Under the pieces are notes generated by a model. It ran no database searches, was not told the DNA's origin, and saw only the letters and a list, made by a program, of their open reading frames with translations. A program made the position numbers and the translations under genes. From NCBI GenBank assembly GCA_963971425.1, contig OZ020516.1, positions 34,832,199-34,896,198 on the forward strand: DNA of 64,000 bases, written 5' to 3'. This document shows, piece after piece, positions 1 through 64,000 of the stretch. This DNA comes from Bryoerythrophyllum caledonicum (lineage: Eukaryota; Streptophyta; Bryopsida; Pottiales; Pottiaceae). Positions within the stretch are counted from its first letter, which is position 1. Each line of letters begins with the position of its first letter.

Positions 1-906
1 ATGAATTTTTGGGAAACAGTCTGCAGGTATGTAGCTCAGGTTTCCCGGGAACACGTTCAAGCGATTGAAGAGTTTTCTGATGTTCGTTAAGTTCTTCATT
101 AGTTGTGTGAAACTGATGCTGCATTCCTCCCTGCACCAATATTCACCATCTGTCATCAAACGTGATACCATGTGTTTAGATGATGGCACTAAGGCAGCAA
201 CAGGCGCAGCAGGCGCAGCAGCATCAGCAGGCGGGAATGGCACAAACACAGACGCAGTTCTTGCATTGGGCCATGCAGCCCGACCGTCCAGAACCCACCC
301 AAGACTTCATGGAACAGCAATCGAATCCAGCTGCTGCCGCACTCATGCCCGCACCACTGAGCAGGTAACTACCCTGCTCACGATTGTCTTCTTTCTCTGA
401 ATCGCGTTCTTCAGCTAATATTCTTCTTCTTTTGGTGCTTCAGTCGGGAACCTGGAAGCAACGGTGAAGCAAATCAGGCGTCCGGATTCTTTCCAGGGGC
501 ACCTCCGTCAGGCTTAGAATCGCTACGACCAATGGGCATGGTGGGAACCAGCCGAGGAATGACCATGCACGAGATGTCGCTTGAACAGCCGCATGTCCAG
601 TACAACGACGAGCAGAAGAAAGCCAAGGTCGAAGTCAGCCTGGGCTTTGTCACCTCCACCAGTGCCGCTCCTGCCGCCGACGCCGATGGAGCTTCTGAGG
701 CTGCTGCTTTCTCACGTGACCAACCCGAGCAGAACGCCAGCGGCCCTTCAGACTGGCCGCCTCATCCGGCAAATCATCACCCGAACGCCTTCGGCAACGG
801 CAACATGTTCTTCGGTCAGGTACGATAAAAAAAGCTCTGAACTTTGCTGAGTCAGAAATTTTGTGTCTGATATTCCCAGGAATACACGTCAATCAGAGCG
901 TTTTAG
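1..906 (+). CDS. Gln-rich protein, 3' exons (partial, unknown family)
   Basis: Partial gene whose 5' end lies outside the window. Proposed exons are 1-26 (donor GTATGT), 180-364 (acceptor TTTAG, donor GTAACT), 444-819 (acceptor TTCAG, donor GTACGA) and 880-906 (acceptor CCCAG). All junctions keep one frame and the protein ends QEYTSIRAF. The second exon starts with a Gln/Ala-rich run (QQQAQQAQQHQQ). The third encodes a Met/Gly-rich stretch, then EQKKAKVEVSLGF, then an Asn/His/Pro-rich tail. No folded domain is visible. The composition resembles the tail of a plant transcription regulator, which is inference only. If the last intron (60 bp) is retained, the frame instead stops at 826-828. I do not recognise the family. 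Confidence 0.6.
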
Positions 907-3340
907 TCAGGTATCTACAATCACAATATTCGACTTCCTGCGTGCTTCTGTAATCGTCTCTGATACCAAGCTTCTGTGATCGTCTCTGACTCTGGTTTTG
1001 TGATTGTAACAGAATGGGCATCATCCTGGAGCTTGGAAATGAAACGAACGCACAACTTTGAACCGAATATAGTTAGAGAGTCACTGGTAGTGAAGGAACT
1101 CTGGAGAATCGAGATGCGATGGGTACAAGCAAGGAGTCCCAGAAAGACGCACCTTGCTCGCCGATAGCACGAAATCAGGTTTCAAGAGCGTGGAAGCTTC
1201 TGTTCAAGAGCAGTGTGTTCTCTTAGCTTCAGGTAATGTGATCTCTGGTTGTCACCTGGTACGATGCTAAGTGTCCAGATCACAACGCGTTGAACAGATT
1301 GAACCAGCATTTAGATGTTTCAAGCTTTAAATGCCAGAGATTAGCGAGACTTCATGGGAGGGCGTGATTCTGGTCGGAGTAGAATGACTTTGTCACCCTT
1401 AGATATCTGCCCAGTCTTGTGTCCTAGTGTTGCAAGCCGGTGAATCTGAATGTACCATAGTGCTCTTCTCTCTGAATGACAATTGACGTCGTCTTTCCGC
1501 TGTCAATTCACAAGTTCTAGTTTCAGCTCACCGTCTAATTCCAGGTTCTAGAGCTATCTGTGCGTGTGGCGAAACGGCGGTTTTTTTCAAGGTTGTGAAC
1601 CACAGCATTGACAGTATCAGGAAATAGAAGGACGTTCTGCATATGATGTAGTTGGAAGTGGGAGCCAGTTTAATTCTTAAGGTAAATTTGGTGTTCAGTT
1701 CACTTTCTTCACCTGCAAATACGGTAGCGTTTCTCCTGCAATGAAGTTTTCCTCGGTTTTGCTGCTCTAAAAAATCACTCTGATGGTGATGAGTTCCGTG
1801 GACTTTATATGTTTTCTGTAGAATAGATTTTGTTTTGTTTTTATCTTATGTTATTTTATGCATTTGAGCATCGCAAAATAACCTATGATAACCATGAGGT
1901 TCTAAAGGTTTTAACTTGTACATTGAGATTCTGAAGTTGATTGATGATGTTTTTTTCAATACGATGTGTTGATGTGAGGATACTTTGCATTTTATTGGAA
2001 TTCTATAAATCATCATTGGTGCTTTTTCAGTAGAGTTTCAGAAAGTCAAAGTTTATGCATATGATTACAGTACTCGATAATGCATTATGTAGAGGTAACA
2101 AGTAATATCATTATCTTTGGGATCACAAGTTTGGTGGAAAATGACCATTGTATTTATACTTGGCTTTAGTTACATTCGTTTCTATCTCAAGCCAAAAAAG
2201 TGTTTTCCATAGGCAAATATGCTACAACCACTAAATATTGTTTCCCACACTAGTATATTCATATTAGTTTGTTCATGAAAATGTATCAAACAATGAAATA
2301 AAGATCAGAAATGGAAATAGCAAGATTTTAAGTTCACCAAAAATTAAGTTCGAAAAAAATATACTACAAAACAGTCGAAATTATATTGGCCGAAAACTAG
2401 AAATAGATTGTATTATATTTGGTAAAATATTGATTAAAATCAAAAGCCCCAAGGTGGGGTTTTAGTGATTTTGGGCATCTTACATCAATGTCAACAGAGA
2501 TTATGAATTTCTGAAATTTGTATTGGTGATATGCATTAGTGGGGGAATATAAAATTTGGGGGGGAATAGAAAATTGAAAACAAACACACTTGACTAAAGT
2601 TTCAAGGTTTTGAATTTCAAACGAGGAAAGTGGGCAAGGTATTGTAGAGTTGAATAGTACTAGTATAGAAATGGAATGGTACTATTTTTGAGTTGAATAG
2701 TGCAACTTTTGAGGCAGGTAGTAGTGAAGGAAAGTTCTTGGCAACCCTCCTTTTTTTTAACAATGCATAGAAATTTAGGATTTTACTATTTTCAAATTTT
2801 TTGATCTTCAAATAGAAGAAGGCATAATGATTCTATCCGATGTTTAGATGTTAGACCCAACAATTATTTTATCTTAAATTTTTTTTCTTCTTTCCTAAGT
2901 GAATGGCTACTCTCTATATTCCAATCGTTGCAAGTCTTTTCTTCTTATCCTAAACACCTCCATTATTTGTGATTTTTTGCGTGCAATGACCTAATACAAG
3001 GTAGATCTATAAAATTTATGCAATTTGTAGAGGAAAAAAATGTCATTATCTTGAGTTAAAGTATGTTGACCATGTCCGTGTAGGGAAGAAAAAAACCATA
3101 TTGCACTCTTCAATGTAGGTATCTTACAATTCATGCAGTCAAAGTTTATGAAATGTTTTGAGTTCTATCTTGCAATATTTAAATTGAAGATCCAAGGAAC
3201 AAAAATAGTAATGAGTGTTTTAATTAACCTTACAATGTCTCATCTTAGAGAGGCAATTTTTTAGGTGCTTTTAATGAAACATAGTCCCGGTAACACCATA
3301 TTTATTAATTTGGGAGATTTTCAATCTCCCAATTTAATGA
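907..3340. other. AT-rich spacer, no gene seen
   Basis: The first 700 bases are probably 3' UTR or flank of the preceding gene. From about 1680 the sequence is AT-rich with only short chance frames. No RNA gene or conserved coding signal is visible. Confidence 0.5.
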
Positions 3341-3341
3341 T

Positions 3342-3647
3342 AGTTTAGGTCGAGTCGACCTAAACTGTACCCACAGATTAGGTACTTCACTCAAACTGGA
3401 CAAAACAATTAATCGTTGAAATATTCAAATGGCCATAACTTACTCAGATTTTGTTCAAATTGGGCATGTGAGGTGTTGTTTGACATCTACAGAAAAACCA
3501 GGTGTCAAAAAACACCTCATACGCCCAATTTGGACAAAATTCGAGTAAGTTATGGCCATTTGAAAATTTTGACGATTGGTTGTTTTGTCCAGTTTCAGTG
3601 ATGTACTCAATCTGTGGGTACAGTTTAGGTCGACTCGACCTAAACTG
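3342..3647. repeat. Fold-back (long inverted repeat) element
   Basis: Two arms of about 145 bp are inverted copies of each other, roughly 85% identical by eye, around a short centre near 3490-3505. Each outer end carries its own palindrome, AGTTTAGGTCGAGTCGACCT or its variant, followed by TGTACCCACAGATT. The chance frames here exist because of this symmetry and are not genes. A small separate hairpin (GGGAGATTTTCAATCTCCC) sits just outside the left arm. It fits a fold-back MITE, with no coding capacity and no convincing target duplication. Confidence 0.8.
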
Positions 3648-3765
3648 TATTTTCCCAAAATCATGGAGTTTTCCCATTATAACGAATAAGGTGTTCGGTC
3701 CTTTAGGGGTTAATAAATACTCTCCAATTTCAAAAGAATTTAGACACCAAGACATAGGTTGTATA

Positions 3766-3802
3766 GTAGAACTACTTCCCCCTTTTGAGGGTAAACACTT
3801 TC
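3766..3802 (-). mobile_element. LINE 3'-UTR relic
   Basis: A 37-bp match (minus sense) to the conserved 3'-UTR block of the two large LINE copies, the segment reading GAACTACTTCCCCCTTT then GAGGGTA on the plus strand (compare 11335-11362 and 42954-42983). It is an old fragment without the terminal hairpin or tail. Confidence 0.6.
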
Positions 3803-3879
3803 CTAAATAAGTGCCTTAGAGACAACTAACATGTCATCTCTCCCAAAGGCTTTTGGGATACCCATACAAGAAAGTCTTA

Positions 3880-4010
3880 CGACCCCCCCCCCCCTACCAT
3901 AGTTGGATGGACTATGGTGGTAGGCACCACATTGGGACAAAGACTTGAACTCACAACCACCTCACCGGTGTGCCATGACCCAAATCCACCACACTAAGGC
4001 CGTGGTGCCT
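3880..4010 (-). mobile_element. tRNA-derived SINE-like relic
   Basis: On the minus strand, TAGTGTGGTGG at 3986-3996 resembles a polymerase III A box, and GAGTTCAAGTC at 3942-3952 resembles a B box. They are 44 bases apart, the distance found in tRNA genes. The sequence between does not fold as a clean tRNA, so this looks like a SINE head rather than a working tRNA. A poly-C tract at 3883-3894 follows on its 3' side. Confidence 0.35.
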
Positions 4011-4214
4011 CAAGAAATTGAAGTGTGTATTAGTAGCAAACCATAGATGCTTCTTGATGAACATTTTTGCTTCCTTGCATTCTTGGTAAGCATCACTAAT
4101 ATGTTGTGTTCCATCATTTGTCATGCACATTTCACATTTTTTTGCAAATTCCATGGGTAGCATTGATAGTATTGGAGAACATTTTATGACCTTGTGCAAT
4201 TTATAAATGTCTAT

Positions 4215-4598
4215 TAATGCTAATACAACTTCTATGCAATCCCATACTCAATAGCAGCCATAAAAAAACTAGACAAAAAAAACATAAAAGTATAGAAAAT
4301 AATTTGTGGTCTATCCAAATGTATGGCAAATGTTATGAGAAATCTTCCACACAATTTTTTTGGATTGGAAACATTCTCCCAAAAAATGAGTATCTTACAT
4401 ACATTGGAGAACAATTAGAAGATGCCCTCAAGAATAAAGGTAGATGTGAAAAATTCTATAAAGGACTATTCCTTGTCATCTCAAGCAAACAAGGAAGAGC
4501 CAAATAACTTCCTAGGATAAAAAGCCAATATTGCTATAGATCTCGCATCACCCACACAATATATCTATTCAAAACTAAGGATAAAGCCCATCTAAATG
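4215..4598 (+). pseudogene. LINE ORF relic (segment after the reverse transcriptase)
   Basis: The frame 4217-4507, continued with a stop to about 4598, aligns with the segment just after the reverse transcriptase in the large LINE copies. YIGEQLEDALKNKGRCEK here corresponds to CIGEQLQNALNDKGRLEK there, and RSRITHTIYLFKTKDKAHL continues the match. Many substitutions and a stop show it is an old copy. It is cut at about 4598, where Ty1/copia sequence begins. Confidence 0.75.
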
Positions 4599-7500
4599 TG
4601 GACAAAGCTGCATGGTCTATACAAGTTGAAATCAACAAATAGAAGGTTGACACTGAAATTGCAATTTTATAGTATTAAAATGACGCAGAAAATAAGTCCA
4701 GATGAGCATATGAGGAATGTGAATACCCTCATGGCGCAACTGGAAAACATTAAAGTTACAATTCTAGACAATGAGTTCAATGACAAGGTACTTACCATTC
4801 TTCTATAGTCATGGTTGTTCTTTCAACAACTTTATTGCAACACGAGAATCTCCTTTAAGGTAGAGGCATCCAATTCCGATCAGTTAAGCCAATTGGGGAC
4901 TCAAATGACATTGTATGTCAAAAACATTTATGTAGAAAGATGTAGAATTAGGAATGAAACTTAGCAAATATGTTTTCAAATTTAATCTCAAAGAATTGCA
5001 ATTGATATAGAATTTAAAAGTCCAAAACCACCAGAGCTTATAATCAAATTGTAGAATAGGTGAGATTGGTGCCTTCCTTTGCCCAATGCCAAAAGTGAGA
5101 GTGAGTGAAAAGAGAGAAGACATGCCATAGATAACCAACTCATGGAGGTACCCAATGCCGATCTGCCTTGTTCAACTTTCGAGGCAAGGTCACCAATGAG
5201 AGCTCAATTGAGGTGGCACACTTCATGACCCAATGTCGATAATGACTGGAGTTTTCATATTTTGAGTTATCGGTTTTGGGTGGCTTCATGCACCACTTTC
5301 ATGCACCATTCCATGCATACTCTACTAATCGAAATTGGGTGGCCGATCAAAATTGGGTGCCTCTACCTTATCCTTTTTCGAGCTTGAAGCCATGTTGTTG
5401 TACAAAGATGGGATTTGCACACGGCTGAAGGAGCGCGACGACCTAGAAGAAGCACTGGTGGTCATTGGACGACTAAATTTGAGTTTTGGAAGCTGAAGTA
5501 CAAGATTATAGAGCTCGAACTACATTAAAGACTAACATGAAGCACTTGGAGGCGTAGCTCTGAACCAACTCGATGGAGACTCACACCCCAACAATCAAGA
5601 ATCTCATCATCAGGGATTCGCAAGGTATGCGTGGCAGAAACCTATTTGTTCAACTCGAAAGATGAGTGGTTCCTAGATAGCGGGGCTAGTAAGCACGTGA
5701 CAGAGAACATGGAGCTTCTAACAATCGTCAAAAAGGGTATGAACTCTCAAGTGACAACCGCAGGTGGTTGTGCTCTATCAGTAGGAGCTCAAGGAGCTAT
5801 AAACCTTTAAGGAAATATAATGATTCCACACGTTCCCTACATACTAGGATGTGTAAAAATTGACTATCGTTGTACCGACGCAGGTCATCTCACCTTGTTT
5901 GGCCCTTGCAATTGTTGAATATTTGCCAAGAGTAACCCTAAACGAGTTATGCTCATAGGAACTTGCACCCACTCTGATAATCTTTACTGTCTTAGTACCT
6001 CACTTACAGGGCCATCAAAAAAGCTTAAACTTTTTGCCAATATGGCGAGTGCTAGGTCACATATTAGAACCAATTTATGGCATTGTAAAATGGGATACTT
6101 GAATTTTCAGTCACTATATTGTCTATCACACCAGGGCATGGCAATAGGTGTTTCCCATTTAGCTAAAGCTCACAATCTGAATGAAGCTTGCATGCTTGGA
6201 AAACAACACACTCATTCCATACCAAGAGCTAGTCTGTCACTCACTACTCGCCCCTTGGAATTAATTCACATGGATTTTTATGAGCCTTTTCCATACAAGT
6301 CACTTCTTGGCAACATGTATATATTGACATTCATAGATGACTATTCTAGATGAGCTTGGATATACTTTTTACAAGCTGAAAACGACACTTTCAGTACATT
6401 TAGAGAATTATGGTGCATGGATGAGAAGGAAAGTTAAATTCCTCTATCATTCCTTAGATCAGATCGCGGGGGTGAGTACACGTTGAAACAATTTAACTTA
6501 TTTTGCAAGAAAAATGGTATACAACGGCAACTAACAATACTACACATCCCACAATAAAACGGCATTGCAAAAAGGAAAAATTGGCAGCTCTATGAGACGA
6601 TGCAAACACTATTGTTAGGCGCCAATCTACCTGTATTTCTTTGGAAAGAAGCTGCAAGGTCTGCAAACTATGTCGCAAACAAGATGTTACACAAAGTACT
6701 AGACCCTATTAGACCTCTAAAAGAATTTACGCGCAAGAAACTAGACCTTTCTCATCTTTGTGTGTTTGCTTGTCAGGCTTATGTCCTTGCCAACAAACTT
6801 CAGCAAAAATGTTTTTGATCTATATCAGTTGGTTTTGACAACAGTTCTAAGGCCTAGAGGTTGTACGATTATGTTAGAAACAAAATATTGATCTCATGGG
6901 ATGTCACATTTCACAAACAAACGTTGGGATTTCCCTAACAAGTTGCTTCCTCTATGGCTTAGGACGACATATTAAGAGACTTTTTAAACCTAAACGTATC
7001 GGTGTCTCTACCACAACCTAGAAAATCCAGCATTACTCTCACGCCATCTACATGGAATGCTACGGACTCCTTAGAGCCCATAGGGCCTATGTCTACATCA
7101 CCCATCAAGCAACCAATAGCTTTAGTTTGGGACAACACCAAACTTTCTTAACCGCGCAACAATCTACTACAGGGAATTCGTCTCTTAACTCACTCCACAG
7201 GGTATGACTCTCCTCAACGTGTTGATACTAATAAAAGTCTAATAACAATAGTGAAGTTAACATATCTTTGTTTCAACGGGTCTCAGACCCACCAGGACTT
7301 TATCCAACGCCTTGTTGCTCAAATAGATTTAGGAGGCAAAACATTTGCCTTGATGTAAAGATGACTATCCTCAAAAGAATACCTCACGACAAAACAACAA
7401 GGTGGATTTGTGCACTTCAACAAAGTCTTCAACAAAGTCTGCGCAGATGTTGTGAGACGATCAACACCTACCTTATCTCAAAGGGCTTCAAATGCAGCCA

Positions 7501-8600
7501 TTGCGACTATAATCTATACTATAGTGGATGGGGAAGGAATCAATTCCTCTTTATTATCTATGTAGATGACTAATTTATTATTGGAAATGATGATGAGGTT
7601 AATCTACTCACTGCCCAATTGGAAGCTGAATTCAACATCACTGATGTAGAGATTGTCGCCAAATAATATCTTGGCATAGAGTTTATTAGACTACTTGCAC
7701 AAATTCTTCTTTCACAACATTGGTATGCATTAGACATACTCTGCAAATGTGGAATGGAAGATAGTCGTATGGAACATGTACCGCTTCCTCCAGGAACACA
7801 ACTACTCTCAGATATGAACTCACCTTATGTTGATGCAACATATTACAGCATGTTGGTTGGTAAACTTATCTTTTTAATAAATACCCGACCCTATCTTGCA
7901 TATGCTGTGAGTGCGGTCCCCTAATTCATGTCTGCGCCTCAGTAGGCCCATCTTGACGCGGTCTTGCAAATTCTAAGATACATTAGAAAAACATCAAATT
8001 TTGGTTTCTTTTATGCTAAGAAGACTCAACACCAACCCATCGCTTCACTGATGCAACTAGAACAAGAAGATCAATCAATGGATATTGTTTTGTTCTTAGA
8101 GGTGCAACAACCACCTTGCGATTGAAACAACAACAAACAATAGCTAAGTCATCTGCCTTATTGAAATATGTCAGTTTATCAACGGGGTCCTTAAAAGCGG
8201 TTTAGCTTCAACGCCTGCTTCAGGAGGTTGAATTTGACAAACACACCAAGCAACCAATTTTGGTCGGCTATTCCAACAACCAAGTTCAAGCAAACATCAA
8301 ATATGCAAAACCAATCCAAGTATTTTGTGACAATCAATCAACACTAAAATTGGCTAAAATCTAGTCTTTTATGCAACGACAACAAAAATTGAGATTCATC
8401 ACCATTTTATTTGAGAAAAGGTATGAGGGAGCAAGAAATCATCTTGGACTATATCTCTACGGATGAGCAATCTCCAAATATCTTCACAAAGTCCCTTCCT
8501 TAAACTAAATTTGAGAAACATAGGGCATCTTTCCAAATTATCAACCAAAAACCTCGACATCCTAGATTTCAAAACTTAGGTCATGGGTATTCTACTACTC
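4599..8600 (+). pseudogene. Ty1/copia retrotransposon relic (gag-pol)
   Basis: Decayed copia internal region in normal order. A gag piece (TKLHGLYKLKS, about 4600-4810) is followed by a protease piece with WFLDSGASKHVT (about 5665-5700). The integrase starts with a zinc-finger-like stretch and LELIHMDFYEPF (5950-6350) and continues with SDRGGEY (about 6460). The reverse transcriptase keeps FLFIIYVDD (7540-7570), and the RNase H region has SINGYC (about 8070) and ends near 8520. Many stops and frameshifts break it. The 5' LTR, leader and gag start are missing, because the relic abuts a LINE fragment directly. No LTR pair was found. Confidence 0.85.
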
Positions 8601-9499
8601 CATCTACACTTTTTGTGGATATTCTACACATGTGCATCTACCTAAAATTGTGCCCCACTAAAATCCATAACTTGCTTCTCACATCCCTCTAACTATAAAA
8701 CAGACCTGGCATAGAGTCCTCTCTTCACAACATACACTTTGGACCCGGCGAATTGATACTCACCGAAACTTGGGTCCCTACAACTTGCCCTCTCAAAGTC
8801 AATGGATGTCTTATCCACAAGAATAACTTCGAGGACCACTCCATTAGCTTTGGAAAAAGTAGTAATCGTGTAAGAAAAATTTACATCTCATGAAGGCACA
8901 TGAATCAACATCAAATCTTAGATTCAACCCAACTACATCAACTTAACCTATCTCACCTCCATCGACTCTACCATCAATCTTTTGTCCCCGTACTACATCC
9001 TCTCTCGCAGCAAGCTCTACTAACTCAGACATCACACAAAACTACTTCGACAACATCAAGTAGACCCTCTAGATACAAACCCAAAGGATCTCAGTTTGCA
9101 ACAACAAGGCACAACTCACCCATACCAACACAACAAATGCATTGCTTCAAAGTTCAAGCGATAACACCTACCATACTACGCACTCTATTTATCTTGAATC
9201 TACACTCCTCCAAAACACGTTTAAAGCGTTATTAAGGTTTTAGGACTCACGCAAAGGTGTTGAGAAACTTGTCGTGCCTCAATGTAGAAACAATTAGAAT
9301 TAGTTCATTCATTTGCCTAGATTATTTCTTAGATAGCACATTTGCTTAGGCTATCTGCTAACATATTGGCTCTACCACCTTTGTTTAGTGTGCTTAGTCG
9401 TTTATTTGTACTGGCTTCCATCTCTCTATAGATCATCTTTTAACATTGTTCACAGATCGCGTTTGACCTTTTGATAAATCCTCATCTCGATCGGCAGGT
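8601..9499. other. Spacer after the copia relic
   Basis: Low-complexity AC-rich sequence that may include decayed copia 3' sequence or LTR. I see no gene and no matching repeat at the other end. Confidence 0.4.
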
Positions 9500-10085
9500 A
9501 TGAGCTCTATGGCAACAAGAGCCACATCTATGGCGTCAACTTGTACACCTCGGCAAACTCTAAACAAATGCTTGCGTAAGCCGTCGCATCTCTAACGGCG
9601 CTCCTGTAGTGCTACGGCACTGACAATATTAACATCGATATTGAAAATTCTCCATCAGCAACACCAACTTTGTCTCCTTTGTTGGCCGCCTGATCTTCAC
9701 CTTGAAAAATAGTGGCATGTTCTCCATCAACAGTATTCCGTTTGAGTACGACCATGTTGCACTCTACTCATCGCTATACAACACCTATGGGGCTTACATC
9801 AATCTCATCAACTATCAATTCTACGGTGGCAAGAGGTTGAGTACGTGTGCAAAGTACATGGCGCGGTTCAAGCAGATTGTTGCACAACCGCCGGTGGAGA
9901 AGGTCGGGCTCAGCACTTAGGTGTCAAATTAGACGGACTGCATCTCCGGAGTAGAGTTTGTGAATTGCATGTCCTCAATCAAGAGCCCAAACGCCATCGC
10001 CAACGTGTTCTTGTGGAGCGCCAATCTCTCCAAGAGATACCACAACTTCTCCACCGAGAAAGCTTTGGCCCTCATTCTTTCTAGT
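9500..10085 (+). pseudogene. GH18 chitinase-like pseudogene
   Basis: Translated pieces in two frames line up with the plant narbonin/chitinase-2-like GH18 family. They are a segment before the active-site strand (LTALL), DNINIDIEN at about 9627-9653 matching the family DGxDxDxE strand, FVGRLIFTLKNSGMFSI (9665-9730), YGAYINLINYQFYGG (9785-9828), and a C-terminal piece with NVFLWSANLSKRYHNFSTEK (about 10000-10060). Stops at several points and at least one frameshift rule out a working enzyme. The catalytic Glu position is still readable as Glu. The N-terminal third is absent or unrecognisable. It lies among transposon relics. Confidence 0.65.
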
Positions 10086-10997
10086 AAATTAGAGAGCTAC
10101 ACTTAAAATTTGATATTTTGGTAGAAGTAAAATACTATTTTAAAAAAAACATCTCCATTTTATAGGTTGCAATAAATGTGATTGCCTTAAAATGGATGGA
10201 TGGGAATCATTTCTATTGACAAGATATTAAGAAAAAAATGTTTTATTAGCAATGCAATATGTGGATGTATGGGCATTCAAGGTTTCATACGGGTATTTGT
10301 AGCATTGTAGGATTGAAGTATTGGATATAAAAAGGATAGTTTCTAATTGGAAGAATTGTTATTGGATCCTATCATAATGGATCAAGGGTTTTTCATTAGC
10401 AACTAACACTTGGAAGTTGGATTGGCCTTGAATGTTCCTATTAGAATTATCTTGGAAGTCATACATGAAGAAGAAAAGGAAGACAAGATTTTATCATGGA
10501 GAACAAATTGAGCATGCTCTTGTGTTCTATTTACTATCGTAAGACAATAATATACGAGGTGACAAACGGGATTGAAACCTTTTTACTTTGAAGTTATCTA
10601 CAATTTGAACTTTATTGTTGCATAATCATTAACACATGATGAATATTCCTAGACATTATATCCTTTTTTTTAGACTTATTTTATGCACTGCATACATTGT
10701 GTGATTTATTTAAAGACACATGTTTGAAAATGAAATATATTTAATAATTTTCTTTGAATTGTATTAGTTGTAGGTTTTGTAGTAACGTAATATGTATTTG
10801 ATATATTCAAATGTAATTTTTCATAATACAGATATGAGTGAAATTTGTATTTTAGCATTTATTTGCATGGTTCTTATACACAAAACTAAAAAACATCACT
10901 ATTTACTACCAATTTATATATATATTTAAATAATATATTATACTAAAAATAAATGAAGAATAATGTATGAATTATAATAGAGTTTTATTTGGTTATA
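10086..10997. other. AT-rich spacer, nothing recognised
   Basis: Very AT-rich, with no frame of coding character, no inverted-repeat ends and no RNA gene seen. Confidence 0.5.
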
Positions 10998-11243
10998 GAA
11001 GAAGAAGAAGAAGAAGAAGAAGAAGAAGAAGAAGAAGAAGAAGAAGAAGAAGAAGAAGAAGAAGAAGAAGAAGAAGAAGAAGAAGAAGAAGAAGAAGAAG
11101 AAGAAGAAGAAGAAGAAGAAGAAGAAGAAGAAGAAGAAGAAGAAGAAGAAGAAGAAGAAGAAGAAGAAGAAGAAGAAGAAGAAGAAGAAGAAGAAGAAGA
11201 AGAAGAAGAAGAAGAAGAAGAAGAAGAAGAAGAAGAAGAAGAA
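10998..11243. repeat. (GAA)82 microsatellite, the LINE copy 1 tail
   Basis: An uninterrupted trinucleotide run of 246 bases. Read on the LINE sense (minus) strand it is (TTC)82 directly after the 3' hairpin. The second LINE copy has only four units at the same place, so the run began as the element's tail and then expanded. The poly-Arg, poly-Glu, poly-Ser and poly-Phe frames over it are artefacts. Confidence 0.95.
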
Positions 11244-11273
11244 CGCCGTTTCCCGAAGGGAACCGGCGAGAAT
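11244..11273 (-). other. 3'-terminal hairpin of LINE copy 1
   Basis: In sense orientation GCCGGTTCCC, loop TTC, GGGAAACGGC folds into a ten-pair stem with one G-A mismatch, immediately before the TTC tail. The same position in copy 2 keeps the stem with different bases. Such 3' stem-loops are bound by the reverse transcriptase in stringent LINEs (UnaL2 and similar). That role here is inference. Confidence 0.7.
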
Positions 11274-11480
11274 AAAGTGTCTGTTCGTTCCATTGCTAAG
11301 ACCATGCCCACCGGACAAGGAATTAGCAAACTGGAACTACTTCCCCCTTTCGAGGGTAGACACTATGTAACGAGTAGCCAGAAACCAACCAACAACGACC
11401 AACCACGACCAAACTAACTAAACAAAAAAAAACAAAACCAAACATGCAGCCAATCAAGAAGAGACAAAGTGGCGAAGTTC

Positions 11481-14400
11481 CTAAGGGGGGTCTTGCCTAT
11501 CAGGGAGGACTTGGTTGTTTTCGATTTTGCGTTTATGCAGTAAAATAGACATGGCATGTTGAATAGCGATGGTGTTGATATTTTTAAAGGTAGTTTTAAT
11601 TGTATCAATGGGTATCTTGAAGGTATCTTCGAGAGTTTTCATAGATGGGATAAAGGTGGTGGCACGAGCGCCGGATGTGATAACAATAAGGGGGTCCACA
11701 TTCCAGCCGAGGGCAATGATGTCATCTATGAGGAGTTGGTATTTATCTATTTTGTTTTGTATTGTTTCCGGGGAGAATCTTTCGTTGCAATATGTAAATT
11801 CGATGAATTGAATGGTGTAGTCTTGGTTGATGTTCTCGGGTGGTGGGTCGTTGTATGGTAAACCTTTGACACAAAGAATGTCCGGTTTGAGCCTAGCGTT
11901 GCAATGACATCTTTGAGTCATACATGAGCATGGAAATAGCCATGGGGGGACCGTGTTTTCTTGTGGATTGCTATTAAAAGTGCCGGCGTTCATAAGTATG
12001 AAACATCTCGATTTTTTGTAGGAGGTGATTAGTTTTCGAATTTCCCATACCGCTTTATTATGTCTTTTGATGATTAGAGAGTGAATGTGGTGGTTTTGGC
12101 ATTTGAGTAGCACATGAAGCCATGTGTCGGGGTCCGTTGAGGGGCATATGGGGCATGTTATGGATGGGAATCTTTCTATTCCAAAGAAGAGTTGTTTGCG
12201 AGCGTTTCCCATGTACTGACCCGTACGGAATTTGATGAGGCACGTTATTTGTGAGTCTGAGATGATGGGGTTTTTCCAAAAGTTTGTAGAGAGTTCATTG
12301 TCTATGTCGTTATTGTTAGTCCATTTTTCTATGTTAGGAATATTTTCTGAGATTGTATCCAGGTTGTTGTAGAGGTCTTGTTTTTTGAGATATTTGCCCA
12401 GAAATCTAATTGGGCCTTTGTCAGGGGTATCTTCTTTGGAAGGCCAATCTTCTTTTTGAAAGTAGTATGGGGTGGCATGAGCATGTTCGTGAGGGTCTTT
12501 GGCGTTTTTGTGTGTTTTTTCTCGGCCTTCTTTTGCAAGTTTGTCTGCTTGTTCGTTGCCATCAATGTTGGCATGGGCTCTGACTTTGTGAAGGATTGTG
12601 ATTTGTGTACGTTTTTGTAACATTTGTACCATTGATGTTAGTATGGTTTGGTCGGGGTGACTGTTGTGAAGGGTTGGGTGTGTTATTTGAGTGTTTAGTA
12701 GGTAGAGTGCATTTATACAATCGGTGAATATATGTGCAGGTTCATTTTTGTATTTTGTTGTGATGATTTGTAGTGTTTTGTGAATGGCCATGAGTTCTGC
12801 TCTGAGGATATTTTGCAGTCCATGGAGTCTTTTGGCTAGTTTAATTTCTTTGGTAGAATTATATATGCCATAGCCAGCTTTTTCTCTTCGCCAAGAGCCC
12901 GGGCTAATTTGTTCCGGTGGTTTAAAGGAGCCGTCGGTGTAATAACTGTATGCGGGGTTAAATTTTGGTGTGGTATGAGTTGGGTAGTCTGGGAGAGGGG
13001 GAGGTATGACAGAGTAGTTTAATGTGTTGTTGTCATAGTTTAATTTTGACCATTTTTTACTTTTGTTTACGGGGGTTTGTATGGGTGTTGGTGGGGCCGG
13101 TTTTGTGTATGGTCGTTGTATGTCTAGATTGTCTGTTATGGAGGTAAGTTCCGCAAGTTGTTCTAGGGAGCCGAGGGTTTGATTTTGATGATGGACGCAT
13201 AGTATTTGTAATGTAGATGGCTCTATTCTGGGTTTTTTTAGCTCGGGTGGGATATTAGGTTCTTCGTATGGTATTGTGTCTGCTTCGAATAATGCAATGA
13301 TGTGGGAATCTGGGAATGGGTTTGAATGTTGGTTGTTGTTTTGGTACCAATTGTTGTTCGGTGTGACGATGATTGTTTTTGTGTTATTTGGATCGTGTTT
13401 GGCGGCAAGTCTAGCCCAATGTATGGCTTGTTCTATGTCTTTCTCGTTGTGGGGGTGAGGTATTCCATTTCCCATCCATTTGTGTTCAAAGGCCTTGCCT
13501 AGGGATCCAAATACTTTGTCTCTTTCGTGCGGTGAGTAGAATTTATTTAGTTTGGTAGGACATGTGATCGGGGAGGAAAAATATGAGTGTTCGATGTTAA
13601 AGGATGATATTAGTGAGTCTAAAATGGGGGTGGGTATTGTGTATTGCGCATTTTTGAGGGGGTCAGTTTTGGTTATTCGATATTTATATCTTTGGTGAAG
13701 CCATATTAGTTCGGTTTCAAGGGGTTGGGTTGTTGGTTCAATGTTTGTAGGGGTTTGTAATTTTGTATGATATTGGTTCCATAACCATTGGAGCCGGGTA
13801 ATGGGTATGGTGTGTAAATGTCGGCCATTTTCTTCGTATAGATGTGCTTGATTGTTATCTATTTGAATTGTGTTTGAGGATGTAAGGATATCATTTTCGG
13901 GGTTGCATTTTGTTGTGTAGATGTTTAAGAGTGGGATAATTATGGGTGGCGTTACGGACCTTGAGTCTGAGGATTGTTCTTGTGGATGGTGGGCAAGGAT
14001 GATATCTGAGTATATTTTGTTTTGGATCTTTTGGTAGTATTGTTTTAATTTTTCAGTGTTATGTGTGGAGGTATTGGTGTCATGCCGTGGAAAAAGGTCT
14101 CTTTGGGGGAGCCATTTATTGTATGTATTATCATTGTGTTGCCATTGGCATAGGTATTTTGTGTAGGTATTTTGTATGTTATTTGTGTCTGTGTGTTGGA
14201 TATGTTTATGGTTTATGATATTATTAATGGGGTATGTGGTAGGGTTTTTGGGGATGTATGTTGGGGGGCGGGGGTGGTATGTATGTGGAGGGTTAGGGGG
14301 GTTGGTTGGTGTGGGAATATTTCTTGAGATGATGTTATTGTTGAGGGTGATGAATGGATCTTTAAGTGTATGAGAGTATGGGTGTATGTTGCAAGGAGTA

Positions 14401-17400
14401 TGACATATAGTGGCAACACTTAGGGCACTCTTTATTAGTTTAGATGGGGTGAAGTGGTAGGTTTTGAAGTCCTCATTGTTCATGATGTGTGTACCGTTAG
14501 GTAAGGTAATTTCGTTTAGTTCAAAAATATTTTTTGAGAGGAGTTTTTGTAGAAGCTTTTGGGAGAGTTGGGCATTGAGTGTGTTATGATTTAATGTTTC
14601 TTGGCGCCATAGTATTTCTAGTGTTCTAGGATTAGTGAAGAAGTTCGGGAGCGTACTTTTAAGGTGGGCTTTAGCTATATGTTTTAATAAGAAGAATGTT
14701 CATGTTATTGGTGATCTTATGCAGTCACTTTTTTTAATTCTCGGTATGTTTTCAGCGCCACCATATTGGGCAAGGACATAGTGAGTTAATCCATTATATA
14801 TTTTTTCAAGTCTACCTTTATCGTTTAAAGCATTTTGTAATTGTTCGCCTATACATCGGAGATATGCATTTTTTAGGGAGAAAGCTTCAAGTCCAAATAG
14901 GTTATGTGGGAGTTGGGTTATTGTATTTGACATACATTTTGGTAATCCACATATGGTTTTTTGTATGGCTATTATTTTTTTATCAAGTTTTTTGATAGCT
15001 GGCATAGAGTATGGTACACCGTAGAAACTGTATGCCACACCTGGGCGTAGTACGGTATCAACCATTTTTATTTTTTGTTTCATGGTGGCTGGGCATGTTG
15101 TTAGTTCTTTGCATTGTTTGATGAGTTTTGTCGTTGTGGTGTGGATTTGGATTTTCCATTTTAGTGTAGGAACAAGGTTTGTGCCTAGGTATATGTATGG
15201 TTCATTTTGATGTAGTATGGGGATCGGTTGATTGCGGTAATTGATGTTCGAGGCTTGCAATAGGGCTTTGAAAGTGGTAGGGTTCAATTTGGATTTGTTT
15301 GGGCATCCGGTAGCGGCACATTTTGGGACACCTACGTCCATACCGGCCCATTTACAATATCTATCAATTTTGTTTAGTTGTATTTGGATTGATTTGATTT
15401 TGTTAGTTGTGGTGGCTAGGTCATCCGCGTATGCGGCAGAGTTTATTATGACCTCTGATGTGCCAAAATTGTATCGGTAATTTCCTCTTTCTAGCCATCT
15501 GAGTAGTGGTTCTAGAAATATAATGAATAGGTATGGGCTGAGGGTGTCCCCTTGTATAGTACCTCTTTGGATGGGTATAGGTTTTGTTTTCCCAAAGTGT
15601 TCACCGGTATAACATGTAGATGATTTAGAATAGATGTTTCCAACAAGTGTAGTTGCATCTTTTGGGTAGCCAAGGTCCATCATTATTGCTAGAAGTCGGA
15701 CATGGTCAATTGAGCCAAAGGTTTTTTTGAAGTCCACGTATAGTATGTATATATCTTGGTTAGTAAACTTTGCGTCTTCTAGTGCGGCTATTATAGTTTG
15801 TATTTGTCGTGCGGTACTTCTCTCTGCTCTGAATCCTTCTTGACTATCATATCGGATTTTGAATTTTTCGCCGTATGAGGATAGTATGGAGGTGAGTGTA
15901 CTGGTAAAGAGTTTGTATATTGTGTTAGCTAGTGCAATTGGTCTATGGTTGGGTAGTATGGACGGGTCGCCTTTTTTGTATAGTAGAATTGTTGTACTTA
16001 ATTTCCATGAGTTTGATATCTGTTTTTGTTTATAGCAGTGGGAGAAGAACTGAAATAATAGCTTGTGAAATCTTGGCGGCATGTTTTTTAGTATTGAGTT
16101 TGGTATGCGGTCTGGGCCTGGGGCTTTATTATTTCCAAGATTTTGAAGGCATGTGTCGTATGTGGCTCTGTTGAGGTATTTATGTAGTGGGATTTCTGGT
16201 TCGCCCCGCTTGTCAAGGGTATATCCGTCCAGGTCGTGCCAAGGGTATTGTCGTATTGCACATGTGCATTCTATTGTATGTTGTGGCTGGTAATTACATG
16301 TTGGTACTGTTGGTCTATTGGTTTTTGTTTGTTGGTTAAATATTTCATTCGCAATGTCTTCGGGGCTAGTTAGAATATTATTATATTGATCTTTGATACA
16401 ATCCATTGGTGGGGATTCAAGGTTTTTGAAGACTTTTTTGTTAATTTTTTTGGGGCTGATTTCGTATAGTTGTCTGTATTTTGAGATGGCTTTTTTAATG
16501 TTTTCTTTGGTGTATTTTGTGATTATTCTTCGTGCTTGTATGTTGGCATTTTTTGCAATTATTGCGATATCTTTTATCCATGTATCGTGGGGAAGGTCCG
16601 GAGGCGGCGGGGTAGGGATTTGAATGTGTTGTACAGTTAGTAGTTCGTTGTGTATGGGGTGGTTACGCCATTGAGGGTTGTTTTTTACAATTCTAATGGT
16701 TTTACGTATGGTATGGTATGTGGTTAAGTGTTGTTTCCAAGTTTTAGAAAGTTTGCGGGGTAGATACCCGCCTTGTTGAGAGGTTCTGTTTGTCATTTGG
16801 GGTATTGGATGTGCTCTACAAGTTTGTTCTAGTGTATCAGAGATTTTATTGATGAGTTTGTCTAGAGAGTGGCATGCTTCTTGCCATTGTGCTTGTGTTA
16901 ATTGACTATTGTTTTCAAGAGTGTTTATGAGGGAGTCTATTTGTATGGAGTTTTCTTCGAAGAATTTTGTGTTGAATTTTTCTATGTTGGTTTTTGGGAT
17001 GGGGTTGAGTATGCGTATAGTGTCTTTGTTTGGGATTGTAGGAGTTCTACTAATTAGTGTGTTATTTGGGATGTGCAATTGTATGGGTGAGTGGTCCGAG
17101 ATGAGAGTAATATCTTTGTTTGTTGTGGAGGTGCATTGTGTATTGTTGTTTGTATTTATATAGAATCCATCTATTAAACTCCAATCACTATAATTGTAGC
17201 CACCTTGTCTAGAGAATTGTGTATCGGTATTGATGTAAGTGAAGTTTAAGTTTTCTGTGAAGCGGCGCCATTGGTAATCAATGTTTTGAGGGGGGGTGTG
17301 ATGGTTTCCATTTTGACGGCCAATTAGTGCTATGTCTCTATTGAAGTCTCCACATAATAGGTATGTATGATTGGGATGATTATTAATATGGGATGTAATA

Positions 17401-18120
17401 GTGTTTTGTATATCTAAGAGAAATCTAGTATCTTCGGGATGGGATGGCATATACATGTGAAAGATTAACCACGGTTGTAGTGGGCGATTAGTGATCTTAA
17501 TTATTTGAATGTATGGTGATATGTGCATTGGGGTAGGGATTTTGTTGATGTTGCCTGGGAAAGTATATTTTTTGTGTATTAATGTAAGGAGGCCACCGCG
17601 GCCCGGTGTGTATGGTCTCCTTTGTTGCATGCATCTTGTAAGTGCATGTGTATTGTTAAAGATGAGTTTATAGTTTTGAAATATATTTTGTATATATTTT
17701 GTAGATTTTGTGGCGGTTAGTTTTGTTTCTTGTATAACTATAAGAGTCGGTGGTGTGTCTGTGTTTGCGACTAAAGTTTGTAAGCTAGGAAGGGCAGTGT
17801 TTAGTGAGGAGGCATTCCATGTGATTATGTATGTATTTTCTTGGTTTGGTCTATTGTTTTGATTTTGATTTTGAGGAGGGATGTAGGGAAGAGGTGGGGG
17901 TGGGTGGGTGTATTTTGGTATAGGGTCTAGACATTTTAGTGATTCATTTATAAGGTTGTTAGGGAGGTAATGGAATTTTAGTTTTATTATATCATTTGAG
18001 GGTGGTATGTCTTGACTATGTAAGAAGTCGTATAGTCTTTTATGTATTGAGTTCTCATGGTTTATAATATTTTGGTTGTCTACTAGGAATTCATTATAGG
18101 GGTGTGGAGGTAAATGTGTC
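11481..18120 (-). pseudogene. LINE polyprotein: AP endonuclease, reverse transcriptase, RNase H, restriction-like endonuclease
   Basis: One frame runs from about 18120 to the stop at 11481, broken by a TGA at 14700-14702 where copy 2 has CGT. The AP-endonuclease keeps CGDFNRD (about 17330-17352) and SDHSPI (about 17085-17102). The reverse transcriptase has SQEGFRAERSTARQ, RGTIQGDTLSPYLF and YADD (15420-15431). After a roughly 300-residue interdomain region comes RNase H: YTDGS (about 12928-12942), RAELMAI, FTDCINAL and GNEQAD (about 12540-12557). The C-terminus has CPIC...H...C (about 12095-12155), RHN (12057-12065), KPD (11880-11888) and FIEF (Glu at 11799-11801), the motif series of R2-type restriction-like endonucleases. 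The frame joins the 18083-18478 frame through a frameshift, so I treat it as a nearly intact pseudogene. Confidence 0.9.
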
Positions 18121-18478
18121 GTTCTGATGGGTTTTGTAAGGTTAGTAAGGTTTGTAGGAGTGTATTAGTCCATGTAATTGTGTTCAAATTTTGTGGATTT
18201 AGAAGTTGGTTACATTCATCTATGTTTGGATGAGTAGTGATTATTAGTGTATATAAGATGTGGGGTGGTGGATGCGTATTTTTTTGTTGTATGTATTGGG
18301 CAATGTTTGGGTGGGAAATGTTGTGTATGTGGTGTAATGTATGTGTGTTTTTTAGAAATGGTGCGAAGGGTTTTGCAATGTGTTCATATTCTGGTTGGAG
18401 TTTTATGGTATTAGGTATAATGTAGATTTTGGCATTTTTCTTATGTGATGTAGGATGTCTTTTTAGTATATTGGGCAT
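18083..18478 (-). CDS. LINE N-terminal segment after 2A
   Basis: A 131-residue frame starting MPNILKRHPTSHKKNAK directly after the 2A motif. It is Lys/His/Asn/Thr-rich with no recognised domain, and it may be a nucleic-acid-binding leader. The equivalent in copy 2 (49740-50147) begins the same way. Comparing the copies shows independent small indels near the 3' end of this frame in each. Ancestrally it was probably continuous with the endonuclease frame rather than a separate ORF1. Confidence 0.6.
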   Translation of the reverse strand: MPNILKRHPTSHKKNAKIYIIPNTIKLQPEYEHIAKPFAPFLKNTHTLHHIHNISHPNIAQYIQQKNTHPPPHILYTLIITTHPNIDECNQLLNPQNLNTITWTNTLLQTLLTLQNPSERHIYLHTPIMNS

Positions 18479-18523
18479 GGGTCCCGGGTTGGTTTCAATG
18501 TCTCCTCCTAGAAGTAGTAGAAG
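18479..18523 (-). other. 2A ribosome-skipping motif, LINE copy 1
   Basis: Minus-strand codons read KLLLLLGGDIETNPGP followed directly by the ATG at 18478-18476. This matches the 2A consensus D-[VI]-E-x-N-P-G-P with the usual Leu-rich lead. 2A sequences make the ribosome skip the Gly-Pro bond and continue, releasing the upstream peptide. They are known in some APE-type LINEs of trypanosomes and animals. In this copy a TAA lies four codons upstream of the shown stretch, so the leader frame is broken here. Confidence 0.85.
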
Positions 18524-18550
18524 TTTGTGGTATATATGTTAAGTGGTGTA

Positions 18551-19720
18551 TTTTAAAGGCTTTGTTGTGTTATTAATGACTTGTTGGTTTGGGGGTAGGT
18601 GAATGTTTGTATTTTGTGTGTAGGTTGTGGGTTTATTTATTTTTATAGTAGGTGTAGTTGTTTTCGTCTTTAGTTTATTTTTTGTCCATGTGTTTTTTGT
18701 GGTTGTTTTTGTTTTAGTAGTGTATGGATGTATGTATGATTGGTTGTATTTTATCTTGGTTGTTTTTGTCCGTGTGCATATGTAACTATTATGTTTAAGA
18801 CTATTTGTATGTGGGTTTATGTTGGTTTTTAAAGTGGCTTTTAAGTCCTTTTTTTCATATGCCGTGTTATTATATACTTTGTGGTTTGTACAATTGTTTG
18901 TTTTGGTGTTTGTATTAGTATTTGGTATGAAATATGTTTTGGCACTTTTTGTGCGAAGCGGGGTGTCTTTTTAATATGTTCGGCATGGATCTTGGGTTAG
19001 TCTCCATGTCTCCTCCAATTAATATTAGTAGTTTGTAGTAGATGGGTTTTTTGTTTTGTTTTAGAATTTTTTGTTTTTGAATGTGGCTTTGGTATTTGTG
19101 TTTTTTTGATTGTATGTGTTTGTCTTTGTATGTGTGTATGTATATGTATGTGTTTCGTTGATGGTGTGTGGTTGTCTTTGTGTGTGTGTATGTAGTTTTA
19201 TGTGGTTTTATATTAGTATTCTTTTGTATGTTTGTATTAGTGTATGTCACGATTTTTGTCTTGGTATTTGTATCAGTATCTTTGTTAGTATTTGTGTTAA
19301 TATTCATATGAGTACACGTACCAACATTTGTATTGGTATTTGCATTAGTATAAGTATCAGTACTTAGTATTAGTAGTTTGTAGTAGATGGATTTTTTGTT
19401 TTGTTTTAGAATTTGTTGTTTTTGTATGTGACTTTGGTATTTTATTTTGTGCTTTTTTGTTTGTATGTATTCGTCTTTGTATGTGTGTGTGTGTATGTAT
19501 GTGTTTCGTTGATGGTATGTGGTTGTCTTTGTGTGCGTATATGTAGTTGTGTTTATATTAGTATTTATATGTATGTTTGTATTTGTACACGCCTCAGTAT
19601 TCTCCATGGTATTTGTCTCGATATTCATATTAATCTTTATGTAGGTATTCATATCAGTATTTGTACTTTATTTGGTTATATATATAATTTGGAAGAAACA
19701 TTAGTACAAATTTTTCAAAG
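18551..19720 (-). repeat. Duplicated LINE 5' region with Thr/Asn-coding repeats and a degenerate 2A
   Basis: The minus-strand frame 18915-19652 (245 codons) holds two tandem units of the LINE 5' leader. Each unit has a Thr/Asn repeat run, then HQRNTYI, then KQNKKxIYYKLLIL. The second unit continues into GGDMETNPRS and MPNILKRHPASHKK, so its 2A motif is degenerate (PRS instead of PGP) and the frame stops soon after. The underlying DNA is a drifting hexamer of the TTTGTATTAGTA type. It shows that the 2A-preceding leader was once open and translated with the motif. Whether it is tandem 5' monomers or an older truncated insertion is unclear. Confidence 0.7.
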
Positions 19721-20184
19721 TGTCTATATATTTTTCATCAAAAAAATCTACAAGAAAGAAGTTTTTTGTCCATCCAATAGCCAATACCTACTAGGTTAAT
19801 ACCCAAATGTAGTTTTTATGAGACGGGGTATTGCCAGGCAAGGTATCGTTGGACAATATCTTCAAAACAAGGTATAGTTGAGGCCTGATATTGCGCCGGG
19901 ACATAGTACTAGACCAAGACAAGGTCTCACGCCGGGACACGGTCTTGATAAACTACCCTTGCTCTGTCGTAGACAATGGAGATCTACACTTGTATAAATA
20001 TATATGATAGAAATTGGTTATTGTGTAGTCAAGCTTATCTATTTTATTTAAAGACTTCATAGTTTTACTTTAGTACTTCTATTTTAAACTTTTACTTTGA
20101 TAATCTTATTCTGTCAAGGACAACAGAGATTCTACCAGTCTCTCTCTATCTTCTTAATAAATAATAAAAGGAAAAAGCCTCGTT

Positions 20185-20392
20185 AGTCTAAGCCACATGT
20201 ACAATTTAGGCAACCCCGGCGAAGCCACATGGAGGGACCATGAGGACTTAACTGGGGAGTATCCATGCCCCGTTGAGGTCAACAAGTAGATCCACTTGTA
20301 ATAAAAGAACAATCTTTGGTACGTGAAGCCACGAGGATAATTTCAACAGCCCCAGTGAAGTCACATGGAGGGACCATGAAAACTTAACTAGA
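20185..20392. repeat. Two tandem copies of a ~130-bp unit
   Basis: GAAGYCACATGGAGGGACC followed by ATGARRACTTAACT occurs at about 20221-20254 and again at about 20357-20391, each preceded by a related stretch containing AGCCAC and AATTT. Just upstream is a TATA-like run (TATAAATATATATG, 19996-20009). It may be part of an old LTR or its leader, but I could not find a partner. Confidence 0.5.
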
Positions 20393-20863
20393 AACTTTAC
20401 TGGATGATAATGGACGATGTTTCCAAGGAGGAGGAGGGGGACTTCATTCGGGTCTATGCCTTGTTCTTTTGTAATAACGGTAACCCCACCAATTTTAGTT
20501 CAACTTATCTAAACTTAAATCACACATTGAGGACAACGGGTAAGTACAATATTGTAAAAGTAATATTCAATCGTAGGAATTGGAGAAGGTCATTGTAACG
20601 AAATCGGTAGACATAACAAATAAGGCAAACGAAACAGAAAAGCAACGAGAAACGTAAAGTTGAAACTTAAAAAGTAAAGTTTACGAGAAAGGTGAACATG
20701 TGCAGAGCGCGCGAGAAGTGCCGGTGGAGCAACGGGTTTGCAGTGGCGATGGCGGTGATCACTTCGCCGCACACACGCATGAATTGATGCAAGCGCTGGA
20801 GTCATTGATACAATCGCGGAGGCTGATTGAAGAGGAGGAGGAAAGAAGAAGAAGAGGTTAGCG

Positions 20864-21420
20864 ATGGCGCAGCACGGAGGAGTGATGCCGGGGACCGCCA
20901 TGGGCGCCAACGCGGGCTCCAACTCGCTCTCGTGGGTGCCGCTCGTGGTGTCGGCTCTCGTCGTCGCACATCTCTTTGCCCTCGTATGGAGCTCTCTCGC
21001 CCTGACGCCTCTCTTCGCAGAATCTGCATTCGAAATTGCTGTTTGAGTTTTTTTGAGGGGAATTAGGGTTTCTTGTATTTTGACCTAATTTGGATTTTTT
21101 TAGCTGTTTATGGCGGAAGCGATGCTGGTTTCTGTCTTTGTTTCGTTTTGATCACTTGCAGTTTGGTAAGATCAAAATACCTTTGGTGAAGATATTGTTT
21201 CAAAGTCTTCTTAAAACCCTACCTTACTGGGAATGAAGGCCAGATTTGGCGTTAGATTATCAATTTAGGTCCACTAAACTTGCTCAGTTGCAGGTCAGGA
21301 TTGCTTTTGGAGCTTGGTAAATTGGTGACCTCACTAAATTTGTGTGTTAATGCGACGCAGGCGTACTGGATTTACAAGTTGGCTTCGGATAAACCGGAGG
21401 AACGTAAGAAGGTTCACTAG
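20864..21420 (+). CDS. Small single-span membrane protein (59 aa)
   Basis: Two exons, 20864-20983 and 21361-21420, with a 377-bp phase-0 intron (donor GTATGG, acceptor CGCAG). The protein starts MAQHGGVMPG and has one hydrophobic span at about residues 25-41 (VPLVVSALVVAHLFAL). It ends AYWIYKLASDKPEERKKVH. The second exon is too short to be seen as an open frame. A span ending in YWIYKLA with a charged Lys/Arg/His tail is, as far as I recall, typical of small plant proteins of unknown function. The start is the only in-frame ATG after a purine-rich leader. If the intron were retained, the frame would read into FAESAFEIAV and stop at 21046. Confidence 0.75.
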
Positions 21421-21791
21421 AGTTTCGCAGAGTTTCTGATGGCTTTGTACCAGTTTAGCCTCGTTTAGGCCGTGTACAGTGGTTGCGGTTTTTTAAGGTA
21501 TGATGAGTTCATTTGCAGGCTTCAAGTTGTTTGGCTGGAGCCTTGGGCTATGTTTTGTAATTCAGGATCAGAGCTTGGGTCAGATGTGATGATCATAATA
21601 ACGATGTAACAAGTGTTATACACCAATTTGTAAAGTGACAGGATTGTCCATTATACTTGCTCTTGCTCTGAGAGAGAAGAGGAAAGAGAAGTGAATGAGA
21701 GGGCGACATTTGAACATGGGAAAATTAGAGCATGAAAGTTTGTCATGCTTTTGATTCTTGCATTAACGAATTGCAAGAGGAGTATTGGCAA

Positions 21792-22052
21792 TTAACCCTT
21801 TAGTGCCCACGAGACCCAAAATGGGACTCTGGAGGTGTTATAACTCAATTTGCACGAAATCCATGAGGAATTAGGTTGTGAAATTTGAAGTTCAGATTTG
21901 TGCAAACATTATATCTGTAAAAATCAGATCATGAGTTGGAGTTATAGAACTCAAGGAAAAGCTAGGAATACAACACAAAATACATCAAATACACTAAAAT
22001 ACAATGAAGACCATGCTGCGATCGGATCCAACCATCGTCCTCAAAGGGTTAA
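21792..22052. mobile_element. piggyBac-like MITE
   Basis: Flanked by TTAA on both sides (21792-21795 and 22049-22052). The ends begin CCCTTTAG on the left and, read inward, CCCTTTGA on the right. TTAA targets and CCCTTT-type ends are the hallmark of piggyBac elements. The 253-bp interior has no coding capacity. It lies downstream of the small membrane protein gene. Confidence 0.5.
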
Positions 22053-23268
22053 TTTATTTCATTTCCCATACGCTACACATATACCTCAATTGCTTTCAGG
22101 TGTTTCTACCTTGATGTACTGGAAAGAACCACTCATATTCATAACCTAACATATCCACTCATATTCATAACCTATCCTTGACCACACTGTTAACTGATGA
22201 ATGTCTCAGCAAACAGACACTTTATTCAATCAGCTCCATTAGACAATTTTTCTTCGTGAATGCATCACCCTAGTGCTTCAGTACTATCTGAAAATGAGAG
22301 GCTCAAGCATCCAAATCCTATTTAAGGGAATCTCTTCTCGACCACTGACGATATCACCAAGCCATCCTCCGGTTTTGATACCCACTATTATGTGTAGTAA
22401 AACCTTGATATAAAAAGGTAAGACCCTGGCGAATACATCAACAAGTTCACATCGAGTGGAATAGATGTGCAAAAATGAGTGATGACCATCTACAATACCC
22501 AGGAAACTGAACTCGATTGCATAGTAGATAGAGAACTCAACAACAAACTTCAGAACTGCAGCGTAGCTTCACAGTATCACCTTAGTTTTAGCTCAAAAAC
22601 TGCGTCTCCCTTTCTCAAATTGCTGCACACCCGCAGCTGCTTTTGCCAGTCTGTGTAATCCTCAGGTACTACCCCTACACCATCAACTGGTTTCCGATTC
22701 CCTGGATACAAGCTCGCTACACCTTATGAAGAGATGCTTGGAGCGGATGTATTTGCTTCCACAAAATGTCTACTCTATTTGTGTGGACATGTGTAACAAC
22801 TATACAAAGTCTGACGAGGTCCTACTAGGCCATTCCAACATGACCGGCAAAATGATGCAAGAGAAGTTGTCCATCCAAATGCGCACTGAAGGATCAATAA
22901 TGTGACCAAAAAGAAAATGGTAAAGAATGTCCTACAATGCCGAGCATCGCGTGCGAACGTAACTGAAGATTTATGCATACACGTTGTGAACGTTCACCAT
23001 CAAGTTCTTCACTATTGGTCCAACCGGGATTCGTACAACTGCAACCCAGACACGCTCATCATCATTAAAAAAATATCAGAGCTTCTGATATCGCATATAT
23101 CAATCACCTACACTTGTATAAGCAAGTCCTTACCATACAGACACAGCTCAATAATGCCCTCAAAAACCAAGAACAATGAGCTGAAAATGGAGATACAAGG
23201 AAGTGAGAGTACCTGGTCACAATCGTTTACAACAGGGATCTTAATGAGCATGAAGAGTCGGAAATTCC
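22053..23268. other. Intergenic, 3' side of SWP73
   Basis: Probable 3' UTR and spacer between two convergent genes. Frames on the plus strand here (for example 22902-23399) overlap the SWP73 last exon antisense and have no domain. Confidence 0.5.
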
Positions 23269-24828
23269 TCACGGATTATTCCCTGGGCCATCAGCGGTCT
23301 TCGCCGGACGTCGATTCAAGTAACGAATCACCGCATCTTCCACCCTTCATTTCCACCATTCATAGTAAGTCCAATGCAAACACAACTAGCGTGCTTTAAG
23401 GACATAGGACCATCTGTGATGATATAGTACCATGAAAATACAACTAGTCCAATGCAAACACACACCTAGTGTACCATGAAAAAACAGGACCGATACGTAC
23501 CATGGCTGATTGTAAAAATCAGATCTTCGCTCTTTCTCCGAGTTCCGACTGTTCTGCCCAATGACCATTTTGAGATCGCGGCTCTGCGACGCAATCAGGC
23601 CATTGATGAAATCCACGGGGGAGTGACTGAAACCCAGGAAGTACGCGCGCCGCCGCCGATGCTCATTGATTTTCCGAATCGTATTCGCAATCATGTCATC
23701 ATAGAGATCAATATCCCGGTGCTTCTCGATATTCGTCAAAAACTGGCTCATCTCCTTCAACAGAGGTGCAGGAATGTTCACACTCACATCGTAACACGCA
23801 TTCCCTGCAGGCATGTTCCCCGAGAGCCTGATCCGGTGCTGCAGATGGATCGGCTGCGGCGGGCTAAGATGCTGGTGCAGCCGCGATGAGATCGACGCGA
23901 ACTTGACCCGCTCGTCCCCGAGCACTCTCTGCAGCGCCGCATCGCAATTGACCATCGTTGGATCCGCCGGGTTCTGCAACTTCTTCGTCTTGATATACTG
24001 CCACACCGCGGCGATAATGTGCGGCCGCGTATCCACCTCCACACCAAGAACCTGCGCCAACGCCGGCGAGAGCTTGAACCGCTCGGGGTTATGGTCCATC
24101 TCCAGTCGAATACTCACATCGCACTCCACATTCCCGCGCCGCTTGATCTCAAACCCCTCCACATGGCTCGACGCCCGCGCACTGTCCCACACAATCGTGT
24201 TATTCTCCGGGTAATGCAGCGGGTCCAACTGAATCGTAATCCGCTTGAAGAAGGAGGAGAATTTCGGCAACGCCGGGTTCAACGCCTCCTCGGGCTCCAG
24301 CACGCGCCCCATGACGCGCAGCGTCCACGACGGCGCCTCCGCATACTGCTGCTGCTGGAACGGCGCGCTAGGGTTTCCACCCTGATTCGCAAACGTGTTA
24401 AAAACGTACATCCGCAGCACGCGCTCCACGGGCGGCGGCGAACGCACCACCTCCTGAATATCCAGCTTCTTCCGCGCCAGCGCCGCGTCCACGCGCGCCT
24501 CGAACTCCACCAGCTGCGTGTAGATCGCCGACTCCGGCAGCAGCGCCGACACCTTGTCCGGGATCTGCTTGTCTGCCACCTTCTGCTTTTTCCGCCGCGC
24601 CGCGGGGGTCACGTCCGCAGCCTTGAACGCGGACGAAGAGTTGCCGCCCCCAGCGTTCGCCCCCATCGGCCGCCCGCGCCCCCGCTTCGCACTCGCACTC
24701 CCCCCTCCCCCAGAAGGCGGCGTCCCTATCTGCTGCTGCCCATGGCCCGCCATGGGCGCTCCCATCTGCCTGGCCTGCTGGCCCAGCGACACCGCCCCGC
24801 CGCTGGACGACGCGCCGCCCTGCATCAA
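23269..24828 (-). CDS. SWP73: SWI/SNF complex 60-kDa subunit (SWP73/BAF60, SWIB domain)
   Basis: Core subunit of SWI/SNF chromatin remodellers in the nucleus; plant members are called SWP73 or CHC1. Exon 1 is 24828-23501 and exon 2 is 23344-23269, with a 156-bp phase-2 intron (donor GTACGTA, acceptor AATGAAG). The joined protein is 467 residues. The last exon supplies VEDAVIRYLNRRPAKTADGP, which completes the conserved end after DFYNQPW. An N-terminal Gly/Gln/Ser-rich region with an AT-hook-like KRGRGRP leads into VTPAARRKKQKVADKQIP. The SWIB/MDM2 fold spans about residues 245-322 (PERFKLSPALAQVLG to LHQHL). It is somewhat shorter than seed-plant homologues at the N-terminus. The CDS is markedly GC-rich compared with its flanks. 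If read through the intron it would carry an unrelated tail. Confidence 0.95.
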
Positions 24829-25094
24829 CTACAGCGGGAGCTCGAGCTGTGGCTATGGACGGGCCCGTCGGGTCTGGTGCATCCGCGAGGCGATGGCGGT
24901 GGTCGAGGGAATCGAAGCGGGGTTTGGAGTTGGAGGGAGACGGGGGCTAAGTGAGGGAGATGGGGTCTTGGGTGTCAGCGAGGGGTTCCATGAGGCGTTA
25001 CTCGTTTGGAGGGGAGGTGTATGTACGACTGTCATAGACTCGAGGAATTGGGCGGGTGTTAGGTTTTGGGGACCAGGGGTGATGGGTTTTGGGG

Positions 25095-25262
25095 GCAAGC
25101 GATGTTGGGTTTGGGGTCAAGGGGGGTTGGGGTTTGGGGCAAGGTGTCTTGGGTTTGGGGGCAAGGGGTGTTGGGTTTGGGGCAAGGGGTGTTGGGTTTG
25201 GAGGAAGGGGTGTTGAGTTAGGGGTGGTGGGTTCGAGGGCAAGGGGTGTTGGGTTTGGGGCC
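25095..25262 (+). repeat. G-rich minisatellite upstream of SWP73
   Basis: About eight imperfect copies of a roughly 20-bp unit, GGGGCAAGGGGTGTTGGGTTT. They lie 270-430 bp before the SWP73 start codon, with all G runs on the strand opposite to the SWP73 coding strand. Each unit has three to four G runs, so it could form quadruplexes. A promoter role is only possible, not shown. Confidence 0.7.
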
Positions 25263-26152
25263 CGTTGCTATGACATCCCTTTGCAGGACAGTATCTTACT
25301 TGACCTATGCACTTCATACTATTACATTCCAATAAAATTCAGCTCTAGATCGTGCAATCAGTCCCAGTGCTCAAACCTGCTTCAGATACTCAAATGAGTT
25401 TAATAGCATGGCCTTTTACAACAAGGCTTTTTAACGATATAGTCAAACAAACCATTGTCATGGATTTACGCTGATACATATGCACCAAAGCATAAAGAAG
25501 AGAAAAAAGTTCACGTAACGCCCGGGCCCATTCATGTCCTTTAGAAATGGTGATAGATTATCCAGTAGAACCCTTCCTACAAGCGGGCCTCCCGATTTCT
25601 CACACCGAAAAGCCCGCCACGTCTAAAGACCGGGCATGTAAAATAATCAAATTAACTAAAATATTATAAATACTACCAACTTTTTCCATTAATGTTACAC
25701 GATTAATTGGATATGACATATTGGAGATATCCTCATTCGTATTGGAGTTCAATGAACTTGTGACAATTTTGCAAACAAGAAACAAGCATGCCCATATTAA
25801 GATACAAGTTACAATGAATAGTATAAAAACAAACACAAGAGTTGCCAACGTCAACTTTTTTCTCCATGGCTTTAGTACTTTTTACAACATGCAAAACGTA
25901 GACTAGATCCTAAACTGTACAACAAGACAAAGTGTGAACTCCAAAATCAGACAACTGTGGATCATACAATTGCCAGTAGTCTCGAATCTTTGGATCCCTA
26001 TAACTGATTTCTAAATCCTAAAGCTCTAAATCCCTAAACCCAGGTTTCTGAATCATGAGCGATGCTTGCTCCAATCGTTTTTGTGTATCTCTTCTCCAAC
26101 CAATCTTTGCACAATCTCTTCTCCAACCAATCTTTACACGTTGCTGCTTGCA
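25263..26152. other. Spacer between SWP73 and the recombinase-domain gene
   Basis: The left part would be the SWP73 promoter side and the right part the 3' flank of the next gene. The short minus frame 25600-25854 has one hydrophobic stretch but no other sign of being real. Confidence 0.4.
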
Positions 26153-29100
26153 TCATGACCGGCAACCACCCTGCACACTCGTACATGGTTGTTAGAAAAA
26201 TCATAAACTAAGAAAATAAAACCAACCACAGATTAAAAACAACAATTATCTTTAGACAATCAACCACTTCCACTTTCGACAATCTGCTTCCCAACTGCAC
26301 ACTACTCAGTTACAAGACATAACGATTCAGAGTCGAAACTTAAGTAAAAAACAAACATAAATACGAAAAATCTCACCTTTAACTGGTCGACCAAGGACGA
26401 TACAACAGAAGAATCCACACCGCTAAAATTGAAAAAATTACAGCCACTCACGCTCTCGAAAACAAAGCTGCTCGTTCCTTCCTGCAATTAAAACAAAATT
26501 AGTAGAAGACAACAAATAAAAACTTCAAAAAACTTTACAACTTACCCCATCCTTGAGTGCAATTCTTGATGCTTCAGGATCAGGCTTGACATTGGGGACG
26601 ATAACCTGAAAAACAAAACTCTTAATATGAAATAGGATCTGAATCACCAATATCCGTGATTTTGTGACCGACAACCTCGGGAGTATTCAAGAACCAGAAT
26701 ATAAAAATAATTCTTACACAGAAGTTCAATCACAAAGCAAGTCGGATACAATGACTACGACAGAGTCTTTTTGAATATGACAAGTGGATTAAACCCCATT
26801 AGAGCCTTTTTTAATATGACAGGTTTCTAGCATTTAAACTCACACTATGTAATAAGTTATGGAACATCAGAGGAAGCGACCATAGACAAAGCATTAGCAT
26901 TCAACAATCAAAGCACATATAGTCATCCATTCATTGATTTGAAAAGTTTGATCATGTACCGTATCAGGGTTCAAAGTACGCTCCTTCAGATTATAAGCAG
27001 CGATAGCTCCCACCTCCTAAACAATAACACAATTAGAATGCAATATTCAACAAAAAAATCAATATTCAACAAATCAATTAGAATGCAATATTCAACAAAT
27101 CAAGAGAAGAGGGGGGCACCTTCTTCAGTTTGTGCTTCTGCTCTTCGTCAAATAGAATGTTAGTGAACTTAGCAACCTTGCCAACCACACCCGAGACGAG
27201 CTCACCATTGATGATACGCTCACACACATTTGAGTTGATCATGTTCGAGGCAGCATTATACTGCTGGTATGATTTAGAATCACGGTGACCAGTAATTCTC
27301 ATCCCCTTCTCTGTGGGAATGTTCACTTCCTCCATTCTTGTAATCCCGATTCTCTTAGGAGTCTTATTGCTAAACTTACGTCCAACAATATTAAGCCCAG
27401 GGGTGCTTTCAATCAGATTTTTCACAAGATTACACAAAGGATTCTTCCCAAGGGGATGAGGCTGAAACCATATGACCTCAGTTTTTTTCAACTTTCCCTT
27501 GGGCATGAGAAAAAGGGGGTGGGCACCTCTACTAAACTTCAGATCCATAGCATGTAGAGGAGGGCGATGCTCCATTAGTGTCTTGAGCGTGTGGACAATG
27601 TCCGGATCAACCATGTCCACATGCAGTCGAAGAGAATGGCTCGAGCACTTGTCCACACTAAACTTATAATTTTTCGACAAAATTGGCTTGAAACTGCAAC
27701 AGTCCACACATGGAATTAATGGCTTCTAAAAACAAAGCATAACCACACGATTACACAACATCAACACAATATAGGAAATAACTCACCGCAAGAGCTCCCT
27801 TCCGCTGAGATCCAACAATTCGAATTGTTGAACAGTGGTTGTCCGAAGCTCATCCTTCCCACGGATAAACATGTTGCGGCATGCAAAGTAACCGAATCTT
27901 GCGTTACATCCCTGCGGATGACTCAAGCTCGCATCGTGACTTTGAAGAACGAGAATCTCCTCCTCCAACGACAATATATCACTTGTAGAAACCCGGGTGC
28001 CTAACCCCTCTTTGAAAGATCGATTGACGGCTTGATCTCCAGCATGTTTTACCTTTCGGTATCGAACATCTCGAAATATATCAAAAGGGATCTCAGGAAC
28101 TGAAGTCCTCGTAATCCTCTGCTCCTGCCTGCGCCTGATCACCCGTCCAATTGCCCGAAGCAGATTCTGAATCCTGCAGAAAAACAATAAATATTAATAC
28201 AAGTAAAAGATACATTACAAATAAAAGAAACATTAAAGGTATCGAACTTACTAGCCTGGAGGATACAAGCTTCCATCTTTCTTGGTGACCTGGAGTGCAA
28301 AATCATGAAGCATTTGCACAAAACCTCTAACATCAGGCTGTTCAGACAAGTCTTCCACGCTAAGGTCAATTGGATGTCCGAAACAACAACGCCACTCGTT
28401 GAAGGCATTCACTGCCCAAGTCTCGGCGTACAGGCTCTTGCGAAAACCTCCAGCAGCGACCGCCTCAACCTCCTTCTCGTCGAGCTGAAGAAATTGCTTG
28501 CTTCCTTGATCCTCCGAAATTGAATCTCCTCTTGAATCATTGGCACTACCTGTGGCACCTGACTCACCAGCAGCACCTGAGGCACTTGACTCATCCTGAT
28601 CTGGAAAATCTGCCAAACTAGGCATAAATGTCACCATATCCGGGTCATTGTCATCCTTATCGTCGAAAAACTTGACGTCCAAGGGCACATCCACTTGATC
28701 GTCCTCTTGTTGACCCTCCTCATCGCTTTCTGTGACATTTTCCTCGCCTGTATATAAAAGAACATGCAAACATATAAAATCAGAAAAACATGAATTATCT
28801 CAAAAAACTTATTATCGATGGTCAAATAAGGGCTGCTATACTTCTTCTTTGTTCTCTTTCATGCCTAGTTTCTTGTAGCTGACACTGCATGAAAATCTCT
28901 GCCTGTAATACAACACGGCCTTCGACAATAAAGGCAACAACCCCTTGTAATTATCAACCAGGTTGTATCCTATCATCTCTCAAATTCTCCTGGTTTTCTA
29001 GCAATATCTATCAGAGGATAGGGTTTAGGCAACAAGAAACAGGAACTCACGAAAGCAACACACCTACCACAATAATAAACTCCCTCCAGTGAACAATCAC

Positions 29101-30372
29101 AAGTAGAAACAACTTCAATGTGAAAAAAAATTAGGCAATGAAACTCACAACCATAAGGTATTGAACATGGTGCAGTCTAAAAAGTTGACTAGGTGATTGT
29201 GTGATTTCATAAAAAACAACAATCCTACAACAAAGACAAATAGAACTTTGTACTGAAAACATGTAAGAGTAGCATTGCAACCACTTCATGCATTGTGCAA
29301 TTATCTTAAACTCATACCATCATGCTGTCGAACTTGCTGTTGTACTTCTTCCCGCGCAACATCGTGCGCCACTTGAGAAAGTGGACCCAGATCACTTGCG
29401 ATGTGAGGAGCCTCAGCAGCAGCAGGAGCCTCCACCCATAGATGGCCTTCAGCAGAAGATTGCATCGTCCGCCCCTGCTCTCCTACAAAAGAACGGCATG
29501 TGCAGAATCAGTCTGAGTAATCAAAGTCGTAACCACTACGTAAAAGAAAACACTGTCACTACAAAAACATGCCGAAACAAACAAACAACTGAAATTATTA
29601 AAACAAACAAAAGAACATGAACAAAATAAAATCAAGTAAAATAATATCAACAAAGAAACTAAACATCACGAAAGCGAACCAAAAAAACAACACTAAACTA
29701 AACAACGAAAGCGAACATAGTAAAACACAAGGCACACACCTTCAGAAAGTACATCTCCAGCAAGTACATCACCAACAGCTGAAACATCAGATTCAATACC
29801 AACGGCTGCAAAGAAATCATGAAACAAAAATTAATTACGAACACTAAAAAGACATGATATGGCGCTGCCGCCCAGCAACTAGCCGGCCAAGGCCGACAAT
29901 CAGCAAACACAAACAATCAAAGTAATTACCTGAATTACGTTGCTGCGACTGCGTGAGGTATACATCGTACGATAGATTGCACCTCTCATTCACAACCACA
30001 TTGTCGTTATCAGATTCAGCAACCACTTGAAATTCCTCTCCTTGCTCCGTACCTTGCCGGAAATCCTCAAGGTCCTCTTCTTGCTCCGTACCTTGCCGCA
30101 AATCCTCAAGATCGAGTTGATGTTGTAAATCATCCGCTTCGCATGATGAAGGAGCTCCGCCACAGGGCACATACTTCAAAAGATAATCTAATTCAAAAAC
30201 ATACACAAAAGTATCATTAATATATATCATTAAAAAGTATCATTAATTTAGAAGATTAAAATGTCAAATAAATACCTGTTTCGAGCTTTGTCTTCACAGA
30301 AAGACTGCTGCAGCTAATGCCGAGGTTAAAACGATGCTTACCGTCACACTTCCTCCGCTTAACCTCCATCAT
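26153..30372 (-). CDS. DUF3504 / Crypton-type tyrosine recombinase domain protein (11 exons)
   Basis: Exons, 5' to 3': 30372-30276, 30187-29930, 29805-29740, 29482-29318, 28747-28252, 28173-27787, 27693-27120, 27016-26960, 26605-26546, 26481-26377, 26170-26153. Phases agree throughout (760 codons plus stop). Exons 1-5 encode an acidic, Gln/Ser-rich leader. From WAVNAFNEWR (exon 5) through RGKDEL (exon 6) to PLGKNPLCNLVKNL and ITGHRDSKSYQQY (exon 7) it follows the DUF3504 recombinase fold of Crypton transposons and ZMYM/KIAA1958-type proteins. The conserved Asn-His-x-x-Arg is replaced by NKTPKR, while GH and the Tyr remain. The short last exons give a CNFFNFSGV tail like that seen after such domains. 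The only canonical splice between exons 5 and 6 creates TAG at codon 361 (TA + G). So the gene is either recently broken or uses an unusual splice there. No terminal repeats were found. Confidence 0.7.
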
Positions 30373-30559
30373 GCACACCTCATTGATAAACTTAAAAAAT
30401 CAAAACAAAATCAGCAAGATAAAGGCACCTACTCAACGCACCTGCCGACGCACAATACGAGACAGTACGACAGCGATTCAAGAAACAACACACTGCAACA
30501 CAAAGAACAAAACACAACAACAATATATAGACAGATGACATATCCAGAACATTCCAGAC

Positions 30560-30735
30560 CTGCGGTCATAGGTACATCGCACCATCAGAACATCCAGCCA
30601 TGGCCATCGCGCCATACAGCCATGTCCATTGCGCCATCGGGACACCCCGCCATACCCATCGTGCCATCGCGCCGAGGCCATCACGCCATTGGGACACCCC
30701 TCCATACCCATCGCGCCTTCGTGCCATCACCATCC
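30560..30735. repeat. Imperfect minisatellite (CCATCGCGCC type)
   Basis: Repeated GCCATCGCGCC, CCATACCC and GGGACACCCC blocks at irregular 17-55 bp spacing, just upstream of the recombinase-domain gene. No coding role. Confidence 0.5.
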
Positions 30736-32963
30736 CCCATTAAAACCATTTTCAATTGCTCGCTCAACTGCGTTGCGCTCACAAGAACATTGACAGGACA
30801 TTGATGATCTGGCACAGCGTGTTGACCACCGGATATTCCTAGCCTAGTAGATCGCACATCCATTAGAGCACAATCAGAGCTAGCAAAATAAGTTCAATCT
30901 CAGTTCTATCCACTGTTCGCAAACACACAATAACCAGTACCGAGTGAGCTGCCACTGAAAGGGACCCTGTCTTTGATTCAATCTCACTCAAGCGGTGACT
31001 CGATCTTGCGGACTCAAATTCTCAATCCCGCGTCACAAGCGAAACTCTAGAACAAGTGACGGATTGAGATTTTGCTCAGCTCGATTAAAGGGGGCAAGTT
31101 AAATTAGCTGCGACAGTTGCACACAAACGAAAACTAGCTACCACCATGAATGCACCTAGGAGTAGCACGAGGGTGATCGAATACAGCTTATCCCGTGGAT
31201 TTCATTGGCGGGAATGACGACCAGGCCCGCATTGGACTCCATTGAAAGCTAGCACACACGTGTACCGCCGCTGATTCCTAGTCTCCGCCGGCCTCACCAC
31301 GCGCACTATGCCCACGACACTTACCTCAAGATTGTTTGCGACAAGTTTAAGTACGCCATCCGCATCTTGCATTGCGCGATGCGCTGTTGTGTAGAGAGGG
31401 GAGCGCTTTGAGAATTCACGGGGAATCTGGCTGCAACCGGAATAGATGGCAGGAGAGTCCAGTCGTGTCTTCAATTCTTCAAATCTTCATATCTTCATCT
31501 CTTCGACTCTTCAAACAGCTCCCCGTTGGCCTATCCTGTGGTGGCTCTAAACGGGTTAAGGGTAAAGGTAAGGTGATAAAAACCCACGGCCTCGGACAGG
31601 GAAAACGGGACGGCCTGACCACAAGCCGAAACCGTCCGAAAGATTGGCTCCTAAAATTCAAACCCACGGTGACCAGCAATCGCGCCTCACCGGTGGGAAC
31701 AACATAAATACGACCGTGTGGGTGATCAACCCCACTTCGCCGCAATAAAATTTACGAAGCAGAATTGAAAAGAACTAGCCTCCAAATCCGGCTGGGAATA
31801 ACAAAAAAAAGACAACGATCCTCCAAATCCGGCTAGGAATAACAAGCCATTAGCCACAACACACATCTCTTCATGTCTTCTTATCTTGAAATCTTCAAGT
31901 CTTCAAGTCTTCAAGTGTTCAAAAACACTAAGAAACTCAAAAGAAGTGTTCAAAAACACAATGGAAAAATTTCCATCAAGGCTGTAACCTTCAAACAAGT
32001 GCCACAGATGACTCAAAACTCCAACTACTAAGTTTAATAACTTTCTGGAAAGCTAACACAAATAACTAACACTCATCCAAATTTCAAATCATTCTAAACT
32101 ACTGTCCGAAAGTTATGTGAGTTCAAAGTTCCGCCCTTCTAGAAATTCAATCGCTCATAACTTCTTCAAAACTCCAAATCTTAATTGTAATAGCTTTTTG
32201 AAGAGCTATAACAATGGTGCACACACCTTTCAAATCTCAAACCATTCTAAACTACAGTCCAAAAGGTATGGCTTGTTGAAACCTCTGCCCTCTCAATGGA
32301 TGGCCTCGGGTCTTCACAATTTCAAACCTTCATAACTTTTGCAATTCAACTCTAATCAACTTGAATGATAAGTTTATGCAAAGCTATACAAAATTTCTAT
32401 AACTCCTAAAATTTTCAAAGAAAGACGCAAAAACTATAAACTTTGGTGGCCGCCCGAATCTCTGCTCCTCTTCGTTGGGTGGCAGCAGACCCTCCTTCAC
32501 TCACAAGCTTGTAACTTTTTGCTTACAACTCCAAATCAAGCGAAAATAATCTCTCTGGAAGCGCATCTCAAAGAGAAAGAAACTCTCAAAATTTCATTAA
32601 AAGAAATTGCTTACAACCAGAGTTCTCGCCCATCAAACTCTCGGCTCTCTACACACACACACCCCTTTTCTCTCAAAGCACACTAACTCTTTTTTCCCCC
32701 AAAACCCGACTAGGAGGGAGAGAGAAGATGCCTACCTACCCTCTAGACCCCTAAGATGGATAAGATCAGCCCATGTGCATATCACATGGGCCTCAAAACA
32801 CCCATTGGCTCTAGGAAAACTCAAAAGATAAGTATCTACTTATCTTTAAAGGTCAACAAACCTTTAGAGTTCTAACTAGGAGGTAAACTACCCTCTATCT
32901 ACCATATTTTAACTTCTAACATTCAAATGAAACACAAAACACAAAAATTTAGTACAAAGCTTC
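30736..32963. other. Spacer, no gene recognised
   Basis: Includes a direct duplication of CTCCAAATCCGGCTRGGAAT (about 31771-31842) and runs of CTTCAAGTCTT and similar. Short frames exist in all phases without recognisable content. The left part probably holds the promoter of the recombinase-domain gene. Confidence 0.4.
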
Positions 32964-33466
32964 AATCAAAAACAAGTAGAGGTAAAAACTAAAGTCAAAG
33001 AACAGTGCGACTCCATCTGCAAGAACTTGAGGATGCGCTTGATAGTACTTGCGATGTAATCTGCACGTTGAGTCTTTGTCAAAGGATTCACTGGCCCTTC
33101 TAACCAACGATGGTGGCCAGTGCTTAGCTCGATTGGCCTAGGTATACAGAAATAATGGTCTTCGTTCAGGCCCTCGAAACTGCCTTCAAATGTCACTTCA
33201 CGGGTGCCCGGTTCAACACATCCAGTTTGAAGTAAGATTACTAAAACACGCGCGTCCTTTTAGAGATTACCATGCCAACGCTGCTCAACACGAGGCTGCT
33301 TTAGCGGACGAGAAGATTCAGCTTCATCTTGCAGGTGAAATGGCAATGGTGTAGAAACCGCCGGCTGGGATGGTTGAATTGGCAACTAAGACAAGGAAAG
33401 CTGTAAATCTACCTCCGGTTCAGACTCTAGATCTTGTGACTCCATAAAAACCCTCCAGTTCGACAT
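32964..33466 (-). pseudogene. Decayed ORF of unknown element or gene
   Basis: Reading down from an ATG at 33466 gives MSNWRVFMESQDLE, then a Ser/Pro-rich part. TAG (about 33387) and TAA (about 33259) interrupt the frame. It continues as GSFEGLNEDHYFCIPRPIEL and ends near 32966. The frame stays consistent across both stops, which suggests a once-coding sequence with two nonsense changes. I do not recognise the family. Confidence 0.4.
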
Positions 33467-33469
33467 ATT

Positions 33470-36174
33470 AGTTCAAACTTCAAATCCAAACACAAACTCT
33501 AAGAACGTAAAGGAATACTTCAAATTGGTGAATATTGATTACGGCTTTCGCCTTTTAAACAATTCCATGAGCAATAAGCGTCATCTTGGAGCTACTGGAA
33601 GCGTCACCAACAAGTTTCGTCCTCCTAATCAAAGATCTTTCCAAAAAGGAAACAAGTAAATATTTTATACACTGAAAATATTTACATCAGGACAGCGCGT
33701 CATCCACGAGCTTAAGACATCGCGAGTTGCGCGCCATCTGCCAGCTTCGAGCTTCACAATTTGCACGTTGCGCGCCATCCCTTGGCCACGAGCTTCACAC
33801 ATTGCACGTTCCACGTCAGCCCCATCTACAAAAAAAAAGTGAAAACCAGCGAAAAGAGGAGGAAAAAAGCGACACAGCTGAAAAACAACCCTGAATGGAA
33901 TGGGAGGAGATGACCAACGGAAAGCCCTGCCCTAGTTTAGATCAACGGTCCACATGATCGTGTACAAACCACGCGAGATCGGATGGTCCGAAGATTAGAT
34001 GAATGATGTTTGACTCCTTTTCATCATGGAAGATGACCAATGACCTATGGAACAGGTCATCTTCTAGAAGCTTTGGAGCCCTTGATCGGACGGCTGAAAG
34101 CGGGTGCCCTTGATCCGACGGCTGAGTTCTAGGGTTTTGGATGAGCTAGGGTTTTGTTTATAATTAGCTCTCATTAGCACTTGTGTCTCTTTCCTGTCTA
34201 TGCTTTCTCTCTGCGGTCGAGCTACTCACGGGACATGAGTCACTTCAACGTTGTTACACCTTCGTTTCTGCAACCCCCATGTCTTTACCGAATTGGATGG
34301 TATTGCCCCGACAGGTGCTTCGGCGGCAGGACGAAATGTATAGGACGAGAGCTCCACAAATACGGGGAAAAAAAGGTTAGTACCATCTCAATCCCAACAA
34401 AATATTGCAAAATATTTGATGTTTTGCATAGACAATGGATCCTTAGGACATCTGTGTTGTTGCATCACTAGAAACTGATGTTCGATGCATAAACGCATTT
34501 TCTTCAGACATCTTACCGTGTAGTATATGGCGTTCAGGTTTGTAACCACCGAGAGCTCTCATCGTCATCGCCCTCATCGTCATCGTCAGGTGCTCTTACT
34601 TTAGGCTTTCAGTGCGAGAGCTGGCACATGCGCAGGTTCTTCACTAGATGTCCGTTCGAGGTGATGCACTCCAAGATCCGTCCGGTATGCTGGGTTGCAT
34701 CTAGCTTGATCATGGCCAGGGTCCTGGTTTACGCACGATGCAGGTCATTCACACAATCTAAGTAACTACTGAGGCCAGCAACTTTGAATTTTGCGTCAAG
34801 ATCAGACACAAGCTGAGCAAGTCGAGGTATGAAGGTTTACGTTTCCTGCAGCCCTGGTAGGTTCTTCCTTATATGTGTTTGTGTGAATTTGTAACATGCG
34901 AATGCAATTTATATGGATTTGACATCAGCATTTGCACCTTAGGCGGGTCCAATCTTAATAGCTGCGAACCCATGTAGAATGAAAATCATGGAAATATGTT
35001 CTGAACCTATGTAGAATTTTATGTTCATATCATATAATACTGTGTATGTATTCAAGCAAGATGATGAACAGACGTCATGCTATATCTAGCTACACTTGGA
35101 GGCGTACAAGAATATTACAAAATCTTATAAGAGATGCCTTTAATAATTTGCTACTGCAGGATATTTTTAGCTTGTGATTCAGTTTGTGATCTGTTCTGTT
35201 TAGATGCACCTGTAGTGGAGCACGTTCTATTTGGCAACATGCAGAATTTGGTACTTGGCAACATGCAGAATGCTCGTTTCAAGAGCTTTGTATTTGGCTA
35301 CGGTATTTGGCAACGGTATTTGGCAACATGCAGAATGCTCGTTTCAAGAGCTTTGTAACTTGAGTTGGCTGCCTTTGGAATACATTCCTGTGTTATCTTT
35401 ATCTTGTTTTAGTTTTTTGCATATTTTTTTGCATATACAAGTTTTCATAAGCGCGTTGAGCCTGAATTACCTATGAGTCTGTGTGCCTGAATAACAAGCA
35501 CAATCACTTCGCCGTCTTACCGTTGTGCCTTAGGGTTTCCTATGGATACACTTCGTGTATGTGCGTGTGTTATCAGATCTTGATTGTCCTTGATTTGTCT
35601 TTGTTAATTTGATTGTCCCTGATTAGTCTATGTTTGAGCTTGTCCTATGCTTTTGAAGCTGGTAAGCATGTTATGATCTTTGTTGTTGATATGGGTACCA
35701 ATTCCTGCTTTTTAGGGAAAATCAAGGGTAGAGACAATTTACACTACCTCAATGCCTTAAAAACATCAGACAAGGGCAGGCCGAAGCAAACATGGTAGGC
35801 CCGGGCAGCTCACGGGCAAGGGCGTTACGCCGGGTCATGCCCCGATTTTCGGGCCTCACCGGTTATGAGGCGCCCTCCTCGTTGGGCCCCTCAGAACTGG
35901 TGAGGCCCTCAAATCGTGGCCTCACCCTATACTAACAAACGTGAAGAAAATAAGCAAAAGAAAAGTGGTGGTAAAAGAAAAGAATTGCGGTGGAACAACC
36001 GATCACGACCTGTGTAACTTGCTTCCATACAACACGGGTTAGTTTGAGCCGTCAACAAGACTTAGAGAGGATGTTGTATTGTAGCTCATACTCAAATGAT
36101 AGAAAAATTACTGCAGTTCAGGAATGAGGATCTTTGATTTTGAAGATAAGTATACCTTCCGTGAACCACAGGCA
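33470..36174. other. Spacer with small repeats
   Basis: Contains a short tandem duplication at 35226-35356 (GGCAACATGCAGAATGCTCG, repeated with the following CTTTGTA) and a GC-rich patch at about 35790-35940 with GGGCCTCACC-type inverted motifs that may be a transposon end. I see no supportable gene. Confidence 0.4.
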
Positions 36175-36397
36175 TTAACCCCTAAAGTTCCTTGACAATT
36201 TCCCTCAAAAACTATAAGTGGTACTAACTTTCAAACCACAAATCCAAAAAATAAAATAAAAATATGTCCACGAAGCTCTTATCAAAGGGAATCTAGAATA
36301 AAAATTTCAGAGAAAATTGATTTTTTTCCAAATTTTAGGAACCTGCCCAGAAATCAAAAAATCCCCTCGAAGGAGACTCTGGTCCTTTAGGGGTTAA
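36175..36397. mobile_element. piggyBac-like MITE
   Basis: TTAA at both borders (36175-36178 and 36394-36397), with inverted ends CCCCTAAAG on the left and, read inward, CCCCTAAAGGACC on the right. There is no coding capacity. The same right end (CCTTTAGGGGTTAA) also occurs alone at about 3700-3713, so the family is dispersed. Confidence 0.6.
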
Positions 36398-36808
36398 GAT
36401 AAACTTACACACTCTATGTATACAACACCTTGCAGGTTGAAATGACAAGAAATCATCTGGTTATGTTTGAAGTGGTTTGCCTTTGTGATGAAAATATTTC
36501 ACGAAGATGTGGTCCTCACCTGAGAGCTATTTGTCGAGATATTATGATGGTTTGACATGACAGATTAAATCCATCACACACCATAAAAAATTCTTCTCTA
36601 ACTTCAATCATAGAAATGTCATTCTCGATTTCTTCATCTCTTTGTTAAACAAACCAAATTTGTTAAAAGAAACAACATAGGTCCAGATAAAATCTTGAAA
36701 GCATTGGTGCAAAGGAAAAATAAAACAACAAATTTACTTGTAAGATTTCTATGATTTCTTTTGTGATTTAATTCTCTTGTTGCGCTTTGCACTAACTGGA
36801 GGAACATA

Positions 36809-37287
36809 CAGTCGACCCTCTTTTAATGATACCTCTACAAGTGTTATTCCTCGATAAATGTTATGAAAAATCTCGCTCCCGAAAAATTAACACTACTAAG
36901 TGTTATGTGTTAAGTGTTAACACATTCTCCGCTCCCTCCTTTGTTAATTTCACCTCTATAAATGTTAAAGTTGGTAAAATTGGAGAAAGTATGGGGTAGT
37001 AAATAAAAGCAAGGCTAGTAAAATGTAATACAAGGTAGTAAAATGTAATACAAGGTAGTAAAATTGGCCAAGTACGATGCAAATTAGGGTTTATGGTGAT
37101 TATTTCGGATGAAAATGTCATGATGGATGAAAAAAATGAATGTAAACTATATTGGTGGATGAAAATTTGATGAAAAATGGATGAAAAATGGCTCAAAAAT
37201 TAGGTCGAAACTCAATATGTGTTATACCTCGATAAGTGTTATGTTTTTGGCCGCTCCCGACCATTAACATTTAAAGAGGGTCGAGTG
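36809..37287. mobile_element. pogo-like Tc1/mariner MITE
   Basis: Inverted ends CAGTCGACCCTCTTTTAATG (left) and CACTCGACCCTCTTTAAATG (right, read inward) are flanked by TA on both sides. Just inside, both ends carry CCTCGATAAxTGTTAT, the sub-terminal style of pogo/Tigger elements. It is 479 bp with no transposase. Confidence 0.75.
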
Positions 37288-37389
37288 TAAGTGGAAAAGG
37301 TCTTACCAAAGGCCAATCCACTATTGGTATGTATTGTAACGAGGGAAAAGTGGAGCTCCCACGACGGATGGCACCTCCTAAGCTGTTGT

Positions 37390-39785
37390 GAAGCAAAAAG
37401 TTTTCAAGAATCTATCCGAGCGTACAACACTATGGCGTTCACTTTTTTAGAAGCCAATATTGATTAATGTTTCGTCCGAGGCGGAAACTACACCTTCCGA
37501 ATTCAAGGCACGTAATATCATGGAATGGGCAAGTTTTTGCTAGCAAAAGGGGAGAATAACAAGTTTTCACAACTATTTACTGTGGATGAGCACGTTGCTC
37601 TAAATGGACAATTGTGAACCTTTGAAAGTCTGGATCACAATATAATGGAGGTGCTCCACAACAATTTATTGGAGCACAATTGTGATGCACAACTTTTTGA
37701 AAGTATTTATTCACAGTTGATAAAGCAACCGGCAATGCATTTTGAATTCTATGTGCTATGCAATCTCAAGATAGATAAAGGCACAACATCACCACAACAA
37801 ATGAGGTTGGCGAAATCATGGTTGGCGACGACTATGATGGCAGCATGTCAAACCAAGATATTATTGTCAAGAGGGTGTATGGGTTTCTTCAACAAATCCT
37901 TGCTCTGCATTGTGCATATTTGACACTGCACTATGTGCTTATCTTTCTCGACGGACATCAAGGATGGTCTTCAAATATCCCATCAAGAGGCTTTGAAGTT
38001 GAAGGCTTGGGATTTGTGAAAGTAGATCTAATACTATTAGAGGCAAGGGCAGATCGAGGAGAGTGATGCACGTGCAACTTTATAGGTACATGCTTCACCA
38101 ACATAACGGCAACGACCACATATTCTATATTGGCCACTTGGTGCAGCAGTACATGGTGAACGCATGGGCATGTGTTGAACAAAACCGGTTGAAGTTCATT
38201 AATGATTATCAAAAGGACTTGCATTGCAACGTTTATATTTGAGTGGTGGATGCTTGAAATGTTGATGACCATTATCAAGCACAAATCGGCCAGAGGTTCA
38301 ACTTGTTGTCATCTCTTTTCAAAGGCAAGCGTCAAATAAATTAGCACTTTCCTAACATCATCACCATTGTACACACATTTAGATAGTCATGTCTTTTCAT
38401 GATCCAAAATGGACTGACATATAAAATAGAACTATAACGAGGACAAATAACATAAGAATTGCCAGATTTGGTTATACGTGTATTCCATTTGAAGTTCCAA
38501 GAGCTGATATCAAATATTTGCCAAAGTGTTGGGATACATGGGGTGAATGAATTTCAGAAGAGAGATCTGCTCCATGCGCACATCCTGTTGATTCTTTCCA
38601 AACAACGAAAATAGGGGACCACAGTCTAGATCAATTAAGTAGTGACTACTAAACTTCCAATCCAATCACTCACTCCAAGGCGTACGAGACAGTGATACGC
38701 TGCTTGATACACGGGTTGTGCGGCGCTCAAAATCCAAACTTCCTTTGCATGGAGTACCAAGCAATACACTGCCAACTTTGTCAAAAAACATGCGCGGACA
38801 GAAATGGCTATCACATGTACGGAAGGAAGAACGACGGGCGCTTCTCTATTGACCGTAATGGTTATCATGTTGACAACCTTTTGGATTGTACTGAAAAACG
38901 TGTATTTGGTACTCTACAAAGTATAACGTGCTCATTAATGCCAAGGTAAGCTTTTTGTGCCACTCGTGCAATGTTGTCCATTATTGTTTCAAGATTAATT
39001 TAAACATTGAAATTTTTGTCAACAATAATGTTCGTCGATCACCGGTGTGATAATACTTATTCACAAAGGTCATGACCGTGCGACCGTGGTCTTGAAAAGC
39101 TCCAAAAAGATTCATCAATACATTGAGGCTATTTAGATTTCCAATGCAAAATGGCTCTTCAACAATTCAACATTTGCGGGTCCATCCACCCAGTAAACAT
39201 ATGTCAATTAGTGTAGGTGATAATCTCTAAGATAATACTAACCCAAATCGAGCCAAAAAGGCATATATGATGGAATGGTTAAAGGTAAATTGGACTATAT
39301 TGGATGCCAAGGAGACATATCATATGAAAATTAGATTGCGTTGACAGTTTTTGTCCAAAAGTGTTGCATTAGTGCTACACAAAGAAATGACTACTCATTT
39401 AATCTTTAAGATTCTGATTTACAAGACTCATTGCTTGACCCGAGTGATTGGGGTGGATATCCTAATAGGTGATTGAGCGGAGTACGTTGCATTCATACCA
39501 TAAATTCTTTTAGATATCCAAAGTGCCATGCTTCATTTTTCAATATGCTCCAAGCAATTTCCAGTCCACATTGCGTATGCCATGACTATCAACAAGTCAT
39601 GAGACTAATGCTTACTGAAGTTGGCATCCATCTCACTAAGGACGTTTTTTGCATGGGCAATTGTATGTTGTATTTTTGTGTGCCACAAATTCAAAAAATA
39701 TGTCAATGTCTTTTAAGAGAAAATTGGATCAAGATGACAAAGATGTGAAGCGCAATGTTGTTGAGAGGGAAATGCTTCACTGATT
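37390..39785 (+). pseudogene. Helitron Rep/helicase relic
   Basis: Fragments in several frames follow the Helitron polyprotein in order: AYNTMAFTF and GGNYTFRIQG (37410-37510), then the VGDDYDGSMSNQDIIVKR piece (37818-37880), then GHLVQQYMVNAWACVEQNRL (about 38130-38200). Next come SFHDPKWTDI (about 38396-38425) and CLIHGLCGAQNPNFLCM with NGYHMYGRKNDGR (38700-38855). GHDRATVV follows (about 39068), then NTNPNRAKKAYMMEWLK (39237-39290). The Pif1-type helicase end gives AYAMTINKS, TEVGIHLTKDVF and a final NVVEREMLH (39570-39781). The Rep HUH motif region is missing between 38430 and 38640. Stops are frequent. Confidence 0.85.
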
Positions 39786-41076
39786 ATAGGCAAATTTTCA
39801 TCCGGCTTTCTAACGATGATGTAACTTTGTGAAGTAAATTGATGTTTGCATATACATATATTTACTTCACTGAGGATTGCTCTTGCCTTGTCAAGGACAA
39901 ACATAGATCTACACTTGATTCATACATTATTTTGGACTTTTTAATTTATCAAAGAAGGGTTTTTATATTTTCAATTTTTTTGAGTGACCTTGAGAGCCTT
40001 TTTGGATCCAAAAGGGCCATCGGTACCACTCTTGGAAAGTTGAAAAGCAAGGTGTAGATATATGAAGAAGATACACCCCAAAAGAATTATGGAAAAAAAC
40101 AAAACCTTTTGAAAGTAGCAAATAAATTTAATCTTTAAATAAAATTGAACTTATTTTTGAAAAACAAAGCAATGGCTTTTATCTTTTCCAAAATTCTCGT
40201 AACAAATTGCTTCAAAATTACAAAACTTTGACCACATCTTTCTCACCAGAACTCCTCCATGGAGACAAAATTTCATGTGAAAATCATTTTTCTGAAAATC
40301 CGTATCCTTTACAGGAATAGTATTCTTACATGCAATCCCACTTAAGAGTGATCCATCTAAAGACTCACTCATTAACGTGATAATAATCAAAACTCATTTG
40401 TGGATTTCAGCAAAAAGTTCTTTCAGGTATCACCCCAGTCGAAGTAATACCGGTATTCAATCGAATTCTCTCCAGCACTCATGCAATGGAGAGCCTAGTA
40501 ATGTGCTGCACAAAAAGTACTCCAATGCTAGGTAGAAAAATCCTTGAAAGCAATGCCCCTCTGAACAGGACAGTTGGTTAGAAATCTCAATGATAAATCT
40601 CCTGTGATGTGAAATATAATCCTTGAGTGCACATCTTGGACGGCAATTCAACAGAGTTCTATTACCAGGAAGTAAACTGACGCTCAACAAGAAACAGAGG
40701 TCGCTCCAGTCTCGGCAAAACTGTTGAGAAGAACAAAACAATTCTCACTCTCACGCAATCATCAAACTCCACAGAAAAGAAGTTGCAGTATAATATATGG
40801 AATAACTTTAGCTCGCAGAAAGCAGGTAACAAAGTTACAAGCTAATTAGACGTTGAATCAAGAGTTTTAGCACCAACTGAGGTGGATTACAATCATAGAA
40901 ATGACCGGATGGATCTACTCAAGGATTTGTGACGTTTGTTGATGGGTCTTTGGTTCTCTCGCACCTTGTGATCTCAAAAAATCTTCAAGAATGCAGAATA
41001 GGGTAACGTCACGGAACCTCATCTCATCTCAGCTCTGTTGTTGTGCTCAAAAATTAGGGGCATAAGTGCGTCAGTG
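39786..41076. other. Spacer, 3' side of the membrane protein gene
   Basis: AT-rich, with no frame of coding character. The right third is probably 3' UTR of the minus-strand gene. Confidence 0.4.
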
Positions 41077-41970
41077 CTATTGAGTCGTGAGGATCCCGAA
41101 CCTGAGTCCGGCCATGCAACCGAAGCCGACGAAAGCCGAAACCACGCAGTGACGCCACGGCGTGTTTTCCAAGGAAGAAACAAACATCCAGAAGAGCGTC
41201 AACACGAACATCATCCCGCCGGCGAATTCCAGGAACTTGAACACGGCCGCGGCCGCGGGGAGCGCCAAGGACCCGAGGTTGTACCCTAACGGATACGCCG
41301 CGGAGGCAACCGCGACGGCCAGGAGCGTCTTCCACCTGCACTTGGTGCCAAAGTACATCGGGACCGCCACAGCCGCGCCTAGGGTTACAAACTGCGGCGC
41401 GAGGAAGACGAGGATCCCCGGGAACTGCAGCACCCAGCGCCCGGAGTTGGCGAGTGAGAAGAACCACATGCCGTACGCCACGTTGCGCAGCCCGACGGCC
41501 ACGGCCGCCAGAATGCCCCCGACGAGAGCGCGCTTGCGCACCGTGGCCGAGTCGAATTCCGCCCTGCGCAGCTCTTGCAACTCCCGCTCCGAGAGACGCG
41601 CGTCGTCCGGGTGCAGCTTGTTCGGCCCCGTGGGCGCGTTGCTCGCCAGCGGCGCCACGAACGTCACCATCACGCCCGCGCCCAGCGCGAACGCCCACGA
41701 CGAGAACACGTTGCCCTCCGTGTCGAGCGTGTCCGCGATCAGCGCAATCGAGATCGCGGCCGCCAGAAAGCTCTTGAGAATGCCATATAGCCACGGCGTC
41801 GGCGCTGGCTTGAAGATGTAGATCACCAGAATCGCGCCCACCAGCGAGCACGGCGTCGCGAAGTACGCGATCCCCTGCGCCGCGCGCACCGCCGGCACCG
41901 GACGCAAGTGCGCCACCACCCCCGCCATCAAATGCCGCCGACTGTAACCACTACTACTCTCCCAAGCCAT
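41077..41970 (-). CDS. Multi-pass membrane protein, unknown family (297 aa)
   Basis: Single-exon frame beginning MAWESSSGYSRRHLMAG. An upstream in-frame Met at 42027 would add 19 hydrophobic residues; I prefer 41970 because the extra part reads like leader sequence. About seven to eight hydrophobic spans are visible, at roughly residues 32-53, 60-80, 92-112, 148-170, 180-204, 214-240, 244-262 and 270-292. A hydrophilic loop at 113-147 (HPDDARLSERELQELRRAEF) has helical charged character. The CDS is strongly GC-rich while its flanks are AT-rich, like the SWP73 exon, which supports a real conserved gene. No transporter signature was recognised. Confidence 0.7.
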   Translation of the reverse strand: MAWESSSGYSRRHLMAGVVAHLRPVPAVRAAQGIAYFATPCSLVGAILVIYIFKPAPTPWLYGILKSFLAAAISIALIADTLDTEGNVFSSWAFALGAGVMVTFVAPLASNAPTGPNKLHPDDARLSERELQELRRAEFDSATVRKRALVGGILAAVAVGLRNVAYGMWFFSLANSGRWVLQFPGILVFLAPQFVTLGAAVAVPMYFGTKCRWKTLLAVAVASAAYPLGYNLGSLALPAAAAVFKFLEFAGGMMFVLTLFWMFVSSLENTPWRHCVVSAFVGFGCMAGLRFGILTTQ

Positions 41971-42540
41971 CGCTGCCACAACAAAACACCTCACAAACCT
42001 CAAAAAACCATAGCCAACGAACAACACAGATTAGAGCCCTCCACGCCATCGCTGCAGAAGACTAGCTTCACACACAGCAACAACTCCCGCATTGCTGCAA
42101 TCGTCAACAGAGGTGAGAGTGTCGGGGGCTACTTACCTGCTCGATAAACCCCTAAACCCCAGCCGCACGACGATGGCGAAGCCTGAGCCGGTCACGGCAG
42201 CATTGTTGTCTAGAAGCGGGGATCTACAAGTTTGCGAGGCATTGATGTTGGTTGATAAGGCGTGGTAGTGGTGCAGAAACTGAGTTGGATTGAGAAGGCA
42301 CGTTGTTGTTGCTGGGGGTGGTGGGTGTTGGGTGTTGGAAGAGTGGGTTATGCGATCCACAGATTGCAGCTTGTTCGGCGGGTTTGTGGGCGCCGAAGCG
42401 GAGGTGCTTGTCCTGGAAATATCGACTCACGTGCGTTGGCGCATTGGCTGAGAGGGGGAGCTACACCAGGAGTTATAGTTAGTGTGCATTTAAAGAAGGA
42501 GAAGAACTGGGGTCCCTGGAGGAGACCGGCGTGATTCTAG
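41971..42540. other. Upstream region of the membrane protein gene
   Basis: Probable 5' UTR and promoter of the minus-strand gene. No clear motif was seen. LINE sequence begins at about 42540. Confidence 0.4.
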
Positions 42541-42850
42541 TGTTTGTTCAATCAGCCACCACCTTTATCCCTTCAATGACAACCCTTGAAGAAACATTCA
42601 AAATTCCCATGTCCTCAATCAAGGCCACCTTCACGAGTATTAACGCTATCGCAATCCAACATGCTATGTCCATACTCCTACATAAAAGAAAACTCAAAAA
42701 CAACCAACCCATCCCCGACACTCCAGACCCCCATGAAAACCTACTCATCGTCTCCTTGCATGAACCCCCTTGGCGTCATTGGTTCTCAGTTCTTAGTTAC
42801 TTGTTACGTGGTACGTGGTGTCTACCCTCAAGAGGGGAAAGTAGTTCCAT
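42540..42850 (+). mobile_element. LINE copy 3 (5'-truncated, opposite strand)
   Basis: Plus-strand fragment of the same LINE family. The frame encodes TTFIPSMTTLEETFKIP and AIAIQHAMSILLHKRKLKNN, matching the very C-terminus of the polyprotein, followed by the 3'-UTR block CTACCCTCAAGAGGGG ending GTAGTTCCA. It lacks the terminal hairpin and tail. Instead it meets the GAA tail of LINE copy 2 head-on at 42850-42852, giving an inverted pair about 100 bp apart. Confidence 0.8.
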
Positions 42851-42863
42851 AGAAGAAGAAGAA

Positions 42864-42892
42864 CGCCGGTCTCCGAAGGAGGCCGGCGTGAA
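42864..42892 (-). other. 3'-terminal hairpin of LINE copy 2
   Basis: Sense strand GCCGGCCTCC, loop TTC, GGAGACCGGC. Compared with copy 1, stem position 7 changes T-A to C-G and position 8 changes C-G to T-A. Position 5 becomes paired and position 6 unpaired. The loop is identical. Confidence 0.75.
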
Positions 42893-43132
42893 TAAAGTGT
42901 CTGTTCGTTCCACTACTAAGACCATGCCCAGAGGACAAGGAATTAGTGAGCTGGAACTACTTCCCTCTCTCGAGGGTGGACACTATGTAACAAGAAACCA
43001 AAGAACCGCAAGTCAACCAACCAACCAACAAATCACAAACCACGCAACTAGCCAACGAACTAACCACAAACCAGGCAAGTAGTCAAAAACCTTAAAACCA
43101 ACTAATCATGAAAATCAAGGCGGGGCCAGAAT

Positions 43133-46100
43133 TTAGGAGGGGTCCTGTGTATCGGGGAGGGCTTGGTTGTTTTCGATTTTGCGTTTATGTAGAAGAATGG
43201 ACATGGCATGTTGGATAGCTATGGTGTTAATGTTTTTAAAGGATGTTTTAATTGTTTCAATGGGTATCTTGAAGGTGTCTTCTAGAGTTTTCATAGATGG
43301 GATAAAGGTGGTGGCCCGAGCGCTGGATGTGATTACCATAAGGGGGTCGACATTCCATCCAAGGGCGATGATGTCGTCAATAAGGGGTTGGTATTTGTCT
43401 ATTTTATTTTGGATTGTTTCCGGGGAAAATCTATCGTTGCAATATGTGAATTCAATGAATTGAATGGTGTAGTCTTGGTTGACGTTATCGGGTGGTGGGT
43501 CATTGTATGGTAAACCTTTGACACAAAGGATGTCCGGTTTGAGCCTAGCGTTGCAATGACATCTTTGGGTCGTACATGAGCATGGGAGTAGCCACGGGAG
43601 GACCGTATTTTCTTGTGGATTGTTATTGAAAGTGCCGGCGTTCATTAGTATAAAACATCTCGATTTATTGTAGGAGGTGATTAGTTTTCGGACTTCCCAT
43701 ACCGCTTTGTTATGTCTTTTAACAATTAGGGAGTGTATGTGGTGGTTTTGGCATTCGAGTAGAACATGTAGCCATGTGCCGGGGTCCATTGAGGGGCATA
43801 TGGGGCATGTTATGGATGGAAATCTTTCTATTCCAAAGAAGAGTTGTTTACGGGTGTTTCCCATGCATTGACCGGTACGGAATTTCATAAGGCATGTTAT
43901 TTGTGAATCGGTGATGATGGGGTTTTTCCAAAAATTTGTAGAGAGTTCATTGTCTATGTCATTGTTGTTAGTCCACTTTTCTATGTTAGGAAAGTTGTCT
44001 GTGATTGTGTCAAGATTGTTATGTAGGTCTTGTTTTTTGAGGTATTTGCTCAGGAATCTAACCGGGCCTTTATCGGGGGTGTCTTCTTTGAAGGGCCATT
44101 CTTCTTTTTGGAAATAGTAAGGAGTGGCATGGGCGTGTTCATGTGGGTCTTTGGCATTTTTATGTGATTTTTCTCTTCCTTCTTTTGCAAGTTTATCCGC
44201 TTATTCATTGCCATCAATATTAGCATGGGCTCGGACTTTGTGGAGGGTTGTGATTTTTTCTCTTTTTAGTATCATTTGGACCATTGATTCTAGTATGATT
44301 CGGTCGGGGTGACTATTATGGAGGGTAGGATGTGTTATTTGGGTGTTTAATAAGTATAGTGCGTTAATGCAATCTGTAAATATGTACACCGGTTCATTGT
44401 TGTATTTTGTTGAGACAATTTCTAGTGTTTTGTGGATGGCCATTAGTTCTGCTCTGAGGATATTTTGCAGTCCATGTAGTCTTTTGGCTAGTTTGATTTC
44501 TTTCGTTGCGTTGTATATTCCATAACCGGCTTTTTCTCTGCGCCAAGATCTCGGGCTAATTTGTTCTGGCGGTTTAAAGGAACCATCAGTATAGTAGCTA
44601 TATTCGGGGTTAAATTTAGGTGGGGTGTTAGTTTGATACTCCGGGAGGGGTGGGGGTGTTAAGGTGTAGTTTAGTGTATTGTTATTGTAGTGTAGTTTGG
44701 ACCATTTTTTGCTTCTGTTGACAGGTGTTTGCATTGGCGTTGGTGGGGTCAATTGTGTGAATATCCGGTGTACGTTTAGAGTCTTTGCTATGGAGGAGAG
44801 TTCTTCTAGTTGTTCTTGTGTGCTTAGAGTATGATTTTGGTGGTGGATGCATATTATTTGTAGAGTGGATGGTTCAATTCTGGGTTTTTTTAGATCTAGT
44901 AGGATGGTGGGTTCTTCATATGTTATTGAATCCGCTTCGAATATTGTGATGATGTGTGTATCGGGAAAGGGGCCCGAGTGTGGATTATGATTTTGGTTCC
45001 AGTTTTTGTCTGGGGTTATGATTAGGGTGGAGGTGTGGTTTGGGTCATGTTTGGCCGCAAGGCGGGCCCAATGTAGAGCTTGTTGTGTTTCTTCTTCATT
45101 GTGTGGGTGGGCCATACCATTACCTATCCATTTGTGGTCAAAGGCTTTGCCTAGTGATCCGAATATTTTATCTCTTTCAAAGGGGGAGTAAAATTTGTTG
45201 AGTTTGGTGGGGCATGTGACGGGGGAGGAGAAATATGAGTGTTGGATGTTGAATGTGGAGATTAGTGAATTAAGTATAGGTATGGGTAGTGTATATTGTG
45301 TAAGTTTAAGGGGGTTATTTTTTAGTATTCTATATTTGTATCTTTGGTATAGCCAAATGACTTCGGTTTCGAATGGTTGGGTTGTTGGTTCAATGTTTGT
45401 AGGGGTTTGTAGTTTAGTATTGTATTGATTCCACAACCATGTGAGCCTAGTGATTGGGATGGTAAAAAGATGCCTTCCATCTTCTTCGTATAAGTGTGCT
45501 TGGTCTTTGTCAATTTTTATTGTGTTAGATGAGGTAAGAGTGTCTTTTTCGGGGTTGCATTCTGTTGTGTAGATGTTTAGTAGGGGGATTATTGTGGATG
45601 GGGTGACGGACCTTGTGTCTTGGGGTTGGTTTTGTGGGTGGTGAGCTTGGATAATTTCGGTGTAGAATTTGTGTTGAGTTCTTTGATAACATTGTGTCAA
45701 TTTATTTGTGTTATGTGAGATGGTGTTTTGGTTGTGTCTTGGGAAGAGGTTTCTTTGGAGGAGCCATTTGTTGTAAGTGTGGTTATTGTGAGTCCATTGG
45801 CATAGATATCTAGTGTAATTGTTTTCTATTTGGTTTTTATCTATTTTTCCCTTGTATTCGTGGTGTATGATGTTGTTAATGGGATAGGTGGTGGGGTTTT
45901 TGAGGATGTGGTTTGGGGGGTGGGGGTAGTGTAGGTGGGAGTGGGGAGGGTGGATCGATTGTATGGTGATATTTCTTGGGGTGATGTCATTGTTTATAGT
46001 GATGAATGGGTCTCTAATTGTATGAGAGTATGTATGTGTATTGATATGTGTATTGGGTGGGGGGGGATATATTGGGTGACAAAAGAGTTGTCGTGCAATT

Positions 46101-49100
46101 TTAGGGCACTTTTAATAAGTTTTGATGGGGTGAAGTGGTAGGTTTTAAATTCTTCATTGTTTATGATGTGTGTTCCGTTGGGTAGGGAGATTTGTTTTAG
46201 TTCGTAGATATTTTTTGTTAGGAGTTTTTGTAATAACTTTTGAGATAATTGTGTGTTGAGTGTATTATGGTTTTGTGTTTCAAGAGTCCAGGCTTTTTCT
46301 AGTGTTGTTGGTTCTGTAAGAAAGTTGGGGAGAGTGTTTTTTAGGTGGACTTTTGCTACGTATTTTAGTAAAAAGAAGGTACGTGTTATTGGTGATCTTG
46401 TACAATTTGTCTTTTTTATTCTACGTATGTTTTCTGCCCTTCCATATTGTGCGAGGATGTGGTGTGTTAGGCCTTTGTATATTTTTCCAAGTCTGCTACT
46501 GTCATTTAGAGCGTTCTGGAGTTGTTCTCCTATGCATCTAAGGTATGCGTTTTTTAGTGAGAAGGCTTCTAGTCCAAAGAGGTTGTGTGGAAGTTGGGTA
46601 ATTATGTTAGACATACATTTTGGCATGCCGCATACGGTTTTTTGTGTGGTAGTTATTTTTTGGTCCAGTTTTTTGATGGCGGGCATTGAGTATAGTACCA
46701 CGTAGAAGTTGTATGCCACGCCCAGTCTTAAAACTGTGTCGATCATTTTTATTTTTTGTTTCATAGTGGCCGGACAAGCTACTAGTTCTTTGCATTGTTT
46801 GATTAATTTTGTGGTGGTGGCATGAATTTGGATTTTCCATTTTAGGGAGGGGACGAGACTTCTTCCTAGATATGTGTATGGTTCGTTTTGGTGTAGAACA
46901 GGTATTTGTTGGTTTCGGTAATTAATGTTAGAGGTTTGTATTAGGTCTTTGAATGCGGTGGGGTTTGTTTTTGATTTATTTGGGCATCCAGTGATGGCAC
47001 ATTTTGGGACCCCTACATCCATACCTGTCCATTTGCAATACCTGTCTATTTTGTTGAGTTGTATTTTTATGGCGTTGATTTTGTTGGTTATGGCCGCAAG
47101 GTCGTCCGCATATGCCGTGGAGTTGATGGTGGTTTGTGATGTCCCGAATGTATATCCATTGTTGCCTCTATCTAGCCATCGAAGTAGTGGTTCTAGGAAT
47201 ATAATAAATAAATATGGGCTTAGGGTATCTCCTTGTATTGTTTCCCTTTGGATGGCTATGGGTTTAGTTTTACCAAAGTGTTCTCCTGTGTAGGAAGTTG
47301 AGGATTCGGAGTATATATTTCCCACTAGTGCGGTGGCGTCTCTGGGGTATCCAAGGTCCGTCATTATGGCTAAAAGTCTAGCGTGGTCAATAGAGCCGAA
47401 GGCATTTTTAAAGTCGACATACAATATAAATATGTCTTGGTTTGTAAATGTACATCTTCTAATGCGGCTATTATTGTTTGGATTTGTCTAGCGGTGCTTC
47501 TTTCTGCGCGGAATCCTTCTTGACTATCATGTAGTATTTTATGTTTTTCGCCATATGATGATAATATTGATGTGAGTGTGCTCGTAAATAGTTTATAGAT
47601 GGTATTGGCTAGTGCGATGGGTCTATGGTTCGGTAGCATGGATGGATCTCCTTTTTTGTATAGTAGGATCGTTGCACTTGTTTTCCATGAAGCGGGGATT
47701 TGTCTTTGTTTGTAGCAGTGGGAGAAGAAGAGGTTTAGTAGTTTGTGGAACCTTGGGGGCATATTTTTTAGGATAGAGTTCGGTATGCGGTCCGGTCCGG
47801 GGGCTTTGTTATTTCCTAGGTTACGTAGACATGTGTCATATGTAGCTTGTTTAAAGTATGTGTGTAGTGGGGTTTCCGGGTCTCCTCTTGTTTCTAATGT
47901 GAATCCATCTAGGTCATGCCATGGATATTGTCATACTGCGCATGTGCATGTAGTGCGGTGGTCCGGTTGATAGTTGCATGTGTTTACCATAGGTGTGTTG
48001 TTTTTTGTTTGTTGGTTAAATATTTCGTTTGCAATGTCTCTGGGCTAGTTAGTATATTGTTATAATGGTCGATGATGCAGTCTAATGGTGGGGACTCCAT
48101 ATTTTTGAATATTCTTCTGTTTATTTTCTTGGGGCTAGTTTCATATAGTTGTCTGTATTTGGAGATGGCTTTTCGAATGTTTTCTTGGGTATGTTTGGTG
48201 GTGATTTTTCGGGCTTGTATGTTGGCATTTTTTGCAATTAATGCTATGTCATTTATCCATGTGTCGTGAGGTAGGTGTATGGGGGGTGGATTAGGGATTT
48301 GTGTGTGTTGAAGGTTTTGGAGTTCGTTGAGAATAGGGTGGTTTCGCCATTGGGGGTTGTTATTTACGATTCTTATGGTTTTCCGTATGGTGTGGTAGAT
48401 GGTTAGATGTTGTTTTCATGTTTTAGATAGTTTCCGGGGTAAATATCCACCTTGTTGTGATGTTCGATTTGTCATTTGTGGTATGGGTTGGGCTTTGCAA
48501 GTTAGTTCAATTGTATTGGATATGTTGTTGATGAGTGTATCTAGGGTGTGACAGACTTCTTGCCATTGTGTTTGAGAAAGATGGTTATTAGATTCCAATT
48601 CGTTTATTAGGGAGTCAATGCGTAGTGAGTTTTCCTCGAAGAATTTTGTGTTGAATAATTCTATGTTGTTTTGTGGGATGGGGTTGAGGATACGTATGTG
48701 GTCATTGTTTATGTTGGTTGGTGTACGGTTTATAAATGTGTTGTTTGGGATGTGGAGTTGTATAGCTGAGTGATCGGAGTTCAGATGAATGTTATTATTT
48801 GTTGTGGAGGTAAATGTGGTATGGTTAGTTGCACGGACGTAGAATCCATCAATTAGGCTCCAGTTGCTATAGTTGTATCTTCCTTGTCTAGAGTATACAG
48901 CGTTTGTGGGAATGTAATTAAAGTTTAGGTTTTCTGTAAATTCTTTCCATTGAAGGTCTATTAATTGTGGTGGTGTGTGTTGGTTTCCGTTTTGTCTACC
49001 TATGAGGGCAATGTCTCTATTGAAATCACCGCATAAGATGTGGTTGTGGTTAGGGTCGTTGGTAATATGGGTGGTGATGTTAGTTTTGATGTCCTCGGTA

Positions 49101-49800
49101 TGTCTGATGTCTTCGGGGTAGGATGACATGTATATGTGGTGAATTAGCCATGATTGTAGTGGGTGATTAGAGATTTCCAAAATTGGAGGTATGGGGATAT
49201 ATTCATCGGGGTGGGGATTTTTTTGACATTGCCTGGAAAGACGTATTTTTTGTGTATGAGGGTGAGGAGGCCCCCTCGGCCTGGTGTATATGGTCTTCTT
49301 TGTTGTATGCATCGTGTTAGGGCATGTGTGTTATTGAAAATAAATTTGTAGTCGGGAAATAGTCTTTGTATATATTTTGTGGATTTTGTGGCCGATATTT
49401 TTGTTTCTTGTATGACTATGAGTGCCAGTGGTGTGTTAGTGTGTGTAATTATGTTTTGTAGGTTTGGAAGTGCAGTATTTAGGGATGAGGCGTTCCATGT
49501 TATTATGCTTGTGTTGTTGTTCGTATGTGGGTTGTGGTTTTGTGGTGGGATGTGGTTTGGTGGTGGGGGTGGATGAGTGTATTCCGGGAGGGGGCTTAGG
49601 CATTTTAGTGCCTCGTTTATGATAGTGTTAGGGAGGTAGGGAAATCTTTGTTTTACCATGTCATTTGTTGGGGGTGTATTTTGGTTGTGTATAAAGTCAT
49701 ACAATTCTTTGTTTATCGATGTGTTGTGGGTTATGATGTTTAAGTTGAATTCAAGAAATGTTGTGTGAGGATGTGGGGTACTAATGTGTCTTTCGGGGGG
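43133..49800 (-). pseudogene. LINE copy 2 polyprotein, decayed
   Basis: Same domains as copy 1: endonuclease with CGDFNRD and SDHSAI (48416-49704), reverse transcriptase with YADD (47101-47112), RNase H (YTDGS, RAELMAI, FTDCINAL), and the C-terminal CPIC / RHN / KPD / FIEF module (43133-43888). Lesions seen: TAA in place of a Gln codon in GNEQAD (44201-44203), a frameshift near 46000, a one-base deletion near 47425-47460, a deletion near 48045, a TGA replacing Trp at 48416-48418, and a one-base deletion near 49797. The catalytic residues of both endonuclease modules are unchanged relative to copy 1. Confidence 0.9.
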
Positions 49801-50147
49801 TTTTGTAGATTATGTAGAGTGTGAAGGAGTGTATTGGTCCATTGGGTTATGGTTTGATTTTGTGTGTTTAGGAGTTGATTGTAGAGGTCTATGTTGGGGT
49901 GTATAGTGATGGCTAGGGCATATAGAATGTGGGATGGAGGACATTCGTTGTGTTGGTTTTTATATGTGGCAATATGTGGGTATGCGTTATTATGTTGTTG
50001 ATGTAATATATGTGTGGTTTTGAAAAGGGGGGCAAATTTTTGGGCGATGTGTTCGTATTCGGGTTGTAGTTTAATGATATTTGGTATGAAATATGTTTTG
50101 GCATTCTTTTTGTGTGAAGTGGGGTGTCTTTTTAATACGTTCGGCAT
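49740..50147 (-). CDS. LINE copy 2 N-terminal segment after 2A
   Basis: Frame beginning MPNVLKRHPTSHKKNAKTYF directly after the 2A motif, 135 residues. It leaves the main frame through a one-base deletion in a run of C (near 49797) relative to copy 1. Unknown domain, Asn/His/Thr-rich. Confidence 0.6.
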   Translation of the reverse strand: MPNVLKRHPTSHKKNAKTYFIPNIIKLQPEYEHIAQKFAPLFKTTHILHQQHNNAYPHIATYKNQHNECPPSHILYALAITIHPNIDLYNQLLNTQNQTITQWTNTLLHTLHNLQNPPKDTLVPHILTQHFLNST

Positions 50148-50190
50148 AGGTCCTGGGTTAGTCTCTATGTCTCCTCCGATTAATATTAGT
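50148..50190 (-). other. 2A ribosome-skipping motif, LINE copy 2
   Basis: Minus-strand codons KLLILIGGDIETNPGP then ATG at 50147. Upstream codons KQNKKPIYY remain in frame with it, as in the duplicated unit at 19020-19090. Confidence 0.85.
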
Positions 50191-50309
50191 AGTTTGTAGT
50201 AGATGGGTTTTTTGTTTTGTTTAAAGTTTTTTTGTTTTTGTATGTGACTTTGGTTTTTTTTTATTGTATGTATTTGTTTTTGTATGTGTGTATGTATATG
50301 TATGTGTTA

Positions 50310-50353
50310 TGATTCACGCCGGCCTTCTTCGTAGACCGGTGTTCTTTTCTATT
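50310..50353 (+). mobile_element. 44-bp hairpin-only LINE insertion
   Basis: A plus-sense copy of just the LINE 3' end (ATTCACGCCGG ... CCGGTGTTC plus a degenerate TTC tail). It is inserted in the 5' leader of LINE copy 2 and flanked by TGTGTTA at 50303-50309 and 50354-50360. The related uninterrupted leader at about 19130-19160 lacks it. Confidence 0.7.
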
Positions 50354-50379
50354 TGTGTTACGTTGATGGTGTGTTGTTG

Positions 50380-50704
50380 TCTTTGAGTGTGTAAATGTAT
50401 TTTAATTTGTTTTTATATTAGTATTTATTCGTATGTTTGTATTAGTATATGCCTCGGTTTTTGTCTCAGTGTTTGTATCAGTATCCTTGTTAGTATTCGT
50501 GTTATAATTCGTACTAGTATACGTACCAATATTCATATTGGTATTTGTATTAGTGTAAGTATCAGTATTTGTATTAGTATATGCAACAGTATATGTATTT
50601 GTATACGTACCATTATACAGATATTTATACAAATACGTATCAGTATACAAAAAAAATATATTGATATTTATTTCAATTAGATTTGTATATATTCCTACTG
50701 TCAT
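50380..50704 (-). repeat. Thr/Asn-coding hexamer repeats (LINE 5' leader)
   Basis: Minus-strand frame 50402-50704 reads as TNTNTDTYTNTNTN-type repeats, similar in composition and drift to 19200-19340. The DNA is a degenerate TTTGTATTAGTA-like microsatellite that stays open on this strand. Confidence 0.6.
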
Positions 50705-50959
50705 TAGAATTTATATTTTTAGTAATTCTATTTTTGGCACCTTCGGCACTCAAACGACCGGCGAGACAAATACCCCTTGCATTTTTATTATACTACATAC
50801 TCTCAACAAATTTCTACTATTTAATCGCAAACTCTTCTCATCTTTATATATATCAATTTTAAAGTTATTATTAACTTACCTTTTATCCCTAAAATTTAAA
50901 TTCCAATTTCTATTTTTAGTCTTTACAATTTTATTATTACTCTCTTCTTTATTTATTTT

Positions 50960-51740
50960 TTCTCTGGAAAGTTTGTTTCTCTTTACAAGTTTGGTTAATT
51001 TTCCATCCCGTATTTTTTGTTTTCTTAGTAAGCATATTCTATTATTAGTCCTGCTGTTAATAGCTATGTTCTTAATATTTGTATTCTTATTATAATTAAT
51101 TCTTGTTACTAATTTGGTCAATTTTCCATCCCTTTTTTTTATTTTCTTAGGAGGCATATTCTATTTTTAGTGGTGTTGTTTATAGCTATGTTCTTAATAT
51201 TTGTATTCTTATTATAATTAGTTCTTACTACTAATTTGGTCAATTTTCCATCCCTTATTTTTGATTTTCTTAGAAAGCATATTCTATTTTTAGTACTGTT
51301 GTTTATAGCTATTTTTTTAATACTTGTATTCTTATTATAATTAATTCTCATTACTACTTTGGTTAATTTTCCATCCCTTATTTTTGATTTTCTTAGGAAG
51401 CATATTTTATTTTTCGTACTGCTGTTTTTAGTTATGTTATTAATATTTGTATTCTTATTATAATTAATTCCCATTACTATTTTTGTTACTTAACCATCCC
51501 TTATTTTGGATTTTCTTAAGAAGCATATACTATTTTTAGTGGTGTTGTTTGTTGCTATGTTCTTATTATTTGTATTCTTATGATAATTATTTCTCATTAC
51601 TAATTTGGTTAATTTTCCATCCCTTATTTTTGATCTTCTTAGGAAGCATATTCTATTTTTAGTACTGTTGTTTGTTGCTATGTTCTTGTTATATGTTTTC
51701 TTATGATAATGGTTTTCTGCCTTACCCTTTATTTTCTTCT
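50960..51740 (-). repeat. Six tandem copies of a 123-bp repeat coding a 41-residue unit
   Basis: CATATTCTA-type anchors occur at 51033, 51155, 51278, 51401, 51524 and 51647, i.e. every 122-123 bases. 123 is divisible by three. On the minus strand the middle copies are one open frame (51139-51474) with repeats of the type INYNKNTNIKNIAINN followed by TKNRICFLRK and SKIRDGKLTKL. Basic and Asn-rich. It lies between two Thr/Asn-repeat tracts. Confidence 0.75.
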
Positions 51741-52560
51741 TATATATCCTCTCCGATTTTTCCCTTTTATTTTTAATATTACTTGCTCTATTTGAAACCT
51801 TTGAAATTTTATAAATATCTATCTTCTTCCTATTTAATTTATAATATCTCTTTTTACTCTCCTTGATTTTTCTATTTTAAGACATTTTGATATTCCTTGT
51901 CTTCTGATGGTTTTTGGGTTTAGATTCCCTTCTACCCTTATGTATCTTTTTTACAAAATTTCCATTCTTGTTTTCATTATTATTGTTTCCTTTTTTGTTA
52001 TATGTAGTTATGATACTTATTTTCTCCTTCTTTTTATTATTTATTCTAATTCCATCTTTCCTCTTTTTCCTTTTATTTTTTATTTTGGTTTTGATACTTT
52101 TGTTTTTTTGTTTGTTTTTGGAATTTGTGTTTTTTGTTTTACTTAGTTTGTGTGGGAAGTAGTATATTATTATTATAATTTTTTCTATTTTGTGTATTGA
52201 TTTTTGTGGTGGTTGATAAGTTTTTGTTTTAATATTTATTTTCTTGATTTTATGGGTAGTATTTATACTCATATTTGTATCCGTGTCCATATCCTTACTT
52301 GTATTTGTATTTACATTGGTATTTTTTTTCTTCGTAGATGTGTTTATGCATGTATTCGTATCTATACTTGTAGATGTATCCGTGTCTGTATTCTTATCTA
52401 TATTTGTATATGTATCCGTATATGTATCTGTATCCGTATGTGTATATGTAGCTGTATTTGTATACATATACATATACGTACATATGCTCCACTGTGTATA
52501 TATGTATATTTTTTGTATTCAGTCGTGGGGGAAATACAATATGTGTAGGGAGTATCTAGT
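51741..52560 (-). repeat. Second Thr/Asp-coding repeat tract and Lys/Asn-rich frame
   Basis: Minus-strand frame 51877-52473 starts with a YTNTATYTHTDTDTYTDTYT-type tract and continues as a Lys/Asn/Ile-rich tail (KNKRKKRKDGIRINNKKKEK). It resembles the LINE 5' leader in composition, so the leader may extend to here or a further 5' piece may be present. Confidence 0.45.
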
Positions 52561-52669
52561 ATGTGTCTGGAGTTCTGGAGTGTGTAGCTAAGAACTTCGA
52601 ATGTTACTCTATCTATATTTTTAAGATAATACGATCTACATGATCTAGAGTCCCTGATATTGGTTATCG

Positions 52670-55148
52670 TTACATGTTTGACGGTCCTTCACCAAGTAAG
52701 TTAGGTGTCATGGTTCCTGTAATGCCTTGCATCATGCTAAAGGTTATTGCGACCGTTTCTTGGATCTTCATAATTTGAATCTTGAGGTCTTTAAGTTCTT
52801 GCGCCTTCTCCTCCGCAAGTGATTTAGCCTCCTCTCTTAGAACCTTGTTGTTGGCTTCAAAGGCCTCTGCCAGGTCTTTTTTGGTGATCACGTCTGTGGG
52901 AGCTTGGAGCTTGAAGGTCTCTACTGTGTTTACTATAGCCTTGTTTACGTCGCTAAATCCATACTCAACTAGTTGGGCTTGAGATGGGGGATTAGCTCCA
53001 TCTATGCTTCTAATGTGGGGTGCAAATAACACAAAATGGCCATCTACAGGGACTGTCTTGCTGACAAAGGTTCTGTAAACTATTGGGTTAGCACACACTA
53101 CGTTAGCGCTACCGTTGTGGCACGTTCCTACCTCTTTGTGATACCAAATAGAGCTGACTCCATTAGCACCTAAGATCTTGAGGATGGCGGTTATGGTGTC
53201 ATGAGTAGGGAGGAGTAGAGGAAGGTGGGAGAGGGTGAGGGTGAGCGGATCTTTCTTTGCCTTCTGCTCCTTGTTCATGGACATTCTTCCATTTGTGAGC
53301 TTTGGTTGAAGAATTTCTTGATGCGCCGTCACTTGTTGGCTCTCAATCTTCTGTGCTTACTGTGGAGTTGTTGACATGATGAAGGCAAAAACTTCATCTC
53401 GTGTTTTCTGCACACTCGTGATTTCGAACTCGTGTCCCCTTTTAAAGTTGGACACGAGGATCTCTTTGAAAAGATTGTTAGCTGTAATGCCGCATAGAGA
53501 GGGAGACTGAATTTTTACTGATATACTAGAATTACAAGCAATGCTGTTGTAAGACTTACACACCTTACCTACAACATCAGTTTTGTCAATCTTCAGTATG
53601 AAAGGTCGGAGTCCTTTGAGAAGAATAAGACCATCCAGCTCAGGTCGCATGAGATGGAGTTTGATCAATCCTGACCAAACGTGTTTCCGTCCTCCTCCTG
53701 CTTTAAAACTCAGACAATGGATAGAGATAGGTTCTATGATTTTCTTACCAGTTGGGATGTTCATTTTTTGAAGACGAGCAGCTACCATTGCTTTGACGTC
53801 ATTGTGCATCATGGGATGAGCAGGTAGTTCGAATTGAATCGCTATGTGGAAATCCAAGGCTAGACCTGTATTTTCGTCAACCTTGATGTTTGCTGGAACT
53901 TGAGTTAGGTTGAAGTGCTGCCCTCCAAGACCTCCAGCAGCTCTTGATTGTGGGTAGAGAATTTGGGGATGCGTGGAAAAGCTATTCTGGCATTTTTGGT
54001 TTCCCAAGCTTCTTCCTCTTCAATACCTCTAGTCATCATGTCTTCAATAGTTTCGCCAGAGAAGAGAACGTCAAGTCCATCCGCCACTGCCAAGTCTTCC
54101 ATCACCTGAAAACCAAACCAGAACCTGAAGGAGGTGAAGTCAGGCACACTAGTGGAGTTTTTACCTGTATCCTCCATGACTTCTTCAATCGTAACTCCTT
54201 TCAGTTTCTTGCTGGAGGTTGAATTAGACTCGTTCAACCTGTCGACTTGTTCAGCTTGAAGACGTTTAAGGGTGTCTGGCAAGGGTTCTGTGTCCATTTT
54301 GTTGCTAAAGGTTAGGGCTTTCGAAGCATGTCTATGGTCCATCCCTGTAGTTGCAAAATCAGAACTGATTTTACGTACCTTACTCGTTTGTATGAGGTGA
54401 TGGTTTCGGAAGGTCGCAAGAGGAAGGTTGATGGTTACCACAGGGAGGTCGTTCGGTAGTGGGAGGGGGTCGCTAGGTAGTGGTGGGGGGTTGCTAAAGA
54501 GTAGGGGAGGGTCGTTGGCCCGTAGAGGGAGGTCGTTGGACAGAACAGAGGGGTCGCTACTCACTGGTTTAGGATGTTGAGGTCTAGGAGGGGATCGTTG
54601 GAAGTAGGGGGTCGATACAGGAGAGGCGGAGTTGGGGGGGTCGATGGGGAGGGTGGGGGTTAATACCGTTGGTGAGGGGGTCGCAGAGGTGGGTCGTTGG
54701 TGGTCGCAGAGGGGTCTTATAGGGAGGTACCGCCTGGGTCGTCTTGGGGGAGGCCGATGGTATTGTTGTCGTTGAGGATTTTGTTGGTGTTGCTTGTTGT
54801 CGTTCCTCCTATTGTTGGTGTTGTTTGTTGTTGGTGTGGGCTTGTTCTTGTCGAGGTCTTGGGTTCGAGGCTTCGTTGCGTTGGGTTGGGTTTGTTGCGC
54901 CTCACTGGATTGGGTTCGCTGCGCTTCGCTTGATTGGGTTTGCTGTTCTTTGTTGGATTGGGTTCGCTGCGCTTCGTTTGGTTGGGTTCGCTGTGCTTCG
55001 TTGGTTTGGGTTCGCTGCTCTTCGCTGGTTCGCTGCGCTTCGCTGCGCTTCGCTGCGCTTCGCTGCGCTTCGCTGCGCTTCGCTGCGCTTTCGCTGCGCT
55101 TCGCTGCGCTTCGCTGCGCTTCGCTGCGCTTCGCTGCGCTTCGCTGCG
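52670..55148 (-). pseudogene. ORF1/gag-like protein of an unknown element, decayed
   Basis: Three frames belong together. 55425-53905 has a Pro/Ser-rich, RSAAKRSEAQ-repeat N-terminus, then FTSFRFWFGFQVMEDLAV. 54007-53357 contains HVWSGLIKLHLMRPELDG and LLKGLRPFILKID, with a mixed alpha/beta look. 53332-52670 contains YHKEVGTCHNGSANVVCANP and FAPHIRSIDGANPPS, then a coiled-coil-like stretch (EEAKSLAEEKAQELKDLKIQ). One frameshift near 53930 separates the first two. A single TAA at 53357-53359 separates the second and third, which share a frame. It resembles a retroelement ORF1 or gag in layout. I do not recognise the family. Its N-terminus runs into the assembly gap. Confidence 0.55.
54880..55148. 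repeat. 33-bp then 10-bp tandem repeats bordering the gap
   Basis: From 54880 to about 55020 there is a roughly 33-bp unit (GGGTTCGCTGCGCTTCG type). From about 55028 to 55148 there is a tight 10-bp unit, TTCGCTGCGC, with one extra T near 55091. The gap starts inside the 10-bp array. Its true length is unknown. Confidence 0.9.
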
Positions 55149-55348
55149 NNNNNNNNNNNNNNNNNNNNNNNNNNNNNNNNNNNNNNNNNNNNNNNNNNNN
55201 NNNNNNNNNNNNNNNNNNNNNNNNNNNNNNNNNNNNNNNNNNNNNNNNNNNNNNNNNNNNNNNNNNNNNNNNNNNNNNNNNNNNNNNNNNNNNNNNNNNN
55301 NNNNNNNNNNNNNNNNNNNNNNNNNNNNNNNNNNNNNNNNNNNNNNNN
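55149..55348. other. Assembly gap (200 N)
   Basis: Exactly 200 N, a scaffolder default size rather than a measured length. It hides the junction between the ORF1-like frame and the hAT element, including the hAT left end. Confidence 0.99.
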
Positions 55349-56386
55349 TATTGTGATGTCGTCTCAACAAAGGGCTCAAACAAAGGAGTGGGGCCCCATG
55401 GTTCACATTTAACAAAAAGGATCAAGTGACGTGTGTTTGGTGCAATTACACTTTCGCATACAAACGTGGGAGGTGCATGTCACACTATGGGTATCCACAA
55501 TGGACGAAGACTTCGTGCACTAAGGCCCCAGCAGCTGTTAAGGCGCGTTTTAAAAGATGCGGGAATATTATTCCTACTAGGATGACCGAGGCGGAGATCG
55601 TTGGCCTTCCTAGCGCACCAGCAACATGTTCCACTGAACCTTGTTCTAGCCAATCCATCCAACAAGGTAGTTTCTTGGAAACTCGAAATGAGGAGAACAC
55701 GCAGTCCACAAATCCTCTAAGCCAAGCAGCATCATCAACACCAAGATCTGTACGACAACGGAGCTTTCCAGAGGCTTACCAAATAGAAAAACGAAAAGAG
55801 TTGGACGAATTATGGGCACATTTTTTTTATGAAGCAAACGTTGCTTTTAACGTGGTTAGACATCCGGCCTTCATCAAGGCCACCCTCGCAACGTCAAAGG
55901 CGGGTTTCGATTATACACCGCCATCGTACAATGCCATGAGGACGACATACATTGAGCCTCTAAAAAAAAGTGAAAGACCTTATGGACAAGAAGACCGGCG
56001 TAGATATTGCCAAGTATGGGGCAACACTATGCTCGGACGGGTGGGACAATGTTACACGTCGCCCTCTCATGAATATCATGCTCGTATGTCCAATGGGTGA
56101 TATCTTCTTGGGGTCTATAGACACCACGGGTATGAAGAAATCTACGGCATATATAGGGGACCAATTGAAAAGTTTTATCCGTAAGGTTGGACCATTGAAT
56201 GTGGTCCAAGTGTGCACCGATAATGCTTCAAATATGTTGGGGGCAATGAAGAAGGTCAACGATGAGTACCCGCCACATATATACTCAAGGGTGTTGTGCA
56301 CATATTTTGGACCTCCTCCTCGAGGACTGGGGGAAGGAAGGCATGTTTGTAGACCTCGTCCAGAAGGCGAAACAAATTGCATTGTA

Positions 56387-58053
56387 CAGTGGTCAGCAGA
56401 AGTGTTCGGACAGGACGCTTCCACTTCCAATATAAGCTAGTTTTCTTACGTAACTCACATTCAAGTTGTAAAAATTTAAACATACAATCACATAGTTACA
56501 AAAAACATGTAACATAACATTCATAATAAAAAATGTCAATCAAGAAATCAATCAAAATAAAACACATGATGTGGGTGTCCAATTCTTTATGCAAAAAGTG
56601 AAGTGGTTATCTATTTACATTGGAAACAAAGCCATGAGCTACAAAATCAAGCTAAAAACTTGAATGTAGAATCATGAGGACTACCTCAAAACTTGAATGT
56701 ACAATCATAATGACTACCATCGTGTATAGCCACCTTTTGCTTGATAAACATCTGCAGCTCTCTCAGGCATAGACATGATCAATTTCCTCACGGTATCAAT
56801 CTCAATGCTATACCAAATTTCTTGCAATTTCTCCCACAAATCCTTCTTGTTAGTGGGTTTCTTCTTTGACATTCTCATACGACGATCTACTTCATTCCAA
56901 AGGTGTTCTATAGGATTCAAGTCAGGAGATTGAGCCGGATGCCAAATTAGTTGAAACTTCTGTGCTAACAACCAATCTGTAACATACTTAGAAGTATGTT
57001 TGGGATCGTTGTCGTGCTGAAAAATAACATTCTCCTCTCCTAAATCATACATGTGTATAGTATTCATGAGCTCCATCTCCAAAATTTCACGATACACAAA
57101 CTTATCCATGTTTCCTTCTATAAGACGAAGGTTGCCAATTCCCTCCCAAGTCATACATCCCCAAACCATAATGTTTCCACCTCCAAATTTGATAGTAGGT
57201 TGCACATGCTGATCTAAAAGATGCTCTCCTCTCTTCCTCCAACAATACTGCCTCCCATCTGAGCCAAACAAATTGAATTTTGACTCATCTGAAAAAACCA
57301 CATAACTCCAGTCCATCCAACTTGCATGCCTACACTTCTTTGCCCATGCATATCGACGTGCTTTGTGTTTCTTTGACAAGAATGGCTTCTTAGTTTTCAC
57401 TCGTGCTCTCAATCCTTGCCTCTGAAGACATCTTCTAATTGTATCATCACTCAAATCCAATCCTTGAGATCGCATTTCTCTACCCACTGCTGCAGCTGTA
57501 CCATTAGATGGTGCATTCAACAACCTTACAACCTCACGATCACCACGTTTCATCAAGAATTCGAGGTCTCCCTTGTGAAGGAGCATCTCTCAAATGACCT
57601 CTCATTGTAAACCTCCGCACAATAGCATGGCAAGTGCTTCGAGAGATGCCTAGAACCGCTGAAATTTCGGAGTACGAATTCCTTCTCTCATGCATCTGAA
57701 GAACTAACTTACGTTCAGCAAGAGTCCTTCTAGGAGCCATAGCTAATCAAGAGCAATCTTATTCAATCACAATGTGTCTTGAAATGCAAGAGGTCTCCAT
57801 AAATACATGTCGATTCTCAAGATTTTTCAGATGCACAACTTGTGTGCATAATGAATTGGACACCCATGATTGACACATCATGAACTGCAGCCCATGCAAG
57901 TGGCTCAATGTGAATGATGGTACTCTTTCTAGTTTACAAGTGGCTCTTTAGTTATAATTAGCTGAAAAAATCAGCACCTACCTACCAAACTCGACAAGTG
58001 TTACTATTAAATTGAGATTGTAATTACTGTCCGAACACTTCTGCTGACCACTG
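56387..58053 (-). mobile_element. Tc1/mariner DD34E element, 1667 bp
   Basis: Perfect 27-bp terminal inverted repeats at 56387-56413 and 58027-58053 (outer end CAGTGGTCAGCAG), flanked by TA at 56385-56386 and 58054-58055. The transposase is on the minus strand. Removing the element and one TA restores the hAT frame exactly (KQIALY then IRNHHVPMALF), confirming borders and target. Confidence 0.97.
56714..57740 (-). pseudogene. Tc1/mariner transposase with one frameshift
   Basis: About 341 residues if the single-base shift is ignored, a normal Tc1 length. The first frame (57740-57540) holds the HTH (MAPRRTLAERKLVLQMHERR, ISRSTCHAIVRRF) and GRPRILDE. The second (57586-56714) holds GDREVVRLL and the catalytic domain: FSDESKFNLFGSDGR, FQHDNDPKHTS and PDLNPIEHLW, with 34 residues between the second Asp and the Glu (DD34E). 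The shift is one extra base around GATGAAACG (about 57553-57561). Everything else is intact and the inverted repeats are perfect, so this is a very recent copy, or intact if the extra A is an error. Confidence 0.92.
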
Positions 58054-60473
58054 TATATCCGGAACCACCATGTGCCCATGGCCCTTTTTCGTCGATTTTC
58101 GCCAAATTTGTCTCTATTGTGGCCAGCAGCAACAAGGTTTGCATGCAATTACATAATGATCCATCGTCTATTGGAAGTGAAGAATGCCCTGGAGATGGTT
58201 GTGATAGACCCAGCATGGATATCCTACGTGTCCTCTCTTTTCGATAGGCAAAACGGGCACCGTGCCCATGCGAAGGCATCGCAGGTGCGAGCCACCGTTC
58301 TAGACAAGACTTTCTGGCATCGGTGCACGAACTTTGAATTTATAGTGGCACCAGTTCTAAAGGCATTGCGGACTTTTGATGGTGACACTCCGGCAATGGG
58401 AATTGCTTGGGTGACCATGAACAAGCTAAAAGAGCACGTGTTCAAGCTGCGTAATGCGCCATTCAACATGCTTGACGGAATTGCAACTCGCCTTGAAGGA
58501 TCATTCCTACGGCGTTGGGAGATGATGACAACAGATCTCCATTATGCAGGGGCTTTATTGAATCCTTATCTAGCCAATAACTTGCAAATTCAAAACAATG
58601 GTGAGGCCAAAAGGGCCCTAAACAAGGTTGTTATGACGCTCTGTGGTCCGCTCGGAGTGTCTTTTTCGGCAGTAATGCTCGAAATCACGGAGTATGAAGA
58701 ATTGCGAGGCCCATATTCACCGGAGGAAGCTGGGGAAATTGAAAACAGCAACCTGTTGCCTCACCAGTGGTGGAACCGCGTGGGCGGGCAATCATTGCCT
58801 ATCATAGCGAAGCGTATACTAGCACAAACCTGCTCGGCCTCGTCATGTGAGCGTAATTGGAGCATGTATTCGTTCGTGCATAGTAAGAGCCGAAATCGCT
58901 TGGGAGTGCAGAAAGCGGAAGATTTGGTCTACATCTACACGAATAGTCGATTGCTCCGAGAACGTGCTCGTCCAGACCCGATTCGATGGTATGAGGAGAA
59001 TGTGCATTCGGAGGAGTCTGATCCAGATGGGGGGACTTCCTTCAAACACAGAGGACGAGGGCTTGGAGTCGGATGATGAGGGTTACAACTGGATGGGCGG
59101 CGATTGGGAAGACCTTGCCGGTGACAACAACCCCGTGTCTGATCATAGCGCACCTAGGGACAACTGTGCAAACAACGAGCACGGTGGAGATGCACTACAT
59201 GACCATTTTCACAACGTCCACGGTGACCCAGTGGATCCTTTTGTGTTTGATGATGTCGACGCAGCGGCTGTCCATACTATAGTAGAATTATCGGGTGAAG
59301 ACCGTGCCGAAGCAGCTAGGGCAGACGAAGATGGGTCGGCATTGGGGGGCAATCTTGATGGAGATGACAACATCTCGGAGAATCAGTCTCCCAACTCAAA
59401 CGGCTCTAGCGCCTCAGGCCCTTCTAATGGCGATGGCCCTGATCTCGACGGTCATGGCATTGGCATTGCAGCGAAGAATACATTTCCTCACAATGGAAAC
59501 GAAGTGAGCAGTGTGAAAACAATAATGAATCCCATGAGCCAATGGCCACCACGGGGTCCATTGAAGTTGTGAGAAGCTCTCCGGTTTTGCCTCAAGCAAC
59601 CGAACCGGACTCGGAGGAAGACATGCCACTACAAGATTTGTTTCGGCGGCCACGTGCTCAAAGTACCGCATCGATCGGAAGAACTCTTTTACGTGTAAAG
59701 AAAAAGACCTCTTCAACAATTGTTCGGCCACCCGTTCACCGTAGCGCACTTGGCCCAAATGGTGGTGTGGAGCGCGCGATACTAACCCCACAACTTCCCT
59801 CCGCGAGGGCAGGGTCCTCTACTATGAGCAGCCATTTGGGGACACAGAACTTCGGTACTCTCCCTTTCTTCACGGGACCTTGGCGAAGCGGAACCTCGGA
59901 GAGAGTCATTGGGGCCAAAGGCAACCGCTCCAAAAACATGGATGGAGTAACAGACAAGAGGAAGAATATCCGAGTAAAACGACTTGTGAATGCCGCATTA
60001 ACTACCGGAGCCGAGCTACAACTACGAAACTTGGCCTCGGAGATTGAGGAGTACGTGGCACCAGTCTTGGAAAATTCAGCGGAGAACTTCTCATCATCGG
60101 GTGATGATGCAGACGATGAGGATTGCGATGAAGTACCTGGCGACAATACGGTGGTGCTTCGCGGGCTTTCTCTTCCCCAAAATGTTCGCCAATCAAAACG
60201 GAAGCGGAAACACAATGAAGAATCCTCAAGCTCAGATGATTAAAAGATGACGGACACGAGGGTACTACAAGTTAAAAGTGTTTTTAGTTGTCTGGTGTTA
60301 GCATGGTACAATAGAACCGCGGTTTTAAAATATGTACTTGGTGTCGAGAGTGCCCATTCATGAAAGCACCACATTGAAATAAATAATTTTAATGTTAGAG
60401 CTCCCTGGTACAATTGTATTCTTTCAAATTCTCTAAACCTCAGCCCTTTTGAGGGGCAAACGCAGTGTTCGAC

Positions 60474-60800
60474 CGCGCGCGCCCGGCCCCTAACCGCGCG
60501 CGCCCGATAGGCAGGTGCGCGCGCAACCCACAATGGTACGCGCCAGGCCCGTGACGCTGCGCGCCCGGCCCCTAACGGTACGCGCCCGACCTTGACGGTA
60601 CGCGCCCGGCCCTGAGTGCTACGCGCCCGGCCCTGCTATGCACGCGCCCGGCCCTTAGGGGTACGCGCCCGGTCTTAAATCGTACGCGCCCGGCCCTAAT
60701 TGGAACGCGCCCGGCCCTTCATGAACGCGCCCGGTCCAGATTAGTACGCGCCCGGCCCCAAATGCTGCGCGCGCGGTCCGAAGGCACGCGCCCGCCCCTT
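60474..60800. repeat. ~16 copies of a CGCGCCCGGCCC core at ~21-bp spacing
   Basis: The core CGCGCCCGGCCC recurs about sixteen times with a period of 19-22 bases, mostly 21. The 8-10 bases between cores differ from copy to copy (for example TGAGTGCTA, TTAGGGGTA, TAATTGGAA). It starts about 230 bp after the hAT stop codon. Confidence 0.9.
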
Positions 60801-60894
60801 GATGTGACGTGGAAAGCCGTCTGACGTGTCGTGCACACGTGTTTTACCAGGGGGTAAGTTGAAAATTTGATTTAGGGTTCGTAATTTTTTTTTA

Positions 60895-60985
60895 CACGCA
60901 ACTGTCCGCCAAAAAGTGTTGTCCGTCCTGTCCGTCCGTCCTACTGTCCGTCCGTCCGCTGTCTTTGGGCCCCTGTCCGTCTATG
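60895..60985. repeat. CTGTCCGTCC repeats
   Basis: CTGTCCGTCC or TGTCCGTCCGTCC appears about six times in 90 bases, between the 21-bp array and the end of the next gene. It may be hAT sub-terminal sequence. Confidence 0.6.
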
Positions 60986-63900
60986 TAGACAACCCTGTCC
61001 CAGGCAGCCTTGCAATATGCCATTTGCTTTCGTCACAGACCGTCTCCAAAACACCAACAATATGCTTTACCCCTGTTGAAGTTCCTGTTTGAGGAAGAGT
61101 GGTGAGGTTGGCTGGAGCGTTCCCCGCTGGAGTACACACACACTCGTCAGAAGTAAGGTCCACGGTAATTCGAGATGACGCCCTTGTCGTGACCCTGGGA
61201 CGTGAAACGCTGATTTTGTCGGGACGATGAGAATCGAACTCTGATCCTAGAGGAAGGTCAGGCTTCCGTTTTAGGGACAGGAAGACTTCCTCTCCTTCCA
61301 AATGGGGGGGGCGAGTGCAAAACTCTGCAGCTCCAGGCATACTGCAGAAAGCCTCATGAAGTGCTTTCGAGTTCCCCGAACGGTGATCAATCTGTTGAGC
61401 TGCACGAAGTCGAAGCTCTTCCTTCCCAGGCCCTTGCCCTCCTCGCTCTCCTTTCGAGAATTGATAGCAAGCGACAACTTGCATGAATGCACGAACCATG
61501 TCATCAACAGTGGCAACGTATAAATCATTACCACGCTTTCCGGATTGCTGCAACCACTTATTGTGGACAGTCTCCGCTAAATTGCAAGATGGCATTTCAG
61601 CCAATTCAGAATCTGTAAGTCCCTACAAACCTCAATCAATAGTATTTGAGTTAGAAACATGAATTACACGTATCATAAAATGAAGATACCTATCAATCAG
61701 AAAGCGCAAGGCGAAGGATACAAAGTTCAAAGTTCTTCCAACATTCAGTGATCTTCAGGAAATGAAAAAAATATTAAGGGCTGAAGAGAAAATAGTACCA
61801 CTCAGGGAAGGTGTGCCGGCAGCGGCAGACCCATTTTCAAAGCAAGAGGACACGGGCAGGCTGGTATAATACAAGTGAAACGGAAAATTGGAAGTCACGG
61901 GAAATCGGAAGTCTAAAAAAATTGCCTGATATGGCTAAATGAGACCGCCAGAAGAAGGGACAGGAGGACTCTTCAATGTAGAAATGCTCTTGCAAGTAGG
62001 TATGCCGTTGACGGCACACCCTTAACTTGTGGTACATGACTCACTAGCAAGTTGAACAGAGGGAGGGTGTGCCGCTAACGAGTCGACCAGGACTCACTAG
62101 CAAGGTCAGCAGAGCAAGGGTGTGCCGCTAACGGCATACCCTAAACCAGTGGCACATGACGCAATAGCAAGGTCAACACAGCAAGGGTGTGCCGCTAACG
62201 GCACAAAAGATATGACTCTAAGATACAATCTGCCGGTACTTTGGTGCAAAAATAAGTGAATATTAGATTGACTGAATATCTGAATATTTGATTACGAACA
62301 TTTTATCGATTAAATAAACTATGTTGCTTAAGTAAAGAAAGAACATACCGCAACCATAAATCCACCCCATTGTCGGTATCGAAAATGCCAGAAGGCTAGC
62401 CATAAATCCAGACGTACGGCACCGGCATCAGATGTTGCGCCTGACGACAACCACCACGCTTTGATTGCCAAGTACTTTGCTTCGGCATCGTCCAAACTCT
62501 TTGCATCTTTGTATAGCTTGCAAAGCTGACGATGTTGCTCTTGAAGATCGGCTCTAATGTCAGCCTTCGTATGCTTTTCAAGGGATTGAGTCCAATGAAA
62601 TAGGCAAGTTCTCTCCCGATTGTCCATCGGGACTGATGCATCCCCGCTCCCGTAAACAATGCGGACCGCATTCCAGTTGGCCTGTGCGCTATCAGCCATG
62701 AATCCTTTGAAGGAAACTGTCGGACAGTCGTGTCGTGCAACAACAGCATTCAAATTCTTCCAAAACACTAGTTGAGCTTTGACGTCCTCGGATTGCATGT
62801 CACATACGGCAATCGTCATCACACGGCAGTAGATTGAGTCGTACACATGACAACCCATTGTGGTCCATCCCTTCACACGTTTCACATGGTCAAACATGAT
62901 CCAGGAATCTTCAAGGTCTCCTCCAGGTTGCATTCGCTTCACAAGATCAACGCCGCTTCCAGGTCCAACTTCTGCCATCTTGAAGACGAACACCTTGTCC
63001 GAATCAGCGCCTTGCCCCGGAAATCTATTCTCCTAAACAAAAGCCCAGTTGCTTGATCCCCGAAGTCTAGTGATGCTATCCATTATACCAAAGCGTCGTA
63101 AATATCTAAAGTTTGTTACCCTGTTTCGGATACTAGGAGACGTCATTTGCTTAAATTTCTCCAGGACCGGAACTAGTTTGTCTAAGACTAGTGGCTTCTG
63201 TGAAACTCCATCTGGACATAGCAGTAGCTCACCGAGAAACTCCTTGCTTGCTTCTAAAATAATAGCAGAGTTTGTTGCAGATGGGGTCCGCACTACTTGC
63301 TCAGAGATGAGAGTCTTAAGCTCTGAAGAAGAATCTCGACAGTTGCCTATTTTTACCGGATGCTCATGTGTTCCAATATGGACACATAAACGGGACATGG
63401 TGGCCGTTCCAAGCACATAGTATATTTTGGCTTTGCAGGTTTTTAGGCAAATAGGCTGATTTCGGCAAAGTTTACAGACCACTGTCGAACCAGGAGGAGA
63501 AGACCCACCGACCCCGAAAACTGATGTGGACGTGCCCTCCCATTCGGTCTCATTAACGTTCGACGCTCTATTTTTCCGCTCTAAGTATTCGCAATGAGGA
63601 TTAAGACATTGCAAATGCCCCAAACAAGAAGATGTCCTAAAGGTGAGGTTAGAATCATTGGCAATGTGAGTGGTCACGGTTCTTGTCCAACTGTGGCCGT
63701 CATGTTTCTTATCCATTCCCAAGAGCGACCCAGCCTGTGATGAAGCAATTCCCTTTCCAAGGGGTGGAAGCTCGAAGAGAACATCTCCATTAAAAGTTGC
63801 TGGAAGAAAGTCAACCTTCTCAACTCTAATAGAATCATAATCAATCTTTGTTAAAACTGATTTTGATCTGGATCTAGACGGAAGATTATGTAGACAGTCG

Positions 63901-64000
63901 ATAGTACTGGGGGAATGAACAGGAGTAGAAACCAATGGGGGTTTGGACTTAGGAGGAAGAGAGGAGGTGCCAGCCGTTGCCTGAGGCCTTGCCGGAAGTG
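60981..64000 (-). CDS. MULE-like transposase with GCM/WRKY-type zinc region (partial)
   Basis: The gene continues past the right edge. Exon A is 64000-62350 (to 62349) and exon B is 61622-60981, joined in phase 0 by a 726-bp intron (donor GTATGT, acceptor TTGTAG) as WGGFMVAGLTDSELAEMP. Upstream part: CLGHLQCLNPHCEYLER, CKLCRNQPICLKTC and a final HIGTHEHPV, a Cys/His pattern like the WRKY-GCM1 zinc domains linked to MULE transposons. Then a transposase-like core: GWTTMGCHVYDSIYCRVMTI, GFMADSAQANWNAVRIVYG and RTCLFHWTQSLEKH. Exon B encodes a basic linker and ends RLPGTGLST. One TAG at 63033-63035 interrupts exon A in frame (WAFV then ENRFPG). I found no intron that removes it, so this copy is probably inactive. 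Confidence 0.65.
61800..62215. repeat. Tandem palindrome repeats inside the intron
   Basis: Four to five copies of a roughly 61-bp unit carrying the inverted motif GTGCCGCTAACGGCAC (clear at about 62000, 62068, 62130 and 62192, degenerate at 61812). Between the palindromes lies ACTCACTAGCAAGGTCA-type sequence. They sit within the intron of the MULE-like gene. Confidence 0.75.

Follow-up and report, generated by a model that had tools for sequence, protein, structure and literature searches.

Does a 2A (StopGo) ribosome-skipping site operate in a plant LINE? The question is raised by a locus in a stretch of 64,000 nucleotides, hereafter the window (G000:C3:34832199-34896198 in a host assembly of 437 Mb and 894 contigs). 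We consider it probable (about 0.82), judging from sequence, that selection has maintained a 2A site across a large group of land-plant, probably moss, non-LTR retrotransposons; the skipping itself is what we infer from this retention. The preliminary description had reported two copies of GGDIETNPGP followed by Met and a third, degenerate copy with NPRS, and all three were recovered in place, on the minus strand like all 2A sites of both LINE copies in the window. The core DIETNPG lies at 18482-18502 in copy A and at 50151-50171 in copy B, with the final Pro and the Met codon directly after it. The block of copy A reads KLLLLLGGDIETNPGP (18479-18526) and is followed by MPN, the Met codon being at 18476-18478; that of copy B reads KLLILIGGDIETNPGP (50148-50195) and is also followed by MPN. 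The degenerate copy, GGDMETNPRS (18987-19016), belongs to a decayed 2A, KLLILIGGDMETNPRS (18987-19034), in the leader upstream of the copy A motif. The two intact motifs had been called independent; they are indeed two, but they sit in two related LINE families (A and B) that are 78% identical over 7.1 kb.

Neither window copy preserves the frame around the motif. In copy A, the Thr/Asn/Lys-rich leader region (18527-19667, minus strand) carries a 345-bp duplication at 19019-19659 and its frame is broken, and a stop interrupts the motif frame 11 codons ahead of GGD. The motif is held by an ORF of 151 aa (18083-18538, minus strand), whereas the first part of the main frame (P0001, 1154 aa, 14700-18164, minus strand) lies in a different frame, the change occurring about 110 codons past the motif. 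P0001 starts about 105 codons past the motif, and relatives match it from its residue 9 onward, about 113 codons past the motif. An extra in-frame stop separates P0001 from the second part of the main frame (P0002, 1072 aa, 11481-14699, minus strand). Copy B was aligned with copy A from the 2A to the coding end (43135-50204, minus strand); it is split into several frames, and its motif lies in an ORF of 188 aa (49740-50306, minus strand). Two earlier claims, that the motif leads into the main frame and that the leader is open and in frame with the motif, therefore fail for both window copies; both hold only in other, intact genomic copies. Since both window copies are damaged, the fusion of leader and enzymes is visible only in the other genomic copies. 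An (AGA)82 run (window 10997-11243) abuts the 3' end of copy A, and the similarity to copy B stops at 11231; the run could represent a target or belong to the element as an end-repeat.

Pfam searches placed an APE endonuclease (PF03372, 17304-17825; 25.5 bits against a cut-off of 24.5) and a reverse transcriptase (RT; PF00078, 15183-15968) in P0001, and their presence in one frame identifies the element as a non-LTR retrotransposon (LINE). The best solved relatives of the RT are R2 elements (E 2e-28), and a scan of viral contigs with P0001 returned no relative. P0002 contains a PCIF1-like domain (PF12237, 13356-13757) and RNase H (PF00075, 12522-12950). The PCIF1-like domain scored above the cut-off in both copies (within 44201-46111 in copy B) and sits between RT and RNase H in each; against solved structures its sole match was a weak one to PCIF1 itself (6irx, E 0.5). 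We know of no described LINE with a PCIF1-like domain, and a literature search on PCIF1 and retrotransposons found none. Near the C-terminus, C-x2-C-x9-H-x4-C with RHN, a candidate R2-type zinc motif (12057-12155), and KPD...E...K..KY (11739-11888) were read by eye, all these features being on the minus strand. Both copies contain C-x2-C-x9-H-x4-C, RHN and PD...E...K..KY within their last 333 residues, which are 90% identical between them; profile searches of the C-terminal part gave no match for the zinc motif or a second endonuclease. The PD-(D/E)xK motif is a candidate for a second, restriction-like endonuclease. If this candidate holds, APE, a restriction-like domain and RNase H together correspond to the Dualen/RandI plan, and we would possibly be dealing with a dual-endonuclease (Dualen-like) LINE.

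In a genome search with P0001, 40 of 7,989 candidates were scored; all 40 are at least 95% identical, and their open frames reach 3,764 codons. Within family A, a single frame of at most this length encloses the 2A; as many as 1,416 leader codons precede the motif and about 2,300 codons follow it, so that there is coding sequence on both sides. Five family A copies were selected for their long frames. Upstream of the motif they stay open in its frame for 1058, 1216, 1333, 1407, and 1416 codons; no stop occurs in this frame over the first 10-14 bins of 300 nt, against many in the other two frames. In C15, one of these copies, a stop occurs 232 codons past the motif. When stops were summed over the 360 codons before the motif in 27 motif-bearing copies (26 from the P0001 search plus L004; L010, L011, and L012 gave equal values and may be non-independent), the motif frame contained 50 and the other frames 539 and 805. 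The leader is stop-free over this distance in 20 of these 27 family A copies and contains stops in 7, which disposes of the concern, voiced in the preliminary description, that the leader might never be in frame with the motif. An in-frame Met is present within the open stretch before the motif in 23 of the 26 family A copies outside the window. Indel lengths relative to L010 were multiples of three for 86 of 129 leader indels and 13 of 17 body indels, a comparison to which we give little weight, in which shared indels of related copies are counted repeatedly and L034, L011, and L012 are left out. The loci seen in the other families often have a short or broken leader: seven of them (L001-L003, L005-L008) have 21, 374, 49, 175, 41, 98, and 433 open codons upstream of the motif, and five of these stretches contain no Met.

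The lack of Met at these five loci accords with the alternative that survives best, in which translation of the enzyme polyprotein starts at the Met after NPGP, with little or no translation of the upstream frame and with the motif as a relic or by-product. The same can be said of the motif ORFs of copies A and B, which on inspection both lack a Met in the interval from the upstream stop to the motif, and of the presence of MPN after the motif in 16 of 16 compared loci, which were chosen for the motif and not for MPN. The distribution of stops among the three frames speaks against such a start, and the long open frames and in-frame Met codons of the other genomic copies lower its likelihood. 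The ATG after NPGP would also be in a weak start context: a C three bases before an ATG makes such a context, and this base is always C because the preceding codon is CCN.

Retention of the motif was counted in 30 family A loci (L009-L038, the window's own included), which had been gathered without the motif core. The exact 2A block is present in 27 of the 30, the exceptions being a deletion within the block (L028), NPGS (L035), and unrelated sequence at the site (L034). For family D, a motif-free query revealed that DIE[K/Q]NPGP adjoins the match in at least 33 of 35 places of at least 88% identity, a lower bound because the other two places may differ at x (89 of 5,191 candidates were scored). 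In family C, N-P-G stands before P in 86 of 100 among the matches listed for P-MPNVF-x-NHP, an anchor that includes the last Pro of the 2A; the whole counts are 249 and 218, for patterns that are not nested. These retention counts cover families A, C, and D, while the RT copies of family B are older and more broken. An absence of the motif from most members, which had been considered beforehand, is not what these families present. The neighbouring upstream duplicate has decayed to NPRP, with Arg at the NPGP glycine in 25 of the 30 family A loci and gaps or other changes elsewhere. Since the residues of the motif are kept while the adjacent duplicate decays, an untranslated motif is unlikely.

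The degree of conservation was compared along the element in the same 30 loci. Per segment of 8 codons, 3 copies are altered in the 2A core, whereas the mean is 16.6 for leader segments, 6.0 for those past the 2A, and 3.4 for those of the enzyme body; segments kept as well as the core (no more than 3 of 30 copies altered) are 2 of 357 in the leader and 68% of the body. Among the segments listed from -140 to -12, between 4 and 19 copies are altered, and in YHKLLLLL only 2 are. Conservation in family A tightens at the 2A, and the core is kept like the enzymes, no better. The dN/dS values in family A are 0.74 and 0.83 in the leader, 0.46 in the block, 0.33 in the next 120 codons, 0.23 in the APE region, and 0.07 in the RT region (n = 15-27, copies with stops left out; the block value comes from copies chosen for having the motif). 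The leader is weakly constrained, as would be expected if translation began at the Met after NPGP. On balance we consider such a start, in place of skipping, unlikely; a Met start and 2A skipping may coexist.

The stretch past the block is itself conserved, as the mean of 6.0 altered copies and the dN/dS of 0.33 indicate, and this suits a second alternative, in which the block is kept as the N-terminal region of the enzymes, for example as a hydrophobic segment working as a fusion protein without skipping. What is conserved across families, which are about 53% identical at the lowest over 465-467 residues downstream of the motif, is nevertheless the set of residues that defines a 2A: the 16 compared loci share an L-rich stretch and GDIExNPGP (EDIE in L005) besides MPN, and the core D(V/I)ExNPGP, the L-rich hexapeptide with Gly at p11, and conservation at the amino-acid level were all found. 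According to the available part of PMC12846837, an L-rich hexapeptide with G at p11 and D at p12 marks a class of viral 2A sites, and related sites with this hexapeptide class are active in vitro. An N-terminal role without skipping is thus, in our judgement, a little less probable still than the Met start.

Across the entire host genome, the degenerate-codon pattern D-[LIVFM]-E-x-N-P-G-P gave 882+838 = 1,720 matches and the reversed version of the pattern 2+0, and the 100 genome matches listed vary in synonymous codons and at the x residue. In the six frames of the window D[VI]ExNPGP has 2 matches, against 0 across 40 order-2 Markov simulations of the window. LEAFY (LFY), a marker of land plants and their close algal kin, scored above the cut-off 7 times in the host assembly and 0 times in 14 control genomes of undisclosed kinds. 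A host LEAFY exon translates as INKPKMRDYVHCYALHCLD, in which we take the Asp of MRDYVHCYALH to be a moss marker. The window also contains a SWIB-domain gene identified by its domain match (23386-24828, minus strand), which presumably resembles plant SWP73/BAF60. From the LEAFY matches and the SWIB-domain gene, the host was read as belonging to the land plants or their close kin, and probably to the mosses. Although 2A-bearing LINEs from animals and trypanosomes would offer a source, a chance match, contamination or an assembly artefact has a negligible probability in view of these match counts, the simulations, the LEAFY genes of the same assembly and the SWIB-domain gene. Elsewhere in the window, a Tc1/mariner-type transposase (HTH_Tnp_Tc3_2 and DDE_3) and a hAT dimerisation region lie close together (56714-57589, minus strand, and 58048-59076, plus strand).

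Retention of a working 2A, the reading that we prefer, would operate as follows. A single family A frame of about 3,400-3,760 codons would encode a low-complexity leader, the 2A, and the enzyme polyprotein. At L-rich-GDIExNPG|P, the nascent chain would block formation of the last Gly-Pro bond, so that the leader would be freed at Gly and the same ribosome would resume with a separate polyprotein starting with Pro-Met-Pro-Asn. This second product would hold APE, RT, the PCIF1-like domain, RNase H, and the candidate second endonuclease. Given the order of leader, 2A, and enzymes, the 2A occupies the position of the ORF1/ORF2 boundary in two-ORF LINEs. The leader could have an ORF1-like role in RNA binding or assembly, as its Lys content suggests (52 of 377 residues in the L010 leader). 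That a 2A can be active in plant cells is reported in the accessible part of PMC4981915.

The leaders differ by family and consist of Thr/Asn/Tyr repeats or of Gln, Gln-Pro, Asn/His or Thr/Ser runs. In L039/L010 (C8), L002, and L008, the Gln, Gln-Pro or Asn/His runs ahead of the 2A are hundreds of codons long and in frame with it; some residue runs upstream of the motif may be flanking microsatellite. The part of the family A leader that contains the dead 2A (window 19154-18919) is 89.5% identical to copy B, against 78% for the live 2A and the enzymes, and by this comparison the family A leader contains a piece of a B-type 5' end. The leader of the C7 copy (L041) contains an additional 2A-like sequence, LLLLLGGELEINPGP, which shares the frame of the main 2A, and this copy might make three products. 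The B-type piece and LLLLLGGELEINPGP together suggest that foreign 5' ends have been captured in the leaders of family A. A search of the C7 leader found no Pfam family in its 1,407 residues. A tandem unit of 123 bp recurs both in the window upstream of copy B (51710-50977) and in the C4, C7, and C11 leaders of family A; since it equals 41 codons, the repeat length preserves the frame.

A tentative idea, to which we give somewhat less than an even chance, is that the 2A acts as a detachable joint. Since the upstream part would be cut from the enzymes, the leader would be free to be swapped, lengthened or replaced, through captured 5' ends of other families or in-frame microsatellites, and an inner, captured 2A would be silenced (NPGP to NPRP), leaving the new leader whole. 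If so, the 2A would drive leader turnover in a plant LINE perhaps equipped with two endonucleases.

If a working 2A is retained, a land plant, and perhaps a dual-endonuclease LINE, would join the natural users of 2A. The abundance of the motif across families that differ at nearly half of their residues would provide a natural mutational record of a plant 2A in which a live site and a decayed duplicate stand within one molecule, and the system bears on how one-ORF LINEs manage without a separate ORF1.

LINEs bearing a 2A are known from animals and trypanosomes; in these, Heras et al. in 2006 and Odon et al. in 2013 reportedly placed the 2A in frame and tied it to the one-ORF layout. The elements described here resemble them in having a 2A in frame in a LINE, tied to a one-ORF layout. 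They differ in their land-plant host, in an RT that is nearest to R2 among solved structures, in the presence of RNase H, a PCIF1-like domain, and a candidate second endonuclease, and, in family A, in a very long repetitive leader. The animal and trypanosome elements are cited in the part of PMC11512398 that was available. Neither a plant LINE nor a Dualen with a 2A turned up in our literature searches on 2A in plant LINEs, LINEs generally, Dualen, and mosses; their coverage excludes Repbase and many papers, and we do not claim a first case.

Compared with the viral L-rich 2A/StopGo sites, as covered by the available part of PMC12846837, the present motif shares D(V/I)ExNPGP, G at p11, D at p12, and the L-rich upstream stretch. 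The L-rich classes given there end in (A/S/C)G, with which families C (CG) and D (SG) agree, whereas A and B have GG. The present 2A sits in plant retrotransposons and not in viruses, and the same part of this 2026 survey notes no evidence of natural 2A use by plant viruses. With the green-algal Dualen/RandI elements, as described in the accessible portions of PMC3636483, PMC4640811, and PMC8226300, the present elements have in common APE, RT, RNase H, and, at the C-terminus, a candidate PD-(D/E)xK motif with CCHC; they differ in their land-plant host, in a second endonuclease that is a candidate, and in the 2A, which those portions do not mention. Finally, the N-terminal 2A of sea-urchin NLR proteins, in the part of PMC4981915 at hand, belongs to host immune proteins and has a signal-sequence role, whereas the present one belongs to a retrotransposon. 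The two are alike in that a 2A near the front of the protein would free a leader, and the sea-urchin 2A is the one found active in plant cells.
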